A stretch of DNA of 64,000 nt. It comes from Halobaculum sp. XH14 (lineage in GTDB: Archaea > Halobacteriota > Halobacteria > Halobacteriales > Haloferacaceae). The stretch spans positions 1,674,001 to 1,738,000 of the forward strand of contig NZ_CP134949.1 of the NCBI RefSeq assembly GCF_032116555.1. The letters run 5' to 3'. Positions within the stretch are counted from its first letter, which is position 1, and each line of letters starts with the position of its first letter. The notes beneath the pieces were generated by a model. It saw only the letters and a program-made list of their open reading frames with translations. It had not been told where the DNA came from and did no database searches. A program made the translations under genes and the position numbers. Below, piece after piece: positions 1 to 64,000 of the stretch.

Positions 1-240
1 CTCGCCCCGGTCGAGACTGTTTCGCGGGAGCCCGAACCGACGACGATCGATCGCGGCTTCGCCGCCGTGATCGAGGCGACGGTCGTGGCCTCCCGGCTCG
101 ACGTTTCCGGATACGACACGGGGGAACTGCTCGACCGACTCGCGTACTTCGCGGACGTGGTCGATCGCTGTGGGGGACCGCGCGAGCGGGCGGCCTTCGA
201 GACGCTCTCGACGGCGACCGAGTGGCGGAAGCGCCGGTGA
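1..240 (+). CDS. C-terminal fragment of a DUF447-like protein
   Basis: The reading frame is open from the window edge to a TGA stop, giving 79 residues of a protein whose start lies outside. The fragment is helical-looking, with a segment reading RGFAAVIEATVVASRLD and a later RCGGPRERAAFETL. From memory this resembles the C-terminal end of haloarchaeal DUF447 proteins, a flavoprotein-like family that often sits directly before the S17e gene, as here (43 bases). The function of the family is not established. The family call rests on the short tail and on the neighbour, so it is tentative. Confidence 0.55.
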   Translation, partial: LAPVETVSREPEPTTIDRGFAAVIEATVVASRLDVSGYDTGELLDRLAYFADVVDRCGGPRERAAFETLSTATEWRKRR

Positions 241-252
241 GCGTTTCGAACG

Positions 253-260
253 CTTTTAGT
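253..260 (+). promoter_or_regulatory. TATA-like element before S17e
   Basis: The sequence CTTTTAGT lies about 24-31 bases before the S17e ATG. This is the spacing expected for an archaeal promoter making a transcript with a very short leader. It suggests that S17e can be transcribed independently of the upstream gene. Confidence 0.45.
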
Positions 261-283
261 TCTCGTCAGGAGAACCGTTCCAC

Positions 284-481
284 ATGGCGATCAAACCGAA
301 GTACATCAAGCAGCTGGCGAACGTGCTGCTCGAGGAGTACCCCCAGTCGTTCAACCAGGACTTCGAGACGAACAAGGAGAGCGTGGAGACGCTGACGAAC
401 GTCGAATCCAAGGGCGTCCGGAACCGCATCGCGGGCTACATCACGCGCAAGAAGTCCGGCGCGGCCGCGAAGGCGGCGTAA
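284..481 (+). CDS. rps17e: 30S ribosomal protein S17e
   Basis: This 65-residue basic-acidic protein is a small archaeal/eukaryotic-type ribosomal protein of the 30S subunit. The family pattern is clear: an N-terminal IKPKYIKQLANVLLEEYP helix, then F..DFE.NK..V, then SKGVRNRIAGYITRKK. The size matches archaeal S17e (about 60-70 residues). The start is the first ATG, 24 bases after a TATA-like element. The Ala-rich tail is typical for haloarchaea. No paralogue is seen in the window. Confidence 0.97.
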   Translation: MAIKPKYIKQLANVLLEEYPQSFNQDFETNKESVETLTNVESKGVRNRIAGYITRKKSGAAAKAA

Positions 482-623
482 TCGGGTCACCGTTCTCGCT
501 CGTACCGTCGACGGTCAGCGACGGCGTCGACCGGATCCGGCCACGGTGGAGGGCGGTCCGGCCCCGCGACCGCGTCGCGCTCGGGACCGACACCTTGAAC
601 GATGAGGCGGCCCCCGCTCCGCT

Positions 624-1790
624 ATGTCACGACTCGCGGACAGGCTCGGAACCTCCACGCTCGGCGCGTATCTCCTCGCCGTCGGTGCCGGTGTCCTGGC
701 GCTCGTCCTCGGTTCGTTGCTGTTCCCGCGGACGGTGTACGACGGCTTCGTCTGGCACTACTTCTGGGGGCCCGTTCAGGCGGACGCGAACAACGCCGTC
801 TGTGCCGTGCGGGAGGCGGGAGAAACGGTGTATCTGGGGAGCGCGTCGGCCTGCGGGTCGGCGGCCGAGCCGGTCGCGTACCCCGGCTACACGCTCGTCT
901 CCGAGGCCGGCTACGTCATCGTGTTGCTGGTCGCACTCTCGGGGCTCGTGTTGCTCCTCCGGGAACTGGATCTGGGGAGCAGGATCGACTTCTTCTACGC
1001 GCTCGTGCCCTTCTTCCTCTTCGGCGGCGCGCTCCGGGTGCTCGAGGACGCCGACAACGCGCTCGGCGACACGCTGTTCCCGTACCCCTGGGACACGCTG
1101 CTCATCTCGCCGATCATCTACTTCACCGTCTTCTTCATCACGCTCGCCACCATTCTGGTCGCGGTCGCGCTGGTCCAGCGCGACGTCGTCTCGGATCACA
1201 ACCGGGTGGTCCTGTGGACCGGCATCGGCCTGAACGTCCTCACGGTCGGCGCGCTGTTCGTCCTCGGGCTCGGCGGCGTCGGACCCGCGACGTTCCACCC
1301 GCAGGTGCTGCTCGTCGCGCTCGGACTGACGGCGGTCTCGACCGCGGTGGCCTGGTACGGGACGAAGCGGTACGCGCCCTGGGTCCACCACGGCACGGGA
1401 ACGGCCGGCGTCGTCGTCATCGCCGCTCACGCGCTCGACGGGGCCGCGAACGTCATCGGCCTGAACTGGATGTCCGCGCTCGTCTACGGCGGCGGGTTCG
1501 CCCCACGGCCGCCCAGCGTGAACGGGAACCTGATTCCGAAACACCCGGTGAACGCCGGCATCGTGAACTTCGCGCAGGCGAACTTCCCCGACGTGGTGCT
1601 CGCGACGCTGGGCGACGCCTGGCCGTTCCTGATCGTGAAACTCGTCGCCGCGGTCGCCGTCCTCGCCATCTTCGAGGAGGAGATGTTCGAGGAGTCACCC
1701 CGCTACGCGATCATGCTGCTGATCGCAGTGACGGCCGTCGGGATGGGGCCAGGATCGCGTGACCTGCTGCGGGCGACGTTCGGGGTCTGA
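624..1790 (+). CDS. DUF63 family membrane protein
   Basis: A 388-residue integral membrane protein with about eight hydrophobic segments. Recognisable DUF63 features are the early [10 protein letters not shown] segment after the first membrane helix, a [11 protein letters not shown] segment, and [14 protein letters not shown] near residue 135. The biochemical function of DUF63 is unknown; the family is found in archaea, mainly Halobacteria and methanogens. The gene stands alone between S17e and a dehydrogenase. The start at the ATG of MSRLAD gives a cytoplasmic N terminus followed directly by the first helix. Confidence 0.85.
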
Positions 1791-1933
1791 GTCGACCGTT
1801 CTTTCACGCCGTCGGCACCACCCAGTTCCCGGGCGGAACCGCTTGCCTGAACCGTGGACGCCCGGCCGGGACGTGTCACTGAACCTACCTCCGTCAGTAG
1901 TGTTTTCATCGTTCTCGGGGTAGTCTCCCGACG

Positions 1934-2698
1934 ATGAGTTCGTTTACCGACTCGGTCGTCGTGGTAACGGGTGCCGGATCCGGGATCGGCCGGACGACTG
2001 CGCTCGAGTTCGCGGATCGCGGCGCGAACGTGGTCGTCGCCGACGTCGATTCCGGCGGCGGCAGGGATACGGTCGAGGCGATCGGGGACGCCGGCGGTGA
2101 GGCGTCGTTCGTGGAGACCGACGTGACCGATCCCGCCGCTGTACAGGAGATGGTCGACGTCGCCGTCGCGGAGTACGGGCGGCTCGACTGCGCGTTCAAC
2201 AACGCCGGAATCGGCAGCGAGCAGATTCCCGTCTCCGAGTACCCCGCCGAGCAGTGGGAGCACATCATCGACGTGAACCTTCTCGGGGTGTTCAACTGTA
2301 TGAAGGCGGAGCTCGCTCGGATGAAACAGCAGGACACGAGCGACGCTATCGTGAACAATTCCTCGGTGCTCGGGAAGGTCGGCTTCGAAAAGTCGTCCGC
2401 GTACACTGCGGCCAAGCACGGTGTCCTCGGGCTCACAAAGTCTGCAGCCCTCGAAAACGGGGAAGCCGGTGTCAGGATTAACAGCGTGTGTCCGGCGTTC
2501 ATCGACACTCCCCTCCTCGAAAAGGGGAACGTCGTGAACGACCCCGAGACGCTCGAGGAACTGAAGGGACTGCACGCGATGAACCGTCTCGGAACGCCCG
2601 CGGAGGTGGCGCAGGCGGTCGTCTGGCTGTGCAGTGACGAGGCATCGTTCATCACTGGTGAGGCACTCGGCGTCGAAGGGGGCTATCTCAGCCGGTAA
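1934..2698 (+). CDS. Short-chain dehydrogenase/reductase, probably NAD-dependent
   Basis: A 254-residue classical SDR. Visible motifs are the cofactor loop TGAGSGIG (residues 12-19), Asp37 at the end of the second beta strand (favouring NAD over NADP), NNAG (89-92), and a Ser143/Tyr157-x3-Lys161 catalytic set. Length and motif spacing are those of the glucose-dehydrogenase/3-oxoacyl-reductase type. The substrate cannot be read from the sequence. The gene is flanked by non-coding stretches of about 143 and 283 bases and is convergent with pccA, so it is probably a single transcript. Confidence 0.9.
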   Translation: MSSFTDSVVVVTGAGSGIGRTTALEFADRGANVVVADVDSGGGRDTVEAIGDAGGEASFVETDVTDPAAVQEMVDVAVAEYGRLDCAFNNAGIGSEQIPVSEYPAEQWEHIIDVNLLGVFNCMKAELARMKQQDTSDAIVNNSSVLGKVGFEKSSAYTAAKHGVLGLTKSAALENGEAGVRINSVCPAFIDTPLLEKGNVVNDPETLEELKGLHAMNRLGTPAEVAQAVVWLCSDEASFITGEALGVEGGYLSR

Positions 2699-2981
2699 CC
2701 AGCGGCCGAAGACGTGGGGCGGTCCGGGCCGGCTTTCCGCCGCAGTTCGCTGGAGTCCGCACTCGGAGTCCGATACCAATTTCACCCCGCTTCCGTTCGC
2801 CGAATCCGAACGTCCGGTTCGGGAGCAGAGCCAGCGGCTCGTTCCATGCGCGTTTGTCGGACGACGGTCGGACCCGCGACGGTGACGACGTGACCATCGG
2901 GGACGATCTGACCGATCGCGGACGGTAACGGCGTACCCCGTCGTACGCCACCGGGAGAGTGCCGGACGCGTCCGATTTCGC

Positions 2982-4811
2982 CTACTCCAGCACGATGAGG
3001 GGGTCGCCCATGTCGACGCTGTCGCCCTCCGCGACGAGCACCTGACTCACTACGCCGCCGCGGTCGGCGACGACGTCGTTCTCCATCTTCATCGCCTCGA
3101 GCACGCAGACGACGTCGCCCGCGGCGACCTCGTCGCCCTCCGCCACGTCGACCGAGAGGATCGTCCCCTGCATCTCGGCCGCGACGGTCTCGCCGTCGCC
3201 CTCGATGGTGACCGACTCCTCCTCGGACTCCTCGGCCACGTCCGGGCGCTCCATCCGCCCCGACCCGCCACTCGACGGGGTCGGGATGGCGGGCGCGCCG
3301 CGTTCCTCGAGGCTCACCTCGAAGCGCTTCCCGTTCACCTCGACGGTGAAGTCGCGCTCGGTGACCTCCTCGTCGTCGGCAGCCTCGGCGTCGCCAGTGC
3401 CCCACTTCTCCTGGGCCTCGGCGAGGCGGTCGCGGTCGAGTTCGTCGTCGAGGTACTTCGTCGTGTGCTCGCCCGCCAGGAAGCGCTCGTCCTCCAGCAT
3501 CAGGCGGTGGAACGGGACGATCGTGACCACGCCCTCGACGTCGTACTCGGCGAGCGCCCGTTTCGAGCGGTCGACACACTCGGCGCGGTCCTCGCCCCAG
3601 ACGACGAGCTTCGCGATCATCGAGTCGTAGTCCGTCACGACCTCGTCGCCCTGGCGGAGGGCGTCGTCCATCCGGACGCCGATTCCGCCCGGCGGGTCGT
3701 ACGTCTCCAGGCTGCCCGAGTTCGCGGGCGCGAACTCCCGTGCGGCGTTCTCCGCGTTGATGCGGAACTCCATCGCGTGGCCCTCCAGTTCGACATCCTC
3801 CTGTGAGAAGTCGAGTTGCTCGCCGGCGGCGACCCGGAGCTGACGCTTCACGATGTCGATGCCCGTCAGCTCCTCGGTGACGGTGTGTTCGACCTGGATG
3901 CGGGTGTTGACCTCGAGGAAGTAGAAGTTCGTGTCGCCGCCGAGCAGTTCCCCGTCGCGCTCGGGATCCTCCTCGACGAGGAACTCGACGGTGCCGGCGT
4001 TCGTGTAGTCGGCGGCGGCGACGCCCTGCCGGGCGGCCTCGCCGATGCGTTCGCGCAGGTCGTCGGTGAGCGCCGGGGAGGGCCCCTCCTCGATTACCTT
4101 CTGGTGGCGGCGCTGGAGCGAGCAGTCGCGCTCGCCGAGGTGCCGCACGTTGCCGTGGTGGTCGGCGATGATCTGGACCTCGATGTGGCGCGGGTTCTCC
4201 AGGTACCGCTCCAGGTAGACGGAGTCGTTCGAGAAGTACGCCTCGCCCTCACGCTTGGCTGACTCGAACTGCTCGTCCGCCTCGTCGGCCGACTCGACGA
4301 CCTTCATCCCGCGGCCGCCGCCGCCTCCTTCCGCCTTGATGGCGACCGGGTAGCCGTGTTCGTCGCCGAACTCGCGGACCTCGTCGGCCGATTCGGCCGG
4401 GTCGGTCGTGCCGGGGACGATGGGGACGCCGGCCTCCTCCATCACCGTTCGCGCCTTCGTCTTCTCGCCGAGCGTCTCCATCGAGTCGCTGGCCGGGCCG
4501 ACCCACGTGATGCCGTCGGTTCCCTCGACGCGCGCGGCGAAGTCGGCGTTCTCCGCGAGGAAGCCGTAGCCGGGGTGGATCGCGTCCGCGCCGGCCTGCT
4601 CGGCGGCGTCGATGACGGCCTCCTGGTCGAGGTAGGAGTCGGCCGCGCGGGCGGGACCGACGTTGTACGCCTCGTCGGCGTGCCGGACGTGTCCGGAGTG
4701 CTTGTCGGCCTCGGAGTAGACGCCCACGGTGTCGATACCAAGCTCCTCGCAGGCTCGCATCACGCGCACTGCGATTTCGCCGCGGTTCGCGACGAGCACC
4801 TTCTCGAACAT
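2982..4811 (-). CDS. pccA: Acetyl/propionyl-CoA carboxylase, biotin carboxylase plus BCCP subunit
   Basis: A 609-residue protein combining an ATP-grasp biotin carboxylase (roughly residues 1-445, with the Gly-rich [14 protein letters not shown] nucleotide loop) and a C-terminal biotinyl domain with EAMKM, Lys575 being the biotinylation site. A low-complexity linker separates them. It carboxylates biotin for transfer to acetyl- or propionyl-CoA by PccB. In haloarchaea this pathway supplies methylmalonyl-CoA or runs 3-hydroxypropionate-type carbon assimilation. Its partner genes pccB and pccX lie 2.5 kb away on the same strand, separated by a P450 and an HTH gene. Whether the physiological substrate is acetyl- or propionyl-CoA is not decided by the sequence. 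Confidence 0.95.
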
Positions 4812-4956
4812 TCTTGAGGGACCATTCCCGGGTACGCCTACTCAAACCGTCGGTTCGAATCCGGTCCAGCGCGGTGAGTGGCGAAGCGCCGAGCGAGCAT
4901 GACCGGATTCGGGATGGGAAGGGGCTTGCCGGGACCGCGATATGAAGCCGTCCCGG

Positions 4957-5619
4957 TCAGCCGTCGCCGAGCGCCCGCCCCACCAGCGTTCGTTCGGCCT
5001 TCCGGAGGTGCGCGCTCGCCGTCGCCTCCGAGACGTCGAGGGCCGCAGCGACCTCAGCAAGCGAGCCCTCGCGGGGGACCTCGTAGTAGCCCGCGGCCAT
5101 CGCCGTCCTGAGTGCCTCCCGCTGGCGACCCGTCAGATCCGTCCCGACCCCGCCGAGGCGGCGGTCCAGGCTGCCGACGTGGTGGACGGTCTTCCGGATC
5201 GACTCGGGCGTCTCCTCAAGCATCGCCCGGAGGTCGTCGGCTCGCCCCACGATGGTCATCCGCATCCGCGCCCGCTCGTCGTACACGATGGGGTGGGTGA
5301 CGACGAGGTTCCGTTCGGCGAACGCCTGCCGCCACGCACGATCGGCTTCCCGCGTCCGCTGTTCCACGTAGGCGTAGAACCGGCCCCGGTCGACGACGGC
5401 GAGTTCCCAGTCGCGGATCGACTCGACCTCGTCGATCGCGTCCCGATAGGCGTCGACGTCGCCGTGGACGAAAAACAGCGCGTACTCGAGGCGCTCCGTG
5501 TCGTGGAGCTGCCAGGCGACCAGCTCCTCGCGCCGGACGTCGTCGGTGGACGCGAGGAACTGCTGCATCGGATGCCGCATCCACTCGGGCTGGTCGAAGG
5601 TGACCTCGAGCGAGCGCAC
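4957..5619 (-). CDS. Bacterio-opsin activator-type HTH-10 transcriptional regulator
   Basis: A 220-residue haloarchaeal regulator of the Bat/HTH-10 class: an N-terminal alpha/beta sensor-like region (about 1-150) and a C-terminal helix-turn-helix beginning LTGRQREALRTAMAAGYYEVPR and ending with LDVSEATASAHLRKAE. No PAS or GAF domain is visible, so this is the short form. The GTG at 5619 is chosen because a TATTTAAA box lies 20-27 bases upstream; a TTG at 5625 would also be in frame. It is divergent from the cytochrome P450 and shares a very short intergenic region with it, making that gene a likely target (inference). Confidence 0.85.
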   Translation of the reverse strand: MRSLEVTFDQPEWMRHPMQQFLASTDDVRREELVAWQLHDTERLEYALFFVHGDVDAYRDAIDEVESIRDWELAVVDRGRFYAYVEQRTREADRAWRQAFAERNLVVTHPIVYDERARMRMTIVGRADDLRAMLEETPESIRKTVHHVGSLDRRLGGVGTDLTGRQREALRTAMAAGYYEVPREGSLAEVAAALDVSEATASAHLRKAERTLVGRALGDG

Positions 5620-5638
5620 GTGCAACAGTTTCGGATGC

Positions 5639-5646
5639 TATTTAAA
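5639..5646. promoter_or_regulatory. Shared TATA box of the divergent HTH and P450 genes
   Basis: TATTTAAA is the only AT-rich element in the 81 bases between the two start codons. On the minus strand (TTTAAATA) it sits 20 bases before the regulator GTG, right for a leaderless transcript. On the plus strand it would give the P450 a leader of about 30 nt. One near-symmetric element may serve both directions. Confidence 0.5.
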
Positions 5647-5700
5647 GAAGCTAGTGGCTTCGTGAGAACGACGACGGGGGCGGCCCGCCGACGTCCGAGT

Positions 5701-7098
5701 ATGGCCCAGTCAGATGCGACCACGGGCGGGGACGACTCCGGTCGCGACGACGCCGCCGCCACGGCGGACCTCGGCGAACTCCCTCCACCACCCGGGCCGG
5801 ACGGGCTCCCGGTCGTCGGCAACACGTTCCAGTTCCTCGGGGACGTGTGGGCGTTCTACGACACGCTCGCCGACCACGGCGACGTGGTCTCCTACCGCGT
5901 CGCCGGCTACGACTTCGTGACGCTGCTCCACCCGGACCACGTCGAACGGGTTCTGGTCGGCGAACCGGACCGGTTCCGGAAGGGCGACGTCCAGCGTCAG
6001 TCCGGGATCGAACTCCTGGAACGGGGGCTCCTCCTCTCGGAGGGCGAGCAGTGGCGGCACCAGCGGGAGACGCTCCAGCCGATGTTCTACCGGAACCGCG
6101 TCGAGTCGTTCGGCGAAACGATGGTCGAGGAGGCCGTAAGGACCGTCGATTCGTGGGACGACGGGACCGTACTGGAACCTCGGTCGACGTTCTCGGAACT
6201 CACGCTCCGGATCCTCTCGCGCACGCTCGTCGGGGCAGACCTCGGCGACGAGGACGACGTCGTCCGCGAGGCCGCGAGGGCCATCCAGGCCAGATCCGAC
6301 GCCGGCGCGCTCTCCTCGTTCCTGCCCCACTGGCTGCCGACGCCGCGGAACCGCCGGTTCAAACGCGCGACCGCCGAGTTCGACGACCTCGTCTCCGGGC
6401 TCATCGACGAACGGCGCGAGGAAGGGCCGGGCGAACACGAGGACCTGCTCTCCACGCTGGTTGCGGCCGGTGACGCACCGGAGGGACCGTCGGATCGGGA
6501 GATCCGCGACCAGTTGATGACGTTCCTGTTCGCCGGCCACGAGACGTCCTCGCTGGCGCTCACCTACGCCGTCTACGTGCTCACACAGCACCCGGACGTC
6601 ACAGCGCGGCTCGAGACCGAAGTCGACGACGCGCTGGGCGAGTCACCCCCGACGGTCGCGGACGTTCCCCGGCTGGAGTACACCGAACGGGTGATCCGGG
6701 AGACGCTCCGGCTGTACCCGCCGGCGTACGTCCTCTTCCGCCGGACGACCGAGGACGTCGCCTTCGACGGCCACCGCGTCCCCGCCGGGACGGAACTGAC
6801 GCTCCCCGCGTTCCGCCTCCACACCGACCCCCGATTCTGGGAGAACCCGGAGGCGTTCGACCCGTCGCGGTGGGCCGAGTCGGAGGGGAAGCGACCCGAG
6901 TACGCCTACTTCCCGTTCGGCGGCGGCCCGCGCCACTGCATCGGGATGCGGTTCGCGATGCTCGAACTGAAGATACTGCTGGCGACGTTCGTCCGGCGCG
7001 TCGGGTTCGAACTCGTCTCCGACCCGGACCTCTCGTTCGACGCCGCGGCGACGCTCCAGCCGAGCGATCCGCTCGAAGTCAGGGTGACCCGGCGTTAG
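5701..7098 (+). CDS. Cytochrome P450
   Basis: A 465-residue soluble P450 monooxygenase with no membrane anchor. The diagnostic parts are the I-helix [10 protein letters not shown], the ETLRLYPP K-helix (ExxR), and the heme loop [12 protein letters not shown] with Cys413 as thiolate ligand. The N terminus contains the [12 protein letters not shown] proline-rich segment. The family resembles CYP102/CYP174-like haloarchaeal enzymes; the substrate is unknown, and no ferredoxin or reductase gene lies next to it. The start chosen is the ATG of MAQSDA; the frame stays open upstream but overlaps the regulator promoter. Its TAG stop overlaps the TAA stop of the convergent pccX gene. Confidence 0.95.
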
Positions 7099-7352
7099 AA
7101 CCGGTCGGACCGCCCCGTCGCCGCCCAGGCGTCGGTCGGAGCGCCGTCCGGCACGCGCTCCGTGCGGCCCTGGAGCGACTCGGTTCGGCCCGCGAACGCC
7201 CACCGTTTGCCGTCCCAGGTCTCCGCTCCGTCGGCCGACTCCACGGCTGCGGCGGCTTCACGGTCGCGGAGGTGCGCGCTGACCGCGGCCGCGATGGCGG
7301 CGGCCTCGTGATCGTCGGCCGACTCCGGGATGGCGAGGTCGCGGGCGTCCAT
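7095..7352 (-). CDS. pccX: acc operon protein PccX-like
   Basis: An 85-residue Ala-rich acidic protein translated just after pccB: its ATG shares one base with the pccB TGA. It matches the small protein encoded with haloarchaeal acyl-CoA carboxylases (PccX in Haloferax mediterranei), which in that species is needed for full carboxylase activity. The mechanism is not known. Here a block [20 protein letters not shown] and a central WAFAGR segment are the only notable features. The last codons overlap the end of the P450 gene on the other strand. Confidence 0.75.
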
Positions 7353-8902
7353 CAGATGGGGATGTTGCCGTGTTTCTTGTCCGGCAGCGAGTCGCGCTTG
7401 GATTTGAGCATCTCAAGGTCGCTGACGAGCCGCGGCCGGGTTTCGGGCGGTTCGAGCACATCGTCGATGAACCCCTTGTCGGCGGCGGTGTACGGGTTGG
7501 CGAACTCCTCGCGGTACTCCTCGATGAGGTCGTCCCGGCGCGCGTCCGGGTCATCGGCCTCGTCGAGTTCGTCCGAGTAGAGGATGTTCACCGCGCCCTG
7601 GGGCCCCATCACGGCGATTTCGGCCGAGGGCCACGCGTAGTTCACGTCGCCGCCGATGTGCTTGGAAGCCATCACGTCGTAGGCGCCGCCGTACGCCTTC
7701 CGTGTGATGACCGTCAGGAGCGGGACGGTCGCCTCGGAGTACGCGTACAGTAGCTTCGCGCCGTGGCGGATGATGCCGTCGTGCTCCTGGTCGGTGCCGG
7801 GCATGAAGCCGGGGACGTCGACGAACGTGAGGATGGGAACGTTGAACGCGTCACAGAAGCGGACGAAGCGCGCGCCCTTCTCGCTGGCTTCGATGTCGAG
7901 CGTGCCGGCGTTCACGCGGGGCTGGTTCGCCACGATGCCGACGCTGTGGCCGTCGAGGCGGCCGAACCCGGTGACGATGTTCTTCGCGAAGTCGGCGTGC
8001 GTCTCGAAGAATGAGCCCTCGTCGACGACGCGGTCGATCACGTTCGTCATGTCGTAGGGCTTCCGCGGCTGGTCGGGGACGATGCCGTTCAGTTCGTCGT
8101 CGGCGCGCTCGGGGTCGTCCCAGGGGTCGACGCGGGGCGGGTCCTCGACGTTGTTCTGCGGCAGGTACGAGAGCAGGCGGCGCATGTCGTCCAGGGCGTC
8201 CTCCTCGCTCTCCTCGGCGAAGTGGGCGACCCCGGAGGTCGAGCCGTGGGTCGTCGCGCCGCCCAGTTCCTCGAAGGTGACCTCCTCGCCCGTGACGGTC
8301 TTGATGACCTCCGGGCCGGTGATGAACATGTGGCTGGTGTCTTTCACCATGAAGACGAAGTCCGTGATCGCGGGCGAGTACACCGCGCCGCCGGCGCAGG
8401 GCCCCATGATGGCCGACAGTTGGGGGATGACGCCCGACGCCTCGGTGTTCCGGCGAAAGATCTCCGCGTAGCCCGCGAGCGAGCCGACGCCCTCCTGGAT
8501 CCGCGCGCCCGCGGAGTCGTTGAGGCCGACGACGGGCGCGCCGACGTCCATCGCCTTGTCCATCACCTTGCAGACCTTCTCGGCGAACACCTCGCCGAGC
8601 GACCCGCCGAAGACGGTGAAGTCGTGGGCGAACACGAACGTCTTCCGGCCGTTCACCTCGCCGTAGCCGGTGACGACGCCGTCGCCGTAGATCCGCTTTT
8701 CCTCCATCCCGAACGTGTGCGTGTCGTGGGTCCGGAACTGGTCGAACTCGTGGAACGTGTCGTCGTCGAGGAAGTAGTCGATCCGCTCGCGTGCGGTCAT
8801 CTTCCCCTTCTCGTGCTGGCTCTCGATTCGGTCCTCGCCGCCGCCGAGCAGCGCCTCCGCACGTTTCTCGCGGAGTTCCTCGATGCGTTCTTCCATCGTC
8901 AT
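7352..8902 (-). CDS. pccB: Acetyl/propionyl-CoA carboxylase, carboxyltransferase subunit
   Basis: A 516-residue carboxyltransferase with the two crotonase-like halves of the PccB family: N-terminal [12 protein letters not shown] and [13 protein letters not shown], an oxyanion region [13 protein letters not shown], and a C-terminal half with [12 protein letters not shown] and [14 protein letters not shown]. It transfers carboxyl from PccA-bound biotin to acyl-CoA. Start chosen at the ATG of MTMEER; a second ATG two codons later is equally possible. It is followed without gap by pccX. An in-frame extension upstream runs through the 104-base gap into the sugar kinase and is not a gene. Confidence 0.95.
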
Positions 8903-9006
8903 CGCGGACCACCGTTCCTGGACATTCGTTGCGGTGAGGTGTGGCCAGCCACAGGAAAAGGGTTCCGTAACAGGCGGCTTCTCCGGCCACCGTCGACCGG
9001 AGCCGT

Positions 9007-9879
9007 TCAGGCGGTCTGCTCGTCGATGAACGCCTCGACGGCGGCCCACGAGACGTCCGCCCGCGCGCCGACGCATCCGGACGCGATGGCGCCGCAGGCG
9101 TTCGCCACCGCGAGCGCGCCCTCGCCCGTCTCGCCCTCGGCTCTCGCCGCGAGAAAGCCCGACGCGAAGGCGTCGCCCGCGCCGGTCGTGTCGAGCGGGT
9201 CGATGTGGTAGCCGTCGTGGCTGACGGTCCGGCCGTCGCGCCGCAGGTCCGCGCCGTCGGCACCCCGCGTGATCACGAGGTCCGCGTCCGCCCGAACCGC
9301 GTCCATCCCGGCACCGTTGACGAGGGCGGTCGCCTCGCGCTCGTTGAGAAAGAGCAGGTCCGCGAGCGGCAGCGTCCCCGAGAAGTCCCGATCCGCGAAC
9401 CGTCGGCCGGGGGAGAAACTGACCTCGACGCCCGCGGTCCGGCCACGCCGTGCGAGTTCGGCGGCGACCGCGGGCGGCTGGTTCGTGAGGTGGAGCAGGT
9501 CGACGTCGAGCGCGCCGTCCGGGAGGTCCGACGCGCGATACGCCTCGTTGGCCCCCTGGTTCGAGAGCATCATCACCTCGCCGCCGCCGTCGACGACGAG
9601 GTACTTGACCGCCGTCTCGCCGGCCGACTCGACGAGGTGCGTCTCGACGCCGGCCTCGGCCAGTTCCCTGCCCGCGAGCACGCCCGACTCGTCGCTCCCG
9701 ACCGACCCGAACAGCGACGCCTCGTGATCGAGCCCTTCGAGGTTCACGGCGACGTTCGCCGCGCTGCCGCCGCCGGCCTGGTGGTGCTGCTCGATGGTCA
9801 CCTCGCCGTCGGGCGCGGGGAGGCGGTCGACGCGGAGGGTGACGTCCCAGTTGACGTGACCCGCACAGAGCACCTGCAT
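9007..9879 (-). CDS. PfkB-family sugar kinase, candidate ribose-1-phosphate kinase
   Basis: A 290-residue ribokinase-fold enzyme. It opens with the PfkB signature region AGHVNWD and [11 protein letters not shown] and ends with the anion hole and catalytic base DTTGAGDAF (Asp236). Its ATG follows directly after the TAG of the ribose-1,5-bisphosphate isomerase gene, so the two are almost certainly co-translated. Halophilic archaea are known to use a PfkB-type kinase to make ribose-1,5-bisphosphate from ribose-1-phosphate in a non-carboxylating pentose bisphosphate pathway; this gene is placed to do so. Substrate assignment is inference; another nucleoside or sugar kinase activity remains possible. 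Confidence 0.85.
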
Positions 9880-10911
9880 CTACGGGCGCTCCGCTCCCCC
9901 GTCCGGTTCGACGTCGGCCAGACCGGCCCGGTCGTCCGCGCTCGCGGCCGATTCCTGCACCTCCCACGGCCGGGTCGCGGACTCGCCGAACAGTTCGCGC
10001 ATCAGCGTCACGACGCTCTCGGGCGGGAACTGGCCGCTCTCGGTGACGATCGCGTCGAGATATCTGGGCGGCGTCACGTCGAACGCCGGGTTCTCTACGG
10101 TCACCTCGCCGATCTCCGCGCGCTCCTCGGCCGAGATGACCTCCGCCTCGTCGCGCATCTCGATCTCGACCGTGTGGCCGGTGAGCGTGTCCGGGTGGAG
10201 CTTGATCGTCTGGGCGGCGACCATGATGGGGACGCCCCGTTCACGGGCGTTGACGGCCAGCCCCGAGGTGCCGATCTTGTTGATGACGCTCCCGTCGGCG
10301 GCGATGGCGTCCGCCCCGACGACGACGTGGTCGGTCTCGTCGAGGTACCGCCGTGCCGCCGAGTCGACGACGAGCGTCACGGGGACGCCCATCTCGCGGA
10401 GTTCCGACGCGGTGATGTGGCCCTGTCGGCGCGGGCGCGTCTCCTTCACGATGGCCGAGAGCTCCTTGCCCTGTTCGACGGCTGCTCGGACACACGAGAG
10501 CGCGTCCGTCGAGTGACAGTGGGTCAAAATGGTGTCGCCGTCGCGGAGGCGGTTCGCGCCGATCTCGCCGAGTTCGTCCTGGGCCGTGTCGAGCCGTTCG
10601 GCGAAGTCGGCCGCCGCGGTGGTCACTGCTGCCCTCACATCGTGGACGGTGTCGCCCTCCATCCGCCCGAGGACGTACCGGAGCGAGTTGGGGAGCGACA
10701 CCGCGGTCGGGCGCGTGTCGTAGAGGCGCCTGCCCGCGGCGCGCATCGTCGCGCGGAACGCGTCGGGATCGTCGGCGTCGACGGCGCGGGCCTGGGCCGC
10801 GAGCGCGTCCGCGGCCGCGGCCGCGATCGTCGCCGCGCCGCGCGTCTCCATCGTGGCGATGTCCTCCGCCGTCTCCTCGACGGACTCGTGGAGGTCGGCA
10901 TCTCCGGGCAT
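9880..10911 (-). CDS. Ribose-1,5-bisphosphate isomerase (aIF2B/E2B2 family)
   Basis: A 343-residue member of the eIF-2B-like/M1Pi superfamily. The catalytic pair of Thermococcus R15P isomerase (Cys133 and Asp202 in that protein) is found at Cys132 in HCHST and Asp201 in GADAI, followed by NKIGTSGLA. It converts ribose-1,5-bisphosphate to ribulose-1,5-bisphosphate. It is the first gene of a two-gene unit with a sugar kinase. No RuBisCO gene is in the window. Translation-initiation-factor annotation, frequent for this family, is not supported given the Cys/Asp pair. A CTTTATCC promoter box lies 22 bases before the ATG. Confidence 0.85.
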
Positions 10912-10932
10912 GACCTCGGCGTAGGCGACGCC

Positions 10933-10940
10933 GGATAAAG
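10933..10940 (-). promoter_or_regulatory. TATA box of the isomerase-kinase unit
   Basis: CTTTATCC on the minus strand lies 22-29 bases before the isomerase ATG, consistent with a leaderless transcript. The divergent acyl-CoA synthetase starts 100 bases away on the other strand, so the regulatory region is shared. Confidence 0.5.
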
Positions 10941-11010
10941 AGTGTCCGGGTGACGGGCGCGGATCCGAACGGAGGGTGGTTTCATTGTCACGTCCCGGCT
11001 ACGGGACGCC

Positions 11011-12687
11011 ATGACGTGGCACGTCGAACTCGACTACCAGGACTACGAGACCGCCCGCGAGGAGTTCGAGTGGACCGTCCCGGCCGAGTACAACCTCGCA
11101 CACGACCTCCTCCGAAAACACGAGGACGTCCACCGACCCGCACTCCACCAGTCGTACCCCGACGGCCGCGAGCGGACGTACTCGTTCCGCGAACTCGACG
11201 ACCTGTCCGACCGGGTCGCCCGCGGGCTGGCGAACCGGGGCGTGGGGCGCGGGGACCGGGTCGGCGTCGTGCTCCCGCAGGTGCCCGCCAACCCGCTCAC
11301 GCACCTCGCCTGCTGGAAACTCGGCGCGGTCTCGATTCCGCTCTCGGTGCTGTTCGGCCCGGACGGGCTCGAATCGAGGCTCGGGGACGCCGGCGCGGTC
11401 GCGGTGGTGGCCGACGAGGAGGTGCGCGACGCGGTGTCGACCGCCGTGGGGAACTGCCGGGGGCTCGACCGTCACGTCGAGGTCCGGTGGCGCGGTGAGG
11501 CGAGTGAGGACGCCCCGGCGTGGAACGCTGAAGACGGCGACGACGGCCCGGACGAGCGCTTCGCCACGCTCCTGGGGGAACCCGCCGGGTTCGACAGGGT
11601 CGAGACCGGGCCCGACACGCCCGCGGTCGTGCTCTACACGAGCGGCTCGACCGGCCCGCCGAAGGGCGTCCTCCACACTCACGACGTCTGGGTCGGCCAC
11701 TGTCCGGCGTTCTTCATGTACGTCGAACGCGACGTCGAGGGGACGTACTGGACGCCGGCCGACTGGGCCTGGATCGGCGCGCTCGGCGACCTGCTGTTCC
11801 CCGCCTGGCACTACGGGCAGCCGGTCGTCGGCCACCCGATGGGCCCGTTCGACCCCGAAACGGCGGTCGAACTCATGGATGAATACGACGTCACCGACGC
11901 GTTCCTGCCGCCGACCGCGATCCGGATGCTGATGAGCCACGGGACGGGGTCGGTTGACCTCTCGCTGGAGACCGTCTGTTCGGGTGGCGAACCGCTCACG
12001 CCGGAAATCCTGGAGTGGGCCGACGACGAAATGGACGGCCTCGTCGTCAACGAGCTGTACGGCCAGACGGAGGCGAACCTGCTCGTGACGAACTGCCGGG
12101 ACTGGTTTTCCGGGCGTGCCGGGAGCATGGGTAAACCCGTCCCCGGCCACGAGGTCGCCATCGTCGACACGGAGACCGGGGAACGAAAACCGCCCGGCGA
12201 GGTGGGAGCGATCGCCGTGCGTCGGGCCGACGACCCGGTCGTGTTCTCGGAGTACTGGAACGCCCCGGAACGGACCGCCGCGGCGACGCTCGACGGCTGG
12301 CATCTCACCGGCGACCTCGGTTCGCGCGACGAGGACGGCTACCTGTGGTTCAAATCCCGCGACGACGACGTCATCATCACCGCGGGCTACCGGGTCGGTC
12401 CCGGCGAGGTCGAGGGCGCGATCCTGAACCACGCCGACGTCGAACAGGCGGGCGTGATCGGCGTCCCCGACGACACCCGCGGGGAACTGATCAAGGCGTT
12501 CGTGGAACCGGCCGCGGGGGTCGACCCCGACGACGAACTCCGGGAGGAGATCCGTTCGCTCGTCCGCGACCGGCTCGCCAAACACGAGTACCCGCGCGAG
12601 ATCGAGTTCCTCGCGGGGCTCCCGCAGACGACGACCGGAAAGATCCGTCGCCGGGCGCTCCGCGACCGGGAGGGGAGCGGCGACTGA
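11011..12687 (+). CDS. AMP-forming acyl-CoA synthetase
   Basis: A 558-residue adenylate-forming enzyme that activates a carboxylic acid to acyl-CoA through an acyl-AMP. It has the ATP loop YTSGSTGPPKG (209-219), the LYGQTEAN motif, the hinge region ending in a FKSRDDDVI segment, and the catalytic Lys544 in TTTGKIRR. The architecture is that of the acetyl-/medium-chain acyl-CoA synthetase group. Chain length specificity cannot be told. It is transcribed divergently from the ribose-bisphosphate genes and is convergent with the methionine synthase genes 33 bases downstream. Confidence 0.92.
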   Translation: MTWHVELDYQDYETAREEFEWTVPAEYNLAHDLLRKHEDVHRPALHQSYPDGRERTYSFRELDDLSDRVARGLANRGVGRGDRVGVVLPQVPANPLTHLACWKLGAVSIPLSVLFGPDGLESRLGDAGAVAVVADEEVRDAVSTAVGNCRGLDRHVEVRWRGEASEDAPAWNAEDGDDGPDERFATLLGEPAGFDRVETGPDTPAVVLYTSGSTGPPKGVLHTHDVWVGHCPAFFMYVERDVEGTYWTPADWAWIGALGDLLFPAWHYGQPVVGHPMGPFDPETAVELMDEYDVTDAFLPPTAIRMLMSHGTGSVDLSLETVCSGGEPLTPEILEWADDEMDGLVVNELYGQTEANLLVTNCRDWFSGRAGSMGKPVPGHEVAIVDTETGERKPPGEVGAIAVRRADDPVVFSEYWNAPERTAAATLDGWHLTGDLGSRDEDGYLWFKSRDDDVIITAGYRVGPGEVEGAILNHADVEQAGVIGVPDDTRGELIKAFVEPAAGVDPDDELREEIRSLVRDRLAKHEYPREIEFLAGLPQTTTGKIRRRALRDREGSGD

Positions 12688-12720
12688 CTCGCGCTGTGGA
12701 TGGGGCCGAAACCCGTCGGG

Positions 12721-13806
12721 TCAGTCGTCTGCCGGTGCCGTCGTCCCGTCGGCGGCCGGAACCTCGATCTCGCCGGCGTCGAGTTCCGCTTCGAGCTCCC
12801 GGGTCGCCCGCACGAGGTTCTCCATCTTGCCGTAGGCGATCTCGCGGGGGAGCAGTTTCAGCCCGCAGTCGGGCGAGACGGTGAGTTTCTCGGGCGGGAC
12901 GACCTTCAGGCCCTCGCGGATGTTCGCCTTGATCTCCTCGACCGACTCGACCTCGGCGACGTGGGCGTCGACGACGCCGAGCGCGAGGTCGGGCGCGAAC
13001 GCGCCGTCCGCGAAGACGTCGATCTGCTCGTAGTCGCCGTTACAGAGTTCGACGTCGAACTCGTCGATCGGGTAGTCGTTGATCTCGGGGTAGACGCGCG
13101 AGTAGTCGCCGTAGCAGACGTGGAGCCCGATTCGGACGTCCTCGGGGACGCCGGCCACGATACGGTCGAGACACTCGCCGACGATGGCGTGGTCGTCGGG
13201 CGTCGTCGCCAGCGCCGGCTCGTCAATCTGGACGTAGCGCGCGCCGGCCTCGACGAGCTTCTCGACCTCCTCGTTGACGAGGTCCGCCAGATCGTACGCG
13301 AGCGCCTCGTTGTCGTCGTACGCCTCGTTGAACGACCAGTTCGCCAGCGTGTACGGGCCGGTGATTGGGACCTTCACCGGGCGCGAGGCGACCGCGTCGG
13401 TGAACGCGAACTCGTCGACGAGCCACGGCTCGTCGTACTCGACCTCGTCCACCACGGAGGGCTTGTCGAAGTAGTTGTGGCCCCACACCTTCACGGGACC
13501 GTTGAACTCGTAGCCCTCGATGCGCTCGGCGAAGAACTCGACCATCTCCTCGCGGCGCATCTCGCCGTCGACGACGGTGTCGAGGCCAGCCCGCTCGTGT
13601 TCGTGTGTGATGACGCGGCAGGCGTCGTCGTGGGCCTCCGTGAGGTCCTCGGCGTCGAACTTAGAGTCCGAGTCCTCGGCGAGGTCGCTCGCGCGGTTCA
13701 GCCACTTGGGCTTCGGATACGAGCCGACGACCGTCGTGAGCAGGAAGTGCTCGTTCGGGTGGTCCTCGGGTCGGAACCCCTCGCGGTTCTCCGGGTTCCG
13801 GCTCAC
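12721..13806 (-). CDS. metE: MetE-type methionine synthase, catalytic (zinc) protein
   Basis: A 361-residue protein equivalent to the catalytic C-terminal barrel of cobalamin-independent methionine synthase. Zinc and homocysteine ligands are present: His229 and Cys231 in GLHVCYGD, and Cys314 in PDCGLKLLP; VGSYPKP and QIDEPAL are family signatures. Being only the core barrel, it may use a methyl donor other than polyglutamyl-methyltetrahydrofolate, as known for archaeal core-MetE proteins. Start is the GTG that overlaps the upstream TGA (GTGA). It is the second gene of a two-gene operon with another MetE-fold protein. Confidence 0.9.
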   Translation of the reverse strand: MSRNPENREGFRPEDHPNEHFLLTTVVGSYPKPKWLNRASDLAEDSDSKFDAEDLTEAHDDACRVITHEHERAGLDTVVDGEMRREEMVEFFAERIEGYEFNGPVKVWGHNYFDKPSVVDEVEYDEPWLVDEFAFTDAVASRPVKVPITGPYTLANWSFNEAYDDNEALAYDLADLVNEEVEKLVEAGARYVQIDEPALATTPDDHAIVGECLDRIVAGVPEDVRIGLHVCYGDYSRVYPEINDYPIDEFDVELCNGDYEQIDVFADGAFAPDLALGVVDAHVAEVESVEEIKANIREGLKVVPPEKLTVSPDCGLKLLPREIAYGKMENLVRATRELEAELDAGEIEVPAADGTTAPADD

Positions 13807-14825
13807 GCCTCCACCCCCTCGACGGCGGCGAGGCGAGCGCCCTCGGCGAGCGCGCCGAGCTTCTCCAGATGCCTGTTCGTCGGCAGGTAGAACGGCTCCG
13901 TGTTGTAGCTCACGTACGTCGTCTCGAACGTCTGGCCGGGTACCTGCTCGTGAACCCACTCGACGCGTTCCGCGACCGTTTCCGGCTCCTCGACGAGCGT
14001 GTTCTGGCCGTCGACGACGCCGAGCGCGACGTCGGATTTCGTCCCGAGTTCGTTGATGCATTCGAGGTTCCGCTCGCGGTCTGCGGCGACGAAGTCGAAG
14101 CCGATCGCGTCCACGTCGGCGTCCATGAGGTGCGCGTACGGCTTCTCCGCGAACGCCTCCCAGTACGTGTGGACGACGACCTCGGCGTCCGTGGCGGCCA
14201 CGACCGTATCAATCGCCTCGCTCGCCCGCTCGTCCGCCCCGTCCGCCGGCGCGTTCGTGACGAAGGAGGGCTCCAGCAGGAACAGGGTCGCGTGGTCCGG
14301 GAACTCGGCGACCTCGCCGGCGAGGAACTCCGCGACGGCGGCGAGGAACTCGGCGTCGTCCCCGTAGTGCTCGTCGGTCGCCAGGTCGGCGAGCGTGTAC
14401 GGGCCCGGCAGCACGGCCTGGAGCAGCGAGCCTGATTCGTCGCCGAGCAGGTCCGCGGCCGCGGCCAGTTCGGCGGCGACGTCGCCCGAGGGGGTCAGTT
14501 CGCCGACGACCCGCAGATCACGGTAGAAGTTGTTGTTGTCGTAGTAGCGAACGATGCCGCCCGTCTCGACGTTCCCGTGGACGGTCAGCGGGTGCGCGAG
14601 CATGTCGTCCCAGCGGCCCTGTCCCTCGACGATCCGGTCCAGCTCCGCGTCCCGCTGGTCGTCGACGAGTTCGGCGCGAACGCGGTCGTAGGCGGCCGCG
14701 ATCTCGCCGCCCTCGCCGCCGGAGACGAGATCGCCCTTCTGGTGGCCCTTCAGCTCGGAGAGTTCGTCCTTCGACCGGTCGGGGAGCGGGTACAGCCCCG
14801 GCGTGGTCGAGACTACGTCGGTCAT
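13803..14825 (-). CDS. MetE-fold partner protein lacking zinc ligands
   Basis: A 340-residue protein with UROD/MetE barrel features (ending YVSYNTEPFYLPTN), cotranscribed with the catalytic MetE. The zinc-binding His-x-Cys is changed to HTY in VVVHTYWEAF and no second Cys is seen, so it probably does not activate homocysteine. It may bind the methyl donor or a carrier (inference). The first ATG at 14825 is preferred because a TATTAT promoter box lies 27-32 bases upstream; a GTG one codon earlier is possible. Annotated in databases commonly as a methionine synthase too. Confidence 0.8.
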   Translation of the reverse strand: MTDVVSTTPGLYPLPDRSKDELSELKGHQKGDLVSGGEGGEIAAAYDRVRAELVDDQRDAELDRIVEGQGRWDDMLAHPLTVHGNVETGGIVRYYDNNNFYRDLRVVGELTPSGDVAAELAAAADLLGDESGSLLQAVLPGPYTLADLATDEHYGDDAEFLAAVAEFLAGEVAEFPDHATLFLLEPSFVTNAPADGADERASEAIDTVVAATDAEVVVHTYWEAFAEKPYAHLMDADVDAIGFDFVAADRERNLECINELGTKSDVALGVVDGQNTLVEEPETVAERVEWVHEQVPGQTFETTYVSYNTEPFYLPTNRHLEKLGALAEGARLAAVEGVEA

Positions 14826-14851
14826 CACCTACCGATACCCGATACCGACGC

Positions 14852-14857
14852 ATAATA
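14852..14857 (-). promoter_or_regulatory. TATA box of the methionine synthase operon
   Basis: TATTAT on the minus strand lies 27-32 bases upstream of the first ATG of the two-gene operon, with no room for a long leader. The gap to the hemK2 stop is about 60 bases, so this operon has its own promoter. Confidence 0.5.
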
Positions 14858-14884
14858 CTTCCTACTGAGGTTAATGCTCCATAG

Positions 14885-15496
14885 TTATCTCTCCTCGAGC
14901 GCGAGCACCGACAACGTTTCGTACGGGAACGACTCCTCGAGGACCGTCTCGGCGTCGAACCCGCGTTCGACGGCGTACGCGACGACGTCGGCAAAGCCCG
15001 CGAGCGAGGAAACCAGCAGGAGAACGGTTCCCGACGGTGCCAGTACGCGGGCGACGTCGTCGAGGAACGGCTCGATGAGCTCCCGGCCCGACTCGCCGCC
15101 CGAGAGCGCCGCCTCCTGCCAGTCGTCCCACTCGGCGTCCGGGTCGGTCGGGAGGTACGGCGGGTTGAACAGCACCGTGTCGAACGCGCCGTCCCGGAAC
15201 GCGTCGAGGAGGTCCGTCCGGACGGCTTCGAGGCCGCGCTCGCGCGCCCGTCGACAGGCGTGCGGGTTCACGTCGCTGCCGATCACGCGGGAGACGTCCT
15301 CCAGGGCCGCCGTCCGCTCGGCGACCCACCCCGAACCCGTACCGACTTCCAGGGCGACGCCGTGGGCGCGCCGTTCGGCCGCCGTCGCGAGCAACCCGGA
15401 GTCCTCGGCGGGCGCGTACACCGGGTCGCCGAGCCCACGACGCGCGGCGAGTTCCTCCCGCGTCGTCCGCTCGGACCCCCCGTCGTCACTCGGCAT
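14885..15496 (-). CDS. HemK2/Mtq2-type protein N5-glutamine methyltransferase
   Basis: A 203-residue SAM-dependent methyltransferase with the motif I segment VALEVGTGSGWV and the catalytic NPPYLP motif characteristic of release-factor glutamine methylases. In archaea the expected substrate is the GGQ glutamine of aRF1. It is the last gene of the L21e-Rpo4-DUF655-KsgA cluster and overlaps the MscS gene by 11 bases. The assignment to the HemK2 group follows from motif, size and this conserved context. Confidence 0.88.
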   Translation of the reverse strand: MPSDDGGSERTTREELAARRGLGDPVYAPAEDSGLLATAAERRAHGVALEVGTGSGWVAERTAALEDVSRVIGSDVNPHACRRARERGLEAVRTDLLDAFRDGAFDTVLFNPPYLPTDPDAEWDDWQEAALSGGESGRELIEPFLDDVARVLAPSGTVLLLVSSLAGFADVVAYAVERGFDAETVLEESFPYETLSVLALEER

Positions 15497-16796
15497 CGTC
15501 GCTCCCCGTCGCCTGGTCGTCGCTCACCGCCTTACCGCTCCCGTCACTCCGTTCCCCCTCCTCGGGCGACCCGTTCGTCTCGGCCGCGTCGGCGCCGTTC
15601 GAGGCACCGTCGCGTCCCGGCGCCGCAGGCACGTCGAACCGCGAGTCCGCGCCGCGGGCCGACAGTTCGCGCTGCGGGAACGGGATGACGACGCCGCCCT
15701 CGGCGAACGCCGACTTGACGGCCGCGATGACGTTCGTGCGCGCACGCCACATCTTCCGGGCGCTCGGGTTGTCGATGTGGAAGCGGAGCCGCAACACGAC
15801 CGCCGAGTCGTCGAACTCGGGGAGCACGACGTGCGGGGTCGGCTGGTCGAGTACGAGGTCCTGCTCGGCCATCGCGCCCTCGGCCAGGTCGATCGCCGTC
15901 TCGATGTCCGTTTCGTAGTCGACGCCGACGTCGACGTTGATCCGGAGCCGACCCTTCCTGGATCGGTTGAGGATCTCCTCGCTGGTCACCGTGTCGTTCG
16001 GGACCATCAGGAACTCGTCGTCGAACGTGCGGAGCTGCGTGTTGACGATGTTGATGTCGGTGACGACGCCCTCCTGGTCGCCGATCCGGACCCAGTCGCC
16101 GAGTTCGAACGGACGGGAGAACAGCACGACGAAGCCGGCGAGTACCGCGCCCAGCGTCTGTCGCGCCGCGAGCCCGAGGACGATGCCGGCGAACCCTGCC
16201 CCGACGAGGAGGCCGCCGACGTTGACGCCCCAGAGCCCGAGCACGAGCATCAGCGCGACCGAGTAGATGCTGACCTGGGCGATGTGGTGGCCGATCTGTC
16301 GCTGGTGTCGGGAGATCGTACCGCGGCGCTTCCCGGCGCGCTTGACCGCCCGCTTGGTGATCCGTGTGAACGTGTACGCCCCGGCCAGGATGACGACCGT
16401 GAACATCGCGCGGGCGACGTCTCCCTCCCGGAGGCGGAGCGTGCCGAACGCGTACTGGATGACCGTCGACCCGCGCCAGACGACGACGAAGAACACGCCG
16501 ACGAACGCGGTGAAGACGGCCATCGTTCCCGCCTGTGCGGCCTCCACGGCGGTGTCGTTGAACCGCTCCTTCAGGGAACCGCCGGCGGACCTGATGAGCT
16601 CACCCAGGAACAGCAGGACGAGCGCCGCGATGAACGTCCCTGCCAGTTGCGCCTGGAGGGTCGGAAACGTCGCGTGGATCGGGTCGGTCAGCTCCGGGGG
16701 GAGCGGCGGAACGTCCACCGCCGTCTCGTTACCGGACGGGAACGGTGTCGACGTCGCGGTTCCGTTCGTCCCCCCGCTTCCGCTCTGACCAGTCAC
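15486..16796 (-). CDS. Mechanosensitive ion channel, MscS family
   Basis: A 436-residue membrane protein with several hydrophobic segments before a MscS pore helix (GLLVGAGFAGIVLGLAARQT) and the beta domain FELGDWVRIGDQEGVVTDI. The N terminus is Ser/Thr/Gly-rich and the last 70 residues are low-complexity and charged. It protects against osmotic downshock by opening in the membrane. It overlaps ksgA by four bases and hemK2 by eleven, so it is translated within the translation-machinery operon although it has no obvious role there. Confidence 0.92.
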   Translation of the reverse strand: MTGQSGSGGTNGTATSTPFPSGNETAVDVPPLPPELTDPIHATFPTLQAQLAGTFIAALVLLFLGELIRSAGGSLKERFNDTAVEAAQAGTMAVFTAFVGVFFVVVWRGSTVIQYAFGTLRLREGDVARAMFTVVILAGAYTFTRITKRAVKRAGKRRGTISRHQRQIGHHIAQVSIYSVALMLVLGLWGVNVGGLLVGAGFAGIVLGLAARQTLGAVLAGFVVLFSRPFELGDWVRIGDQEGVVTDINIVNTQLRTFDDEFLMVPNDTVTSEEILNRSRKGRLRINVDVGVDYETDIETAIDLAEGAMAEQDLVLDQPTPHVVLPEFDDSAVVLRLRFHIDNPSARKMWRARTNVIAAVKSAFAEGGVVIPFPQRELSARGADSRFDVPAAPGRDGASNGADAAETNGSPEEGERSDGSGKAVSDDQATGSDDAE

Positions 16797-17659
16797 TGTC
16801 CATCACCGACGGCGCTTTCCTCGGTCGCCGTGCCCGCGAGCGCGGCGAACGTTTCGGGCGGGAGGTCGCCCGGTCGGCTCGAGAGCGTCTCCTCCGCGAC
16901 CGCGTCGACGACGGCGTCGGGGTCCTCGAGTCCAGAGATGTGGGCCGTGTTCCGGATGGCGTTGCGAACCGTCTTCCGCCGCTGGGTGAACAGCGCCTTG
17001 ACGAAACGGAGGAAGAACGCCTCGTCCGCGACCTCGTAGCCGGGCGCCCGTGGGGTGCATCGCACGACGGCGCTCTCCACGCGGGGTTGCGGGTCGAACG
17101 CCTCGCGCGGGACGGTCTCGACGAGTTCGACGTCGGCGTAGTGTCGAGCACTCACGGAGAGCCTGCCGTACTCGGCGGTGCCGGCCTCGGCGACCATCCG
17201 CTCGGCGAACTCGAGCTGGAACATCAATACGAGCGGGCGGCCCTCGGGGAGCAGTCGGAACGTGATCTCGGAGGAGACGCCGTACGGGAGGTTGGAGACG
17301 CAGGCGGAGAACTCCGGGAGGTCGAGCGAGAGCGCGTCGCCCTCCAGAACCGCCAGTCGGTCCTGGGCGACGGCCTCGGCGAACTCCTCGCGGAGGAACG
17401 CGGCGAGGTCGGGGTCCCGCTCGACGACGGTCACCCGGTCCCCGGCGGCGAGCAACCTGTCGGTGAGCGCGCCCGTTCCGCCGCCGATCTCGAGCAGGTG
17501 CGAGCGGTCAGTTCCGTCCGGGAGATGGCTCGGAACCCTGTCGAGAACCCTGTCGTCGACGAGGAAGTGCTGGTCCCGGTCCGGGTTCCCCCTGACCCCC
17601 GCGCGCCGGCGGAGACGGTCCGGGTCCCGAAACGTGGACTCGGACTCGAACTCGGTCAT
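16793..17659 (-). CDS. ksgA: 16S rRNA adenine dimethyltransferase KsgA/Dim1
   Basis: A 288-residue SAM-dependent rRNA dimethylase. It shows DQHFLVDDRVLDRV at the start, the motif I LLEIGGGTGALT, and the NLPYGVSS active-site motif for adenine-N6 methylation of the 3' end helix of 16S rRNA. Size is normal for archaeal Dim1. It lies between DUF655 and the MscS gene and shares an ATGA overlap with the latter. Assembly of the small subunit is its known role. Confidence 0.95.
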   Translation of the reverse strand: MTEFESESTFRDPDRLRRRAGVRGNPDRDQHFLVDDRVLDRVPSHLPDGTDRSHLLEIGGGTGALTDRLLAAGDRVTVVERDPDLAAFLREEFAEAVAQDRLAVLEGDALSLDLPEFSACVSNLPYGVSSEITFRLLPEGRPLVLMFQLEFAERMVAEAGTAEYGRLSVSARHYADVELVETVPREAFDPQPRVESAVVRCTPRAPGYEVADEAFFLRFVKALFTQRRKTVRNAIRNTAHISGLEDPDAVVDAVAEETLSSRPGDLPPETFAALAGTATEESAVGDGQ

Positions 17660-17735
17660 CGCCCCGGCGTTCGGAGGCGGCGGGTGTAAATCCGTCTATC
17701 CGACCAGCAGCGGGTCACCGATTCCCGATCGGCGT

Positions 17736-18395
17736 TCAGTCCTCCTCGCTCCGGCCGACGAACGTCTTGTACTTGAGGTCCTCGTCGCGCAGCTCCTCCA
17801 TGATGCGCTCGACGAGCACCTCGCGCGGGTGGTGGAGCCCGGAGACGCGCTCGGAAAGCTCCTCGAACGACTCGAACGGACCGCGCTTGCGCTCGTCGAG
17901 GATGTTGTTCCTGAGCTTCTTGCCGATCCCGGGAAGGAGGTTCAGCTGGTGGAGCCGGAGGGTGATCGGCCCGGCGTCGTTGTAGAAGTCGACGAACCGC
18001 CGCTCGTTGCGCTCGATGAGCTCCTCGACGGCGTACTCCAGTTCGCCCTGTGCGTTCCGCGTGAGATCGTCGAACTCCACCTCCCGAATGCGGTCCACGA
18101 CTGCCGGGTCGGGTTCCGGGTGGACCGCGAGCCTGTCGCCGATCGACACGTCCGCCTCGTCGGCGAGCCGGAACTCGAACAGGCGGAAGTCACGCTCGCC
18201 GAGCGCGTACGCGAGCGCGGGCTTCTGGTGGGGTGGTCGGTTGTCGTCGGGGTCCCCGTTCGGCAGGTGATCGAGCACGACCGCCTCCCCGGTCTGTTCG
18301 GCCGGGTCGGCGGGCGACTCCGCCTCGGACGCCGGCACGTCGGACTCGTCCGCGTCGGCCGAGGGATCCCCTGGTGACGACTCCTCGTCGGTCAT
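17736..18395 (-). CDS. DUF655 family protein
   Basis: A 219-residue protein with an acidic low-complexity N terminus (about 50 residues) followed by the DUF655 core: LDHLPNGDP, an RDFRLFEF segment, and a helix-hairpin-helix region LNLLPGIGKKLRNNILDER that probably binds nucleic acid. The molecular role is unknown, but the gene is nearly always found between rpo4 and ksgA in archaea, suggesting an RNA- or ribosome-related job. Start taken at the ATG of MTDEES rather than the GTG two codons upstream. Confidence 0.88.
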   Translation of the reverse strand: MTDEESSPGDPSADADESDVPASEAESPADPAEQTGEAVVLDHLPNGDPDDNRPPHQKPALAYALGERDFRLFEFRLADEADVSIGDRLAVHPEPDPAVVDRIREVEFDDLTRNAQGELEYAVEELIERNERRFVDFYNDAGPITLRLHQLNLLPGIGKKLRNNILDERKRGPFESFEELSERVSGLHHPREVLVERIMEELRDEDLKYKTFVGRSEED

Positions 18396-18449
18396 ACACA
18401 CCGGTACACCGGGCAGGTCCTTAAAAGGTGGTCGCGGAACGGCTCGCCC

Positions 18450-18806
18450 TCAGGCGTACCGGGCGACGACGTTGAGGATCTCGTCGAGTTCCTCGCCCGA
18501 AAGAGCGTACCGCTCCTGGGCGTACACGGCCCGCAGCTCCGTGCGGTCGCGCGGCAGCAGGTCGGCGATCTTGTAAGCGGTCGCCTCGTTCACCTTCTCC
18601 AGCTCCTGCAGGTCCTCGACGAGTTCGAGCGACTCCTCGGCGTCGAGGACGGCGAACCGGTTGACGTGCTCGATGGCCCGCGCAAGCTCGTAGCGGAGTT
18701 CGCGGTCCTCCTCGGTCGCGCGCTCGGCCTCGACGTCCGCGAGCAGCTCTTTCGCCTCGGAGACGGTGAGGTACTCCTCGTCGAGCTTTTCTTTGAATAT
18801 CGTCAT
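18450..18806 (-). CDS. rpo4: DNA-directed RNA polymerase subunit Rpo4 (RpoF)
   Basis: A 118-residue subunit homologous to eukaryotic Rpb4; with Rpo7 it forms the stalk of archaeal RNA polymerase. The pattern YLTVSEAKELL near the N terminus and the C-terminal HRDC-like part (YKIADLLPRDRTELRAVYAQER) are typical. It begins four bases after the L21e stop and lies 54 bases before DUF655, as part of a transcription-translation operon. No unusual features. Confidence 0.93.
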   Translation of the reverse strand: MTIFKEKLDEEYLTVSEAKELLADVEAERATEEDRELRYELARAIEHVNRFAVLDAEESLELVEDLQELEKVNEATAYKIADLLPRDRTELRAVYAQERYALSGEELDEILNVVARYA

Positions 18807-18810
18807 GTGC

Positions 18811-19107
18811 TCAGTCGTTCTGCTGGGCGCGGAGGTGTGCGGGCTTGGCGATCAGCGTCTTGACGACGCTGCCGTCGGTGATCTCGACCTTGTACGCGCT
18901 GCCCTGTTCGCCCACGACGGTTCCGGTGCGGCCGTTGAAGCGCGGGTGGAACCTGCCGTCGGGCACCGACGGGTCGAGCGCGAGGTGGACGGTCTGGCCC
19001 TCGTCGAAGTCCGCGATCGCTCGCTGGGGTGGCGACGTTCCCCGGTCCCGGGGGTCGTTCGAGAGCTTGCCACGCGTGCCGTGAAGAGGTCCGTTGGAGC
19101 TCGGCAT
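18811..19107 (-). CDS. rpl21e: 50S ribosomal protein L21e
   Basis: A 98-residue large-subunit protein. Signature parts are [17 protein letters not shown] at the N terminus, [22 protein letters not shown] in the middle and [11 protein letters not shown] at the end. The ATG at 19107 is selected because it yields the normal N terminus and lies 30 bases from a strong TATA box; the frame continues upstream but into the promoter. It heads the Rpo4-DUF655-KsgA-HemK2 operon. Confidence 0.96.
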
Positions 19108-19136
19108 AATCCTACGAGGTGTTTTCGCCGGTTCGC

Positions 19137-19144
19137 TTATAAAT
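19137..19144 (-). promoter_or_regulatory. TATA box of the L21e operon
   Basis: ATTTATAA on the minus strand, 30-37 bases before the L21e ATG, is one of the best TATA boxes in the window and would drive the operon with a leader of only a few bases. Confidence 0.6.
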
Positions 19145-19209
19145 GGTGCGTTCTGTTCCGCAGGTGTGAACCCTCCGCACGGCCCCGACACGGCACGGTC
19201 CGTCCGCGG

Positions 19210-20241
19210 TCAGCGGACGATCCGCTTCACGTCGGACGCGCCGGCCCGCCGGACGACCGCCCTGACGGGGTCACGGACGCCCGTCAGGTTGTCCGAGTCG
19301 CCGTCGAGGACGACGACCGGCCCCGGGCGGCCTTCCTCGATGAGGCCGCAGTCGAGGTCGGCGATCTCCGCGCCGTTCACCGTCGCCATCCGGAGCACCT
19401 CGACGGCGGTCGCATCGGTGAGCTTCGCGGCGAACTCCATCTCGCGGAACATCGACGGCGAGTTCAACATCACGTTGTCCGTGCCGAGCGCGACCGTCGT
19501 CCGGTCGAGCAGTTCGCGGAGCGGCGCGACCCCGACTCCGGTCACCAGGTTCGACCGCGGACAGACGACGACCGGAACCTCCGCATCCGAGAGCCTGTCG
19601 AGGTGAACCGGGTCCGGATGGACCATGTGGACGAGGACGTCGGGGTCGAGGTCCATCGCGGCGTTGATGTCGTCGGGGTCGCGCTCGCCGGCGTGGATGG
19701 CGAACAGCTTCCCGGCCCGTCTGGTCGCGTTCCGGGCGGCGTCGAAGTCGCCGTCGCGTGCCCCGCTCGCGCCGTAGCCGTCCGAGCTCGGGTGTTCCAT
19801 GGCGTCGATGGATCCCCGACCCAGCACCACGCTCTCGATGGGGACGTCCGCCACGGCCTCCCCGATGGCTTCGACGCCGTCCACGTCGCCCTCGCGGAAC
19901 TCGACGTGTGCGGCCGTCCCGGTCTCGGCCATGAACTGCAGGCTCCGACGCATCGCCTCGACGGTCTCATCGTGACTCGCGTCCCGAAGCAACCGGTGTT
20001 TGAGCCCGTCCGGCGGCGCGACCAGTTCGTCGAGCGAGAGGCCGCCGCCGGCCTCCTTGGCGATCGAGTCGCCGATGTGGGTGTGGGCGTTGACGAAGGC
20101 GGGGAGGATGACGTCGCTCGACCCGGTCGCGGCCGCCTCGACGGCAGTGACCGTCCCGTCCTCGACGACCACCCGACCCTCGACGGGGTCGAACTCCCGA
20201 CCGACGAGCACGGTTCCCTCGAACGTTTCGGGCCCAGTCAC
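19210..20241 (-). CDS. Amidohydrolase family protein (deaminase-like)
   Basis: A 343-residue metal-dependent hydrolase. The metal ligands appear as HTHIGD near residue 54, HAGE around 177, a His in the following VLVHMVHPD segment, and Asp in ALGTDN around 253. This arrangement fits the cytosine deaminase/S-adenosylhomocysteine deaminase branch of the superfamily. The substrate is not predictable. It starts with a GTG that overlaps the stop of the HD-domain gene (GTGA), so the two are translated together, although no shared pathway is obvious. Confidence 0.85.
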   Translation of the reverse strand: MTGPETFEGTVLVGREFDPVEGRVVVEDGTVTAVEAAATGSSDVILPAFVNAHTHIGDSIAKEAGGGLSLDELVAPPDGLKHRLLRDASHDETVEAMRRSLQFMAETGTAAHVEFREGDVDGVEAIGEAVADVPIESVVLGRGSIDAMEHPSSDGYGASGARDGDFDAARNATRRAGKLFAIHAGERDPDDINAAMDLDPDVLVHMVHPDPVHLDRLSDAEVPVVVCPRSNLVTGVGVAPLRELLDRTTVALGTDNVMLNSPSMFREMEFAAKLTDATAVEVLRMATVNGAEIADLDCGLIEEGRPGPVVVLDGDSDNLTGVRDPVRAVVRRAGASDVKRIVR

Positions 20242-21473
20242 GGCTTCCCTCCGTCGAACTCGTCGAGCGTCGCGGTCACGCCCGGGGTGACGTCCGCGAC
20301 GAGCGCGCCCTCGATGTCGAGCCCCAGCCGTTCAGCCGCCGCCTTCCCCACTCGGTCGGTCGCGTCAGCCGTGGTGTAAACCCCCAGCCGCCACTGTTCG
20401 CGCTGGGCGGTCCGAAGGGCGGTCACGAGCGGCGACTGCTCGCCGAGCCGGCGGACGTCCCCGTTCACCAGGACTTCCGTGGTCGACTCCGTCATCGTCG
20501 GCTCGGCGGGAACGTCAACGATGACCTCCTCGGCCGAGAGCTCACAGCGCTCCGCGACGTCCGCCTCGACCGCCCGCAGTTCCTCGTGGTCGGCGGCGAG
20601 CACGGACTCGGGCACGTCGCCGTACTCGGCCCAGACGGCGCGCTTGTAGAGGTCCCGCGAGTCGTACCGCCTGGCGAACGCGGCCGTGTCGTCGGTCACC
20701 CGGAGCGCCGTCACGAGGTCGTAGTCGTCCATTCGCCTGACTTCCCCCGCGTCGATGTCGGGCTGGTCCAGCAGGCGCTCGGTCGCGTGCCGGAGCATCG
20801 CCTTGCTGATGCGGGCGACCGGGTGCGTGTAGACGGTCGGGTTCATCAGCGCGCGGGCGAGCAGCAGCGACTCGGCCGTCTGGACGTTTCCCTCGTCGAG
20901 CACCAGTTCGTCCCCGACGAACGTCAGTTCGCGGACGAGCCGTTCGTGGTCGATGGTGCCGTACGGGACGCCGGTGTGGTGGGCGTCCCGCACGAGGTAG
21001 TCCATCCGGTCCACGTCCAGTTCCCCCGAGACGAGTTGCCCGTACTTCCCCTCGCCGGCGATGAGGTCGGCCACGCGGGCCGGGTCGATGTCGTGGTCGG
21101 CGAGGACGTCGCCGACTTCGGTCCGGGCGATGAGCCGGTCCACGTCGTCGTGGTACAGTCCCGTGTGGCGGTGGAGCAGTTCCTCGACGTTGTGGCTGAA
21201 CGGCGCGTGCCCGACGTCGTGGAGGATGGCTGCCGCGCGGATGCGTTCGGCCTGGATTCCCTCCACGGAGAGGTGTTCGAGCGCGCGCGAGGCGAGGTGG
21301 TAGACGCCGAGGCTGTGCTCGAACCGCGTGTGGTTCGCGGATGGGTAGACGAGCTTGACCGTGCCGAGCTGTGCGATGCGGCGGAGCCGCTGGACCTGCG
21401 GCGTGTCCAGCAGGTCCGCGGCGACGCCCTCGACCTCGATGTGGTCGTGGACCGAGTCCTTGATCGTCGTCAT
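20238..21473 (-). CDS. HD-domain phosphohydrolase, SAMHD1/dGTPase-like (copy 1)
   Basis: A 411-residue protein with an N-terminal HD superfamily domain: NHTRFEHSLGVYHLASR, then HDVGHAPFSH (the HD pair), and the third Asp region in ELDVDRMDYLVRDAHHTG. This is the arrangement of dNTP triphosphohydrolases. A C-terminal part of about 120 residues is present in both copies. It is paralogous to the gene at 23027-24190, with which it shares a perfect 110-bp segment. It is co-translated with the amidohydrolase. Substrate unproven. Confidence 0.9.
   Translation of the reverse strand: MTTIKDSVHDHIEVEGVAADLLDTPQVQRLRRIAQLGTVKLVYPSANHTRFEHSLGVYHLASRALEHLSVEGIQAERIRAAAILHDVGHAPFSHNVEELLHRHTGLYHDDVDRLIARTEVGDVLADHDIDPARVADLIAGEGKYGQLVSGELDVDRMDYLVRDAHHTGVPYGTIDHERLVRELTFVGDELVLDEGNVQTAESLLLARALMNPTVYTHPVARISKAMLRHATERLLDQPDIDAGEVRRMDDYDLVTALRVTDDTAAFARRYDSRDLYKRAVWAEYGDVPESVLAADHEELRAVEADVAERCELSAEEVIVDVPAEPTMTESTTEVLVNGDVRRLGEQSPLVTALRTAQREQWRLGVYTTADATDRVGKAAAERLGLDIEGALVADVTPGVTATLDEFDGGKP
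20926..21035. repeat. 110-bp block identical to 23643-23752
   Basis: Base-by-base comparison shows 110 consecutive identical bases, including third codon positions, between this part of HD copy 1 and the same part of HD copy 2. The encoded segment covers the conserved Asp-containing region, LDVDRMDYLVRDAHHTG and the following VPYGTIDHERLVREL. Outside it the two genes diverge quickly. Confidence 0.97.
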
Positions 21474-21612
21474 CGGTCGCCTCCGCGACGGTCGCCTCCA
21501 CCGTCCCGCGCGAGCGGTGCGGACGCGGGAGGAGGAACGAGTCGGGTCATACCCCGCGTTTGGCCGCCATCAGTTAAAAACAGTTGCCGATCCGGGGCGT
21601 CGATACACCCGG

Positions 21613-22944
21613 CTACTCCGTTCGGTCCGCGGTCGAGCGCTCGTCGACCCGCGCCGCGACCGAGCGCAGTACCGAACACGTCCCCTCGTGCCCGGGACAG
21701 ACGAACCCGACCGTCTCCCCCTCGCCGGGTTCGGTTCGGTGGTAGTCGAGTCGGCTCCGGCTCATGAGTTCCCAGGCGACGATGCCGTCGATGTCGGCTT
21801 CCAGCGCCGCGTCGTGCCACTCGGCGAACAGCTCGTTCCGCCGCTCGATCTGGCCGGCCGCGTCCGACTCCTGCAGGTTCACCCGCCACCCGTACTCGCC
21901 GAGATACACCGGTTTCCCCACGTCCTCGGTCCCTCGCCGCGTCCGGTCGGTGATGTACTCGACGCCGAACGACTTCGGGTTCGACATGTCCCAGTTCTGT
22001 GGCCAGAGGTGGATCGAACAGGCGTCGATCCCGTCGACCGCGTGGGCTCGCGTGTAGAACTCTCCGGGCGATTCCGTTCCGAGGAAGACGTCGCTGCCGG
22101 TCGAAACGAGATGGTCGTCGTCCAGTTCGTGGACGAAGGCGGCTGACTCCTCGAGCCACGAGAGGAGCAGTTCCCCGTCGGCCTGGACGCGCGGCTCGTT
22201 AGCGAGTTCCCACAGGAGTATCGTCGGGTCGCCCCGGTACTCGCGGCCGGTGATGGTGTTGGTCCGCGTGAGCAGGTGCTCGATGAACCCGCGGTAGAGT
22301 TCCTGTGCGCGGTCGAGCGCGTAGAAGTCGGCGTGCTCCCCGGCGTCCTCGACCCAGTCGACGTACTGGTTCATCCCCGTCGCGCCCCAGTTGTCCACGA
22401 GCGGCAGGATGACCCGGATCCCGCGTCTGCCCGCCTCCGCGACGATGTAATCCAGGTGGCGGAACGCCGACTCGTCGAACGTGCCGGGTTCGGGCTGGAA
22501 GCTGAGGTCACAGCCGTCGACCGACTCGGCACAGTTCGACTCCCCGCCGGCGGACCCGATCTTGAACCGGATGGCGTCGGCGTTCAGCGTACTCGCCGAC
22601 TCCAGCACGTCGTCGACGCGGGATTTACTGGTGTACCCCTCCGCCAGACAGCAGTTGGCCACGCCGCTGAACACGTACCGCTCCCCGTCGACGACGAACT
22701 CGGTCCCGTCGCGTTCGACGAACGCGGTCGGCGTCTCGTCCCGTGGCGTCGGTTCGGGTTCGGCCGACTCCGTTCCCGTCGGCGTCGCGTCGGTCTCCGC
22801 GGGCGAGCCCGTTCCCCGGGGCGAACCGGTTGGGGCCGCAGTCGTCGGCCGATTCCCATCGCCCACGCAGGCGGCGAGCCAGCTCGTCAGGCCCGCACCG
22901 AGCGCGGCCAGTACCCGACGTCGTGGTGGCGAGCCGTCATTCAT
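21613..22944 (-). CDS. Secreted GH5-like glycoside hydrolase lipoprotein
   Basis: A 443-residue protein with a twin-arginine-like signal (SPPRRRVLAALG) followed by a lipobox LAAC, then a Thr/Pro/Glu-rich linker of about 50 residues. The catalytic barrel has the acid/base motif ELANEPR and the nucleophile motif VYLGEYGW, as in family 5 beta-mannanases and cellulases. It is therefore predicted to be exported folded by Tat, lipid-anchored outside the cell, and to cut a beta-linked polysaccharide. It sits between the two HD paralogues on the same strand, 139 and 82 bases from them. Confidence 0.87.
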   Translation of the reverse strand: MNDGSPPRRRVLAALGAGLTSWLAACVGDGNRPTTAAPTGSPRGTGSPAETDATPTGTESAEPEPTPRDETPTAFVERDGTEFVVDGERYVFSGVANCCLAEGYTSKSRVDDVLESASTLNADAIRFKIGSAGGESNCAESVDGCDLSFQPEPGTFDESAFRHLDYIVAEAGRRGIRVILPLVDNWGATGMNQYVDWVEDAGEHADFYALDRAQELYRGFIEHLLTRTNTITGREYRGDPTILLWELANEPRVQADGELLLSWLEESAAFVHELDDDHLVSTGSDVFLGTESPGEFYTRAHAVDGIDACSIHLWPQNWDMSNPKSFGVEYITDRTRRGTEDVGKPVYLGEYGWRVNLQESDAAGQIERRNELFAEWHDAALEADIDGIVAWELMSRSRLDYHRTEPGEGETVGFVCPGHEGTCSVLRSVAARVDERSTADRTE

Positions 22945-23026
22945 CGGCGGCTGTTACGAGGTTTCGTAGGTAAACCTTCCTGCCGCGTCACGGTCGACGT
23001 CCGTGTCGGATCCCGTCGAGTCGCTC

Positions 23027-24190
23027 TCACGGGTCCGCCACACGCACACCCAGCACCTGCTCGGCGGCCGCGGCGACCTCGTCGACGTGCTCTGCGGGCG
23101 CGTACACGCCCATCCGCCAGCCCGCGCGCTGGGCGGCGCGAAGCCCGGACACGAGTTCGGAGGCGTCCTCCAGCCGCTGCGGGACGCCGTTGACGACGAC
23201 CCTGCTGCCCGCCTCCGTGAACGCCGGGCGGCCGGGGACGTCGACGACGACCTGGCGGTCCGCGACGTCCGCGAGGTCGGCGATCTCCCGCTCCGCGCGC
23301 CGCTCGGCCTCGTGGTCGAGTTCGACCACGTCGGTGGGAACGTCGGCCAGTTCGGCCCAGACGGCGCGCTTGTACAGGTTCCGGTACTCGATGCGGCGGC
23401 CGAGTTCGGGCACGTGCTCGCGGAGCGCGACGAGGAGGTCGTGGTCGGCCATCCGTCGGAACGTCTCGACGTCGGTTCCTTCGTCGATGAGCCGCTCGGA
23501 GGCGCGTTCGAGCATCGCGCCCGCGATTCTGGAGACGTGGTGTCTGTACACCGTCGCGTCCATCAGCGCGCGGGCGAGCAGCAGCGACTCGGCCGTCCGG
23601 ACGTTCCCCTCCGCGAGGACGAGCGTCCCGTCGCTGTACCGGAGTTCGCGGACGAGCCGTTCGTGGTCGATGGTGCCGTACGGGACGCCGGTGTGGTGGG
23701 CGTCCCGCACGAGGTAGTCCATCCGGTCCACGTCCAGTTCCCCCGAGACGAGCTGGCCGAGTTCGCGCTCGCCCCGGACGAGCGCCGCGACGTACTCGGC
23801 GTCGAGTCCGTGGTCTGTGAGGACGTCGCCCACGTCGGTCCGCCCGAGCAGTTCGCCGACCTCGTCGTGGTGCTTGCCCGTGTGGCGCTCAATGACCTTC
23901 TCAGTCTGGTGGCCGTACGGCCCGTGGCCGACGTCGTGGATGAGCGCGGCCGCGCGGACGTGTCTGGCGCGGTCGTCCTCGACCCCGAGCGAGTCCAGGG
24001 AACGGGACGCGAGGTGGTAGACGCCGAGGCTGTGCTCGAACCGTGTGTGGTTCGCGGAGGGGTAGACGAGGCGGACGGTGGAGAGCTGTTTGATGTGGCG
24101 AAGCCGCTGGACGGCGTCGGTGTCCAGTAGGTCGACGGCGACGGGGTCGAGCGTGATATAGTCGTGGACGCTGTCCTTGATTGCCTTCAT
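23027..24190 (-). CDS. HD-domain phosphohydrolase, SAMHD1/dGTPase-like (copy 2)
   Basis: A 387-residue paralogue of the protein at 20238-21473. It keeps the HD set: NHTRFEHSLGVYHLASR, HDVGHGPYGH, and ELDVDRMDYLVRDAHHTG. The N-terminal 230 residues are closely similar in the two copies; the C-terminal part is more divergent but of the same type (KRAVWAEL, then a VVVNG segment). A nucleotide phosphohydrolase function is likely from the family; the substrate is unknown. It lies 82 bases downstream of the GH5 gene on the same strand. Confidence 0.9.
   Translation of the reverse strand: MKAIKDSVHDYITLDPVAVDLLDTDAVQRLRHIKQLSTVRLVYPSANHTRFEHSLGVYHLASRSLDSLGVEDDRARHVRAAALIHDVGHGPYGHQTEKVIERHTGKHHDEVGELLGRTDVGDVLTDHGLDAEYVAALVRGERELGQLVSGELDVDRMDYLVRDAHHTGVPYGTIDHERLVRELRYSDGTLVLAEGNVRTAESLLLARALMDATVYRHHVSRIAGAMLERASERLIDEGTDVETFRRMADHDLLVALREHVPELGRRIEYRNLYKRAVWAELADVPTDVVELDHEAERRAEREIADLADVADRQVVVDVPGRPAFTEAGSRVVVNGVPQRLEDASELVSGLRAAQRAGWRMGVYAPAEHVDEVAAAAEQVLGVRVADP
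23643..23752. repeat. 110-bp block identical to 20926-21035
   Basis: Second copy of the perfect 110-base identity. The flanking bases differ immediately on both sides (C versus G before it; T versus C after it). Shorter identical stretches of about 35 bases recur elsewhere in the two genes, for example around the FEHSLGVYHLAS codons. Confidence 0.97.
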
Positions 24191-24286
24191 CGTCGCTACG
24201 GTCCGGTGCGTCCGTCGTGGTGAAACGTTATCGGTGACGGACCGAAGCCGCGGGTCGGGGTCGCCGCGGCGCGCGGAGCCCCGTTC

Positions 24287-24736
24287 TCACACGGGGACGC
24301 CCGTCTCCTCGTAGGCGGTGCCGAGGATGACCATCGTCTGTGACCGGTCGAACCCTTCCATGCCGGCGATCCGTCCGAACATCAGCTCCCGGAGGTCGTC
24401 GGTGCTCTCGGCGTAGACGCGCATCATCACGTCCCACTCGCCCGTCGTCAGGTGGACCTCACGGACGCCCTCCACGTCCCTGAGACGCGCGAGCGCCTCG
24501 TCCTCGTGTCCCTGCTGGACCCTGAGGCCGACGAGCGCCGAGACGCCGTACCCGAGCGAGCCCGGGTTCACGTCCGCGTGGTAGCCGCGGATGACGCCGG
24601 CGTCCTCCATGCGGGACACCCGGTCGTGGACCGTCGCGCTCGACATGTCGATGCGCCGTGCCACCTCGCTGAACGGCGTTCGCGCGTCCTCCTGGAGGAT
24701 CTCGAGGATGGCCCGGTCCGTCTCGTCCAGTTCCAT
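24287..24736 (-). CDS. Lrp/AsnC family transcriptional regulator
   Basis: A 149-residue feast-famine regulator: an N-terminal HTH (MELDETDRAILEILQEDART, then SSATVHDRVSRMEDAGVI) and a C-terminal RAM ligand domain with a GVREVHLTTGEWDVMM segment. Such proteins bind small effectors, often amino acids, as octamers. It is transcribed alone, with gaps of about 42 bases to the IMPase gene and 96 to the HD gene. The target cannot be inferred. Confidence 0.92.
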   Translation of the reverse strand: MELDETDRAILEILQEDARTPFSEVARRIDMSSATVHDRVSRMEDAGVIRGYHADVNPGSLGYGVSALVGLRVQQGHEDEALARLRDVEGVREVHLTTGEWDVMMRVYAESTDDLRELMFGRIAGMEGFDRSQTMVILGTAYEETGVPV

Positions 24737-24778
24737 ACGGGGGTTCGGGAGGGACGGTACTTCGACGTTGCGCTCGCC

Positions 24779-25603
24779 TCAGGGACCGTCACCTCCGGCT
24801 CGGTCCCGAACGTCGTCGACCGCGCGCGCCGCAGCCAGCACCTCGTCGTGGATCCGTCCGTTCGAGACGACGAGCCCCCGGGAGTCGTGGGTCCAGCGGT
24901 CGCCCTCCAGGTCGGTCACCGTTCCACCGGCCCGTCGGACCATGTGGACGCCGGCGACCGTGTCCCACGGGTTGCACTCGACGTTCGTGATCGTGCCGTC
25001 GAGCGAGCCGTCGGCGACCATCGAGAGGGTCACCTGCGCGGAGCCGAACCGGCGCATGTCCGCGAAGCGGTGGACGATCTCCGAGCACGCGGCCGCGTAC
25101 TCGTCGCGTCGGTCGAACGACCACCAGATGGTCGGCGCGACGACTGCCCGTTCCGGGTCGGAGACGTCGCTCACGGTGACCCGCTCGCCGTCTCGGTACG
25201 TTCCGTCGGCGTCGGACGTGTACGCGTCGTCCATGGCGGGAAGGACGTTCGCGGCTGCGACCGGTTCCCCGTCGAAGACGGCAGCGACCGAGGTGGCGAA
25301 CAGCCGGACGTCCCTGACGTAGTTGTTCGTCCCGTCGATGGGGTCGATGACCCAGGCGGGACCCTCCTCGGGGATCACCTTCAGCTCGTCCTCCTCCTCG
25401 CCCACGAAGGCGTCGTCGGGGAACGACTCTCGGACAGTCCCGATGACTCGCCGCTGTGCGGTCCGGTCGGCTTCGGTCACGACGTCAGTCTTCCCGCCCT
25501 TCGTCTCCACCGCGATGCCCCTGCGGAACTGCTCGTCCGCGACGCTCGCGCCGGCCCGGGCCGCGCGTTCGGCAACCTCGACGCGGTCCGTTCGTTCGCT
25601 CAT
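24779..25603 (-). CDS. Inositol monophosphatase/FBPase-like phosphatase
   Basis: A 274-residue Mg-dependent phosphatase with the metal motifs VGEEEDE, WVIDPIDGTNNYV and ECNPWDTVAGV of the IMPase superfamily. Archaeal members act on inositol-1-phosphate, fructose-1,6-bisphosphate or both; the sequence does not decide. Start at the ATG of MSERTD; a GTG eight codons upstream is less likely. It is divergent from the small unknown gene at 25695. Confidence 0.9.
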   Translation of the reverse strand: MSERTDRVEVAERAARAGASVADEQFRRGIAVETKGGKTDVVTEADRTAQRRVIGTVRESFPDDAFVGEEEDELKVIPEEGPAWVIDPIDGTNNYVRDVRLFATSVAAVFDGEPVAAANVLPAMDDAYTSDADGTYRDGERVTVSDVSDPERAVVAPTIWWSFDRRDEYAAACSEIVHRFADMRRFGSAQVTLSMVADGSLDGTITNVECNPWDTVAGVHMVRRAGGTVTDLEGDRWTHDSRGLVVSNGRIHDEVLAAARAVDDVRDRAGGDGP

Positions 25604-25694
25604 ACCCTCCTCGGACGGGGAGCCCACCGGAATATCCGTCGGTTCCGCGCGGGCGACTGGTGGATTTAGGTGCGTTCGTGGCGAACCCTCCCCC

Positions 25695-25964
25695 GTGAGC
25701 GACGAGGGGACCGATCACCCGCCGGGCGTCCACACCGCGCTGGGCCACCTGGTGGCCGACGCCCGCGAACACGCAGCCAGCGGCGAGACGGCCGCCATGC
25801 TGGACGCCCTCGACGTCCTGGGCGACGTTTGCCGGACCGAACTCCGCGAGGGATCGCTGCGGGACCGACTCCTCTTCGGCTGTTCGCGCGTCGAGTACCA
25901 CGCCGACGCGGACCCCGAGGTCGCCGTCGAGTACCTCAGAGCCATGGGGCGACTGCTGGAGTGA
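25695..25964 (+). CDS. Small haloarchaeal protein of unknown function
   Basis: An 89-residue acidic, helix-rich protein (VHTALGHLVADAREHA, then AAMLDALDVLGDVCRTELREG). I do not recognise a domain. The frame is open upstream, but the GTG at 25695 is chosen because an ATTTAGG box lies about 25-30 bases ahead and the upstream part belongs to the promoter of the divergent IMPase gene. Two cysteines are separated by 23 residues. It is probably a real gene because codon third positions are strongly GC-biased. Confidence 0.6.
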   Translation: MSDEGTDHPPGVHTALGHLVADAREHAASGETAAMLDALDVLGDVCRTELREGSLRDRLLFGCSRVEYHADADPEVAVEYLRAMGRLLE

Positions 25965-26038
25965 CCGACCCCGCCGTCTCGATTAACTCGATTCCGACTC
26001 AGCGTGAACTTAACTGGACGGACGTCCTAAGTTGGTTC

Positions 26039-26290
26039 ATGCGCCCGAGGGAAGCGGTCCGACAGCTCGAATACGCCATCGACGCGACCACCACGGACGG
26101 CGGCCGGCGCTGTGCGGTCACGTACCGCCGCACGTTCGAGCGCGTGGCTGACGACGGGACCGGCGCGGACGTCGCCGACCTCGCCGCGGCGCTCGGCACC
26201 GAGGTCCGGCAGGGTAACCGTCCCTCCCCCGTCGAGGCACGGCGGGAGGCCGATCGGGTGCTGGGCGTGGCAACGGACGGCGGTCGGTAA
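26039..26290 (+). CDS. Small haloarchaeal protein of unknown function
   Basis: An 83-residue protein (MRPREAVRQLEYAIDATTTD, then GADVADLAAALGTEVRQGN). No domain is recognised. The ATG start lies about 27 bases after a CTTAACTG box, fitting a leaderless transcript, and an oligo-T run follows 26 bases after the TAA. The preceding 74 bases are unusually AT-rich for this genome, supporting a promoter there. Confidence 0.6.
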   Translation: MRPREAVRQLEYAIDATTTDGGRRCAVTYRRTFERVADDGTGADVADLAAALGTEVRQGNRPSPVEARREADRVLGVATDGGR

Positions 26291-26316
26291 GGAACTGGTC
26301 GGTCCTCGTGGTGTCG

Positions 26317-26322
26317 TTTTTT
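26317..26322 (+). terminator. Oligo-T transcription terminator
   Basis: A run of six T, in the context GTCGTTTTTTCCGAC, 26 bases past the stop of the small gene. Archaeal intrinsic termination needs only a T-run, so this is a plausible terminator before the opposing tRNA-Leu gene. Confidence 0.45.
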
Positions 26323-26421
26323 CCGACGCTCGTTCGATACGCGGAGCCGTGGCTCGTTAGCGATCGTAGCGAGTGTTGCGAGGGAAGAGCGCCCCTGTGG
26401 CGCCTTCCGCACTGGGAGCAG

Positions 26422-26505
26422 TGCGAGGGATGCGATTTGAACGCATGGACCTCTACAGGAGCGGATCTTGAGTCCGCCGCCGTTTCCAGGCTTGGCTACC
26501 CTCGC
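26422..26505 (-). tRNA. tRNA-Leu (CAA anticodon)
   Basis: An 84-nt class II tRNA: acceptor GCGAGGG pairs with CCCTCGC, discriminator A, a long variable arm, anticodon stem GCGGA/TCCGC and loop CTCAAGA, giving anticodon CAA (26468-26470). No intron and no encoded CCA. It reads UUG leucine codons. A TTTTACAT promoter-like box lies about 26-33 bases upstream of the 5' end. Confidence 0.95.
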
Positions 26506-26556
26506 ACGCGTTCGCCAGTCCCACTCGGCCGATGTAAAACGTTCCGACTCCCCCGC

Positions 26557-26841
26557 TCACCGCGGTGCCGTCCCCGCCTGCCGGAGCGACATGTAGAACA
26601 CGATGCCGAGCGACCCGAACTGCAGTCCGATCTCCAGCCGCGTCGGGTCGCCCCCGCCGCGAACGAGGAACGTCCCGAAACTCGCGGCCGCAAGCGCCAT
26701 CGCGATCAGAAACAACAGCGCGGGGCGGACCCCGTCGTCGGTCAGGACCGCCCACGTTCGCTCGAGAAGCCGGCGGGGCATCGAGACGACGGCGGTACGG
26801 AGGGCGGCGAGCAGCGACAGGCCGCGGCGAACCGGGTTCAC
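26557..26841 (-). CDS. Small two-helix membrane protein
   Basis: A 94-residue protein with a basic N terminus and two hydrophobic segments (RPALLFLIAMALAAASFGTF and GLQFGSLGIVFYMSL). No family is recognised. The GTG at 26841 is preferred because a TTTATG box on the minus strand lies 23-28 bases upstream; an in-frame GTG at 26859 and an ATG at codon 24 are alternatives. It is located just upstream of tRNA-Leu on the same strand. Confidence 0.5.
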   Translation of the reverse strand: MNPVRRGLSLLAALRTAVVSMPRRLLERTWAVLTDDGVRPALLFLIAMALAAASFGTFLVRGGGDPTRLEIGLQFGSLGIVFYMSLRQAGTAPR

Positions 26842-27024
26842 GGTCTGTAGTCCGCTCACGCGAACATAAATCCACCCCGACGCCGCCCCGTCGGTCACGA
26901 TCCGTCTCCACGCCAGTCCTCTGCACCACCCACTCCCACACCAGTTACCCGGCACTACCCACTCTCACATCGGTCACCCGACGCGACCGCCGCGCTAATG
27001 TCCGTCGGACGACCACGTGTAGAC

Positions 27025-27510
27025 ATGGACGAGCACACCCGTGATCCCAGCGTCGCGCCGCCGCTCGGGAACCCGTCCGGCTGGCGTGCCGACGAACGGG
27101 TGTGGGAGCACGCGACCCTCCGGCGTGCGACCGAACACGGCGTCCGCCTGTTCAACGCGGACGAGTACCACGAGAGCCACGACTGCTTCGAGGACGAGTG
27201 GTACAACTACGGCTCGGGTTCGATCGAGAGCGCGTTCCTCCACGGGATGGTGCAGGTCGCGGCGGGCGCGTACAAGCACGAGGACTTCGGCGACGACGGC
27301 GGGATGCGGTCGCTGTTCACGACCGCGCTCGAGTACCTCCGCGGCGTCCCTGCCGACTTCTACGGCGTCGACGTGGTCGACGTGCGCGAGACGCTCGCCG
27401 CATCACTCGAGGAGCCGAGCGAACTCGACGGCTGGCGGCTCACGCTCGACGACGAGACGCCCGACGCCTACGAGGCCGACTACGCCTACGTCGAGTCGCT
27501 CGACCACTGA
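27025..27510 (+). CDS. DUF309 family protein
   Basis: A 161-residue protein with the DUF309 pattern: [19 protein letters not shown] followed by [18 protein letters not shown]. The conserved His, Glu and Trp residues suggest a small helical bundle that might bind metal; its function is unknown. The ATG of MDEHTRD is used; an upstream in-frame ATG at 26998 would add nine residues. Lies alone upstream of the aspartoacylase-like gene by 77 bases. Confidence 0.85.
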
Positions 27511-27587
27511 GGGGGGTGTCGACCCGCGACGGACGCCGTCGCTCGGGGAATCGTGGCGGGTAAATACCCCGGGGCCAACCGGTCGGT

Positions 27588-28412
27588 ATGCGGATTCACC
27601 AGCTCGGTGACGGGGTTCCCGAGGTCGCCGTCGTCGGGGGGATCCACGGCGACGAGCCCTGCGGCCCGGCGGCCGTCGAACGGCTCGTCGCCGAGGCCCC
27701 GCCCGTCGAGCGCCCGGTGAAACTCGTCGTCGCAAACGAGGAGGCGCTCGCCCGCGACGAGCGGTTCCTGGACGAGGACCTGAATCGGGCGTTCCCCGGC
27801 GACGCCGACGCGGACGGCCACGAGGGGCGACTCGCTCACGACCTCGCTCGCGAACTCGAGGGCTGTACGACGCTCGCGCTCCACTCGACCCAGTCGTTCG
27901 CCGACCCGTTCGCGCTCTGTGACACGGTCGACGAGATCGCGCGCGCGGTGGTCCCGCATCTCCCGGTCGACACGCTCATCGAGACCGACCTGTTCACTGA
28001 AGGGCGGCTCATCGAACACCCCCACACCGTCGAGGTCGAGTGCGGGCTCCAGGGCAGCGACGACGCCGCGGACAACGCCTACCGGCTCGCGCGATCGTTT
28101 CTCGCGGCGACGGGCGCGCTGGACGCGCCGACCCCGGACGGGTCGAACCCCGAGGGGCCGACCGGCGGGGAGGACGCGACCGCGGACGACGTCGCCGTGT
28201 TCCGCCTGCTCCAGCCGGTCGGCAAGCCGCCGGCCGACGAGTACGAGGTGTTCGTCGACAACTTCGAGCGCGTGGAGACCGGCGAACGGTTCGCCGTCGC
28301 CGACGGGGAGACGTTCACCGCCGACGAGCCGTTCTATCCGGTGTTGATGTCCGCCGGAGGGTACGCCGACGTGTTCGGCTACGCCGCTGAGAAGGTCGGG
28401 TCCCTGGAGTAG
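27588..28412 (+). CDS. Succinylglutamate desuccinylase/aspartoacylase family protein
   Basis: A 274-residue zinc carboxypeptidase-like hydrolase. Zinc ligands are visible in VVGGIHGDEPCGP (His and Glu) and LALHSTQS (His), and the DEDLNRAFPG segment is a family signature. Catalytic Glu is likely in VEVECG. Members deacylate N-acyl amino acids; the substrate here is open. A GGTAAATACC promoter box lies 20-29 bases before the ATG. Convergent with a small membrane protein gene one base away. Confidence 0.87.
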   Translation: MRIHQLGDGVPEVAVVGGIHGDEPCGPAAVERLVAEAPPVERPVKLVVANEEALARDERFLDEDLNRAFPGDADADGHEGRLAHDLARELEGCTTLALHSTQSFADPFALCDTVDEIARAVVPHLPVDTLIETDLFTEGRLIEHPHTVEVECGLQGSDDAADNAYRLARSFLAATGALDAPTPDGSNPEGPTGGEDATADDVAVFRLLQPVGKPPADEYEVFVDNFERVETGERFAVADGETFTADEPFYPVLMSAGGYADVFGYAAEKVGSLE

Positions 28413-28413
28413 C

Positions 28414-28668
28414 TCAGGCCGAGATCTCGTCCAAGTCCTCGAGTTCCTCGATGTCGTCCGACATCAGCTTGCGCGCGCCGAACGCGAGCAGTGCGAGCAG
28501 CACGAGCACCCCGAGGGCGGCGACGCGTGAGCCGCCCGACTCCGATTCCTCACCGGCGACGTCGCCCTCCTCGTTTTCGTCCTCGTCGGACGGGGACGCG
28601 CCGATGGAGCCGCGGGGACTGAAGTCGATGCCCTCGTCGATGTGGAGCTCTAACAGCGTGATGTCCAT
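28414..28668 (-). CDS. Small single-helix membrane protein
   Basis: An 84-residue protein: an N-terminal MDITLLELHIDEGIDFSP, an acidic linker, one membrane helix (VAALGVLVLLALLAFGARKL) and an acidic C-terminal tail. Its function is not known. The ordering of domains suggests an extracellular acidic part and a short cytoplasmic tail or the reverse. The stop lies one base from the stop of the convergent aspartoacylase-like gene. Confidence 0.7.
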   Translation of the reverse strand: MDITLLELHIDEGIDFSPRGSIGASPSDEDENEEGDVAGEESESGGSRVAALGVLVLLALLAFGARKLMSDDIEELEDLDEISA

Positions 28669-28898
28669 ACACCGCGTACGGCGACGATCGGCTTATCCGT
28701 TGGGGCGGCCGATCCTGGCGCCGCGTGGTCCGTCAGGTCGGGGACGGATTCGTTCGATCCCGGGCCGGTGCCATTCACTCAGGTTCGGGGCTGCTGGGAG
28801 CCACTGCCCTCGAGACGGCGCGGCCGCTCGTGAACGAACGGTCGTCGTCCGGCGGTATCGGCTCACCGGAGAACTGTCACGTCAGGCCCGACGGACGA

Positions 28899-29183
28899 TC
28901 ACTCGATGTGACCTTCCTGGCGGAGCTGGTTCGCGTCCTCCTCGGAGTAGCGCCACTCGACGTTCGCCTTCTCGTCCTGCCAGTCCCACGGCTCCGCGAT
29001 GACGACGTCGCCCTCGTTGATCCACGTCCGGTACTTCATCCGACCGGGGATCCGCCCCATCCGCGTCTCGCCGTCCACACAGCGGAGTCGAACGTGGTTT
29101 CCGCCGAGGTGCTCGGTCACGACCGCGAACACCTGATCGCCGTTGGGCATCCGGAGGTTCCGGCGCCCGGTTTCTTCATTCAC
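28899..29183 (-). CDS. eif1A: Translation initiation factor eIF-1A
   Basis: A 94-residue S1/OB-fold factor with the typical [32 protein letters not shown] and [15 protein letters not shown] segments. It binds the A site of the 30S subunit during initiation. The start is the GTG at 29183 (reading V-N-E-E-T-G), which has a CTTAT promoter box 25-29 bases upstream; earlier in-frame codons would be inside the promoter. Confidence 0.95.
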
Positions 29184-29207
29184 GTGTGTAATTGGGGCGT
29201 TACACGG

Positions 29208-29212
29208 ATAAG
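29208..29212 (-). promoter_or_regulatory. TATA-like box of eIF-1A
   Basis: CTTAT on the minus strand within GACTTATCC, 25-29 bases before the GTG start, supporting the GTG and a leaderless mRNA. Confidence 0.45.
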
Positions 29213-29468
29213 TCATTGGAGAGCCCCGCTAGCGTTTGTCACGGTGGCGTCTCGGACGAGTCGAGCGAACGGGCCGCGAGGGCGACGCTCCGACCGACGT
29301 CGGGAGTGTCGGCGACACGAGCCACCACTTCCACGGCGAACCGCTCACCAGCCGTCCGTAACTGGTCGTATCGAACTATCGTGTCTTCCCACGAACGGTT
29401 CCGTGACCTCCGTGAGCGGCGTTCGGGGCGAGCGCTCGCACCGCTCGGGGAGGTCGAGGAGGACGAAG

Positions 29469-29882
29469 ATGGCAACCACATCCGGAGACGGGACGATCGA
29501 GGAGACGCGCCGGGACGTGGAGGAGACGCTCGGGTTCGTGCCGGGCTACTTCGACGCGCTCCACGACGAAGACCTGACGAACGAGTGGCCGACGTTCAAG
29601 CGGTACGCGTTCGAGGAGACCGAGATCCCGGCGAAGTACCGGGAGCTCATCGGCCTCGCCATCGCGGCGAACGTCAAGTGCCCCTACTGCCAGCACTTCC
29701 ACCTGGAGTCGGCCAGGATGCACGGGGCGACGGACGCAGAACTCGCCGAGATCTCCTTCCTGGCGAGCTGGACGGCGCGCTACAGCGCGATGATCCACGC
29801 CCAGGACTACGACCTGGAGACGTTCGAGGACGAGTTCGACCGGATCGCCGAGCACCTTCGGGAAGGAACGGAAGCGGACTAG
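29469..29882 (+). CDS. Carboxymuconolactone decarboxylase/AhpD-like protein
   Basis: A 137-residue helical protein with the CxxC-x3-H redox motif in CPYCQHFH, as in AhpD-like peroxidase partners, followed by the ATDAELAEI helix typical of the CMD family. Redox or gamma-carboxymuconolactone-like chemistry is possible; the CxxC suggests disulfide reductase activity in oxidative stress. It is not flanked by a peroxiredoxin. ATG at 29469; a 285-base stretch before it holds no convincing gene. Confidence 0.88.
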   Translation: MATTSGDGTIEETRRDVEETLGFVPGYFDALHDEDLTNEWPTFKRYAFEETEIPAKYRELIGLAIAANVKCPYCQHFHLESARMHGATDAELAEISFLASWTARYSAMIHAQDYDLETFEDEFDRIAEHLREGTEAD

Positions 29883-29949
29883 CGATCCCGGGTACCGGGT
29901 CCCGCCCCGAACCCGATTTACCGGACCCCGTCGTCGACGGAACGTTCGA

Positions 29950-30987
29950 TCAGGCGCGATCGAGCCTGATCTCCTGTCCCTCGATGTCCTCCAGGGCGGC
30001 GACGAGCCCGCCGATCGAGACGCGGCCTCCGTCCGGGTCCTCGACCGTGATGGAAGCGACCTGTTCCGAGGCGTCGAACTCGTACTCCACGACCGGCCCT
30101 TCGACCCTGACGTCGGTTCCCGTCTCGACGTCCCTGCCGGTGATCGCCGCCCTGAAGTTCCCGTCGAGTTCGTGGACGTCCTTGACCGCCCGGCGGATGG
30201 AGGCGTACGTCCGAGGGAACGGTCGCCCCTCCCCGTCCGCGGCGATGCTGTCGGCTGTGCTCCACAGCACCGTCCCGAAGAAGCCCGAGACGAGGAAGCC
30301 GAGCGCGGAGCGATTGAAGATGACGCCGTAGCGGTCCCGATCGTCCCGCAGCGCGTCCTGGGTCGCGTACATCGAGTACTCGCCGTCTGCGACCGCGATG
30401 ACGGGCGTGGTGATGCCGCGTCGCCCGCGGACCTCGGTGGCGACGGCCTCGTAGTCGAACTCCCCGGGCGAGGGCGCGCGCGAGGCGGGCGTCACGAGCA
30501 GTTCGATCGCGACGCCGTCGGCGATCCGTTCCGAGAGCGTCTCGCGGAACCGTCGCAGCAGGTCGGGCGTGAGCGACACGGCCAGTTCGTACTCCGCGCC
30601 CTCGATGACCTCCTCCAGGTAGCGCAGGATCGTCGAGCGCGACTTCACCAGCGAGACCGCCTCCGTGTCCCGCGTCGGCGCGGTGTATCTCGCCTCCAGT
30701 TCGTCGACCATCTCGGCGAGCGACGAGCGGATGTCGCCGAACGCCTCGTCGGGGTCGACCGCGACGATCTTCATCGGGCGCGACTCCCGGAGCTCCACCA
30801 GCCCGCGGTCCGAGAGGCTCCTGACGGTGTCGTACACCCTGGGCTGTGGGATGTCGGTCTCCGAGGCGATCTCGCTCGCGGTCAGTTCCCCCCGTTCGAG
30901 CACGGCGAGGTAGGCGTCGATCTCGTACTCCCCGAGGTTGAAGCGCTCCCCCACCCGCTCCATCGTCGAGCGCAGGTCGTCGGCCAT
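29950..30987 (-). CDS. trmB: TrmB-type sugar-responsive transcriptional regulator
   Basis: A 345-residue regulator with an N-terminal winged HTH ([20 protein letters not shown], then [20 protein letters not shown]) and the C-terminal TrmB sugar-binding region ([18 protein letters not shown]). Full length matches haloarchaeal TrmB, which in Halobacterium represses or activates gluconeogenesis and many metabolic genes depending on glucose. A perfect match to that regulator's consensus (TACT-N7-GAGTA) lies directly upstream of its own TATA box, so autoregulation is likely. Orthology is inferred from length, domains and this site. Confidence 0.85.
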
Positions 30988-31008
30988 ACGAGCACCACCG
31001 TCCGAGGG

Positions 31009-31013
31009 TATAT
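31009..31013 (-). promoter_or_regulatory. TATA box of trmB
   Basis: The AT core of GCCATATACCC on the minus strand lies 22-26 bases before the trmB ATG, the distance of a leaderless archaeal promoter. Confidence 0.6.
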
Positions 31014-31019
31014 GGCATT

Positions 31020-31035
31020 TACTGACTCCCGAGTA
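31020..31035. promoter_or_regulatory. Candidate TrmB operator (TACT-N7-GAGTA)
   Basis: TACTGACTCCCGAGTA matches exactly the published haloarchaeal TrmB cis-element pattern TACT-N7/8-GAGTA. It lies six bases upstream of the trmB TATA box, the position that in Halobacterium is associated with activation rather than occlusion. Basis: direct pattern match plus knowledge of the family. Confidence 0.7.
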
Positions 31036-31037
31036 GT

Positions 31038-31057
31038 ACCCGCTTTCGAAAGCGGGT
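31038..31057. repeat. Perfect 20-bp palindrome upstream of trmB
   Basis: ACCCGCTTTCGAAAGCGGGT is a perfect inverted repeat of 10+10 bases, two bases from the TrmB site. No T-run follows in either direction, so an operator or a hairpin at the 3' end of the PAC2 transcript is more likely than a terminator. Confidence 0.9.
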
Positions 31058-31197
31058 CACAGGCGGTCGCCGTCGGTGGTCACCGTCCCGCGTCGTCCGC
31101 TCGGCCGCCGTCACCTCGATCTAGCGTCACACCGGTCGACCGCGTCGGGCATCGGCAGTCCCACCCGCCCACCGACGTTCCGACGGTACCGTTCCGG

Positions 31198-31953
31198 TCA
31201 CATGTACATCCGATCGAGCGGCTGATCCTCCTCGGCTGAGTCCTCCAGCCGTTCCGCGAGGCTCTGGTAGTGCTGGTGAACTTCGTCCGCGAACGCCCGG
31301 AGCGGGGCGGTGTCGACGCCGAGCCCGTACACGGCCTCGACGGCCTCCAGCAGCCTGATGGTCGCCTCGACGTCTGGCACCTCCGCGTGGACCGGCGTGA
31401 CGTACACTGCGACGCCCAGCGAGGAGTCCATTCCGCGAGCCATCAGCGCGGCGTTCGTCCCGTCGAGGAACCCGTTCCCCATCGGCGGCACGTCCGGCGC
31501 GTCGGGGCCCGAGAGGTGGTCGTCGACGTAGTCGTCGCTTGCGACGTAGAACGTGCGGTGGTCCTCCGGACCGTGTGCGAACGGGACGCCGGACAGCACC
31601 GCGATCTCGTCGACGCCGTCCCGTTCGGTCCACTCCAGGACGGCCCGCGAGAACGGCTCCGCGGACGGCACCGGAACGAACAGTTCGCCGACGAGGACGG
31701 TCACGTCGAGCCCCGGCCGGGAGTAGAGCCGCGTCGGGTATCGCGGTCGACCGCCCTCGAACGGCGTGATGGTGGGGAGCCCTTCGGCGCGGATGTGTCC
31801 GCTCGATTCGAGTTCCAGGTGGTCGACGAGGTAGTCCACCGCCGTCAGTCCCACGAGCCCGAACCCCGAGAATCCGGCGAGGAGAGTGGTCGACTGGCTC
31901 GGATCGCCCTCGACGTGGAACGTGGGACCGGAGTCGGTGTGTGGGTTCGCCAT
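31198..31953 (-). CDS. PAC2 family protein (proteasome assembly chaperone-like)
   Basis: A 251-residue protein with the PAC2 pattern: LLAGFSGFGLVGLTAVDYLV, VLVGELFVP and IAVLSGVPFA. Archaeal PAC2 proteins are related to proteasome assembly chaperones and bind 20S core particle precursors in some species. The ATG of MANPHTD is used. The gene ends 210 bases before trmB; the region between has the palindrome and TrmB site. No proteasome subunit gene is nearby. Confidence 0.85.
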   Translation of the reverse strand: MANPHTDSGPTFHVEGDPSQSTTLLAGFSGFGLVGLTAVDYLVDHLELESSGHIRAEGLPTITPFEGGRPRYPTRLYSRPGLDVTVLVGELFVPVPSAEPFSRAVLEWTERDGVDEIAVLSGVPFAHGPEDHRTFYVASDDYVDDHLSGPDAPDVPPMGNGFLDGTNAALMARGMDSSLGVAVYVTPVHAEVPDVEATIRLLEAVEAVYGLGVDTAPLRAFADEVHQHYQSLAERLEDSAEEDQPLDRMYM

Positions 31954-32070
31954 CGCCGGAAGTAGGGCCCTCGCGGAGTTAGTGATACCGGCAACCTGCG
32001 ATGGCTCGTCGGTTCCTGGGGCCGACCGCCGAGGGCAACGCTTTTTCACCGGGGAGTCCTCGCCGGGCGT

Positions 32071-33075
32071 ATGCAGACCGGGACCTCGTCGCCGACGCCG
32101 ACACGGACCCCGGTTCCGGGCGACGGTCTCGTCCGGTCGCTGCCCGGTTACTACGCCGACTTTCTCGCGTTCCCCGGTGCCCGCGCCGCCGTCGTCCTCC
32201 TGTTCATCGGGCTGGGCGCGCTCGTCTCGCGGTACGCCATCCGCCTCCTCGGCAGGCCGATCGCCCAGCGGTTCGTCAGACAGAGCGTCGCCCAGACCGT
32301 CCTCCGGGGGGTCCGGGTCGCCATCGTCCTGCTGTTCGGGTTCACTGGGATCGGCGCGGCGGGCATCGAGATCGGCAACATCGTCCTCTCGGTCACGGTG
32401 TTCTCGGCGGTCGTCGGGATCGTGCTCGCGCCGATCGTCGCCTCCATCGTCAACGGCCTGTTCGTGCTGGCGGACCAGCCGTTCGAGATCGGCGACATGG
32501 TGGAGTTCGGCGACGGAACCCGCGGGTTCGTGGACGACATCACCCTCCGGTACACGAAGGTGTTCACGCTGGACAACACGTTCGCCGTCGTCCCCAACTC
32601 CGTCGTCCGCGAGGACAAGGTGAAGAACTTCTCGGCCGAGGACGAGCGGACGCGACTCACCATCGACGTGACCGTCAGCTACGAGTCCGACGTCGGTCAG
32701 GCGCGTCGGCTCATCGAGCGCGCGGCGGCGGACTGTGAGGACGTCATCGAGGGCGGTCCCGACATCCGCATCGGCACGGCCCGCTACCCGGCGAGTCCGA
32801 CCTGTTACATCGACAGGTTCGGCGACCACGGCGTCCACCTCAAGCTCCGGTACTGGGTGCGCCGACCGTACAAACTGCTGGCGCTCCGGTCGCTCGTCCA
32901 GACCGCCGTCTGGGACCAGTTGGCCGACGACGACGTGGACGTGACCATCCCGTACCCGCACCAGCACCACGTCTTCGACGAGACGAGCGGGACGGCCGAC
33001 GTCCACGTCGAGCGCCACCGCCCGCCCCGCGAACGCGACCCGCGGCGGTCGGCGGACGGTTCGGACGGGAACTGA
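32071..33075 (+). CDS. Mechanosensitive ion channel, MscS family
   Basis: A 334-residue channel: two or three N-terminal membrane segments, the pore helix region (VFSAVVGIVLAPIVASIVNG), the beta domain ADQPFEIGDMVEFGDGTRGFVDDI and a C-terminal alpha/beta domain (IDVTVSYESD). It differs from the one at 15486 in lacking the long N-terminal membrane region and in its His/Arg-rich tail. It opens on membrane tension. Transcribed alone, divergently from PAC2. Confidence 0.92.
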   Translation: MQTGTSSPTPTRTPVPGDGLVRSLPGYYADFLAFPGARAAVVLLFIGLGALVSRYAIRLLGRPIAQRFVRQSVAQTVLRGVRVAIVLLFGFTGIGAAGIEIGNIVLSVTVFSAVVGIVLAPIVASIVNGLFVLADQPFEIGDMVEFGDGTRGFVDDITLRYTKVFTLDNTFAVVPNSVVREDKVKNFSAEDERTRLTIDVTVSYESDVGQARRLIERAAADCEDVIEGGPDIRIGTARYPASPTCYIDRFGDHGVHLKLRYWVRRPYKLLALRSLVQTAVWDQLADDDVDVTIPYPHQHHVFDETSGTADVHVERHRPPRERDPRRSADGSDGN

Positions 33076-33155
33076 CCGTCGCCGGACGGCTCCGGGACGA
33101 CTGCGTGAGCAGCCTCGTCGTCGGGCGAGGCTCGACCCGCCCGCGTTCGGATCGG

Positions 33156-33356
33156 TTACTCCTCGAGTTCGAACGCCACCTCGACCTCGGACTGGTACTC
33201 ACGGCCCTCCACGGACGCCACCTCCACGCCGAGCTCCTCGACCGTGATCCAGTGGACGTTGTCGAGCGTCTCCTCGGCCCTCTCGATCGCGTCGTCGGTC
33301 GCGTCGTCGAAACTCTCGGTACTCCGGCCGATCAGGGTGATCTTCTTGAACACCAT
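33156..33356 (-). CDS. Dodecin (flavin-binding)
   Basis: A 66-residue dodecin: [20 protein letters not shown] with the conserved Trp in [12 protein letters not shown] and a Gln in [12 protein letters not shown], which in haloarchaeal dodecin sandwich and hydrogen-bond flavins. The protein forms hollow dodecamers storing riboflavin or lumichrome. The start ATG of MVFKK gives the family length; upstream in-frame codons are not needed. Confidence 0.95.
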
Positions 33357-33452
33357 CCCACACCCTCGTTCGTCCGCGGCGGGCAAAAAGCGGGCGGCGG
33401 TTCGCCCCGGCGCCAGACGATCAGTCGACGGTGTTGGCTCGGGGCCGGCGTG

Positions 33453-34124
33453 TCAGGTCCCGGAGCGCCGACGGTCGAGCCGTTCGGTGAGCGCCCCCGT
33501 GACGTCGGTGAGGTGGGCGGTTCCCCAGACCGCCACGACGACGCCGCCGAGGGTGTCGAACACGAGATCGAGCAACGTGTCCTCCAGCCCGTACTGCGTG
33601 AGGATCGAGGTCGTCCCCATCGCCGCGGCCGACTCGCCGATGGCGAACTCGATGACCTCCCAGAACACGCCGAAGGCCAGCACGAACAGCAGGATGAACA
33701 CGAACATGAACCGGGGAGGCAGGTAGACGGCGTCGCTGTGCTCGTCGATCGCCCTCGTGACGGTGTAGCCCGTGGCCGCGACGACCGACGAGGAGAGCGC
33801 GTGCGTGAGGTGGTCCCACCACCAGACGTTCCGGTAGAGGTTCCCCTCCGCGCCCACGCCGGGAACGCCGACGGTGCCGATCGCGTGGAGGAACACGGCC
33901 GAGGTGATCCACAGCGTCAGGCCCGCGTCCATCGGCAGGTCGTACTCGCGCTCCATCACCGCCGGGAGGTAGGAGACGGCGAGGGCGACGCTCGCGTTCA
34001 CCATGATGCCGGTGTTGCCCCGCTCCAACCCGACGAACAGCAGCCCGACGAGGACGAACTGCATCAGCCGCGAGGCGAGCCGCTGGTTCCGCTCGGAGAT
34101 GCGGAGCCGGTCACGAACGTTCAC
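33453..34124 (-). CDS. Membrane protein, C-terminal half of a split pair
   Basis: A 223-residue integral membrane protein with six or so helices and conserved polar positions: EREYDLPMDAGLTLWI, WWDHLTHALS, WEVIEFA, and DLVFDTLGG. These look like the DUF2238/YjdF type membrane fold. It starts with a GTG overlapping the previous stop (GTGA), so it is co-translated with the upstream gene. The single protein at 44891-46159 contains both halves fused, so the two here probably form one complex. Confidence 0.75.
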   Translation of the reverse strand: MNVRDRLRISERNQRLASRLMQFVLVGLLFVGLERGNTGIMVNASVALAVSYLPAVMEREYDLPMDAGLTLWITSAVFLHAIGTVGVPGVGAEGNLYRNVWWWDHLTHALSSSVVAATGYTVTRAIDEHSDAVYLPPRFMFVFILLFVLAFGVFWEVIEFAIGESAAAMGTTSILTQYGLEDTLLDLVFDTLGGVVVAVWGTAHLTDVTGALTERLDRRRSGT

Positions 34125-34759
34125 GAGTCGGGCACCTCCACGGGAACGCGGATCTCCGCCCGGGAACGCCGTCTGAAGTAGAACTCGAACAGCAGCCCCG
34201 CGATCACCCCCGCGAGCGTCGCCGCGACGAAATCGAGCATGAGCGCGTGCTCCACCACGGCCTCCGGCCGACCGCCGAGCAGGAACTCGCTCCCGAGGAA
34301 GAGGTCGGACACGTACCGGAGCACCGCCCAGATTCCCGCGGCGGCCATCGTCGTGATGGTGACGAAAAAGACCGCGAACGTGTGGCTCATCCGGACCGGG
34401 GTGAACACGTCCATCTCGACGGCCACGATGAGCGCGACCGACGCGACGGCGAGGTAGGTGATCACGCGGCCGGTGAACGTGATTCCGGCGACAGTCTGGC
34501 CGGCCACGAACACCCGACCGACGGCCGGGAGGCCGGCGAACAGCACCACTTCCCAGGGGAGCATCGCGGTCGCGTCGCGGAACGCGGTCGGCGGGACGAG
34601 TGCGACGACGACGACGAGCAGGACGAACACCCCCCAGACCGCCTGCCCGGCGAACAGTTCGCCCAGCGCGACGGCCGAGATGAGGAGCAGGACGGACCAG
34701 CCGATCGCCGCGTTGAGTCGGCGGTCCTCGACGACGTTCCGGAGCCCGCTCGCTTCCAT
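34121..34759 (-). CDS. Membrane protein, N-terminal half of a split pair
   Basis: A 212-residue membrane protein with about seven hydrophobic segments. The segment TFAVFFVTITTMAAAGIWAV and the following YVSDLFLGSEFL are matched in the fused paralogue at 44891 (RFAVVLVVVTTMAFTAVWVV, then WVSDALLGTEFV). No transport or enzyme motif is recognised. It is the first gene of a two-gene unit. Confidence 0.75.
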   Translation of the reverse strand: MEASGLRNVVEDRRLNAAIGWSVLLLISAVALGELFAGQAVWGVFVLLVVVVALVPPTAFRDATAMLPWEVVLFAGLPAVGRVFVAGQTVAGITFTGRVITYLAVASVALIVAVEMDVFTPVRMSHTFAVFFVTITTMAAAGIWAVLRYVSDLFLGSEFLLGGRPEAVVEHALMLDFVAATLAGVIAGLLFEFYFRRRSRAEIRVPVEVPDS

Positions 34760-34864
34760 GGCCGGTACGTTGACACGGTGGTGTCAAAACGCTTCTGTCG
34801 GTCGACCGTCGCCGTCTTTCGATTCCTCACGACCGGACCGAACGACCGTGACCGGCCGATCCGA

Positions 34865-35818
34865 TCAGCCGATCGTGACGAGATACACCACGGCGTACGC
34901 CAGCGCGGCCACCGTGATCGCCGTGAGCCCCGTGTAGACGGCTCGCTCGGGCCCAGGTCGCGAAAACTCGCGCGCCCGGAACCGGACCCGCGGGGCGATC
35001 CCCACCAATCCGACCGCGAGGACGCTGAAGACGAACGGATACGAGAGGTCGAGCGTCGGCGCGGGGATGAGGAACGCGAGCCCCGCGTACGCCGCGCCGG
35101 TCGCCGCCTTCGGGTCGATCCGGGGCACGCGCGGCCCCTCCCGCAACCGGATCCACACGAGCAGCGCAGCCCAGACCGTCGCCAGTTCGATGCCGAACGC
35201 GGCCAGCAGGTGCAGCGTCGGATCGGGGTGGAGCGTCACCGTCTCCAGCGGAAGGTCGGAGATCGGGTAGAACAGCGCCGGCGGCTCCCCCGTGAAGAAG
35301 TCACCGAACGGGTGGCTGACGAGTCCGACGAGCGCGAGCACGAACGTCGCTCCGGGGCCGAGGGTCGTCCGCGAGGCGACGACCGTCGCCAGCACGAGAC
35401 ACGCGGCTGCGAACGCGAACGTGACCGTGGCCGCGAGAGCACCCGTGAGAATCGTCGCGGCCGCGACCAGCACGGCGGCCAGGGCGACCGCGAGCAGCCG
35501 CGCGAGCGGCCGCCCGTCGACCCACGCGGCCGCGGCGAGGGCCGCGATGGGGGCGACGACCAGCGAGTGGGTGACCGCCCTGTGGACGACGTTTCCGGTC
35601 TCCCAGAACGTCGACGCGAGAGCCAGCGGGCCCGCGTCGAGTGCACCCGACCCGAGCGCCCCGCCGAGCCCGACGAGCGCGTAGCCGATGTCGACGTCGG
35701 GGACGGCGGCGAACGCGGCGGCCACCGCCCCGTAGGCGAGCGCCCGCCGCGGGTCCGTTACCCGGCCGGCCAGGCCGGCGACGAGGGCGAACGCGAACAG
35801 GGCGTGGCCGACGAACAT
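34865..35818 (-). CDS. Membrane-bound metal-dependent hydrolase, YdjM/DUF457 family
   Basis: A 317-residue multi-helix protein with the DUF457 metal motif residues: GHALFAFAL at the start, VPDVD, HRAVTHSLV, and a SHPFGDFFTG segment. Bacterial relatives (YdjM) are predicted phospholipase-like, zinc-dependent hydrolases. The substrate is unknown. Ends two helices from the C terminus with YAVVYLVTIG. Starts at the ATG of MFVGHA. Confidence 0.85.
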   Translation of the reverse strand: MFVGHALFAFALVAGLAGRVTDPRRALAYGAVAAAFAAVPDVDIGYALVGLGGALGSGALDAGPLALASTFWETGNVVHRAVTHSLVVAPIAALAAAAWVDGRPLARLLAVALAAVLVAAATILTGALAATVTFAFAAACLVLATVVASRTTLGPGATFVLALVGLVSHPFGDFFTGEPPALFYPISDLPLETVTLHPDPTLHLLAAFGIELATVWAALLVWIRLREGPRVPRIDPKAATGAAYAGLAFLIPAPTLDLSYPFVFSVLAVGLVGIAPRVRFRAREFSRPGPERAVYTGLTAITVAALAYAVVYLVTIG

Positions 35819-35920
35819 GCGCCGGCGTTCGTGGCGCGGGAAGATAAGCCTCGTGCCCGCCGCGTCGCGTGGTTACACGGGACACCGTCCCACGGTCCCG
35901 GTCACCGTGTCGCCGTCCGG

Positions 35921-36475
35921 TCACGTCGTCCCGGCTCGGTCGTCCAGTTTCGTCCACTTCTTCTCGATCTCGGCGTTCCCGCGAACGACCGTGTCGTCCG
36001 CGACGGCGAGGCGCGTCTTGCGGAGTTCGATCGACCGGACCTCCCCGACGGTCCCGCCGATGTCGACGCGGTCACCCGGGTTGAAGTCCGGGTCCCGCAG
36101 GAGGTAGATGCCCGCCACGGCGTCGGCGATCATGTTCGAGGTGGCGTACGAGACGCCCAGCGCGAAGAAGCCGGCGGCGGTTCCGAGCGACTGTGCGATG
36201 CCCTCCAGGCCGACGACCGAGAGGAACGAGAGGCCGACCCCGAACCAGAGGAACACGGCGACGACGGTCGCGAGGAACTGTCGATACACCGGCGAATCGC
36301 CCGGAACCGACCGGCGGAGCAGCGCACGAACCGCGCTCATGACGAGTTTGACGGCGACGAATGCGACGGCGAGAAACAGCAGGCCCGCGAGAATCCGGGG
36401 GAGGGCGTTCTCGATCGACCGGAGCAACTCGACCAGCGCGACACGGACGACGCCCGAGACCGATTGCAGGAGCAT
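35921..36475 (-). CDS. Small mechanosensitive-channel-domain protein
   Basis: A 184-residue MscS-like protein with three membrane segments, the pore-like AAGFFALGVSYATSNMIADA helix and a short beta domain NPGDRVDIGGTVGEVRSI. The C-terminal alpha/beta vestibule domain of MscS is missing: the protein ends at a short EIEKKWTKLDD tail. It is one of three MscS-type genes in the window. The truncated form is recurrent in haloarchaea, so it may be functional as such. Confidence 0.8.
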   Translation of the reverse strand: MLLQSVSGVVRVALVELLRSIENALPRILAGLLFLAVAFVAVKLVMSAVRALLRRSVPGDSPVYRQFLATVVAVFLWFGVGLSFLSVVGLEGIAQSLGTAAGFFALGVSYATSNMIADAVAGIYLLRDPDFNPGDRVDIGGTVGEVRSIELRKTRLAVADDTVVRGNAEIEKKWTKLDDRAGTT

Positions 36476-36541
36476 GTCGGGGCGTGCTCACGGTCGACAC
36501 TTAAACACCGACGAGCGTGAGCCGACGGGACCGTCCGCCGC

Positions 36542-36784
36542 TCACTCGTGGGCCGCGTCCCACTCCTCGGGTTTCCGGATGTTGCCACACTCGTTGCACT
36601 CGATGCGCCCCATCGCGTCCATCGCGTTGTTGACCGTCTCGCAGTTCCCGCAGAAGTAGCCCCAGCGCGTCTCGCCGTCCGGGTCGGCGTAGACGTGGAA
36701 GAACGGTGCCTCCGCGCCGCGCTCGCCGGCCGCGCGGTCGACGTACAGTTCGCCGGCCGGCGTCTCGACGACCTCCAGATTCAT
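36542..36784 (-). CDS. Zinc-ribbon protein (DUF5816-like)
   Basis: An 80-residue protein with four cysteines in two pairs (GYFCGNCETV and IECNECGNI) that would bind zinc, preceded by a beta-rich part (ELYVDRAAGERG). I believe it corresponds to the haloarchaeal DUF5816 family, but cannot check. Its role is unknown. Starts at MNLEVVET; a GGAGGT-like sequence is present upstream. Confidence 0.7.
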   Translation of the reverse strand: MNLEVVETPAGELYVDRAAGERGAEAPFFHVYADPDGETRWGYFCGNCETVNNAMDAMGRIECNECGNIRKPEEWDAAHE

Positions 36785-36897
36785 GCCAGTCGGTTCCGCG
36801 CCGTCGCGGAAAACCGTTCCGGGCCGGCACGGATGCTCCCGGGCCGTTTCGGACGCCGCCGGACCGGCTCCCGCGGCTCGGACGCTGCTGGACCTGC

Positions 36898-37827
36898 TCA
36901 GACGCTGCCGGCGGCGCGCCGCACGCCGGAGACGAACCGGCGGAGTTCGGCGTGTTTCACCAGGGCGAACCCGGCGAGGATGCAGGCGAAGCCGACGAAC
37001 GTCCGCGGTCCGACGACCTCCCCCAGGACGGCCCAGGAGACGGCGGCGGCGACGAGCGGTTCGACGTAGCCGACGAGGTTCAGTTCGGTCGGCCCGACGG
37101 CCGCGAGCAGGTGGAAGTAGACGAGGAACGCCACCGCCCCCGCGAGGACGGTGAGATAGAGGAACGCGGCGATCGATCTCGGCGTCCAGACGACGGCCTC
37201 GAGCGACTCCCCACGGACGCCCGCCCAGACGTGAAGCAGTCCAGCGCCGCCGAGCATCGCCCAGCCCTGGGTGGTCCGGAGCGGGAGCGTCCCGGATTCG
37301 GGCGCGAGCACGGTGCCGAGCGCGAACGCCACCGCGCCGGCGAGCACGAGCAGCACGCCCGTCGCGCTCGTCCCGACGAACCCGGCGGGTCCGATTCCCG
37401 CGACGACGGCGACGCCGAGGAACCCCAGGAGGACGCCCCCCGTGCGCGCCCCGTCGAGGCCCTCCCCGCCGCGGAGCGCGGCCGCGAACCCGGCGGTCAG
37501 CACGGGCGTCAGCCCGATGAGGACGGCCGCGACCGCCCCGCTGACGTGCTCGATGCCGAGAAAGAGGAACCCGTGGTAGGCCGCGAAGACGAAGACGGCC
37601 GTCACCGCGACGGGGAGCCACTCCCTGCCGCGCGGTCGCCAGCGATCGACCGTCGCCGCCGAGTACGCCAGGACGAGCAGTCCAGCGACGTCGTAGCGGA
37701 GCGCCGCGAACGACAGCGGCGGGAAGTAGTCCAGTCCGACCTCGATCCAGACGAACGAGCCGCCCCAGAGGGCCGCGAGGACGGCGAACAGCGCCGCCGG
37801 ATGGACGGCGCGAGGGTCGAAGTTCAT
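36898..37827 (-). CDS. EamA/DMT-family transporter
   Basis: A 309-residue protein with ten hydrophobic helices in two EamA repeats: the first around LWGGSFVWIEVGLDYFPPL and a second half ending in VEPLVAAAVSWAVLGE. These are exporters of metabolites or amino acids. It starts 187 bases away from a divergent Lrp/AsnC regulator, in an AT-rich region with operator-like repeats, so the regulator probably controls the exporter, a usual arrangement for amino-acid efflux. Confidence 0.9.
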   Translation of the reverse strand: MNFDPRAVHPAALFAVLAALWGGSFVWIEVGLDYFPPLSFAALRYDVAGLLVLAYSAATVDRWRPRGREWLPVAVTAVFVFAAYHGFLFLGIEHVSGAVAAVLIGLTPVLTAGFAAALRGGEGLDGARTGGVLLGFLGVAVVAGIGPAGFVGTSATGVLLVLAGAVAFALGTVLAPESGTLPLRTTQGWAMLGGAGLLHVWAGVRGESLEAVVWTPRSIAAFLYLTVLAGAVAFLVYFHLLAAVGPTELNLVGYVEPLVAAAVSWAVLGEVVGPRTFVGFACILAGFALVKHAELRRFVSGVRRAAGSV

Positions 37828-37848
37828 ACGAAAATCGAACGAGCTAGC

Positions 37849-37868
37849 TGTAGTTAAACTTGTCTACA
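37849..37868. promoter_or_regulatory. Operator-like inverted repeat over the EamA TATA box
   Basis: TGTAG-N10-CTACA, an exact 5+5 inverted repeat, encloses the minus-strand TATA box GTTTAACT (25 bases before the EamA ATG). A protein bound here would occlude the promoter. The arm spacing of two helical half-turns fits an Lrp-type dimer, but binding is inferred. Confidence 0.5.
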
Positions 37869-37888
37869 ATAGATTAGGGTATTGCTGT

Positions 37889-37900
37889 AGAGCATGCTCT
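37889..37900. repeat. Perfect 12-bp palindrome between EamA and Lrp
   Basis: AGAGCATGCTCT is a perfect palindrome in the same AT-rich intergenic stretch, 20 bases from the previous repeat. It may be a second operator. Confidence 0.8.
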
Positions 37901-38013
37901 CATATCGGATTTCTTCACGATTATTCTCTCAGTATGTCGTCCGCCTCGGCGCCCGTCACGGTGCCCGGAGCCGGAGGCTATTTGCCGTCGGCCCCGAGTC
38001 ACTGCCCACGCGA

Positions 38014-38499
38014 ATGGACGAGCGCGACGTCACCATCCTGAAGGCCATCGCGGACCTGGAGACTGGAAGCCCCGAGCGGCTGCACGAGGAAACCGGGATT
38101 CCGGTCTCAACGATCCACTACCGGCTGAACAAGCTCAGGGAGTCGGGCGTCATCGAGAACGACCTGTACGACGTGGACCTCGAGGCCGCCGGCCTCGGCG
38201 TGACCGTCGTGCTCGAGGTGCTGACCGACTACTCGGGCACCCACCACGAGGTCGGCGAGAAGCTGGCCGACATCGAGGGGGTGACGCAGGTGTACTTCAC
38301 GATGGGCGAGACGGACTTCATGGTCATCGCCCACCTCTCGGGCAGGGAGATGGTCGAGCGGCTCATCACCGACTTCGAGCGGCTCGACGAGGTCGACCGG
38401 ACGAACTCCACGTTCGTCGTCTCGACGGTCGCGGACACGAACTCGGCCCTGCAGAGCTACGGCCTGGAGACGCTCGTGGCGGAACTCGCCGACGAGTGA
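38014..38499 (+). CDS. Lrp/AsnC family transcriptional regulator
   Basis: A 161-residue regulator with an N-terminal winged HTH (DERDVTILKAIADLETGSPE, then IPVSTIHYRLNKLRESGVI) and a RAM ligand domain (GVTQVYFTMGETDFMVIAHL). The ATG of MDERDV is chosen; the frame is open 40 codons upstream but through the promoter region. A CTATTT box lies about 32-37 bases upstream. It is divergent from the EamA exporter gene. Confidence 0.92.
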   Translation: MDERDVTILKAIADLETGSPERLHEETGIPVSTIHYRLNKLRESGVIENDLYDVDLEAAGLGVTVVLEVLTDYSGTHHEVGEKLADIEGVTQVYFTMGETDFMVIAHLSGREMVERLITDFERLDEVDRTNSTFVVSTVADTNSALQSYGLETLVAELADE

Positions 38500-38536
38500 G
38501 CACCGGTCAAAAGTTCGAACCGAGGCGGCAGTCGGG

Positions 38537-38905
38537 CTACGTCCGGAACGACTCGCCGCAGCCGCACTCGCTCTCGATGTTCGGGTTCTCGACGTGGAAG
38601 CCGGCCGCTTGCAACCCGCTCTCGTAGTCCAGTTTCGAGCCGCCGACGTAGTTCAGCGACGAGGGGTCGATGAACACGCGAAGCCCGTGCTGTTCGGTCA
38701 CGCGGTCGTCCTCCTCCGGCTCGGTGTCGAACCGCATCCCGTACGAGAGGCCGGCACAGCCGCCCTGCTGGACGAACAGGCGGAGCCCGCCCACGTCGGT
38801 GTCCATCCCCTCGCTCTCGAGCAGCGAGACGGCCTCGGCCGCCGCGTCGGGCGTCACCGTCACCGGCGCGGCCGCGGCATCCCCCTCGGACGCGTCAGTA
38901 CTCAT
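38537..38905 (-). CDS. IscA/ErpA-type iron-sulfur cluster assembly protein
   Basis: A 122-residue A-type carrier. The three cluster cysteines are present: one in QQGGCAGLSYGM and the pair in SECGCGESF. It carries and delivers Fe-S clusters to apo-proteins. An N-terminal acidic-Ala extension of about 15 residues precedes the fold. Transcribed alone, convergent with the Lrp gene by 37 bases. Confidence 0.93.
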   Translation of the reverse strand: MSTDASEGDAAAAPVTVTPDAAAEAVSLLESEGMDTDVGGLRLFVQQGGCAGLSYGMRFDTEPEEDDRVTEQHGLRVFIDPSSLNYVGGSKLDYESGLQAAGFHVENPNIESECGCGESFRT

Positions 38906-39024
38906 ACGTCGTCCTCGTTCACGGACGGGGTTAACTGTGACGCCGCACCCGCGGGCCCCGACGGGCGGTCGATCCGCTCGTCCCCGCGCTGGGTTCGCAC
39001 GACCCTGCGTTCGGGTCGCTCGGC

Positions 39025-40311
39025 CTACCGGTCGATCCGCTCGTCCACGCTCGCGGCGTGACCCTCCAGTCCCTCCGCGGTCGCCAGCGTCGTCACCGCG
39101 TCCGCGATCTCCGCGAGGCCGTCCTCCGATAGCCGCTGGACCGTGGACGACCGGAGGAACGTGTCGACCGAGAGGCCGCCGTGTGCCCTCGCTCCCCCGT
39201 TGGTGGGCAGCACGTGGTTCGTTCCGGACGCGTAATCGCCCGCGGCGACCGGCGTGAACGGGCCGAGAAACGCCGACCCGACGTTCGTGACCCGGTCCAG
39301 CAGCGCCTCGTCGTCGTCGGCCTGGATCGAGAGGTGCTCGGGCGCGTACTCCTCCGTGAACAGCACGGCCTCCGACATCGACCGCGCGACCAGAACGCCC
39401 GAGGCGTCGTTGCCGAGCGCGGTTGCGATGGTGTCGGACCGCTCGCGCGAGCCGAACTGTTCGTCGATCGACTCCGCGACAGCCTCCCCAACGGACTCGT
39501 CGTCAGTCACCGCGACGACGCTCGCGTCCGAGTCGTGTTCGGCCTGTGCGAGCAGGTCCGCGGCGACGAACTCGGGGTCGGCGGTCTCGTCGGCCAGCAC
39601 CAGCACCTCGGAGGGACCGGCGACGAAGTCGATCTCGACGTCGCCCCGGACCTCGGCTTTCGCCGCGCTGACCCACTTGTTCCCCGGGCCGACGACCTTC
39701 CGGACGGGGTTGACCGTCTCGGTGCCGTACGCGAGCGCGGCGATCCCCTGTGCCCCGCCGACCGAGTACACCGCGTCCGCGCCGGCCTCGTGGACCGCCG
39801 CGAGCGTGACCGGGTTCAACTCCTCGGCCGGCGGCGTGGCGACGGCGACGTGATCGACGCCCGCGACCTTCGCGGGGACGATTCCCATGATGGCAGAGGA
39901 GGGGTACGCCGCGGCTCCGCCGGGGACGTAGACGCCGACCCTGTCGAGCGGTCGGAACCGACGGCCCAGCTCCCGACCGTCCGCGAACTCGCGGGTCCAG
40001 TCCTCGGGCACCTGCGCCTCGTGGAACTCGCGGACGTTCGAGAGCGCGGTCTCGATCGCTGCCATCGTCCCGTCGTCGACCGATTCCGCGGCACGCTCGG
40101 CCTCGTCGGTCACGTCGATGTTGGCGACTTCGACGCCGTCGAACTCGCGGGAGAACTCCCGGAGCGCGACGTCGCCCTCCCGGCGAACGCGGTCGACGAT
40201 GTCGGCCACGTCGCCGCGAACGCCGGCGACGCCGGCGTCGCGCTCGAAGAACGCCCGGCGCTCCTCGGGCGAGAGATCCGCGACGGGGCGCGGTTCGACT
40301 GCTGGTGTCAT
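39025..40311 (-). CDS. hisD: Histidinol dehydrogenase
   Basis: A 428-residue enzyme catalysing the two NAD-dependent oxidations of histidinol to histidine. Family signatures include YVPGGAAAYPSSAIMGIVPAK, AGPSEVLVLADE and EHLSIQ with the metal and catalytic residues. The gene stands alone, away from other his genes, which is usual in haloarchaea. Its 3' end is followed by 119 bases to the IscA-type gene. Confidence 0.96.
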   Translation of the reverse strand: MTPAVEPRPVADLSPEERRAFFERDAGVAGVRGDVADIVDRVRREGDVALREFSREFDGVEVANIDVTDEAERAAESVDDGTMAAIETALSNVREFHEAQVPEDWTREFADGRELGRRFRPLDRVGVYVPGGAAAYPSSAIMGIVPAKVAGVDHVAVATPPAEELNPVTLAAVHEAGADAVYSVGGAQGIAALAYGTETVNPVRKVVGPGNKWVSAAKAEVRGDVEIDFVAGPSEVLVLADETADPEFVAADLLAQAEHDSDASVVAVTDDESVGEAVAESIDEQFGSRERSDTIATALGNDASGVLVARSMSEAVLFTEEYAPEHLSIQADDDEALLDRVTNVGSAFLGPFTPVAAGDYASGTNHVLPTNGGARAHGGLSVDTFLRSSTVQRLSEDGLAEIADAVTTLATAEGLEGHAASVDERIDR

Positions 40312-40380
40312 GTCGTCGGCTCCGGCCCGGCCGGGAAAAGTCGTTCCGGTCGCGGGGACGGCTCGCGTGTGTTGGGCACG

Positions 40381-41217
40381 TCAGGCCCTGACGTCGCTCT
40401 CGACGACCTCCTCGCCGCCGTCGTCGGGCACGCTATCGTCGCCGTCGTCGGGCACGCTATCGTCGCCGTCGTCGGCCACGCTATCGTCGCCGTCGTCGGC
40501 CACGTCCTCGCCGGCCGCGCCGTCCTCGTCCACGTCGCGCCAGTAGAACCTCGGCCCGAGCGTCATGTACCCGAGCGCCAGGAACAGCAGGGCGAACGCG
40601 AACACGTCGCCGGGTCTGCCCCACAGGAGGATAGCGCCGGCCTGGACCCCGCCCATCACGAGCGCGTCGCGCCAGTGGAGATCAGGGTACTGGATCGGCG
40701 TCACCATCAGAACCGAGAGAACGGCACCAAGCCCGAGCAGGAGCGTCGGCGAGCCCATCCCCGCGAGCGTGCCGGCCGCGACGATGGTCGCCGCGAGCGT
40801 CGTCTGCACGCCGTGGGTCGTCTTCTCGCCCTCATCCTCGACGGTGTAGACGCCGAGTCGGACGACCGCCATGGCGACGTACAGCGCGGGGACGAGCGTC
40901 GAGGCGACGAACAGCGCGGGCGACCCCGCCCAGGTCCACTCGCCGGTGGCGACGACCGCGACGAGGAACGCCGGTGCGACGCCGAACGACGCCACGTCCG
41001 CGAGCGAGTCGAGGTGTGGGCCGACGGCAGTGCCGCCGTACTTCCTGGCGAGCACGCCGTCGAGGCCGTCGGCGACCGCGGCGAGGAGGATGAGTCGGGC
41101 GGCGACTGCCGGGTCGAACGTGGCCGCGAGCGCGGCCAGCGGCCCGAGCGCGGCGTTGCCGACGGTGACGACGTCGGCCGCGCCGAGCCGCGAGAGGAAC
41201 CGGGGCCGCTTCGACAT
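40381..41217 (-). CDS. pssA: CDP-alcohol phosphatidyltransferase (archaetidylserine synthase-like)
   Basis: A 278-residue membrane enzyme with the CDP-alcohol phosphotransferase motif: ADGLDGVLARKYGG followed by GPHLDSLADVASFG (DG-x2-AR-x8-G-x3-D-x3-D). It attaches serine or a similar head group to archaeal lipids. From memory this type includes PssA used in haloarchaeal ArtA-dependent lipid anchoring of surface proteins. The C-terminal 45 residues are an acidic tail with a 24-bp tandem repeat. A GTAAATCC promoter box lies about 24 bases before the ATG. Head group not shown. Confidence 0.85.
   Translation of the reverse strand: MSKRPRFLSRLGAADVVTVGNAALGPLAALAATFDPAVAARLILLAAVADGLDGVLARKYGGTAVGPHLDSLADVASFGVAPAFLVAVVATGEWTWAGSPALFVASTLVPALYVAMAVVRLGVYTVEDEGEKTTHGVQTTLAATIVAAGTLAGMGSPTLLLGLGAVLSVLMVTPIQYPDLHWRDALVMGGVQAGAILLWGRPGDVFAFALLFLALGYMTLGPRFYWRDVDEDGAAGEDVADDGDDSVADDGDDSVPDDGDDSVPDDGGEEVVESDVRA
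40417..40504. repeat. 24-bp tandem repeat in the pssA 3' end
   Basis: The unit GCCGTCGTCGGGCACGCTAT plus CGTC is present 3.7 times, with a single G/C difference in the later units. It encodes an eight-residue DDGDDSVP-type acidic repeat in the PssA tail. In-frame period of 24 keeps the reading frame when copy number changes. Confidence 0.9.
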
Positions 41218-41358
41218 GGTCCCACGGTCGAACAGGCCGGATTTACGTCTTTACATCCCGCGACGCTCGTCGGCGATCGACGCGAACGAGCCGACGGCGA
41301 CTCCCGACACGGATCCGAACCGGGGGCCATAAAGTCTCGCGCCACCGAGGTTCCGACC

Positions 41359-41772
41359 ATGCGACGACGACGGTTCCTCGCGGCGGCCGGGTCGACCGCG
41401 GCGCTCTCCACGGCCGGCTGTCTCGGGCTCTCGGCCGGCGCGGACGACTGGGACGTGGGGATGACCGCCGAGGCGTTCCGCCCCTCCGAGTTCACGACGA
41501 CCGTCGGCGAGGAGGTCGTCTGGGAGAACACCTCCTCGCGGGCCCACACGGTGACGGCCTACGAGGACACGCTCCCCGACGGCGCGGCGTTCTTCGCCAC
41601 CGGCGACTTCGAGTCCGAGTCGGCCGCTCGCGACGCGTGGGACGGCAGCCAGGGAGCCATCACGAGCGGCCAGCGGTTCTCGCACACGTTCGAGGTCGCG
41701 GGCGAGTACTCCTACTTCTGCGTTCCCCACGAGAAGGCGGGGATGGTCGGGACGGTCGTCGTCGAGGAGTAG
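41359..41772 (+). CDS. Halocyanin/plastocyanin-type copper lipoprotein
   Basis: A 137-residue cupredoxin. It has a twin-arginine signal (MRRRRFLAAAG) with lipobox STAGC, then the blue-copper ligands His in RAHT, Cys in YFCVPH, His in the same motif and Met in KAGM. It would be lipid-anchored outside and carry electrons. No partner oxidase gene is adjacent. A CATAAAG promoter box lies 25-30 bases upstream. Confidence 0.92.
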   Translation: MRRRRFLAAAGSTAALSTAGCLGLSAGADDWDVGMTAEAFRPSEFTTTVGEEVVWENTSSRAHTVTAYEDTLPDGAAFFATGDFESESAARDAWDGSQGAITSGQRFSHTFEVAGEYSYFCVPHEKAGMVGTVVVEE

Positions 41773-41872
41773 CGTCTCACCGGACCGACCGGGGACGGGA
41801 TCGAGTGACCGCATCGCTCCGGAGCCGAGCAACCCGTGAAAAGCTGGATCGCGTTCGTCGGTTCGAAGTCGC

Positions 41873-42523
41873 CTACTCCTCGTCGGCGTCGACGGCGACG
41901 TCCTCGTCGTCGACGTCGACCGCGGCCTCCTCCTCGGCGGCGACCTCCTCGGGTCGCGCCTCGAGCGAGAGCTTCTGGACCTCGACGCGGCGCAGCGGGT
42001 AGATCGTCTTCGCCTCGCCGTAGATGGCCGACGAGAGCCGGCCCTCGACGACGGAGTCGACGAGCTGTTCGAACGTCCGGTCCTGCGCGGCCTCCTCGAC
42101 GATGTCGGTCATCACCGAGCGGATGGCGTGCTCCTGCGAGCGGTCGGCCTTCTTCGTCGTCAGCGCGACCGGCTGGAGTCGAACGCGGTAGTCGTCGGTC
42201 GTGCGGACCGTGCGGACCGCGTCGACCTTCGACGCGCCGCGGCGGACGAGCGAGCGCAGGTAGTCGCGCGCGAGCTCGTGCTCGATGAACTCGGTGTAGG
42301 CCGAGTCCGAGCCGACGTCCGTGATCTTGAACGTCAGCTTCGTGTTGTTCTGGCTCTGGTCGTCGGTCAGGTCGCCGAGGGTCGTCTCGACGGTCCGGCC
42401 GATCACCTGGTTCGGTTCCTCGGCGATGGTCTCGCCGAGCTCCGCCCTGTCGAACTGCTCGGGCGCGAGCACGGTGTACCACCGCTTGCCCTGTCGCTGT
42501 CGTGAGACTGATCGTTCACTCAT
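41873..42523 (-). CDS. rps3ae: 30S ribosomal protein S3Ae (eS1)
   Basis: A 216-residue archaeal small-subunit protein: GKRWYTVLAPEQFDRAELGE at the start, LTFKITDVGSDSAYTEFIEH, and SSAIYGEAKTIYPLRRVEVQ. A highly acidic tail closes it. It overlaps Pcc1 by eight bases and is the last gene of the S15-RecJ-like-Pcc1 operon. Confidence 0.95.
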   Translation of the reverse strand: MSERSVSRQRQGKRWYTVLAPEQFDRAELGETIAEEPNQVIGRTVETTLGDLTDDQSQNNTKLTFKITDVGSDSAYTEFIEHELARDYLRSLVRRGASKVDAVRTVRTTDDYRVRLQPVALTTKKADRSQEHAIRSVMTDIVEEAAQDRTFEQLVDSVVEGRLSSAIYGEAKTIYPLRRVEVQKLSLEARPEEVAAEEEAAVDVDDEDVAVDADEE

Positions 42524-42881
42524 GGGTGTCTGTTGTGTCGTGTGTCGTCGTGTCGTTCGCGTTCGTGTCGTTCTCGTCGTCGGTCGCGTCGTGGTCGTCC
42601 GCGCGTGCGTCGGTCGCCGTCGTCGCGTCCGTCGCCGGGTCGTCGGTCCGCGCGTCCGCGACCACCGCGTCCGCGACGGTCACGTTCACGAGGTAGTCGT
42701 CCGCGGAGGCGTGGAGGCCGCCGGTCGTCTCCCGCTCGATGCGCGTCCGGACGACGTCGCCGTCCGACGCGGTGTGCATCTGCGGGGTGTTGTCCGGCGC
42801 GAGCGCGTCCGCGACCGTCGCGGCGGCCACCGCGTCGGCGTGCCGCGTCTCGAACGTCGCGGTGCGCGACTCCTCCGTCAT
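42516..42881 (-). CDS. pcc1: KEOPS complex subunit Pcc1
   Basis: A 121-residue protein whose first 80 residues match Pcc1 (ATFETRHADAVAAATVADAL, then DDYLVNVTVADAV). Pcc1 is the dimerisation subunit of KEOPS, which makes t6A37 on tRNAs. The last 45 residues are an Asp/Thr/Ala-rich tail beyond the family length. It overlaps RecJ-like (ATGA) and S3Ae (8 bases). Confidence 0.88.
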   Translation of the reverse strand: MTEESRTATFETRHADAVAAATVADALAPDNTPQMHTASDGDVVRTRIERETTGGLHASADDYLVNVTVADAVVADARTDDPATDATTATDARADDHDATDDENDTNANDTTTHDTTDTHE

Positions 42882-44062
42882 ACCGTCCCCCTGAACGCCT
42901 CGATGAACTCCTCGCTCTCCACGTCGTCCGCGTCGAACCGGACGTCGCCCAGGTCCGCGTCGCCACAGACCGAGCCGTCCTCGGTCGGCGTCGCCGCGGT
43001 TTCCGCGACCGTGACGTCCGCGAGGGCCGCGCCCAGCGCGGCGGTGACGTCCACGTCGCCGGTCCCGGCCGCTGCCGCGGCGTCGTCAGTGACGACGAGC
43101 GCCACCGGCTCGGGCGACCGGAAGTCGCCGGCGAGCCTCGCGGCGGTCGAGAGCGCCGATGCCGACTCCGAGTCGGCGTCGGCCCGGAGGACGAAGACGC
43201 CGTCGTGGCGGCTCGTCTCCGGCCCGTCGAGGACGCCGTGGGCGGCGGTCGCGTGCGACCGCCAGGCGTCGAGCGCCGCCTCCCGGGCGACGTCGTTGCC
43301 GAGCGCGAGCGCGACCCCCAGTCCAGGAGCCTCGCGCGCCGTCGCCGAGAGGACGTCCGCGTACCCGCCGAGGGTCGCGAACGGCCCGTTCGGCGTCGCG
43401 TGCGGCTGAAGCGCGTGCCCGACCGACTCGGCCGCCCGCTCCGGGGCGTCGGCCGTCGCGTCGAGCGCGACGACGGAGGCGAGTTCCCGCCGGGCGTCCT
43501 CGTCCGGCTCCGCGGGGTAGTCGAGCTCCCCGAGGAGCGCCCGCGCCGCCTCCTCGTCGCCCGAGACGGGCGAGCGGAGCAGCGTCGAGTGTGCGAGCCC
43601 GTCGCTCGCGTCCGCGGTCGGGACGGCCACGCCGGGTCGCCGTTCGACGGCACCGAGCCGGTCGGCGGCGTCGAGCAGCGAGCCGCTGCCGGCCGCTCCG
43701 GGCGTCGTCCCGGCCGCGATGACGCCGGCGAGCCCGACGACCGGCTCGGGGTCGGGGCCGAGTTCCGCGACGACCTCGGCTGCCGCGACCGACACCGGCC
43801 GGTCGCCGGTCGGGATCGACGTCTCGTTCGCGGCGGTCCACCCGAGCGCGAACGGCGTGCCGTCGCCCTCGGGTACCGCGTCGAGCCGGGTCGTCCGGAC
43901 CTGGAACGGCACGTTTGCGGCCCGAAGCGCCCGGGCCAGCAGGCCCGCCGCGGCGAGCGCGTCGCCGGTCGGGCGGGCGTAGAGGCGGACGAAGTCGGCC
44001 TCGCGCAGCGCCGTCGCTACTGCGTCCGGGGCGGGCGAGTCGGCTGCGCGTGCGGTCGACAT
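42878..44062 (-). CDS. RecJ-like DHH-superfamily protein, probably inactive
   Basis: A 394-residue Ala-rich protein found between S15 and Pcc1 in haloarchaea and commonly annotated as exonuclease RecJ. Segments such as ADFVRLYARPTGDALAAAGL and VGLAGVIAAGT resemble the DHH phosphoesterase fold, but the DHH metal triad is not visible. It may be a structural RecJ paralogue, comparable to the GINS-associated or Cdc45-like proteins. Function is not known from the sequence. Confidence 0.65.
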   Translation of the reverse strand: MSTARAADSPAPDAVATALREADFVRLYARPTGDALAAAGLLARALRAANVPFQVRTTRLDAVPEGDGTPFALGWTAANETSIPTGDRPVSVAAAEVVAELGPDPEPVVGLAGVIAAGTTPGAAGSGSLLDAADRLGAVERRPGVAVPTADASDGLAHSTLLRSPVSGDEEAARALLGELDYPAEPDEDARRELASVVALDATADAPERAAESVGHALQPHATPNGPFATLGGYADVLSATAREAPGLGVALALGNDVAREAALDAWRSHATAAHGVLDGPETSRHDGVFVLRADADSESASALSTAARLAGDFRSPEPVALVVTDDAAAAAGTGDVDVTAALGAALADVTVAETAATPTEDGSVCGDADLGDVRFDADDVESEEFIEAFRGTV

Positions 44063-44071
44063 CTGGAAGTC

Positions 44072-44536
44072 CTACTCGAGGAGCCGCCGTGCGGCCTCGT
44101 AGCTGTACGTGAAGTCCTCGTCGAGTTCGTCGCCGCGGTAGTAGTCCACCAGCCGGCGGATCTTCGACTCCGTGTTCTGGAGCGCGCGCTTGTTCTGTGC
44201 GTCCTGCGCGTTCTCCGCCATGTGATCGCGGAGGCGGATCGCGCGTTCGAAGAGGTTCCGGAGGTCCTCGGGGAGTTCGGGCGCCGCGTCGTTCTCCTCG
44301 AGGATCTCGGTGACCTTCTTGCCGGTCGCGAGTTTCACGTCGGGAACGGGCGTGCCCTTCACGCCCTCGTCGCGGAGCTTCAGGCCGATCTGGCTGGGGT
44401 CGTGCCCCTGCTCCGCGAGTTCGACGACGCGTTCCTCGACGTCCTCGGCGTCGACGTCGCTCCACTCCGGGGGTTCGTCTGCCACCGGGTGGTCCGAACC
44501 GGACGAACCGCGGCGGCGGGTGTGCATTCGTGCCAT
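44072..44536 (-). CDS. rps15: 30S ribosomal protein S15
   Basis: A 154-residue archaeal S15: MARMHTRRRGSSGSDHPVAD, then HDPSQIGLKLRDEGVKGTP and LPEDLRNLFERAIRLRDHM, ending FTYSYEAARRLLE. The start at the ATG of MARMH is clear from the family; upstream codons are the leader. First gene of the S15-RecJ-like-Pcc1-S3Ae operon, followed by a 9-base gap. Confidence 0.96.
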   Translation of the reverse strand: MARMHTRRRGSSGSDHPVADEPPEWSDVDAEDVEERVVELAEQGHDPSQIGLKLRDEGVKGTPVPDVKLATGKKVTEILEENDAAPELPEDLRNLFERAIRLRDHMAENAQDAQNKRALQNTESKIRRLVDYYRGDELDEDFTYSYEAARRLLE

Positions 44537-44890
44537 GTGTTCTGGTTGGAACGCACCACCGCAGAAGCGAGCCACCGCCGGCGTTCCACGCGTCGACGCG
44601 CGCCGCGTGGCGTCGCGTCGAGACGGCTGGCCGGCGGGGGCACCTCCGCAATCTCAAAGCCCGCGTGGGCAGGTCAGATTTGCGGCCGTGCTGTTCCCAA
44701 CGTGAGGTGACTCCGGAACGGGTTAAACCGTTTCGGGTTGGGCTGGCCGGCGGCTCGGGGTCGTCCCCGCCCGGGTGGACGTCCCGAACGGTGCCGGGTC
44801 CCGATCCGTGGGCGTGCGCCGTCGGTCACGCGGAGTCCGGGGTCGAATCCCGCCAGCACGGTTTTGCTCGGGGGACCGAAAAATGCGGTC
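44537..44890. other. 354-base divergent intergenic region with long S15 leader
   Basis: No gene is seen. On the minus strand a GGTTTAACC box (44721-44729) is the best promoter for S15 and would give a leader of about 160 nt, unusual in a genome of mainly leaderless genes. The leader contains a strong GC hairpin. On the plus strand, a CGGTTTTGC box near 44858 is the likely promoter for the fused membrane protein at 44891. Confidence 0.5.
44594..44620 (-). promoter_or_regulatory. GC-rich hairpin in the S15 leader
   Basis: CGACGCG and CGCC pair with GGCG and CGCGTCG (one bulged base) around a four-base loop: 11 base pairs within 27 nt, 58-84 nt before the S15 ATG. S15 autoregulates through leader structures in bacteria; whether this one does is inference. 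Confidence 0.5.
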
Positions 44891-46159
44891 ATGGCCACGA
44901 CGCGACCGGTGGGGGTGCTTCGTGGGCGTCGACCCGGAGTCGCGTGGGCGGCGACGCTCGCTCTCGTCGCCGCCGCGTTCCGGCTCCTCTCGATCGGCGA
45001 ACCGGACTGGGCGGCGTTCGTCGTGGTCGTGGTCGGGGTCGCGCTCCTCCCGCCGGTCATCGAACGCGATCCGAAGACGACGATGCCCGGGGAGCTCCTG
45101 GCGCTCGTCACGATTCCGGTCGTCCTGCGGGCGGTCGGCGTCGTGAGCGCGGCTTCGCCGTTCCTGGTCACGGCCGGGCTCGCGCTGCTGGTCGCCATCG
45201 CCCTCGGCGCGTACACGTCGCTCGCGCTGACCGCGCGGTTCGCCGTGGTCCTCGTCGTCGTCACCACGATGGCGTTCACGGCCGTCTGGGTCGTCGGAAC
45301 CTGGGTGAGCGACGCGCTCCTCGGCACCGAGTTCGTCGCCGGACAGACCGAGTTGATGTGGGACGTCGCGGCCGCGACCGGGGCCGGCGTGCTCGCCGGC
45401 GTCGCGTTCGAACTGTACTTCCGGTTCTCGATCGACGCCGAGGGCTCGGGCGAGTCGGGCGCTTCCAGGGACGGTTCGGCGGGGTTTGACGACGACGCGC
45501 GACGGCGGGAGCGGACCGACCGCCGGGTGAACCTGCCGGGCGACGAGCGCCAGCAGCGCTTGGCGGTCAACGCAATGCGCGGCGTGCTGGCGTTCATCGC
45601 GGTCGTCGGACTCGTCCGGCTGAACGTTGGGCTGTTGCTCAACGGTGCGATCACGCTCGCGGTCACGTTCGTCCCCGCGTTCCTGCGACGCGAGTACCGA
45701 TACCCGATGGACGTGGGGCTGACGATGTGGGTGACGGCGGCCGTCCTCCTCCACGCCGTCGGCGTGCTCGGCCCGTACCGGGAGTTCGCCTGGTACCACT
45801 CGGTGGCCCACGCGCTGTCGGCGACGCTGATCGCCGGCGTCGGGTACGCGCTCGCGCGTGCCGTGGAACTACACAGCGACGGCGTCGACTTTGAGGCTGG
45901 GTTCCGCGACGCCTTCGTCGTCCTGTTCGTCCTCGCCGCGGGCGTGGCCTGGGAACTTCTGGAGTTCGCGAGCGGCGGGGTCGCGTCGGTCATCGGCGGA
46001 CGAGCCGCGCTGGTCCAGTACGGGACGAGCGACGTCGTGAACGACCTCGTGTTCAACGCCGTCGGCGGCGTGGTGATCGCGGCGCTCACCACCGGGCGCT
46101 TCGAGGCCATCGCGCGGTCGCTGGCGGACCGCGTCGGCGTCCTCACGGGGGAGCAGTAG
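44891..46159 (+). CDS. Fused membrane protein, homologue of the 33453-34759 pair
   Basis: A 422-residue integral membrane protein combining both halves of the split pair. The first half has RFAVVLVVVTTMAFTAVWVV and WVSDALLGTEFV; a charged linker of about 50 residues (residues 175-225) follows; the second half has RREYRYPMDVGLTMWVTAAV, AWYHSVAHALS, WELLEFA and VVNDLVFNAVGG. The linker marks where the split pair is broken. No catalytic function is recognised. It starts at the ATG after a GCGGTC sequence. Confidence 0.8.
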   Translation: MATTRPVGVLRGRRPGVAWAATLALVAAAFRLLSIGEPDWAAFVVVVVGVALLPPVIERDPKTTMPGELLALVTIPVVLRAVGVVSAASPFLVTAGLALLVAIALGAYTSLALTARFAVVLVVVTTMAFTAVWVVGTWVSDALLGTEFVAGQTELMWDVAAATGAGVLAGVAFELYFRFSIDAEGSGESGASRDGSAGFDDDARRRERTDRRVNLPGDERQQRLAVNAMRGVLAFIAVVGLVRLNVGLLLNGAITLAVTFVPAFLRREYRYPMDVGLTMWVTAAVLLHAVGVLGPYREFAWYHSVAHALSATLIAGVGYALARAVELHSDGVDFEAGFRDAFVVLFVLAAGVAWELLEFASGGVASVIGGRAALVQYGTSDVVNDLVFNAVGGVVIAALTTGRFEAIARSLADRVGVLTGEQ

Positions 46160-46232
46160 CCGGGCGGACTTTCGGCAGCCGTTCGGGCGACCCGGCCGTC
46201 ACTCGTTCGCGGACGGCGCCCCGAACCGAGGG

Positions 46233-46239
46233 ATTTATG
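46233..46239 (+). promoter_or_regulatory. TATA box of tRNA-Ala
   Basis: ATTTATG lies 29-35 bases before the mature 5' end of tRNA-Ala, the standard archaeal promoter distance allowing a short 5' leader. Confidence 0.55.
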
Positions 46240-46267
46240 CCCGGACCTCGGCAAGTCGGAGGTGTGA

Positions 46268-46339
46268 GGGCTCGTAGATCAGTGGTAGATCACTCCCTTG
46301 GCATGGGAGAGGCCCCGGGTTCAAATCCCGGCGAGTCCA
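46268..46339 (+). tRNA. tRNA-Ala (GGC anticodon)
   Basis: A 72-nt tRNA: acceptor GGGCTCG/CGAGTCC including the G3-U70 wobble pair that identifies alanine tRNAs, anticodon stem CTCCC/GGGAG, loop TTGGCAT with anticodon GGC (46300-46302), T arm CCGGG-TTCAAAT-CCCGG, discriminator A. CCA is not encoded and there is no intron. Confidence 0.97.
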
Positions 46340-46456
46340 CTCGGAATACAGTTCGTGTATAGTTACGAACGCGCAGCGACGAGTCCCATGACTCGATGGA
46401 CGAGGACACTGTTCAAACGGGAGTTCACCTCGCCCGTCCTCCTTCAATAGTTTCCC

Positions 46457-47797
46457 TCACACCGCCGGTTTCGCCATCGATGGCCACCCCCACGGCGGCT
46501 CCGGCGGCTCGGCCTCCGATACCTGTGCCTCGACGAACCCGACCCTGACGACCACGTCCCTGCCCAGCTCCCTCGTCAGTTCGTCGTCCCAGCGCTGGGC
46601 GAGATCAGGCGGCGCGTCCCGCTCGCGGGGAAGTCCCACGAGCACGTTCACCTCGGGTTCGTCCCCAAGCACCATGTCGGCCGGATCGTACTCGACGGTC
46701 ACCCGGACCAGTTCGACGCCCTCGACGTCGGCCTCCTCGAAGTCCGCTTCGAGGATGGACTGGGTCTGCTGTTCCAGCGACTGGCTCTGGAACGTCGTCC
46801 AGGTGACCGCGACCAGGACGAGCGACAGCACCGCGATGCCGACGGCGATGACCACGACGCGCGAGTACACCGACGCCCGCACTCCCTCGTACGTCCCGAC
46901 GTCGAGGGGCTTGAACCCCGAGAGGTAGAAGAGGACGAGCGCCGAGAGGTTGATGGCCAGCAGGTTCACGACCACCAGGATGGCCGCGGCGATGGCGACG
47001 CCCGGGAGCCCCAACGTGACTCCGAGCCCGGAGATCGCGGCCGGCGGCACCAGCGCGACGGCGATGGCGACGCCGACGAGCGTCGAGCCGGAGCCGCGCA
47101 TGATGCTCAGCGCACCCGCGAGCCCCGACCCGAGCGCGAGGAACAGCGACAACACGTTCGGGCTCGTGCGTTCCGCGACCTGCGGGATCGTCCGGATGTC
47201 GAGTCCCGGCGCGATCAGCACGGTCTGCTGGAGCACCCAGCCGAGCGCGGCGGCGGTCGCGATGGCCGCGAGGAGCCCGAGGACCTGGAGGGTGACGCCA
47301 CGTGACGCCATCTCCGGTTCGTCCAGGATGGTGCCGACGCTCGCGGAGATGGCCGGCCCCATCAGCGGTGCCACGACCATCGCGCCGATGATCGTCGCCG
47401 CCGAATCGAGCAGGAGTCCGGTCGTGGCGATGACGGTGCTCAACACGAGGAACGCGAAGAACGTGGAGTTGGCCGGCGCGAGGTCCTGGGCGCGGGCGTA
47501 CAGCTCCTCGCGCGAGATCCGCAGCCCCGGAAACCGTTCCTCCAGGGCCGAAAGCCGCTGTGAAACGACGGTCTCGGTCGCCATGACGATGGTGTAGGAG
47601 TCCTCCCTGATGCCGGCGGCGAACAGTTGCTCCATCACCGGCTCCACGCCGCTCGGCGGGACCGGGAACTGGACCATCGCCTCGAAGTCGCCGCGCCCGA
47701 CCTGCTCGAACACCGCGTAGTCGATCCCCTGTCCGTCGAGCGCGTCGAGAACCGCTCCGCGAGTCCCGCTCGGAACCAGGACCTGAACGAGTCGCAT
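46457..47797 (-). CDS. DUF389/TIGR00341 family membrane protein
   Basis: A 446-residue protein: an N-terminal cytoplasmic ACT-like part (MRLVQVLVPSGTRGAVLDAL), a TNSTFFAFLVLSTVIATTGLL-type membrane region with eight helices including IIGAMVVAPLMGPAISA, and a C-terminal soluble domain. The family is common in archaea and cyanobacteria; function is unknown, possibly transport. It is convergent with tRNA-Ala. Confidence 0.92.
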   Translation of the reverse strand: MRLVQVLVPSGTRGAVLDALDGQGIDYAVFEQVGRGDFEAMVQFPVPPSGVEPVMEQLFAAGIREDSYTIVMATETVVSQRLSALEERFPGLRISREELYARAQDLAPANSTFFAFLVLSTVIATTGLLLDSAATIIGAMVVAPLMGPAISASVGTILDEPEMASRGVTLQVLGLLAAIATAAALGWVLQQTVLIAPGLDIRTIPQVAERTSPNVLSLFLALGSGLAGALSIMRGSGSTLVGVAIAVALVPPAAISGLGVTLGLPGVAIAAAILVVVNLLAINLSALVLFYLSGFKPLDVGTYEGVRASVYSRVVVIAVGIAVLSLVLVAVTWTTFQSQSLEQQTQSILEADFEEADVEGVELVRVTVEYDPADMVLGDEPEVNVLVGLPRERDAPPDLAQRWDDELTRELGRDVVVRVGFVEAQVSEAEPPEPPWGWPSMAKPAV

Positions 47798-47909
47798 GTG
47801 GTGATCGTGGGGCCGGTTATGCCAGTCGTTGGGGTCGGTCGTGTCAGTCGTCGTGCAGTCGCTTGCCGGCGGGGGTGAACCCCGTCCAGGACGTCGGTCG
47901 TCTCCGAAC

Positions 47910-48407
47910 CTAGCCCGCGACCTCCTCGGCAGCGAACGCGTCCCGGAGCCGGGTCTCGTCTTCGGGCGAGAGGTTCGTCTCGATCAGTTCGAACTCCACA
48001 CCCTCCAGTTCCCCCTCGATGCGCTCGAGCTGGGCGTCCCGAGCGAGGAGGAACAGCGCCGACTCGCCCGGCTCGACCGCGTCGGCCACCTCCTCGATGA
48101 ACTCGTCGTCGATGCCGATGTCCGAGAACTTGCCCGAGAGCGCGCCGGTCACGGTCCCGATCGCCATCCCGAGCCACGGCATCCAGAAGATCATTCCGAT
48201 GAGTAGCCCCCAGAATGAGCCGCCCAGCGCCCCCGCTCCGACGAGGCTGTGTGCCTGCTTGATCTTGACGTGGCCGTTCTCCTTGCGGACCGCGACGGCC
48301 GCGTCCTCCAGCGTGATGAGTTCACGCTTCTGAAAGTCGTACATCCGCTCTCTCATCTCTTCTGCCCCGTTCTGATCGTCGAACGCGAGCACCACGAGGG
48401 AACTCAT
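47910..48407 (-). CDS. DUF1269 family membrane protein
   Basis: A 165-residue protein: an N-terminal MSSLVVLAFDDQNGAEEMRE, a central double-glycine membrane hairpin (GGSFWGLLIGMIFWMPWLGM) and a C-terminal helical region (EPGESALFLLARDA). Relatives are often found with stress-response genes. Start chosen at the ATG of MSSLVV; the frame is open upstream. A function cannot be given. Confidence 0.88.
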   Translation of the reverse strand: MSSLVVLAFDDQNGAEEMRERMYDFQKRELITLEDAAVAVRKENGHVKIKQAHSLVGAGALGGSFWGLLIGMIFWMPWLGMAIGTVTGALSGKFSDIGIDDEFIEEVADAVEPGESALFLLARDAQLERIEGELEGVEFELIETNLSPEDETRLRDAFAAEEVAG

Positions 48408-48625
48408 ACGCCCGACCCGACGACGTCCGGGCGCTTTGTTAGTAACGCACAAGACGCGGTAACGACGCCGAAAGGCGTCCACGGTCGGAACCTACTTTCG
48501 CGGTAAGCGATTGATACGGCGGGTACCGTGCCGACTGAGGGAAGAAAGGGTGGCTTTCGCGGTCCGTGAACGGATCGAATTTCGCCGGGTCGAAGCAGCA
48601 AAAACGGACCGGGGTCGTTCGGCGA

Positions 48626-49231
48626 TCAGACGGCACCGGGGCCGGCGTTGGCGACGTCCCGCTCGACGCCGATCGCCTTCCGGCCGACCAGCGCCACCGA
48701 GATGAGCGAGAACCCGCTCGACAGCAGGCCGACGCCGACCAGGAGGCCGACCGCCCAGAGCGCGGTGCTGGGGAACCCGACCCAGAGCAGCACGGCGAGC
48801 AGCAGCGAGATCACGCCGCTACCGGCCACCCAGGCCCACCGGGACTCCGGCCGCATCCGGAGCCCCATGACGATCTCGACGACGCCGTCGACCGCGAAGT
48901 ACGCGACGAGCAGCAGCGTCAGCGTGGCAAGCCCCAGCACCGGGTTCACCAGCAAGGAGACGCCGGCCAGGCCGTAGACGATGCCCAGCACGACCTGCCA
49001 GAGCGATCCGCTCCATCCCCTGGCCGAGAACGCGTTGACGAGGTGGACGAGGCCGCCGACGATCAGGATCGCCCCGAGCAGCAGCGAGAGCGTCACGCCG
49101 GTCACGAACGGCGTGAAGATCGCTAGCACACCTAGCGCGGCGAGGACGATGCCCCCGCCCAGCAGGTACCGCCAGTTGTCTTGCAGTTCCATCGGAACGC
49201 CCGTCGCTTTGGAAGTGGTTTCTGAACTCAT
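48626..49231 (-). CDS. HdeD-family (DUF308) membrane protein
   Basis: A 201-residue protein with six hydrophobic helices arranged as the DUF308 repeats (GILIVGGLVHLVNAFSARGW-type segments, here SLLLGAILIVGGLVHLVNAF). E. coli HdeD acts in acid resistance at high cell density; a role in a haloarchaeon is not known. The first ATG at 49231 is used; a second ATG 13 codons later (MELQDNW) is a plausible alternative start. Confidence 0.88.
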   Translation of the reverse strand: MSSETTSKATGVPMELQDNWRYLLGGGIVLAALGVLAIFTPFVTGVTLSLLLGAILIVGGLVHLVNAFSARGWSGSLWQVVLGIVYGLAGVSLLVNPVLGLATLTLLLVAYFAVDGVVEIVMGLRMRPESRWAWVAGSGVISLLLAVLLWVGFPSTALWAVGLLVGVGLLSSGFSLISVALVGRKAIGVERDVANAGPGAV

Positions 49232-49522
49232 GATTGTGAGGATAACTCCGCCTTCTAGGACGACTCAGACGGGGATAATCGTTGTTTACCGATGCTGACG
49301 GGTTCGTACGCGCATCGTGACGGAGCCGCCGGAACGCCACCCACCCGAGCGGTCGGAACCACGATCCCCGCGAGCGGAATCCGGGCCGAACGACTTCAGG
49401 GCCCGCCGACGTCTCTCCGCTCCAGTTCTTTGCTCCCGAACCGGTCCGCATCCGCGACGGTCGTCCTCGCATTGCACGCGGGCCCAGAACGCTCTTGGCC
49501 CCCACCGACGAGAGCCACCTAC

Positions 49523-50287
49523 GTGCAGATCGCAATCCTCACCGTCGGCGAGGAACTCCTCGCCGGCGAGACCGAGAACACGAACGCCTCCTGGCTCGCC
49601 CGCGAACTCGCCGAGCGCGGCGCGACCGTGGCCCGCATCCTCGTCGTTCCCGACGATCCGGACACGATCGCCGAGCGCGTCCGGGACTGGTCGGCGACGT
49701 TCGACGCGGTCCTCGTCACGGGAGGGCTCGGCGGCACCCACGACGACGTGACGGTCGAGGGCGTCGCCGGCGCGCTCGACCGCGAGGTCGTCGTCGACCC
49801 GGCGGCACTCGACGCCGTGACCGAGTCGGCGCGCGCGTTCGCCGAGGCGAACCCCGACGTCGTCGACGAGTACGACCTCGAGATCGACCTGGAGGCGTGG
49901 GCGGAACTGCCGGCGGGGGCGCGGGTGCTCGACAATCCCGCGGGGCTGGCACCCGGCTGTTCGGTCGGGAACGTCTACGTGCTGCCCGGCGTCCCCGACG
50001 AGATGCGGGCGACGTTCGCGGGCGTCGCGGGCGAGTTCGACGGCGACGTCGTCTCCGAGACGGTGTACACCGACGCGCCGGAGGGGTCGATGGTGTCCAC
50101 GCTCGGTGACCTGCGGGACCGGTTCGACGTCGTCGTGGGGAGCTACCCGGCGCCTCGCGGGGAGTCGAACCGGGTGAAAGTGAGCGGAACGGACAGGGAG
50201 GTCGTCCGGCGCGCGACCGCCTGGCTCCGGGACCGGATCGCGGTCGCCGACCCGGACGAGCGTAACCGCCGGGATGCCGATCGGTGA
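49523..50287 (+). CDS. CinA-like molybdopterin-binding domain protein
   Basis: A 254-residue protein of the CinA N-terminal (MoaB/MogA-like) type: TVGEELLAGETENTNASWLA, TGGLGGTHDDVT and VYVLPGVPDEMRATF. Bacterial CinA couples this domain to NMN deamidase; the deamidase domain is missing here, so this is the archaeal short form, with pyrophosphatase activity possible. The GTG at 49523 gives the family N terminus. The frame is open upstream in a GC-rich region. Confidence 0.9.
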   Translation: MQIAILTVGEELLAGETENTNASWLARELAERGATVARILVVPDDPDTIAERVRDWSATFDAVLVTGGLGGTHDDVTVEGVAGALDREVVVDPAALDAVTESARAFAEANPDVVDEYDLEIDLEAWAELPAGARVLDNPAGLAPGCSVGNVYVLPGVPDEMRATFAGVAGEFDGDVVSETVYTDAPEGSMVSTLGDLRDRFDVVVGSYPAPRGESNRVKVSGTDREVVRRATAWLRDRIAVADPDERNRRDADR

Positions 50288-50425
50288 CCGGCCGGGCCCA
50301 GCCTTATCGAAGTCCCAGCGACCCACGTGATCCACTCGTTGTCCGCCGGTTCGTCCATCCGGCCGGCGGCGATCGTGAGGGCGGGAACGGCGTGCGATTA
50401 TCCGAACTGAGTATCGCGGCGGCAC

Positions 50426-50433
50426 ACATAACA
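50426..50433 (+). promoter_or_regulatory. TATA-like box of the large pilin-like gene
   Basis: ACATAACA lies 24-31 bases before the ATG at 50457, giving a leaderless transcript. Confidence 0.45.
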
Positions 50434-50456
50434 CGGAGAGGCACCGAGCGCGCACG

Positions 50457-51977
50457 ATGATGGGGGACGCTCGGGACTCGGAGGGGAAGCGAGCCGTCTC
50501 CAACACCGTCGCGGTCGTCCTGCTCATGGGGATGATCGTGACGACCGGCGCCCTGGTGCTGTTTGTCGGCTCCTCGGTCGTCACCGACTATCAGGCCGAT
50601 GCACGCGTGACGGCGACGGTCGACTCGTTCCGGGAAGTCGACGCCCGGATCAGCCAGGTCACGTTCGGCAACGACGAGATCCAGTCCGTCGAGTTCGCGG
50701 ACAGGGAGGGGAGCAGCGTCTCGATCAGGGAGGGCTCGTACGTCAACATCACCGTCGACGAGAACCCGAACTGTCGCGTTCACGCGGAGATGGGCTCGAT
50801 CGTGCGGGACTTCGACGACGACGGCGAGGTGGCATACGAGGGCGGGGGCGTCTGGCGCGAGACGGGCGGGACGACCTCGATGATCTCGCCGCCGGACTTC
50901 CAGTACCGCAACGGGACGATCGAGTTCCCGATCGTCAACGTCGGCGACAGCGGGGCCGGACGGATCGACCGGTTGGTCGTCGACAAGGACGTGGACGCCT
51001 CCCGCGAGGCGAACCGGAACATCTCCCGGATGCTGTCCGAACCGGCGTGTCGTGACCCCGAGAACGTCACGGTCACCGTCGCCAGCGAGTACTACGACGC
51101 CTGGGGCCAGTTCCTCGGGGAGACCACCGGGTCGAACGTGACCTACGACGACGCCGAGGGGAGCGCCTCGCTCACGCTCAGGGAGTTCGGCAGTTCCGTC
51201 ACCGTCAACGACGACGCCATCTCGGCGTCCGACTTCGAGGCCGAGATCGAGGTGCTCTCGACGGGCGTCTCGGGCGGGTCCTCGAACATCGACAACGCCC
51301 CCACGACGTTCTTCATCAATCGCAGCGGCGAGATACTCACCCCGTGGACCGACGGCGACCCGACCGACTCGATCGACCCCGACCAGGACGACCTCGGCCC
51401 GCCCACCGCGAACCTGCCGGTGGCGACGACCATCTCGGACGACGAATCGACCTCGTTCGCCGTCGCGGCACAGTACTGGAACTGTCACGACTACGACGAC
51501 ACCGGCATCGACCGCACGGTCGACGGGACCACCTACGACGAGTACGGCTGCGATAACGCGGGCGGGCTCGTTCTGGAGGCCTCGCTCAACCAGAACCGCG
51601 AGAACCTCATCGCGCTGACCGACGGGCAGGTCGTGCCGGGCAACCCGGCGGGATACGAGTACCAGGCGTCCCTGAAGGACATCCTCCAGGGGAAGATCGA
51701 CGACGACGGCCGCCTCCAGCTTCAGCCCAACCAGGTAGTCTACGTGTACGAGCTGACCGACGACCCCGCGGACGCGGACTGTGACGACGACGGCGTCCCC
51801 GGCTACGATGCCGACGGCGACGGCACCATCGACGACCCCGACGACGGCGAGGGATCGAGCTGTAGCGACTTCAACGATGCCGTCGTGCTCGTCACGCTGG
51901 AGGAGAACGACGGCATCTCGGCGGGCAACTTCGCCATCCACGTCTCGTTCAACCAGGTCGTGATCTCCGAGGAGTGA
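50457..51977 (+). CDS. Large pilin-like protein with calcium-binding loops
   Basis: A 506-residue surface protein with an archaeal type IV pilin N terminus: the charged MGDARDSEGK then the hydrophobic AVSNTVAVVLLMGMIVTTGA helix, with a probable PibD processing site after the Lys-Arg. The rest is beta-rich and carries many N-glycosylation sequons. Near residue 441-464 there are DxDxDG loops (DDDGVPGYDADGDGTID) as in EF-hand/thrombospondin-3 calcium sites. It is convergent with the pilus operon and probably a surface component of it, but its partners are not shown. Start ATG or the next ATG. Confidence 0.8.
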   Translation: MMGDARDSEGKRAVSNTVAVVLLMGMIVTTGALVLFVGSSVVTDYQADARVTATVDSFREVDARISQVTFGNDEIQSVEFADREGSSVSIREGSYVNITVDENPNCRVHAEMGSIVRDFDDDGEVAYEGGGVWRETGGTTSMISPPDFQYRNGTIEFPIVNVGDSGAGRIDRLVVDKDVDASREANRNISRMLSEPACRDPENVTVTVASEYYDAWGQFLGETTGSNVTYDDAEGSASLTLREFGSSVTVNDDAISASDFEAEIEVLSTGVSGGSSNIDNAPTTFFINRSGEILTPWTDGDPTDSIDPDQDDLGPPTANLPVATTISDDESTSFAVAAQYWNCHDYDDTGIDRTVDGTTYDEYGCDNAGGLVLEASLNQNRENLIALTDGQVVPGNPAGYEYQASLKDILQGKIDDDGRLQLQPNQVVYVYELTDDPADADCDDDGVPGYDADGDGTIDDPDDGEGSSCSDFNDAVVLVTLEENDGISAGNFAIHVSFNQVVISEE

Positions 51978-52047
51978 GGCGGTCGCGGTCGGTCGACGCG
52001 GGGCCGACCCTCGGGAGCGGACACGATCCCGCCGGGACGACCGACGC

Positions 52048-52830
52048 TCACGTCGAGAAGCCGACGTCGAGGACGAGCAGCCTGACGAAGACGCGGTCGG
52101 CGGTGCAGGTGTAGGTCGACCCGCTCTTCGTCCACCCGTTCCCCGTCAGGTACTCGCCCCACTCGTCGGCGTAGGGCGAGGAAGTCACCGCGAGTTCGAC
52201 CGCGGTGGCGTTTGCCGCGCGCTGGTACGTGCCGCCGGTCGCGGTCGGAAACAGCAGGGAACTGTCCGACTCCGCCGAACTCACGACCACCGAGCCGTCG
52301 AACCCGACGGCCGTCACGTTGCCCGCCGGCGCGACCGCGATCAGCGAGACGACGGCACGATCCGGGTCACAAATCACGGACGGTTCGTGTGTCATCACGG
52401 CTCCGTCCTCGCGTCCCCGGAACACGGCCCCGCTCTGGTACTCGATCCGGCTGTCGTCGACGCCGATCCGGACCGAGCCGGTCGTGACCGTCGTCGCCGG
52501 CGGGTCCGGCCCGTCCGCGACCGCGACGTCGACCTCGAACGTGCTCCCCCCGGCGACGGCGATCTCCCCGCCGTTCAGGCGGATCTCGTTCGCGCGGTTC
52601 TCGCCGTCGCTCCGGCCGATCTGCTCGAACGTCACGGCGAGCGCCTCCATCGCGTCCTGTGCGCTGTTGACCTCCGCGTGTCCGGAGATATCCAGCAGCG
52701 CTCCCGAGCCGGCGGCGTACACCGTCCCGACCGAGAGCAGGATGACCGAGAACGTCAGGACGAACCCGACCGCCTCGCTCACCCCGCGGTCCGTCCCGCT
52801 GCCGTCGACGGGGCGCGACTTCGATCTCAC
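52048..52830 (-). CDS. Pilin-like pilus-operon protein (DUF7266-like)
   Basis: A 260-residue protein with a DRG sequence before a hydrophobic VSEAVGFVLTFSVILLSVGT segment, the pattern of a pilin-like signal. Downstream it is beta-rich, with NVTAV and similar sequons. I recall such proteins as DUF7266 in haloarchaeal pilus clusters, without confirmation. GTG start overlapping the previous stop (GTGA). Last gene of the operon. Confidence 0.75.
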   Translation of the reverse strand: MRSKSRPVDGSGTDRGVSEAVGFVLTFSVILLSVGTVYAAGSGALLDISGHAEVNSAQDAMEALAVTFEQIGRSDGENRANEIRLNGGEIAVAGGSTFEVDVAVADGPDPPATTVTTGSVRIGVDDSRIEYQSGAVFRGREDGAVMTHEPSVICDPDRAVVSLIAVAPAGNVTAVGFDGSVVVSSAESDSSLLFPTATGGTYQRAANATAVELAVTSSPYADEWGEYLTGNGWTKSGSTYTCTADRVFVRLLVLDVGFST

Positions 52831-53315
52831 GAGGACCCACCTCCTTCGATCGTCAACTGGCCGTCGAAGACGACCCGAACCGCCCCGCCGGACGCGCTTC
52901 CCGGCCCGACCGGCACGTCGCTGTCGAAGGGGATCGTCACCTCGACGGTCGGCTCGACGCTCCGAAGCGTCAGGCAGCCGTCCGCGTCGCCCGGACACGA
53001 TGGGTCGGCTGCGAGGCTCACGGCGTAGCCGCTGCCGGCGACCTGCTCGACGTGGTTCGTCTCGAACGAGACGCGCACGTTCGACCCGGCGGCGGCGATC
53101 TGTTCTGCCCTGACGAGTTCCTCGACGAGCCGCTCGCCGATCGTTTCGAGCTGTCGATCGATCGAGTTCCCGCGCTGGTCCTCGACGAGCTGGCCGCCCG
53201 CGATGAGGATCCCCGAGATCAGCACCGTGGTGATCGCCGCCGTCAGCACGGTGGTGAGCGCGGACGTTGCGGCTCGATCCGTTCCGCCGAGCGGCCGGGT
53301 GGCGTCACCGGTCAT
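52827..53315 (-). CDS. Pilin-like pilus-operon protein
   Basis: A 162-residue protein with a TDRAATSALTTVLTAAITTV N-terminal helix preceded by a GGTDR sequence, a predicted pilin-type anchor, then a coiled region (DQRGNSIDRQLETIGERL) and a beta-rich C terminus. It overlaps both neighbours by four bases. No function other than pilus assembly is suggested by its position. Confidence 0.72.
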   Translation of the reverse strand: MTGDATRPLGGTDRAATSALTTVLTAAITTVLISGILIAGGQLVEDQRGNSIDRQLETIGERLVEELVRAEQIAAAGSNVRVSFETNHVEQVAGSGYAVSLAADPSCPGDADGCLTLRSVEPTVEVTIPFDSDVPVGPGSASGGAVRVVFDGQLTIEGGGSS

Positions 53316-54790
53316 GGTACCTCCCGTCCGACGACGACGACGCTGTCGACGTGCCACTCGTCGTTCCGGTGGTCCGCCTCGTTGCGAACCAGCCTGAGCG
53401 CGAAGTCGTCGTGGAACGCGTCCGGGTCGGTGATCGTCGCCGACACCGTGAACTCCTCGCCCTGCGAGTAGGAGTCGAACTCCCTGATCGCCTCCCAGGC
53501 GCCGCCGTCGTCGCGGTACTGGACGTAGAAGTACTCGCCGTCGTACTCCTCCGGGTGGTCGCTCCCGCCGCCGGCTTTCACCCACGCCTCGACGGTCACC
53601 TCGTCGTACGCGCTCGTGTCGTAACTGGCGGCGGTCCGGAGTCCGGACGCGTCGCCGTCGTCGCCGGCGATCGTCGCTGCCGCGCCCTGGTCGCTGTAGA
53701 CTGACTGGGTGAACGTGTCGACTGACCCGATCTCCTGCCACGCGCCGAGGCCGCCCTCGAACCCGTCGTCGAGGAGCGTCGTGACCGTCGGCCCGTCGGC
53801 CGGCGCCAGCGGTTCCACGTCGTCGATCGTCGTCCGCACCGAGACGTCGGGCGTCTCGTACACGAGATCGACGGAGGCGGCGACGATCACCGTCTCGAGG
53901 GACGGCGAGTCGCTCCCGTCGGGGGAGAGGTTCCCGGTGGGAACGGAGCCGTTCACCGCGATCCGGTAGGTTCCCTGCGCGTGCTGTCCACCGTCGAAGG
54001 TCAGGGTGTAGGGACCCGAGACCCCGTCCGCGAACGCGTAGCTGCACCCGCCGCCGACGACGCCGGTTTCGTTGAGCGTCACCGGTATCGAGCCGACGGT
54101 GCAGGTCGACGCGCCGCCGTCGTCGGTCGTCGTCTCGACCACCACGTCGCCGCCGGCGTCCCGATACACCGCCAGCTCCCACCAGTCGTCGGTCGTCGTC
54201 GAACTGGCGTTGAGCTCGAACCGATCGGAGGCGTCGACCTGGTCGACGGTCATCCCGAACGACGTGACGTTCGTCGCGTTCGCGGCGTCGACGAGTGACC
54301 AGCCGGCGTCGCCGTCGACCGACCGGAAGTCCTCCGGAGCGTCCTGCACGATCAGTTGGTCGGTGTCGGAGTCGGTTTCGTTCAGGGACACCTGGATGTA
54401 GGCCGGTTTGCCGTCGGCGACGACCTCCTGGAGCCGCCTGTTGTACGTCGTCAGGTTCCCCCGGAGTTCGGCCGTCCCCACCGAGCCGTCGGTTCCCAGC
54501 ACGCCCATCAGCCGCGCGGTGTCCTGACGGACGGCCTCGATGTAGCCCTCCGCGTCGTGGCTCGCGGCGATGGTACCGCGGTCCGGGACGCTCTCGGTGT
54601 AGATGGTGGCGTTGAACAGGACTGCTACCCCGAGCAGGGCGATGGCGACCGCGACCGCGCCGACCAGCAGGAGTTGGCCACGATCCTGCCGTGTTCGTGG
54701 CCCGCCGTCCTCCTCCGGGCCCGGTTCGGTCCCCGTTTTCCACGACCTCCGCGTCGGTTCGTCCGTCGACGTGCGGCCGCCGTCGGTCAC
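53312..54790 (-). CDS. Pilus-operon surface protein with MAM/CBM-like C-terminal domain
   Basis: A 492-residue protein. After a charged N terminus it has the DRGQLLLVGAVAVAIALLGV pilin-like segment (37-56), an extended beta-rich region with NxT/S sequons, and from about residue 339 a domain starting LLDDGFEGGLGAWQEIG and ending DEWHVDSVVVVG, with the look of MAM or carbohydrate-binding jelly rolls. Such domains bind glycans or other cells. The N-terminal part resembles DUF7261 of haloarchaeal pilus clusters. Translationally coupled to both neighbours. Confidence 0.75.
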   Translation of the reverse strand: MTDGGRTSTDEPTRRSWKTGTEPGPEEDGGPRTRQDRGQLLLVGAVAVAIALLGVAVLFNATIYTESVPDRGTIAASHDAEGYIEAVRQDTARLMGVLGTDGSVGTAELRGNLTTYNRRLQEVVADGKPAYIQVSLNETDSDTDQLIVQDAPEDFRSVDGDAGWSLVDAANATNVTSFGMTVDQVDASDRFELNASSTTTDDWWELAVYRDAGGDVVVETTTDDGGASTCTVGSIPVTLNETGVVGGGCSYAFADGVSGPYTLTFDGGQHAQGTYRIAVNGSVPTGNLSPDGSDSPSLETVIVAASVDLVYETPDVSVRTTIDDVEPLAPADGPTVTTLLDDGFEGGLGAWQEIGSVDTFTQSVYSDQGAAATIAGDDGDASGLRTAASYDTSAYDEVTVEAWVKAGGGSDHPEEYDGEYFYVQYRDDGGAWEAIREFDSYSQGEEFTVSATITDPDAFHDDFALRLVRNEADHRNDEWHVDSVVVVGREVP

Positions 54791-55416
54791 CAGACGACCA
54801 CCCTGATTCGGAGCACGTTGTAGATCGGCCCGTCGGGGTCGACGTCGGGCGCGTAGAAGTTCGACGCCGGGTCGCCGAGCTGGTACGCCTCCGGCCCGGT
54901 GAGCCGCATCCGGTCGTAGACGGTGATGACGAACGACGCCTCCACGGCGTTGCTGGTGGGGTAGCCGCGCCGGACGAGCACCTGCTGGTCCGTCTCCGCC
55001 GGATCGCTGCCCGTCCGGTACTCCACGAACAAGTTGTACGTGAACCCGCGCTGGGTGAACGTCTGGTTCAACATCGCGCCGAACACGCTCGGGGCCGACC
55101 GGGCGTCAGGCGGCGGGTTCGGACCGTAGCCGAACCGGTTGCTGACGTTGTACCCGACGTAGGGGTCCGCGAACAGGCCGCTGCTGGCGTTCCAGTACAG
55201 CGCCGTCGAGGTGAGCGAGCCGTTCGTCCGGGCGGCCGCGAGCGCGTCGTTCGCCTGGACGCGGAGCTGTGCGCGGGTGTCGGCGTCGACGGTCCCCGGG
55301 GTGGTGGGCGTCAGCGCGACCGACTGCACCGACAGCAGGAGCGCGAGCACGACCAGGATCGCCGCCGCCATCCCCTCGAGCGTGTACACCTGTCCGCGGT
55401 CGGTCCCGTCACTCAT
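54787..55416 (-). CDS. Pilin-like pilus-operon protein (DUF7288-like)
   Basis: A 209-residue protein with the N-terminal DRGQVYTLEGMAAAILVVLA segment followed by a longer hydrophobic stretch, a pilin-like anchor. The C-terminal region ends in LRIRVVVW. It overlaps the next gene by four bases (ATGA) and follows the DUF7287-like gene by three bases. Family name from memory; role is inferred from the operon. Confidence 0.75.
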   Translation of the reverse strand: MSDGTDRGQVYTLEGMAAAILVVLALLLSVQSVALTPTTPGTVDADTRAQLRVQANDALAAARTNGSLTSTALYWNASSGLFADPYVGYNVSNRFGYGPNPPPDARSAPSVFGAMLNQTFTQRGFTYNLFVEYRTGSDPAETDQQVLVRRGYPTSNAVEASFVITVYDRMRLTGPEAYQLGDPASNFYAPDVDPDGPIYNVLRIRVVVW

Positions 55417-55419
55417 GGG

Positions 55420-55965
55420 TCACCACGTCCTCACGACGAGCCTGCAGCTCGGTTCGGTCGGCGTCGGCCGGCAGGCCGGGAGCCCGACCGTGATCCGCGT
55501 CGAGGCGGCGACCGGGTGGGAGCCGTAGGGGTCGCCGACGGTCCGCCAGTCCGCCTCGTCGGGCGTCTCGAGCGTGACGTTGATCCGTCTCCTGTCGGGC
55601 AGTTCGTACCGATCGCGGAGGCCGTCGCCGGTCGAAGTGAACTCGTCCGGCCCGGCGACGCCCCCGAACAGGTCGTCGACGAGCGTCTCGTTCAGTTCCG
55701 TCCGGGAGCCCTCGACGGTCACGTCGTGGAGAAGTTCCGTCGTCACGCGCTCGTTGGCGATGGTCGCCGAACGCTCCATCGAGGCCGAGTACGGCGTGAA
55801 CAGCGTCGGGACGAACGCGAAGACGAACGCCGTGGCGAGCAGGAAGACGCTCACGCCGGCCGCGTAATCGAGGAGCAGTTGCCCCCGCTCGTCTCCCCGC
55901 CCTACGGAGCGGGATCGCACGGTTCGGCGGGGCGGACGGGTCACGTCGCCGTCGTCGCCGCTCAT
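55420..55965 (-). CDS. Pilin-like pilus-operon protein (DUF7287-like)
   Basis: A 181-residue protein with a basic N terminus (PPRRTVRSRSVGRG), then ERGQLLLDYAAGVSVFLLAT, again the (D/E)RGQ pattern before the membrane helix, then a domain with four cysteines, two of which are close to the end (LPACRPTPTEPSCRLVVRTW). It overlaps the PilC stop by four bases (ATGA). Pilus assembly or minor pilin role inferred. Confidence 0.75.
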   Translation of the reverse strand: MSGDDGDVTRPPRRTVRSRSVGRGDERGQLLLDYAAGVSVFLLATAFVFAFVPTLFTPYSASMERSATIANERVTTELLHDVTVEGSRTELNETLVDDLFGGVAGPDEFTSTGDGLRDRYELPDRRRINVTLETPDEADWRTVGDPYGSHPVAASTRITVGLPACRPTPTEPSCRLVVRTW

Positions 55966-57995
55966 GCGACCACCACCCAGACGGCGAGCGCGAGCGTCAT
56001 CAGGACGACGACGAACTTCACGCCCGAGACGATCTTCGCGTCCCGGATGTAGCCGCTGATGAACCCGGAGATGATGGCCTGAAGGGTGACCGCGTGGAAG
56101 AACAGCAGCGAGAGCATGTCGGGGTCGATGTTGCCCCCGAAGCTGAGCCCGCCGGCCTGCGCCCCGCCACCGTTCCCGCTGGCCTGGTCGGTGAGCCCCG
56201 CCATGACGTCGATGAACTGCGTCTGGAGGATGGCCATCACGCCGAGCAGGGTGACGTACGTCATCAGGATGATGGCGACCTGCATCCGCGCCCTCGACTT
56301 CCGCTCCCGGTCGATGTCGTCCTGGTTCTCGGACGCCTGCGCGGCCGTCGTCAGCACGTCGGTGATCTGGCTCGACGCCTCCTGTGCCTCCGAGATGAGC
56401 TTGATCGTCCGCGCCAGCCGGGGGATGTGGTACTCGTTGTTGAACTCGACGAGCGCCTCCCTGACGCTCGTGCCGTAGTTCACCTTCGCGTACATCACCT
56501 CGAACTCGTCGGCGAGCCGTCCCGAGGACGTCTCGGCGACCGTCTCCATCGACTCCAGCAGCGTCTGGCCGGTGTCGTTCGCCGAGGAGAGCTTCCGGAG
56601 GCTCTCGGAGAGCTTCCCCGTGATGCCGGCGCGCCGCCGGACGTTCCAGAAGTTGAACACGGCGAGGGGAAGACAGACGACGTACATCGGCAGGTAGACG
56701 AGCAGGAACGTTCCCCAGATCGGGTTGTCGATCAGGCGGTCGTACGACAGGGGTGCCCGACCGGACGCGACGCCGATTCCGACCAGCACGAGCGCGGCAG
56801 GCACGGTCAGCGCGAGCGTGTACGGCGGGTTGTCCCGGAAGAAGACGTGCGGGGCGGACAACAGCCGTTTCGTCCGGAAGTTGCCCTCGCGGCTCTTGAT
56901 GCGGTCGAACAGTCCGTACGAGCCGACGAACGACTCGACGAGCCCGAGGTGGACCAGCCCGCCGCGCTGGCTCTGGGCGAACTGCTCGTCGACGCCGTCC
57001 GGGTCGAGGTAGCCGTCGCCGACCTCGTCCTGTTTGACCGTCGAGACCAGCACGAGAAAGCCCACGCCGATCAGCGGCGTGAGGAGATACACCGTCGCGT
57101 ACAGCAGGCGGTCCTGGCTCTGGCCCAGCATCGACATGATGACGAGAATGATGATGAGCAGTAGCGGGAACAGCGAGAGCGTCATGTACATCTCGCCGAA
57201 CAGTTCCAGCGTCTCCAGGGTCAGTTGCTGCTGCTGTTTCGCGGTTCGGAGGTGTTTCTCCTTCTTGTCCTTCAGGAACCGCTCCATGTCGCCCCCCGAG
57301 TTGATGATCGAGAGCATGTCCGTCAGGAACTGTGAGAGTTCGTCGCTCGGGGTTTCTGCGGCCTGCTCGCGGACCGCGTTCCGGTAGTCGGTCCCGAAGT
57401 ACTCCGTCTCCTGGACGATGCTCTGGAACTCCTTTGCGACCTCGCCGTAGGTGTCCTCGGCCTGGGCCATCGACTCGAGGATCTCGAGCTGGTTGAGCCC
57501 GCCGACCGAGAGCGCGTACATGAACGACACCGAGTCCGAGAGCAGCATCTCGATCTCCCGCTCCCGGGCGCTCGCCCGCTGGTACGGGATCGCCAGCAGC
57601 GTCCCGAACCCGCTCACGAAGCCCAGCGTCCCGAAGAACAGGCCGCTCAACAGCACCCCTAGGGGCATCTTGAGGCTGTCGAGCAACGCGGCGTTTTCGG
57701 CCGAGGAGACGGGGATTCCGAGCCCGACGCTTTCGGCCGAGAGGACCCCGAACGCGAACAGCACCCAGCCCAGCAGCATGCCCACGATCCACAGCGCCAG
57801 ACCGACGAGGACGCCGACACCGAGCGCGCGGGAGACGTACAGTTCGACCGGCCGGTTCATCCGGGCTTCGGTCAGCTTCTCCTCGATGCCGGCGACGAAG
57901 TCGCCGTGCTCGTCGAACAGCCGCCTGAACAGCGGGTAGAACGCGTCCGCGAACCCCCGCGCGTCGCCGAAGCCGTCGCCGGTGTCCAGGCTCAT
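55962..57995 (-). CDS. pilC: Type IV pilus platform protein PilC (T2SS-F/TadC type)
   Basis: A 677-residue membrane platform with two T2SSF-type domains, each ending in membrane helices: the first includes ILLVIMSMLG-type segments (here LLLIIILVIMSMLGQSQD) and the second ends with AIISGFISGYIRDAKI and FVVVLMTLALAVWVVV. It works with the PilB ATPase to extrude pilins. Its ATG comes directly after the PilB TAG, so they are coupled. Length is that of archaeal PilC, longer than bacterial PilC. Confidence 0.92.
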   Translation of the reverse strand: MSLDTGDGFGDARGFADAFYPLFRRLFDEHGDFVAGIEEKLTEARMNRPVELYVSRALGVGVLVGLALWIVGMLLGWVLFAFGVLSAESVGLGIPVSSAENAALLDSLKMPLGVLLSGLFFGTLGFVSGFGTLLAIPYQRASAREREIEMLLSDSVSFMYALSVGGLNQLEILESMAQAEDTYGEVAKEFQSIVQETEYFGTDYRNAVREQAAETPSDELSQFLTDMLSIINSGGDMERFLKDKKEKHLRTAKQQQQLTLETLELFGEMYMTLSLFPLLLIIILVIMSMLGQSQDRLLYATVYLLTPLIGVGFLVLVSTVKQDEVGDGYLDPDGVDEQFAQSQRGGLVHLGLVESFVGSYGLFDRIKSREGNFRTKRLLSAPHVFFRDNPPYTLALTVPAALVLVGIGVASGRAPLSYDRLIDNPIWGTFLLVYLPMYVVCLPLAVFNFWNVRRRAGITGKLSESLRKLSSANDTGQTLLESMETVAETSSGRLADEFEVMYAKVNYGTSVREALVEFNNEYHIPRLARTIKLISEAQEASSQITDVLTTAAQASENQDDIDRERKSRARMQVAIILMTYVTLLGVMAILQTQFIDVMAGLTDQASGNGGGAQAGGLSFGGNIDPDMLSLLFFHAVTLQAIISGFISGYIRDAKIVSGVKFVVVLMTLALAVWVVVA

Positions 57996-60900
57996 CTACC
58001 CATCCTCCGGGTTCTCGACCTCGCCGAACCCCCAGTCGTCGATCTCGTCGTCGGATACCCCGTCGACCTCGTCACTGCCGTCCCGGTCACCGTCGTCCTG
58101 ATCGCTGCCGTCCTCGTCACCGTCGGCCGAGTCCGGTTCGTCCCCGTCCGGGTCGACCGGGTTCGAGTCCTCACCCGACTCGATCCCGTTCGGATCCTCA
58201 CGCGATTCGACTTCCTTCGAGCCCCCGGAATCGACGTCGTCGTCGAACTGATCGACGGCGTCGAACGGATCCGCGGTCGACTCCGAAACCGTCCCGTCGC
58301 CGGACGGATCCCCGTCGTCCGGCTCGTCGTCGAACGCTGATGGCCGGGCAGTCGGGTCCGCGTCCACCGCATCGCTCGCGTCGATGTCCGGCTCCGGTCG
58401 CACGTCCCGCAGCGCCGAGAGCACGCTGTCCGGCTCCGCGCCCCGGTACTCCGCCAGGAGGTCCTCCGCGCGGTCGAGCACGTCCTCGGCCTCCGCGGCG
58501 GTCCGCTCGTCCGGCTCGGGGCGGGGGACCATCTCCTCCTTGTCGGCGTCGACGTCGATGAGCACCGACTCCATCTCGCGGAGGTCCTCCAGGCTCTCCT
58601 CGAGCCCCTCGTCGGCCATCAGCGCGAGGATCGTCTCGGGGTCGTTGATGAACGCCTGGAGCGTCGCCGCGACCTGCGTGTACGTGTTCAGGCCGCGGTC
58701 GATGAGGTACGCGAGCACCGCACGCCGCTGGAGGAGCTCCTCCTGAAGCGTCTCGTGGGACCAGCCCCGGTCGAAGGCGATCTCCTCGAGGGTGTTCGAC
58801 TCGCCCATCTTCAGGAAGTTGTCCGTCTCGGCCTGCCACTGGTAGACGTCCTGGACGTTGATCTCGTCGTTCTCGGCGTCGTAGTGGTTGATCTCGGTGA
58901 GCGACTTGTTCCGGCGGACCTTCCGGCCCTGCACCCGGGTCGACGTCTGGATGGAGACGAGATCCAGCGCCGTGAACATCGTCTTCGAGACGTTGATCGG
59001 GTCCGTGGTGAACCGCTTCAGCACCTCGCCGACGCTGTCGGCGTGGAACGTGGTGTAGGTCGTGTGCCCGGTCGACATGACCTGAAACAGCGTCCGGCCC
59101 TCCTCGCCACGGATCTCGCCCATCACGATGTAGTCGGGGCGCTGGCGGAGCGCGGCCTCCAGCAGGTCGAACTCGTCGACGTCGCCCTTGTCGTCCTCGG
59201 AGAACGAGGGACGGGTGACCGACGCGATCCAGTTGCGCTGGGGCAGTTCGACCTCGCGGGTGTCCTCGATGGAGACGATCTTCGAGTTCGACGGGATGAA
59301 CAGCGAGACGGCGTTCAGGCTCGTGGTCTTGCCGGACGCGGTGCCGCCGGCGAAGATCAGGCTCTTGTGGTTCTCGATGCAGAGCCAGAGGAACGCCATC
59401 TCGTCCAGCGAGAACGTCGTCCAGTTGATCAGGTCGATCGGCGTGAACGGGACGTCCTTGAACTGCCGGATGGTGTAGTTCGTCCCGTGATCGGACACCT
59501 CCTTGCCGAGCGTGAGCTGGGCGCGGGAGCCGTCCGGCAGCGTCGCGTCGACCTGCGGGCGCCGCTTCGAGATCCCCTTCCCCGAGCGCTGGGCGAGTTT
59601 GACGACGAAGTCGTCGAGTTCGGCCGTCCCGTGGTAGACGTTCGAGATGATCTGCTCGTAATCGGAGTGGTAGACGAAGACGGGGCTCTCGTAGCCGTCA
59701 CAGGAGATGTCCTCGACGTTGATGTCGTGTTTGATGCCGTCGATGCGTTCGTAGCCGATGAAGTCGCGTTCGAGGTAGTAGAGGAGCTTTCGCACCGTGT
59801 ACTCCGTGAGCGTCTCCGGGTCCTCCGCGATGACCGCCGGCTCGGGCCGCGCCGCGATCCCCTCGATCTCCCCCTCGGTGACCGGCTCATCGAACCCCAG
59901 CGCGCGGACGAGTCGCCCGGCGGCGCCGTCGTCCGGGTCGATGCCGAGCGCGTCGGCGAGTTTGTTCCCGAGCCCCTCGCTCTCCTCGCGTCGGTAGAGG
60001 TCGTACCTGTCGAGCAGGTCGTACGTCTCCTCGCGGATGACCTCCTTCCTGTGGGCCTCGTCGCTCGCAACGCCGCCCTCGTCGGCGTACTTGATCGCCG
60101 AGCGCAGTTTCCCCTCCAGGAACTCGGTGAGGTCGTCCTCGATGGGGTTGCGGTACGGCTCGACGACGTAGTACTTCTTCTCGTTCTCCTTGGTCGAGTG
60201 GAACAGGACGACGAACGAGTACGGCTCGTTCACCCAGTAGCGCTCCTCCTCGCGGAAGTGGGTCTTCTTCGCCATCGGGACGGCCTTCTCCAGGTCGTAC
60301 CGGTTCGCGATCGTCGTCCGACCGTCGGCCCGCGAGAAGAACTCGTCCTCGTCGACGTCCTCGTTCACGTCGACCGTCCGCTCGTCGACCAGGTCGTCGA
60401 GTTCCGGCGCGCGCCCGCTCAGGTGTCCGAGCGTCTCCTCGATGGCGTCCGGGTCGAACCCGAGCGCGTCCGTCCTGTCCTCGTGGGTGAACGCGAGCGG
60501 TTCGCCCTCGTCGTCGGTCGGCGGCTCACCCTCCTCGTCCAGAAAGTACTCCTCGCGGTAGTCCTCCCAGGTGTAGAAGTCCTTGACGACGGGCGTGTCG
60601 TCGTAGCCGATGAGCGCGGACTGGTCGGTGATCCGGCCGGCGATCTCGGCCCCCGCCGCGAACCGACCCGGCAACGCGTCCGGATCGTCGCCGAGGAACT
60701 CGGCGGGGTCGAGCCCGACCGCGCGAACGTCGTCGGCGGTGATCGGCCGACGGTCCGGCTCCCGTTCGGAATCAGCGTCCCCGGTTCCATCGTCCGCCGC
60801 CCCACCGTCTCCGACGTCCTCCCGTTCGTCGGGGTCGATTCGTGCCCGCTCGTCCAGCCGGTCCGCCTCGGTCTCGTACCCCAGTTCCCGCAGTAGATCG

Positions 60901-61010
60901 GCCCAGGAGTAGCGTCCGGCGACGACCCGCGGTTCCCCCCGAAGCGACGCCGGCCCGCCGGATTCCTCGAATCCGGTCCCCGGCGTCGCGTCCGCGTCGT
61001 CGGTGGCCAT
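57996..61010 (-). CDS. pilB: Type IV pilus assembly ATPase PilB
   Basis: A 1004-residue secretion ATPase. Walker A GGTASGKTT is at 555-563, the Asp box at IEDTREVEL (from 581), Walker B IVMGEIRGEE (from 628) and the His box STGHTTYTTFHADS (646-659). The first 400 residues carry an N-terminal domain with alternating acidic stretches, and the last 180 residues (from about 825) are a long acidic low-complexity tail ending DDWGFGEVENPEDG. Start ATG at MATDDAD, with an ATTTAAC promoter 26-32 bases upstream. It is the first gene of the pilus operon. Confidence 0.95.
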   Translation of the reverse strand: MATDDADATPGTGFEESGGPASLRGEPRVVAGRYSWADLLRELGYETEADRLDERARIDPDEREDVGDGGAADDGTGDADSEREPDRRPITADDVRAVGLDPAEFLGDDPDALPGRFAAGAEIAGRITDQSALIGYDDTPVVKDFYTWEDYREEYFLDEEGEPPTDDEGEPLAFTHEDRTDALGFDPDAIEETLGHLSGRAPELDDLVDERTVDVNEDVDEDEFFSRADGRTTIANRYDLEKAVPMAKKTHFREEERYWVNEPYSFVVLFHSTKENEKKYYVVEPYRNPIEDDLTEFLEGKLRSAIKYADEGGVASDEAHRKEVIREETYDLLDRYDLYRREESEGLGNKLADALGIDPDDGAAGRLVRALGFDEPVTEGEIEGIAARPEPAVIAEDPETLTEYTVRKLLYYLERDFIGYERIDGIKHDINVEDISCDGYESPVFVYHSDYEQIISNVYHGTAELDDFVVKLAQRSGKGISKRRPQVDATLPDGSRAQLTLGKEVSDHGTNYTIRQFKDVPFTPIDLINWTTFSLDEMAFLWLCIENHKSLIFAGGTASGKTTSLNAVSLFIPSNSKIVSIEDTREVELPQRNWIASVTRPSFSEDDKGDVDEFDLLEAALRQRPDYIVMGEIRGEEGRTLFQVMSTGHTTYTTFHADSVGEVLKRFTTDPINVSKTMFTALDLVSIQTSTRVQGRKVRRNKSLTEINHYDAENDEINVQDVYQWQAETDNFLKMGESNTLEEIAFDRGWSHETLQEELLQRRAVLAYLIDRGLNTYTQVAATLQAFINDPETILALMADEGLEESLEDLREMESVLIDVDADKEEMVPRPEPDERTAAEAEDVLDRAEDLLAEYRGAEPDSVLSALRDVRPEPDIDASDAVDADPTARPSAFDDEPDDGDPSGDGTVSESTADPFDAVDQFDDDVDSGGSKEVESREDPNGIESGEDSNPVDPDGDEPDSADGDEDGSDQDDGDRDGSDEVDGVSDDEIDDWGFGEVENPEDG

Positions 61011-61035
61011 ACCACGCCTCACAATCGGAGGTGAA

Positions 61036-61042
61036 GTTAAAT
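61036..61042 (-). promoter_or_regulatory. TATA box of the pilB operon
   Basis: ATTTAAC on the minus strand lies 26-32 bases before the pilB ATG. Confidence 0.55.
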
Positions 61043-61331
61043 GCACCCCCGAAATATCGTTTTCGAGAACGGGAATATTGGACAGCTAACAGGACTCTCT
61101 CGTGAAATTTCGCCACCCCTTCTTTGGATACAAATTCGCCAGTTGGGGGCGGTCTCTCACCCGATTCTGCCGGTCGAGCCGACGTTGAAAGAATATCCGT
61201 CGGCCGAGTGCCGGTCACTGGAGGGGTGGGGAGCGACGTCCATCGACTTCGCTTCCCACACCACCTCCTCAGTACGAACGACGGCACGGCTCCTCGCACT
61301 CCGAGCGCCCCCGAGGTCTCGTCTACCTCGT

Positions 61332-61345
61332 AATCCCGTCACGCC
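61332..61345. repeat. 14-base inverted copy of the tRNA-Arg 3' end
   Basis: AATCCCGTCACGCC on the plus strand is the exact reverse complement of 61377-61390 (GGCGTGACGGGATT), the plus-strand bases of the T-stem/acceptor 3' half of tRNA-Arg. The spacer is 31 bases. The copy extends with one gap to TCG before AATCCCG, as in the tRNA T loop. Confidence 0.85.
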
Positions 61346-61374
61346 GGTTCGCTCGCCGCTCCGTTCCTCGCTAT

Positions 61375-61447
61375 CGGGCGTGACGGGATTCGAACCCGCG
61401 ATCTAGAGGTTAGGAACCTCTCGCCGTATCCGCTTGGCCACACGCCC
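61375..61447 (-). tRNA. tRNA-Arg (CCT anticodon)
   Basis: A 73-nt tRNA: acceptor GGGCGTG/CACGCCC, discriminator G, anticodon stem AGAGG/CCTCT with loop TTCCTAA (anticodon CCT at 61412-61414), T arm GCGGG-TTCGAAT-CCCGT. No intron and no encoded CCA. It reads AGG codons. Confidence 0.96.
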
Positions 61448-61504
61448 CGCTCGAAGCGTGCGGGTGGCCGGTAGAAAAACGGTGCGGAGCGGGCGGATGC
61501 CGAT

Positions 61505-61786
61505 TCAGGCCGATTCCGTCTCGGTCGTCGACTCCGTGTCGTCCGCCGCGTCGGCCGCGCTGGCCTCGTCGGCCGTGTCGTCGACGCCGGTCGCTCCCTC
61601 CTGCATGTCCTGCAGTTCGTCCTCGATCTCCTCGCGGCCCTTCTTGAACTCGCCCATCGCCTGTCCCGTCGACCGGGCCAGTTTGGGGATCTTGTTCGCG
61701 CCGAACAGCAGGACGAGCACGAGGAGAATGATGAGCATCTCCGGCCCGCCGGGGATCGCACCGAACAGGGGTACTGTAGTCAGCAT
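61505..61786 (-). CDS. tatA: Sec-independent translocase TatA
   Basis: A 93-residue TatA: a short N terminus, the membrane helix LIILLVLVLLFGANKIPKLA with the FG hinge, the amphipathic helix STGQAMGEFKKGREE and an acidic Ser/Thr/Ala tail. It forms the pore component for Tat export, used widely in haloarchaea. An exact Shine-Dalgarno GGAGGT lies 4 bases before the ATG, in contrast to most leaderless genes here. Confidence 0.93.
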   Translation of the reverse strand: MLTTVPLFGAIPGGPEMLIILLVLVLLFGANKIPKLARSTGQAMGEFKKGREEIEDELQDMQEGATGVDDTADEASAADAADDTESTTETESA

Positions 61787-62113
61787 CTCTACCTCCGGCT
61801 AGCCCGGTGGCGACTATAGGCTTTTTGCTCCGCTCAGGTCGAGACGCCCGCGAGACGGCCGTCCGAATCACTGCCCCGAGTTTGCCGCCCGCGTCTCGGC
61901 GCACGGCCGCCCACGCCAGCCACCCAGAAGCCGAACCGTGGTGACTGGTTGGTTACCATCGCCGAGTAACCGGAGCGTACCGGGGGCAGTGAGCGGGGAG
62001 CGACACCCCGTCGCACGCGATCCGACCGCGACGTCCTGGATGACGAGACGACACCTGTCAACCGGTGGCACGACGGGCGAGCGTTTTTGCGCGACGGTCC
62101 CTACTGCCGAGGT
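61787..62113. other. 327-base divergent region between tatA and the HD gene
   Basis: Contains the tatA Shine-Dalgarno (GGAGGT, 61791-61796) and a CCTATAG box (minus strand, about 61814-61820), plus a GTTTTTGC box about 25-32 bases before the HD gene. Nothing else is recognised. Confidence 0.5.
61791..61796 (-). promoter_or_regulatory. Shine-Dalgarno of tatA
   Basis: GGAGGT on the minus strand, 4-5 bases from the ATG; an exact match to the 16S rRNA anti-SD. Confidence 0.75.
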
Positions 62114-62944
62114 ATGAGCGACGATCAGGCCGCCGACCCCGTCGCGGGCGGTCGGCGCTACAGCCCCGACGCCGACCACGCGTTCCCGGACGAGAAGCTG
62201 AACGAGGTGCTCGCGGCGCTCCGCGACGACCCGGAGATCCACACCTACCTCCGCGCACAGAACGTCAACGCAGTCACCCGAAAGGGGTACAACGACCACG
62301 GCGCGAAACACATCGAGATCGTCCGCAACCACGCGCTCCGGCTGTACGACCTGCTGAAACGGGGTGGCGTCGAGTTCAACGGCGCCGCCGAGCAGGGGCT
62401 CGCGGAGGCCGACGAGGCCGTTATCATCGCGCTCGCCGCGACCCTCCACGACATCGGCCACGTCGTCCACCGCGACGAGCACGCCTACTACTCCATCCCG
62501 CTCGCGGCCGACGTGCTCGACAGGTTCCTCGCCGACTTCTACGACACCTCCGAGGCGGTGCGGATGAAGGGCGAGGTGCTCCACGCCATCCTCTGTCACC
62601 ACACCGAGGAGGACCCCCTGACCCGCGAGGCCGGCGTCATCCGCGTCGCCGACGGACTCGACATGGAGCAGGGACGCTCGCGCATGCCCTACGAGAAGGG
62701 CGGGCGCGGCATCAACACGCTCTCCTCGCAGGCGATCCGTCGCGTCGAACTGAAACCGGGGTCGGCCGCCGGCGAGGACGCGCCGGTGCTCGTCGACATC
62801 GAGATGGTCAACGCCGCCGGCGTCTACCAGGTCGACAACCTCCTGAAGGCGAAGCTCCGGGACTCGCTCATCGACGAGTACGTCCGCATCGTCGCCATCA
62901 ACAGCAAGGCGGACGACCAGCTCGTCGAGCGCATCGAACTCTAG
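62114..62944 (+). CDS. HD-domain phosphohydrolase
   Basis: A 276-residue metal-dependent phosphohydrolase: NDHGAKHIEIVRNHALRLYD, then ALAATLHDIGHVVHRDEHAY (the HD pair), ILCHHTEED and RVADGLDMEQGR. It is not a close relative of the two SAMHD1-like genes at 20-24 kb. No GAF, PAS or response-regulator domain is attached. Start ATG at MSDDQA; the upstream in-frame codons lie inside the promoter. Confidence 0.9.
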   Translation: MSDDQAADPVAGGRRYSPDADHAFPDEKLNEVLAALRDDPEIHTYLRAQNVNAVTRKGYNDHGAKHIEIVRNHALRLYDLLKRGGVEFNGAAEQGLAEADEAVIIALAATLHDIGHVVHRDEHAYYSIPLAADVLDRFLADFYDTSEAVRMKGEVLHAILCHHTEEDPLTREAGVIRVADGLDMEQGRSRMPYEKGGRGINTLSSQAIRRVELKPGSAAGEDAPVLVDIEMVNAAGVYQVDNLLKAKLRDSLIDEYVRIVAINSKADDQLVERIEL

Positions 62945-63019
62945 GCGTCCCTCGCTGCCGACTTCGAGACGCTTTTGAACGCGGAAGCGGTGTTTCGAAC
63001 CGAAAGGGGATAGCCTCAG

Positions 63020-64000
63020 GTGGCACGCTTTGGCAACTCCGTCGCGCTCCTCCGGGACAGGGAGTTCGCGGCGCTCGCGGGGACCGCGTTCGCGCGCAGT
63101 CAGGCGTACTCGACGATCCTCATCGCGCTCGCGCTGTACGCGGAAACGTTCGGCACGACGGGGTTCATCGAGGGGCTGTTCGGGACCGCGTTCGCGCTGG
63201 TCCAGCTCGCCATCGTGCTCCCGCTCGGGCGGAAGGTGGACACGGGCAACGCGAAGCGCTACCTGCTCGCCGGCTTTCTCGTCAACGTGGCGACGTTCCT
63301 CGGGTTCATGCTCGTCCAGAGCCCCGAGCACGTCATCCTCGTCCGGATGGTCCAGGGGCTCGGCGCGTCGATGCTCTGGATCACCGGCGCGACGATCATC
63401 GGCGAGATCAGCCCGGACGGGGAGCGGGGCCGCTGGCTCGGCTCGTACAACCAGTTCGCGTCGTTCTCGTCGCTCGCGGGCGACCTGCTCGGCGGCTACC
63501 TGCTGTACGCGTACGGCTTCACCGAGACGTACCTGGTCCTCACGCTCATCACGCTCGGAACGTTCGTCCTCGTCTACGCGTTCCTCCGCGACAACCCCGG
63601 CGGGCGAAAGGACCCGGAGGAGGCGGGCGGACTGGAGACGTTCCGCTCGCTCATCGACCTCGGCATGTTGCGCGCGCTCGTCACGTTCCGATTCACCTTC
63701 AGCGTCGGGAAGATGGCGGTGATCATCTTTCTCCCCATCTACGCGAGGACGGAGTTCGGCATCTCCGCGTTCGCCATCGGCTGGATCATGGCCGGCGGGA
63801 AGCTGACGAAGGCGCTCACCCAGGGGTTCGTCGGCAACCTCACCGACCGACTCGGGCGGAAACACTACTTCGTCGCCGTCGGCGCGCTGCTGTACGGGCT
63901 GGGAACGGCCGCCATCCCGCTCGCGAGCTACTTCGAGGGGTCGGTCGCGCCGGTCGAGATCTCGTATCTGGGCGACACGCAGGTGCTCGGCGGGGCCTTC
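63020..64000 (+). CDS. MFS transporter (truncated at window edge)
   Basis: A partial protein of 327 residues from a GTG start to the window end. The MFS signature loop is visible (GRKVDTGNAKRY) between the second and third membrane segments, and a central cytoplasmic loop (DNPGGRKDPEEAGGLETFRS) separates two six-helix halves. A GGTGGCA sequence at the start suggests an SD overlapping the GTG. The substrate is unknown. The rest of the gene lies beyond the window. Confidence 0.88.
   Translation, partial: MARFGNSVALLRDREFAALAGTAFARSQAYSTILIALALYAETFGTTGFIEGLFGTAFALVQLAIVLPLGRKVDTGNAKRYLLAGFLVNVATFLGFMLVQSPEHVILVRMVQGLGASMLWITGATIIGEISPDGERGRWLGSYNQFASFSSLAGDLLGGYLLYAYGFTETYLVLTLITLGTFVLVYAFLRDNPGGRKDPEEAGGLETFRSLIDLGMLRALVTFRFTFSVGKMAVIIFLPIYARTEFGISAFAIGWIMAGGKLTKALTQGFVGNLTDRLGRKHYFVAVGALLYGLGTAAIPLASYFEGSVAPVEISYLGDTQVLGGAF

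What the first reader, a model, noticed from the sequence alone, without database searches (positions are those of the whole stretch)
9007..10911. Kinase-isomerase pair of the halophilic pentose bisphosphate pathway
The isomerase keeps the Cys132 and Asp201 needed for ribose-1,5-bisphosphate isomerisation, and its gene ends exactly at the ATG of a PfkB kinase. That is the expected layout if the kinase makes ribose-1,5-bisphosphate from ribose-1-phosphate (released from nucleosides). No RuBisCO or phosphorylase gene is in the window, so downstream steps lie elsewhere. The unit is divergent from an acyl-CoA synthetase.
Basis: partly seen in the sequence, partly recalled or inferred. Interest (0 to 1): 0.65.

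Follow-up and report, generated by a model that had tools for sequence, protein, structure and literature searches.

The report
Nucleoside-sugar salvage pair in a haloarchaeon
Two adjoining genes of a salt-loving archaeon very probably encode the kinase and the isomerase that turn the ribose of nucleosides into ribulose bisphosphate; the genome also holds the phosphatase and aldolase of a pathway published in 2022, so this is an ordinary new example of a known route.

Summary
On the minus strand an isomerase gene (10911-9880) ends in TAG directly before the ATG of a PfkB kinase (9879-9007). The isomerase passes NCBIfam's ribose-1,5-bisphosphate isomerase model (470 bits, cut-off 314). [quoted passage not shown]

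The missing steps lie elsewhere in the same genome: a guanosine-phosphorylase-type gene, and an adjacent RuBP 5-phosphatase and Ru1P aldolase (401 and 368 bits, over cut-off). The single RuBisCO-family gene is a RuBisCO-like protein (267 bits to form III, cut-off 497). [quoted passage not shown] 2022 (PMC9700705), not the RuBisCO version.

In 292 haloarchaeal genomes, RuBP phosphatase never occurs without the isomerase (96 of 96); phosphatase and RuBisCO are near-alternatives among isomerase holders (87, 83, 9 both, 12 neither of 191).

New member of a known kind; low interest. Substrates are inferred from families, not assayed. Leads: possible double use in methylthioribose salvage, a conserved DUF63 operon gene in relatives, and 47 genomes with the kinase but no isomerase.

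The parts
9880..10911 (-). Ribose-1,5-bisphosphate isomerase, 343 aa; Cys132 and Asp201 kept; first gene of the pair
   Evidence: TIGR00511 470 bits against cut-off 314; 5yfj relatives E 9e-90; Cys132 kept in 34 of 36 aligned orthologues (2 gaps), Asp201 in 36 of 36
9007..9879 (-). [quoted passage not shown] starts directly after the isomerase stop
   Evidence: NF053626 355.9 bits against cut-off 330; PF00294 E 4.9e-42; TAG|ATG junction and GAGDAF motif
10912..11010 (.). 99-bp region between the divergent starts; TTTATC lies 23-28 bp upstream of the isomerase ATG, where a haloarchaeal TATA box of a leaderless transcript would be (consensus recalled)
   Evidence: sequence printed; no promoter was tested
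11011..12687 (+). divergent acyl-CoA-synthetase-like ORF, 558 aa (neighbour, not thought to belong to the pathway)
   Evidence: identity read by eye, not scanned; not found beside the kinase in the 78 loci
7352..8902 (-). acyl-CoA carboxylase-like gene, 516 aa, downstream on the same strand, 104 bp after the kinase (neighbour)
   Evidence: same order and 91% identity in Halobaculum litoreum L011; also near the isomerase, on the other strand, in L065; identity read by eye, not scanned

Best explanation
[quoted passage not shown] Phosphorolysis of nucleosides (guanosine by preference) releases ribose-1-phosphate. The PfkB kinase phosphorylates it at C5 with ATP to ribose-1,5-bisphosphate. The isomerase (Cys132/Asp201) converts that to ribulose-1,5-bisphosphate. 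A HAD phosphatase encoded about 720 kb away removes the C5 phosphate, and a class II aldolase encoded next to it cleaves ribulose-1-phosphate into DHAP and glycolaldehyde. Shown here: gene layout, family membership over curated cut-offs, presence of the other genes, absence of a form III RuBisCO at cut-off. Inferred: substrates and flux, from enzymes assayed by Sato et al. 2022 in related species.
For: Both proteins pass equivalog models. The same genome holds RuBP 5-phosphatase (401/330 bits) and Ru1P aldolase (368/300) as neighbours overlapping by 4 bp, and a phosphorylase (L002) 70% identical to the one beside isomerase and kinase in L104. RuBisCO III is below cut-off, NMP phosphorylase too. 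In L107 phosphatase, aldolase, isomerase and kinase stand in one row, all four over cut-off. In 292 genomes phosphatase occurs only with the isomerase, 96 of 96; the kinase is in 186 of 191 isomerase holders against 47 of 101 others. Every enzyme of the route was assayed in relatives (PMC9700705).
Against: No activity was measured. The kinase clears its cut-off by only 26 bits, and kinases in isomerase-free loci score higher. No glycolaldehyde reductase of the published type was found among three of four Fe-ADH_2 proteins scanned, although PMC9700705 says that half of the genomes with that gene lack the pathway and that other routes may exist. The phosphorylase, phosphatase and aldolase are not near the pair in this genome. 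The association statistics ignore ancestry.
Confidence: 0.9

Rival explanations
1. RuBisCO-type pentose bisphosphate pathway: RuBP made by the pair is carboxylated by a RuBisCO encoded elsewhere in the genome.
For: One RuBisCO_large-family gene exists (PF00016, E 1e-71), and 83 of 191 isomerase-bearing relatives have form III RuBisCO without the phosphatase.
Against: That gene scores 267 bits to form III (cut-off 497) and 496 to OiaX (cut-off 700), lies between an Asp/Glu-racemase-family gene and an OiaK-like kinase, and its nearest solved relative is a RuBisCO-like protein. The phosphatase and aldolase are present.
Confidence: 0.02
2. The isomerase is a methylthioribose-1-phosphate isomerase (MtnA) of methionine salvage, and the kinase beside it is unrelated.
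For: The genome has an MTA phosphorylase (280 bits, cut-off 275) and no other IF-2B protein with the catalytic Cys. Both enzyme kinds share the Cys/Asp pair (recalled).
Against: TIGR00512 200 bits against cut-off 279, TIGR00511 470 against 314. Orthologues stand beside the same kinase in 37 of 78 loci.
Confidence: 0.04
3. The kinase is a ribokinase or nucleoside kinase that feeds another route; the pairing with the isomerase is incidental.
For: PfkB substrates are hard to predict. The nearest solved relatives are ribokinases (E 2.7e-23). Kinases of the same model occur in 47 genomes without the isomerase.
Against: Ribokinase model 100 bits against 300, nucleoside kinase 62 against 450, 1-phosphofructokinase 53 against 292. 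Isomerase near the kinase in 37 of 78 loci, spacing -10 to +100 bp in 25 of 36 measured.
Confidence: 0.03

Closest known systems
Non-carboxylating pentose bisphosphate pathway of halophilic archaea (Sato et al. 2022, PMC9700705; Halopiger xanaduensis, Haloterrigena turkmenica, Halobacterium salinarum, Halorubrum lacusprofundi)
   Same: Same isomerase and kinase families, with RuBP phosphatase, Ru1P aldolase and a guanosine-phosphorylase-type gene in the genome and neither form III RuBisCO nor NMP phosphorylase at cut-off
   Different: Genes are split into a 2-gene pair, a distant 2-gene pair and a lone phosphorylase. Halorubrum-type L107 has four genes in a row, and 20 typed genomes have a gap of about 1 kb between isomerase and kinase, filled by a DUF63 gene in the one looked at (L104). 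No glycolaldehyde reductase of the published type found.
Pentose bisphosphate pathway of Thermococcus kodakarensis (ADP-R1P kinase, R15P isomerase, RuBisCO)
   Same: Same isomerase family; same logic from nucleoside to RuBP (PMC9700705)
   Different: The kinase scores 76 bits against 500 for the ADP-dependent Thermococcales kinase; no form III RuBisCO or NMP phosphorylase at cut-off
MtnA methylthioribose-1-phosphate isomerase
   Same: Same IF-2B fold family and an equivalent catalytic Cys/Asp pair (recalled)
   Different: Score under the MtnA cut-off (200 against 279)

Membership tests
Ribose-1,5-bisphosphate isomerase (TIGR00511) | Score over the curated equivalog cut-off | tested here: met
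   470.2 against 314.1
Ribose-1,5-bisphosphate isomerase (TIGR00511) | Catalytic Cys and Asp (Cys133/Asp202 in the Thermococcus enzyme, recalled) | tested here: met
   Cys132, Asp201
Ribose-1,5-bisphosphate isomerase (TIGR00511) | Forms RuBP from R15P | not testable with these tools
   no assay
[quoted passage not shown]
   355.9 against 330
[quoted passage not shown]
   no assay
Non-carboxylating pentose bisphosphate pathway | RuBP phosphatase and Ru1P aldolase in the genome | tested here: met
   NF053830 401/330 and NF053831 368/300, neighbouring genes
Non-carboxylating pentose bisphosphate pathway | No RuBisCO and no NMP phosphorylase | tested here: met
   form III 266-267 against 497; TIGR03327 31 against 535
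Non-carboxylating pentose bisphosphate pathway | Guanosine phosphorylase of the operon type (Urdpase1) | tested here: met
   L002 70% identical to the L104 operon gene; the same query matches near the kinase in many loci; substrate not testable
Non-carboxylating pentose bisphosphate pathway | Glycolaldehyde reductase of the VNG_6270G type (NF053832) | tested here: inconclusive
   best of three scanned Fe-ADH_2 proteins 78 against 550; one further weak hit not scanned; PMC9700705 found the gene in only ten species
RuBisCO-type pentose bisphosphate pathway | Form III RuBisCO | tested here: not met
   265.9 bits against 497.45
MtnA (methionine salvage) | Score over the TIGR00512 cut-off | tested here: not met
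   199.7 against 279

The most novel reading that the evidence does not exclude
The isomerase and the distant Ru1P aldolase work in two routes: besides ribose-1,5-bisphosphate they salvage the sugar of methylthioadenosine and 5'-deoxyadenosine (MTA phosphorylase, then isomerisation of the methylthio- or 5-deoxy-ribose-1-phosphate, then aldol cleavage to DHAP and an aldehyde). It would be an archaeal DHAP shunt run on borrowed pentose bisphosphate enzymes. The genome has the phosphorylase, lacks a separate Cys-bearing isomerase, and the published aldolase accepts several aldehydes (PMC9700705).
Probability: 0.08. Interest if true: 0.5.

Novelty: new member of a known kind. Interest (0 to 1): 0.15.

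Why it matters
Little for this locus alone: it adds another haloarchaeon to a pathway published in 2022 and shows that the genome's RuBisCO-family gene is not the next step. The survey widens the published distribution (63 species) to 292 genomes and agrees that RuBP phosphatase and RuBisCO are mostly alternatives. It leaves clear open groups: 47 genomes with the kinase but no isomerase, and 12 with the isomerase but neither RuBP-consuming enzyme.

Tried and rejected
RuBisCO as the next step: rejected on model scores and neighbours. MtnA identity: rejected on scores, kept as a possible minor double role. DeoC proximity as a mark of isomerase-free kinase loci: 24 of 41 loci without isomerase against 3 of 37 with it looked specific (whose script stopped with an error after printing this table), but deoC is over cut-off in 287 of 292 genomes and lies 114-616 bp from the isomerase in 20 of 20 typed genomes that have both, so the contrast partly reflects which species the scan returned. 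A kinase tree did not split isomerase-linked from other kinases into two clades, though the label is clustered (8 changes, shuffled mean 24). A search for papers naming Halobaculum with 'pentose bisphosphate' found none. Structure prediction was not used: the family hits are clear.

Counting notes. In one search the kinase set uses a natural gap (E up to 1e-80, 233 genomes) instead of the tool's tally over cut-off (229), and the phosphatase set (96) includes two genomes just under cut-off (328 and 319 bits). 'No isomerase' can mean that a contig end cut the locus. 72 rows entered the tree: 71 of 78 loci plus the window; 7 loci were left out for a missing start or stop or an odd length. The 20 genomes were picked because all three places were printed in capped lists, not at random. 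In one search an acidity filter hid some real genes; two gaps were then read with the ORF listing.

Full report
What is there. On the minus strand, 10911-9880 encodes a 343-aa isomerase and 9879-9007 a 290-aa PfkB kinase; the isomerase stop TAG is followed directly by the kinase ATG. The isomerase matches TIGR00511 (ribose-1,5-bisphosphate isomerase) with 470 bits against a cut-off of 314, and MtnA with 200 against 279. [quoted passage not shown] other sugar-kinase models stay far below their cut-offs. [quoted passage not shown] one carries Asn at the Asp position) and, for the kinase, ribokinases (E 2.7e-23).

The rest of the pathway. The window is C1:1674001-1738000 of a 3.68-Mb genome, 99.9% complete. 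At C1 about 2405.7-2407.1 kb a HAD protein and a class II aldolase, overlapping by 4 bp, pass the models for RuBP 5-phosphatase (401/330) and Ru1P aldolase (368/300). Four PNP/UDP-phosphorylase-family genes were found, none in the window. L002 is the guanosine-phosphorylase type: 70% identical to the gene beside isomerase and kinase in L104, against 42% and 35% for two others. L003 is an MTA phosphorylase (280/275). The single RuBisCO-family gene (L006) scores 267 against 497 for form III and 496 against 700 for OiaX, and lies between an Asp/Glu-racemase-family gene and an OiaK-like kinase. Its nearest solved relative is a RuBisCO-like protein (3nwr). NMP phosphorylase is absent at cut-off. 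A glycolaldehyde reductase of the published type was not found among three of four Fe-ADH_2 hits scanned.

What is known. Sato et al. 2022 (PMC9700705; read here: outline, parts 1-3 of 8 of the text, the Discussion, and found passages) assayed an isomerase (Htur_0571), a kinase (Halxa_1682, best of 85 acceptors on ribose-1-phosphate), a guanosine phosphorylase, an RuBP phosphatase, an Ru1P aldolase and a glycolaldehyde reductase. They reported rbsK in an operon with the isomerase in 8 of 8 genomes. The finding is another case of that layout.

Comparative evidence. A scan of genome contigs with the kinase gave 78 loci. 37 carry the isomerase nearby; of 36 measurable spacings 17 are -10 to +15 bp and 25 are -10 to +100 bp. 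The best relative, Halobaculum litoreum, has isomerase, kinase and carboxylase in the same order. In 292 haloarchaeal genomes at least 90% complete (cross-table typed), 191 have the isomerase. Of these, 87 have the phosphatase alone, 83 form III RuBisCO alone, 9 both and 12 neither. All 96 genomes with the phosphatase have the isomerase. Two genomes have RuBisCO without the isomerase. The kinase is in 186 of 191 isomerase holders and in 47 of 101 others. Fisher p-values are tiny but ignore ancestry. In L107 the four genes stand in one row.

Limits. The kinase model cannot tell pathway use: Haloferax kinases without a neighbouring isomerase score 400-402, and the tree mixes both kinds. The Cys/Asp pair does not separate R15P from MTR1P isomerases (recalled). 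The window's isomerase is the only one of three IF-2B-family proteins found in the genome that keeps the Cys. With an MTA phosphorylase and no MtnA, a second role in methylthioribose or 5-deoxyribose salvage is not excluded; it is the most novel reading left, at low probability.

Verdict. Observation confirmed, interpretation supported, downstream steps located and shown not to be a form III RuBisCO. New member of a known kind; low interest.

Noticed in passing
L006 325-3728 (G000:C1 about 2951.9-2955.3 kb): RuBisCO-like protein (OiaX-like, 496 of 700 bits) between an Asp/Glu-racemase-family gene and an OiaK-like kinase (458 of 700): perhaps a sugar-acid pathway related to apionate breakdown. 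Similar sub-cut-off RuBisCO-family hits (160-298 bits, this genome's included) occur in 10 of 292 genomes.
   Followed up: partly
L104 2159-2980 (and the iso-kinase gaps of 20 genomes typed): A DUF63 membrane-protein gene (PF01889) sits between isomerase and kinase in L104; gaps of 930-1081 bp in 20 of 20 typed genomes suggest it is common. Its role is unknown; a transporter for nucleosides is a guess. Not named in PMC9700705's main text. The gene was read in L104 only.
   Followed up: partly
292 genomes: 47 genomes have the kinase but no isomerase; 12 have the isomerase with neither RuBP phosphatase nor RuBisCO; 9 have both; 2 have RuBisCO without the isomerase. The first group matches a puzzle that PMC9700705 left open.
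   Followed up: no
L050 and L073 (Halomarina halobia): One genome has two kinase copies: one beside the isomerase and a RuBisCO-family gene, the other with a guanosine-phosphorylase-type gene and deoC but no isomerase. A natural pair for asking what the isomerase-free kinase does.
   Followed up: no
L026, L041, L104, L105 and others: deoC (deoxyribose-phosphate aldolase) is often divergent from, or close to, this gene neighbourhood, with or without the isomerase; in the window's genome it is 246 kb away.
   Followed up: partly
window 4942-7098 (+) and 12721-14061 (-): Read by eye only: a cytochrome P450-like coding region and a MetE-like methionine synthase gene flank the neighbourhood.
   Followed up: no

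Follow-up and report, generated by a model that had tools for sequence, protein, structure and literature searches.

A predicted TrmB operator with a half-site that coincides with the BRE in the trmB promoter of Halobaculum sp. XH14 and many other haloarchaea

The stretch of Halobaculum sp. XH14 DNA analyzed here (the window; 64,000 nucleotides) carries a minus-strand gene for a TrmB-type sugar-sensing regulator (Table 1). Its product scores 572.4 bits against the NF047392 profile (TransRegTrmBHalo), for which the curated equivalog cut-off is 500, is matched by both PF01978 (TrmB HTH) and PF11495 (Regulator_TrmB sugar-binding), and resembles the solved TrmB protein of P. furiosus (3qph; E 2.9e-20). 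The assignment to the TrmB family made in the initial annotation is thereby confirmed; this is a true haloarchaeal TrmB gene, and the only strong trmB copy in the genome. Upstream of it, and in the same orientation, lies a gene of the PAC2 family (31198-31953), with 210 bp separating the two; hence, the promoter in this gap is trmB's own.

Table 1. Features of the trmB locus, in positions of the window
Feature	Position	Strand	Basis
trmB, 345-amino-acid haloarchaeal sugar-sensing regulator with winged HTH and sugar-binding domain	29950-30987	-	profile and structure matches
TATA-like box ATATAC, 21-26 bases before the ATG	31008-31013	-	sequence; TTA conserved here
AGTAAA proximal half-site, coinciding with the expected BRE	31018-31023	-	column conservation in trmB and gapII promoters
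Predicted TrmB operator, TACTCGGGAGTCAGTA with the gene, TACTGACTCCCGAGTA on the + strand	31020-31035	-	top match of the gapII matrix; conserved in seven families
Perfect 20-bp palindrome ACCCGCTTTCGAAAGCGGGT, consensus AC-N4-TTYCGRAA-N4-GT	31038-31057	.	alignment of trmB promoters; conserved

The predicted operator is the sole exact occurrence of TACT-N7/8-GAGTA in the window; in dinucleotide shuffles of the window, this pattern occurs 0.08 times on average and at least once in 5 of 100. It is the consensus of the Halobacterium salinarum TrmB protein (VNG1451C), a member of the same family that is bound in the absence of glucose. The consensus orientation is found on the strand opposite to trmB; read with the gene, the site is directly followed by AAT. 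The exact fit to the consensus and the six-base gap that separates the site from the TATA box had both been pointed out in the initial annotation and hold, as does its leaderless ATG (30985-30987) in the sense of a near-leaderless geometry. The BRE and the TATA box of this promoter were assigned by sequence.

As a tool for scanning entire genomes, the exact published string was rejected: its 21 matches in the whole genome do not exceed the 30 found for the reversed control, most of them look coding, and the string misses the gapII and ppsA sites of the same genome. The exact string discriminates poorly. A second candidate, TACTCG-N6-AGT, occurs 39 times genome-wide versus 7 times for its reversed control and was rejected as well; most of these matches resemble antisense coding sequence and have TTCG directly after them. 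No matching site was found near the PF00316 genes examined as FBPase loci, a mixed set of paralogues. The trmB site is judged to be real on the basis of its conservation and its match to sites derived from gapII promoters, and not on the basis of its fit to the exact string.

Because circularity was to be avoided, a 20-position matrix was derived solely from gapII promoters (44 distinct sites, approximately 12 effective), and the DNA upstream of 110 trmB loci, with some genomes represented in two collections, was compared. With this matrix, the trmB site ranks first among the approximately 128,000 positions of the window with a score of 18.7 bits. Of the 110 trmB promoters, 105 have an equivalent site of at least 8 bits at -49 to -51, and in 99 of the 110 loci (4-6 kb each) the equivalent site is the best match overall; the five loci without the site are those of Haladaptatus (four) and Halomicrococcus (one). 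Judged from this comparison of promoter sequences, the site is more than a chance match. In the orientation of trmB, the conserved sequence is (T/A)ACTCG-N6-AGTAAA. The right half is variable (AGTAAA, GGTAAA or AATAAA) around a nearly invariant TAAA, so that part of its conservation may reflect conservation of the BRE alone.

The gapII promoters offer a means to connect this motif with its putative binding protein. They carry TTACTCG-N6-AGTTAATTTC, or close forms of it, at about -74. Among the genomes of Halobaculum's own family that were read, the gapII-promoter site is absent from four that lack trmB (G013, G038, G056 and G046), and also from those whose TrmB protein is only 58-59% identical; it is likewise absent from 14 trmB-less genomes elsewhere. 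Since the gapII sites occur together with a canonical TrmB protein and are missing from all trmB-less genomes among those with a gapII promoter that was read, the motif tracks TrmB. In the four own-family genomes named above, the first three of which belong to one genus, gapII itself has been kept.

Further matches are found in other promoters. In Haloarcula hispanica, whose ChIP-bound promoters are given in Table 2 of PMC10817205, the matrix recovers sites on pHH400 at the bound and repressed promoters of an MFS transporter and a universal-stress gene, with training sequences that derive mostly from families other than that of Har. hispanica; before the rubrerythrin and GdhB genes on the Har. 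hispanica plasmid, the lowest-ranked ChIP peak, it finds no match. The ppsA promoter of the Halobaculum genome (L345) contains the TrmB-like palindrome ACACTCGCCTCCGAGTAGTT at -84 relative to the ppsA start, as does a second locus (L224); it is likely an activation site. In the comparison of ppsA promoters, starts with a wrong orientation were disregarded. At a separate locus (L011, approximately 1500-1560), an exact palindromic TACTCACCCCCGAGTA lies shortly upstream of a gene for a predicted sugar-transferase-like membrane protein and possibly marks a further TrmB target.

The site in the trmB promoter is thus very probably a TrmB operator. One might instead attribute it to another factor, either a TrmB paralogue or the protein that binds the second palindrome listed in Table 1, with AGTAAA being conserved as BRE only. 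The variable right half with its nearly invariant TAAA and the presence of this palindrome exactly 21 bp upstream fit such a view, but the site matches the gapII operators in sequence and spacing, and these come and go with TrmB. We consider this explanation highly improbable.

With a conserved predicted operator in its own promoter, self-regulation of trmB is well supported, and the position of the operator bears on its direction. As judged by column conservation, the BRE position of the trmB promoters holds no A-rich element other than the AGTAAA half, from which the conserved TTA of the TATA box is 4-5 bp away; in gapII promoters, BRE (CGAAAC) and TATA box are approximately 14 bp clear of the TrmB site. 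In Har. hispanica, the sites of activated targets lie upstream of the initiation elements and those of repressed targets overlap the BRE, a rule that rests on few tested promoters and to which HAH_0188 is an exception named by the authors (PMC10817205). In five genomes of the Haloarcula group, the site of the repressed MFS promoters is found at -32 to -11, where it covers the TATA region, and the P. furiosus TrmB protein represses malE from a site over the BRE/TATA elements (PMC4706686). Given that the AGTAAA half lies over the BRE and that repressed targets have sites overlapping BRE or TATA, we favor negative autoregulation of trmB, with somewhat more confidence than doubt.

The main rival to this interpretation is the positive autoregulation envisioned in the initial annotation, in which TrmB bound at the site would aid the loading of TFB/TBP and activate trmB when glucose is absent. 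The site does lie upstream of the TATA box, the Thermococcales regulators TrmBL1 and Tgr activate from positions upstream of BRE/TATA (PMC4158304, PMC4706686), and the majority of the Har. hispanica TrmB targets are activated (PMC10817205). However, the proximal half of the site is the BRE itself and hence not clear of the promoter, and in the same genome the activated gapII and ppsA sites have approximately 20-30 bp more between them and the start codon. We therefore regard activation as rather unlikely. Of the original proposal, the predicted operator in the gene's own promoter stands; the step from a position upstream of the TATA box to activation is not supported, as the proximal half-site coincides with the BRE and the geometry favors repression. 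With the sign corrected in this way, trmB becomes a clear-cut case for testing how, in archaea, distance from the BRE determines activation versus repression.

Operator binding, its dependence on glucose and the direction of regulation are what we infer from the architecture of the promoter. In the negative feedback that we favor, sugar-free TrmB would occupy TACTCG-N6-AGTAAA when glucose is absent and, with its proximal half-site over the BRE, would be expected to block TFB/TBP and thereby lower trmB transcription; in the presence of glucose, TrmB would be released and trmB relieved. Such a circuit would steady the level of the regulator, while gapII and ppsA would be activated from their sites further upstream. 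The P. furiosus TrmB operator on malE (TACT-N3-AGTA) is likewise palindromic and overlaps the BRE, and it shares the mechanism of repression that we propose here, but its spacer is shorter, it serves another target gene and other sugars, and it does not reside in the regulator's own promoter. Closer in the latter respect is the TrmB-family protein Tgr of Thermococcus kodakarensis, whose operator (TGM) is present in its own promoter and for which autoregulation has been proposed; this operator differs in sequence (TATCAC-N5-GTGATA), and its host is a hyperthermophile.

The second palindrome of the trmB promoter lies upstream of the TrmB site at an offset of exactly 21, or 20 bp from centre to centre. 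A matrix trained on Haloferacaceae and applied to held-out families detects it at this offset wherever a trmB promoter carries the TrmB site, two Haloquadratum loci excepted, and in none of the trmB promoters without that site. The fixed spacing of two helical turns suggests that two dimers may sit on the same face of the DNA at this promoter, so that the palindrome would probably bind another dimer acting jointly with the operator; candidates are another regulator or the second dimer of a TrmB tetramer. The element suggests that a partner not yet recognised acts at the top of the sugar network in haloarchaea. A meeting of two regulators at a TrmB-controlled promoter has a parallel in Haloferax volcanii, where TrmB and TbsP reportedly control gapII. 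The parallel is limited: gapII promoters have no second palindrome at the corresponding position, and the idea that it is a part shared with these promoters was rejected.

Outside Halobaculum's own family, the trmB-promoter site is found at the equivalent place in five others (f3, f6, f7, f8 and f10), and it is absent in f4, in f12 and in most of f5; it was not found in the trmB promoters of Haloarculaceae, Halobacteriaceae and Haladaptatus. The presumed Halobacterium trmB promoters (f12) differ from the one studied here in having neither the BRE-abutting site nor the second palindrome; for H. salinarum TrmB, binding close to its own gene has been reported (as cited in PMC10817205). Genome G180 of f4 is that of Har. 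hispanica, since its MFS protein shows 100% identity and occupies the same coordinates as on pHH400. The TrmB protein of this archaeon belongs to the same family, recognizes a partly palindromic 19-bp motif, and binds and activates the gapII promoter (PMC10817205). It differs from the system considered here in that autoregulation was reported to be absent in vivo (PMC10817205), and this agrees with a trmB promoter in which the gapII matrix detects no TrmB site. Reports on the self-regulation of TrmB conflict between species, and the presence or absence of the site provides a simple explanation at the level of sequence that predicts, genus by genus, where self-control exists.

Mapped onto a tree of TrmB proteins, presence of the site requires three changes of state, compared with a mean of 16.9 after shuffling of the labels. 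One possible reading is a single gain together with losses in f12 and in Haladaptatus/Halomicrococcus; as the tree was rooted by midpoint, we infer which changes were gains and which were losses. It might be argued that TrmB merely occupies the site, with trmB output barely altered and TrmB activity set by sugar only, and indeed only about half of the sites bound in Har. hispanica are near regulated genes (PMC10817205). The fixed position of the site, its conservation over many genera and the inferred single gain and two losses argue instead for a selected effect, and we deem mere occupancy improbable. In its fullest form, to which we give an even chance, our proposal is that many haloarchaea share a two-operator trmB module in which one operator, that of TrmB, doubles as BRE, while the other is a dedicated palindrome (AC-N4-TTYCGRAA-N4-GT) that lies exactly two helical turns upstream and is co-bound by a second factor or by the second dimer of a TrmB tetramer. 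This module would have arisen once and would have disappeared from Halobacteriaceae and Haladaptatus, making TrmB self-control a lineage-specific switch.

A strict version of the second-palindrome pattern occurs at two places in the Halobaculum genome, the trmB promoter and a position without clear promoter context. Across 40 related genomes, the strict pattern is more common than its reversed control, an excess to which coding strings perhaps contribute in part. One strict copy, in a relative (G016:C45:38868-38887), is situated approximately 115 bases before a gapII gene, an arrangement unlike that of other gapII promoters.
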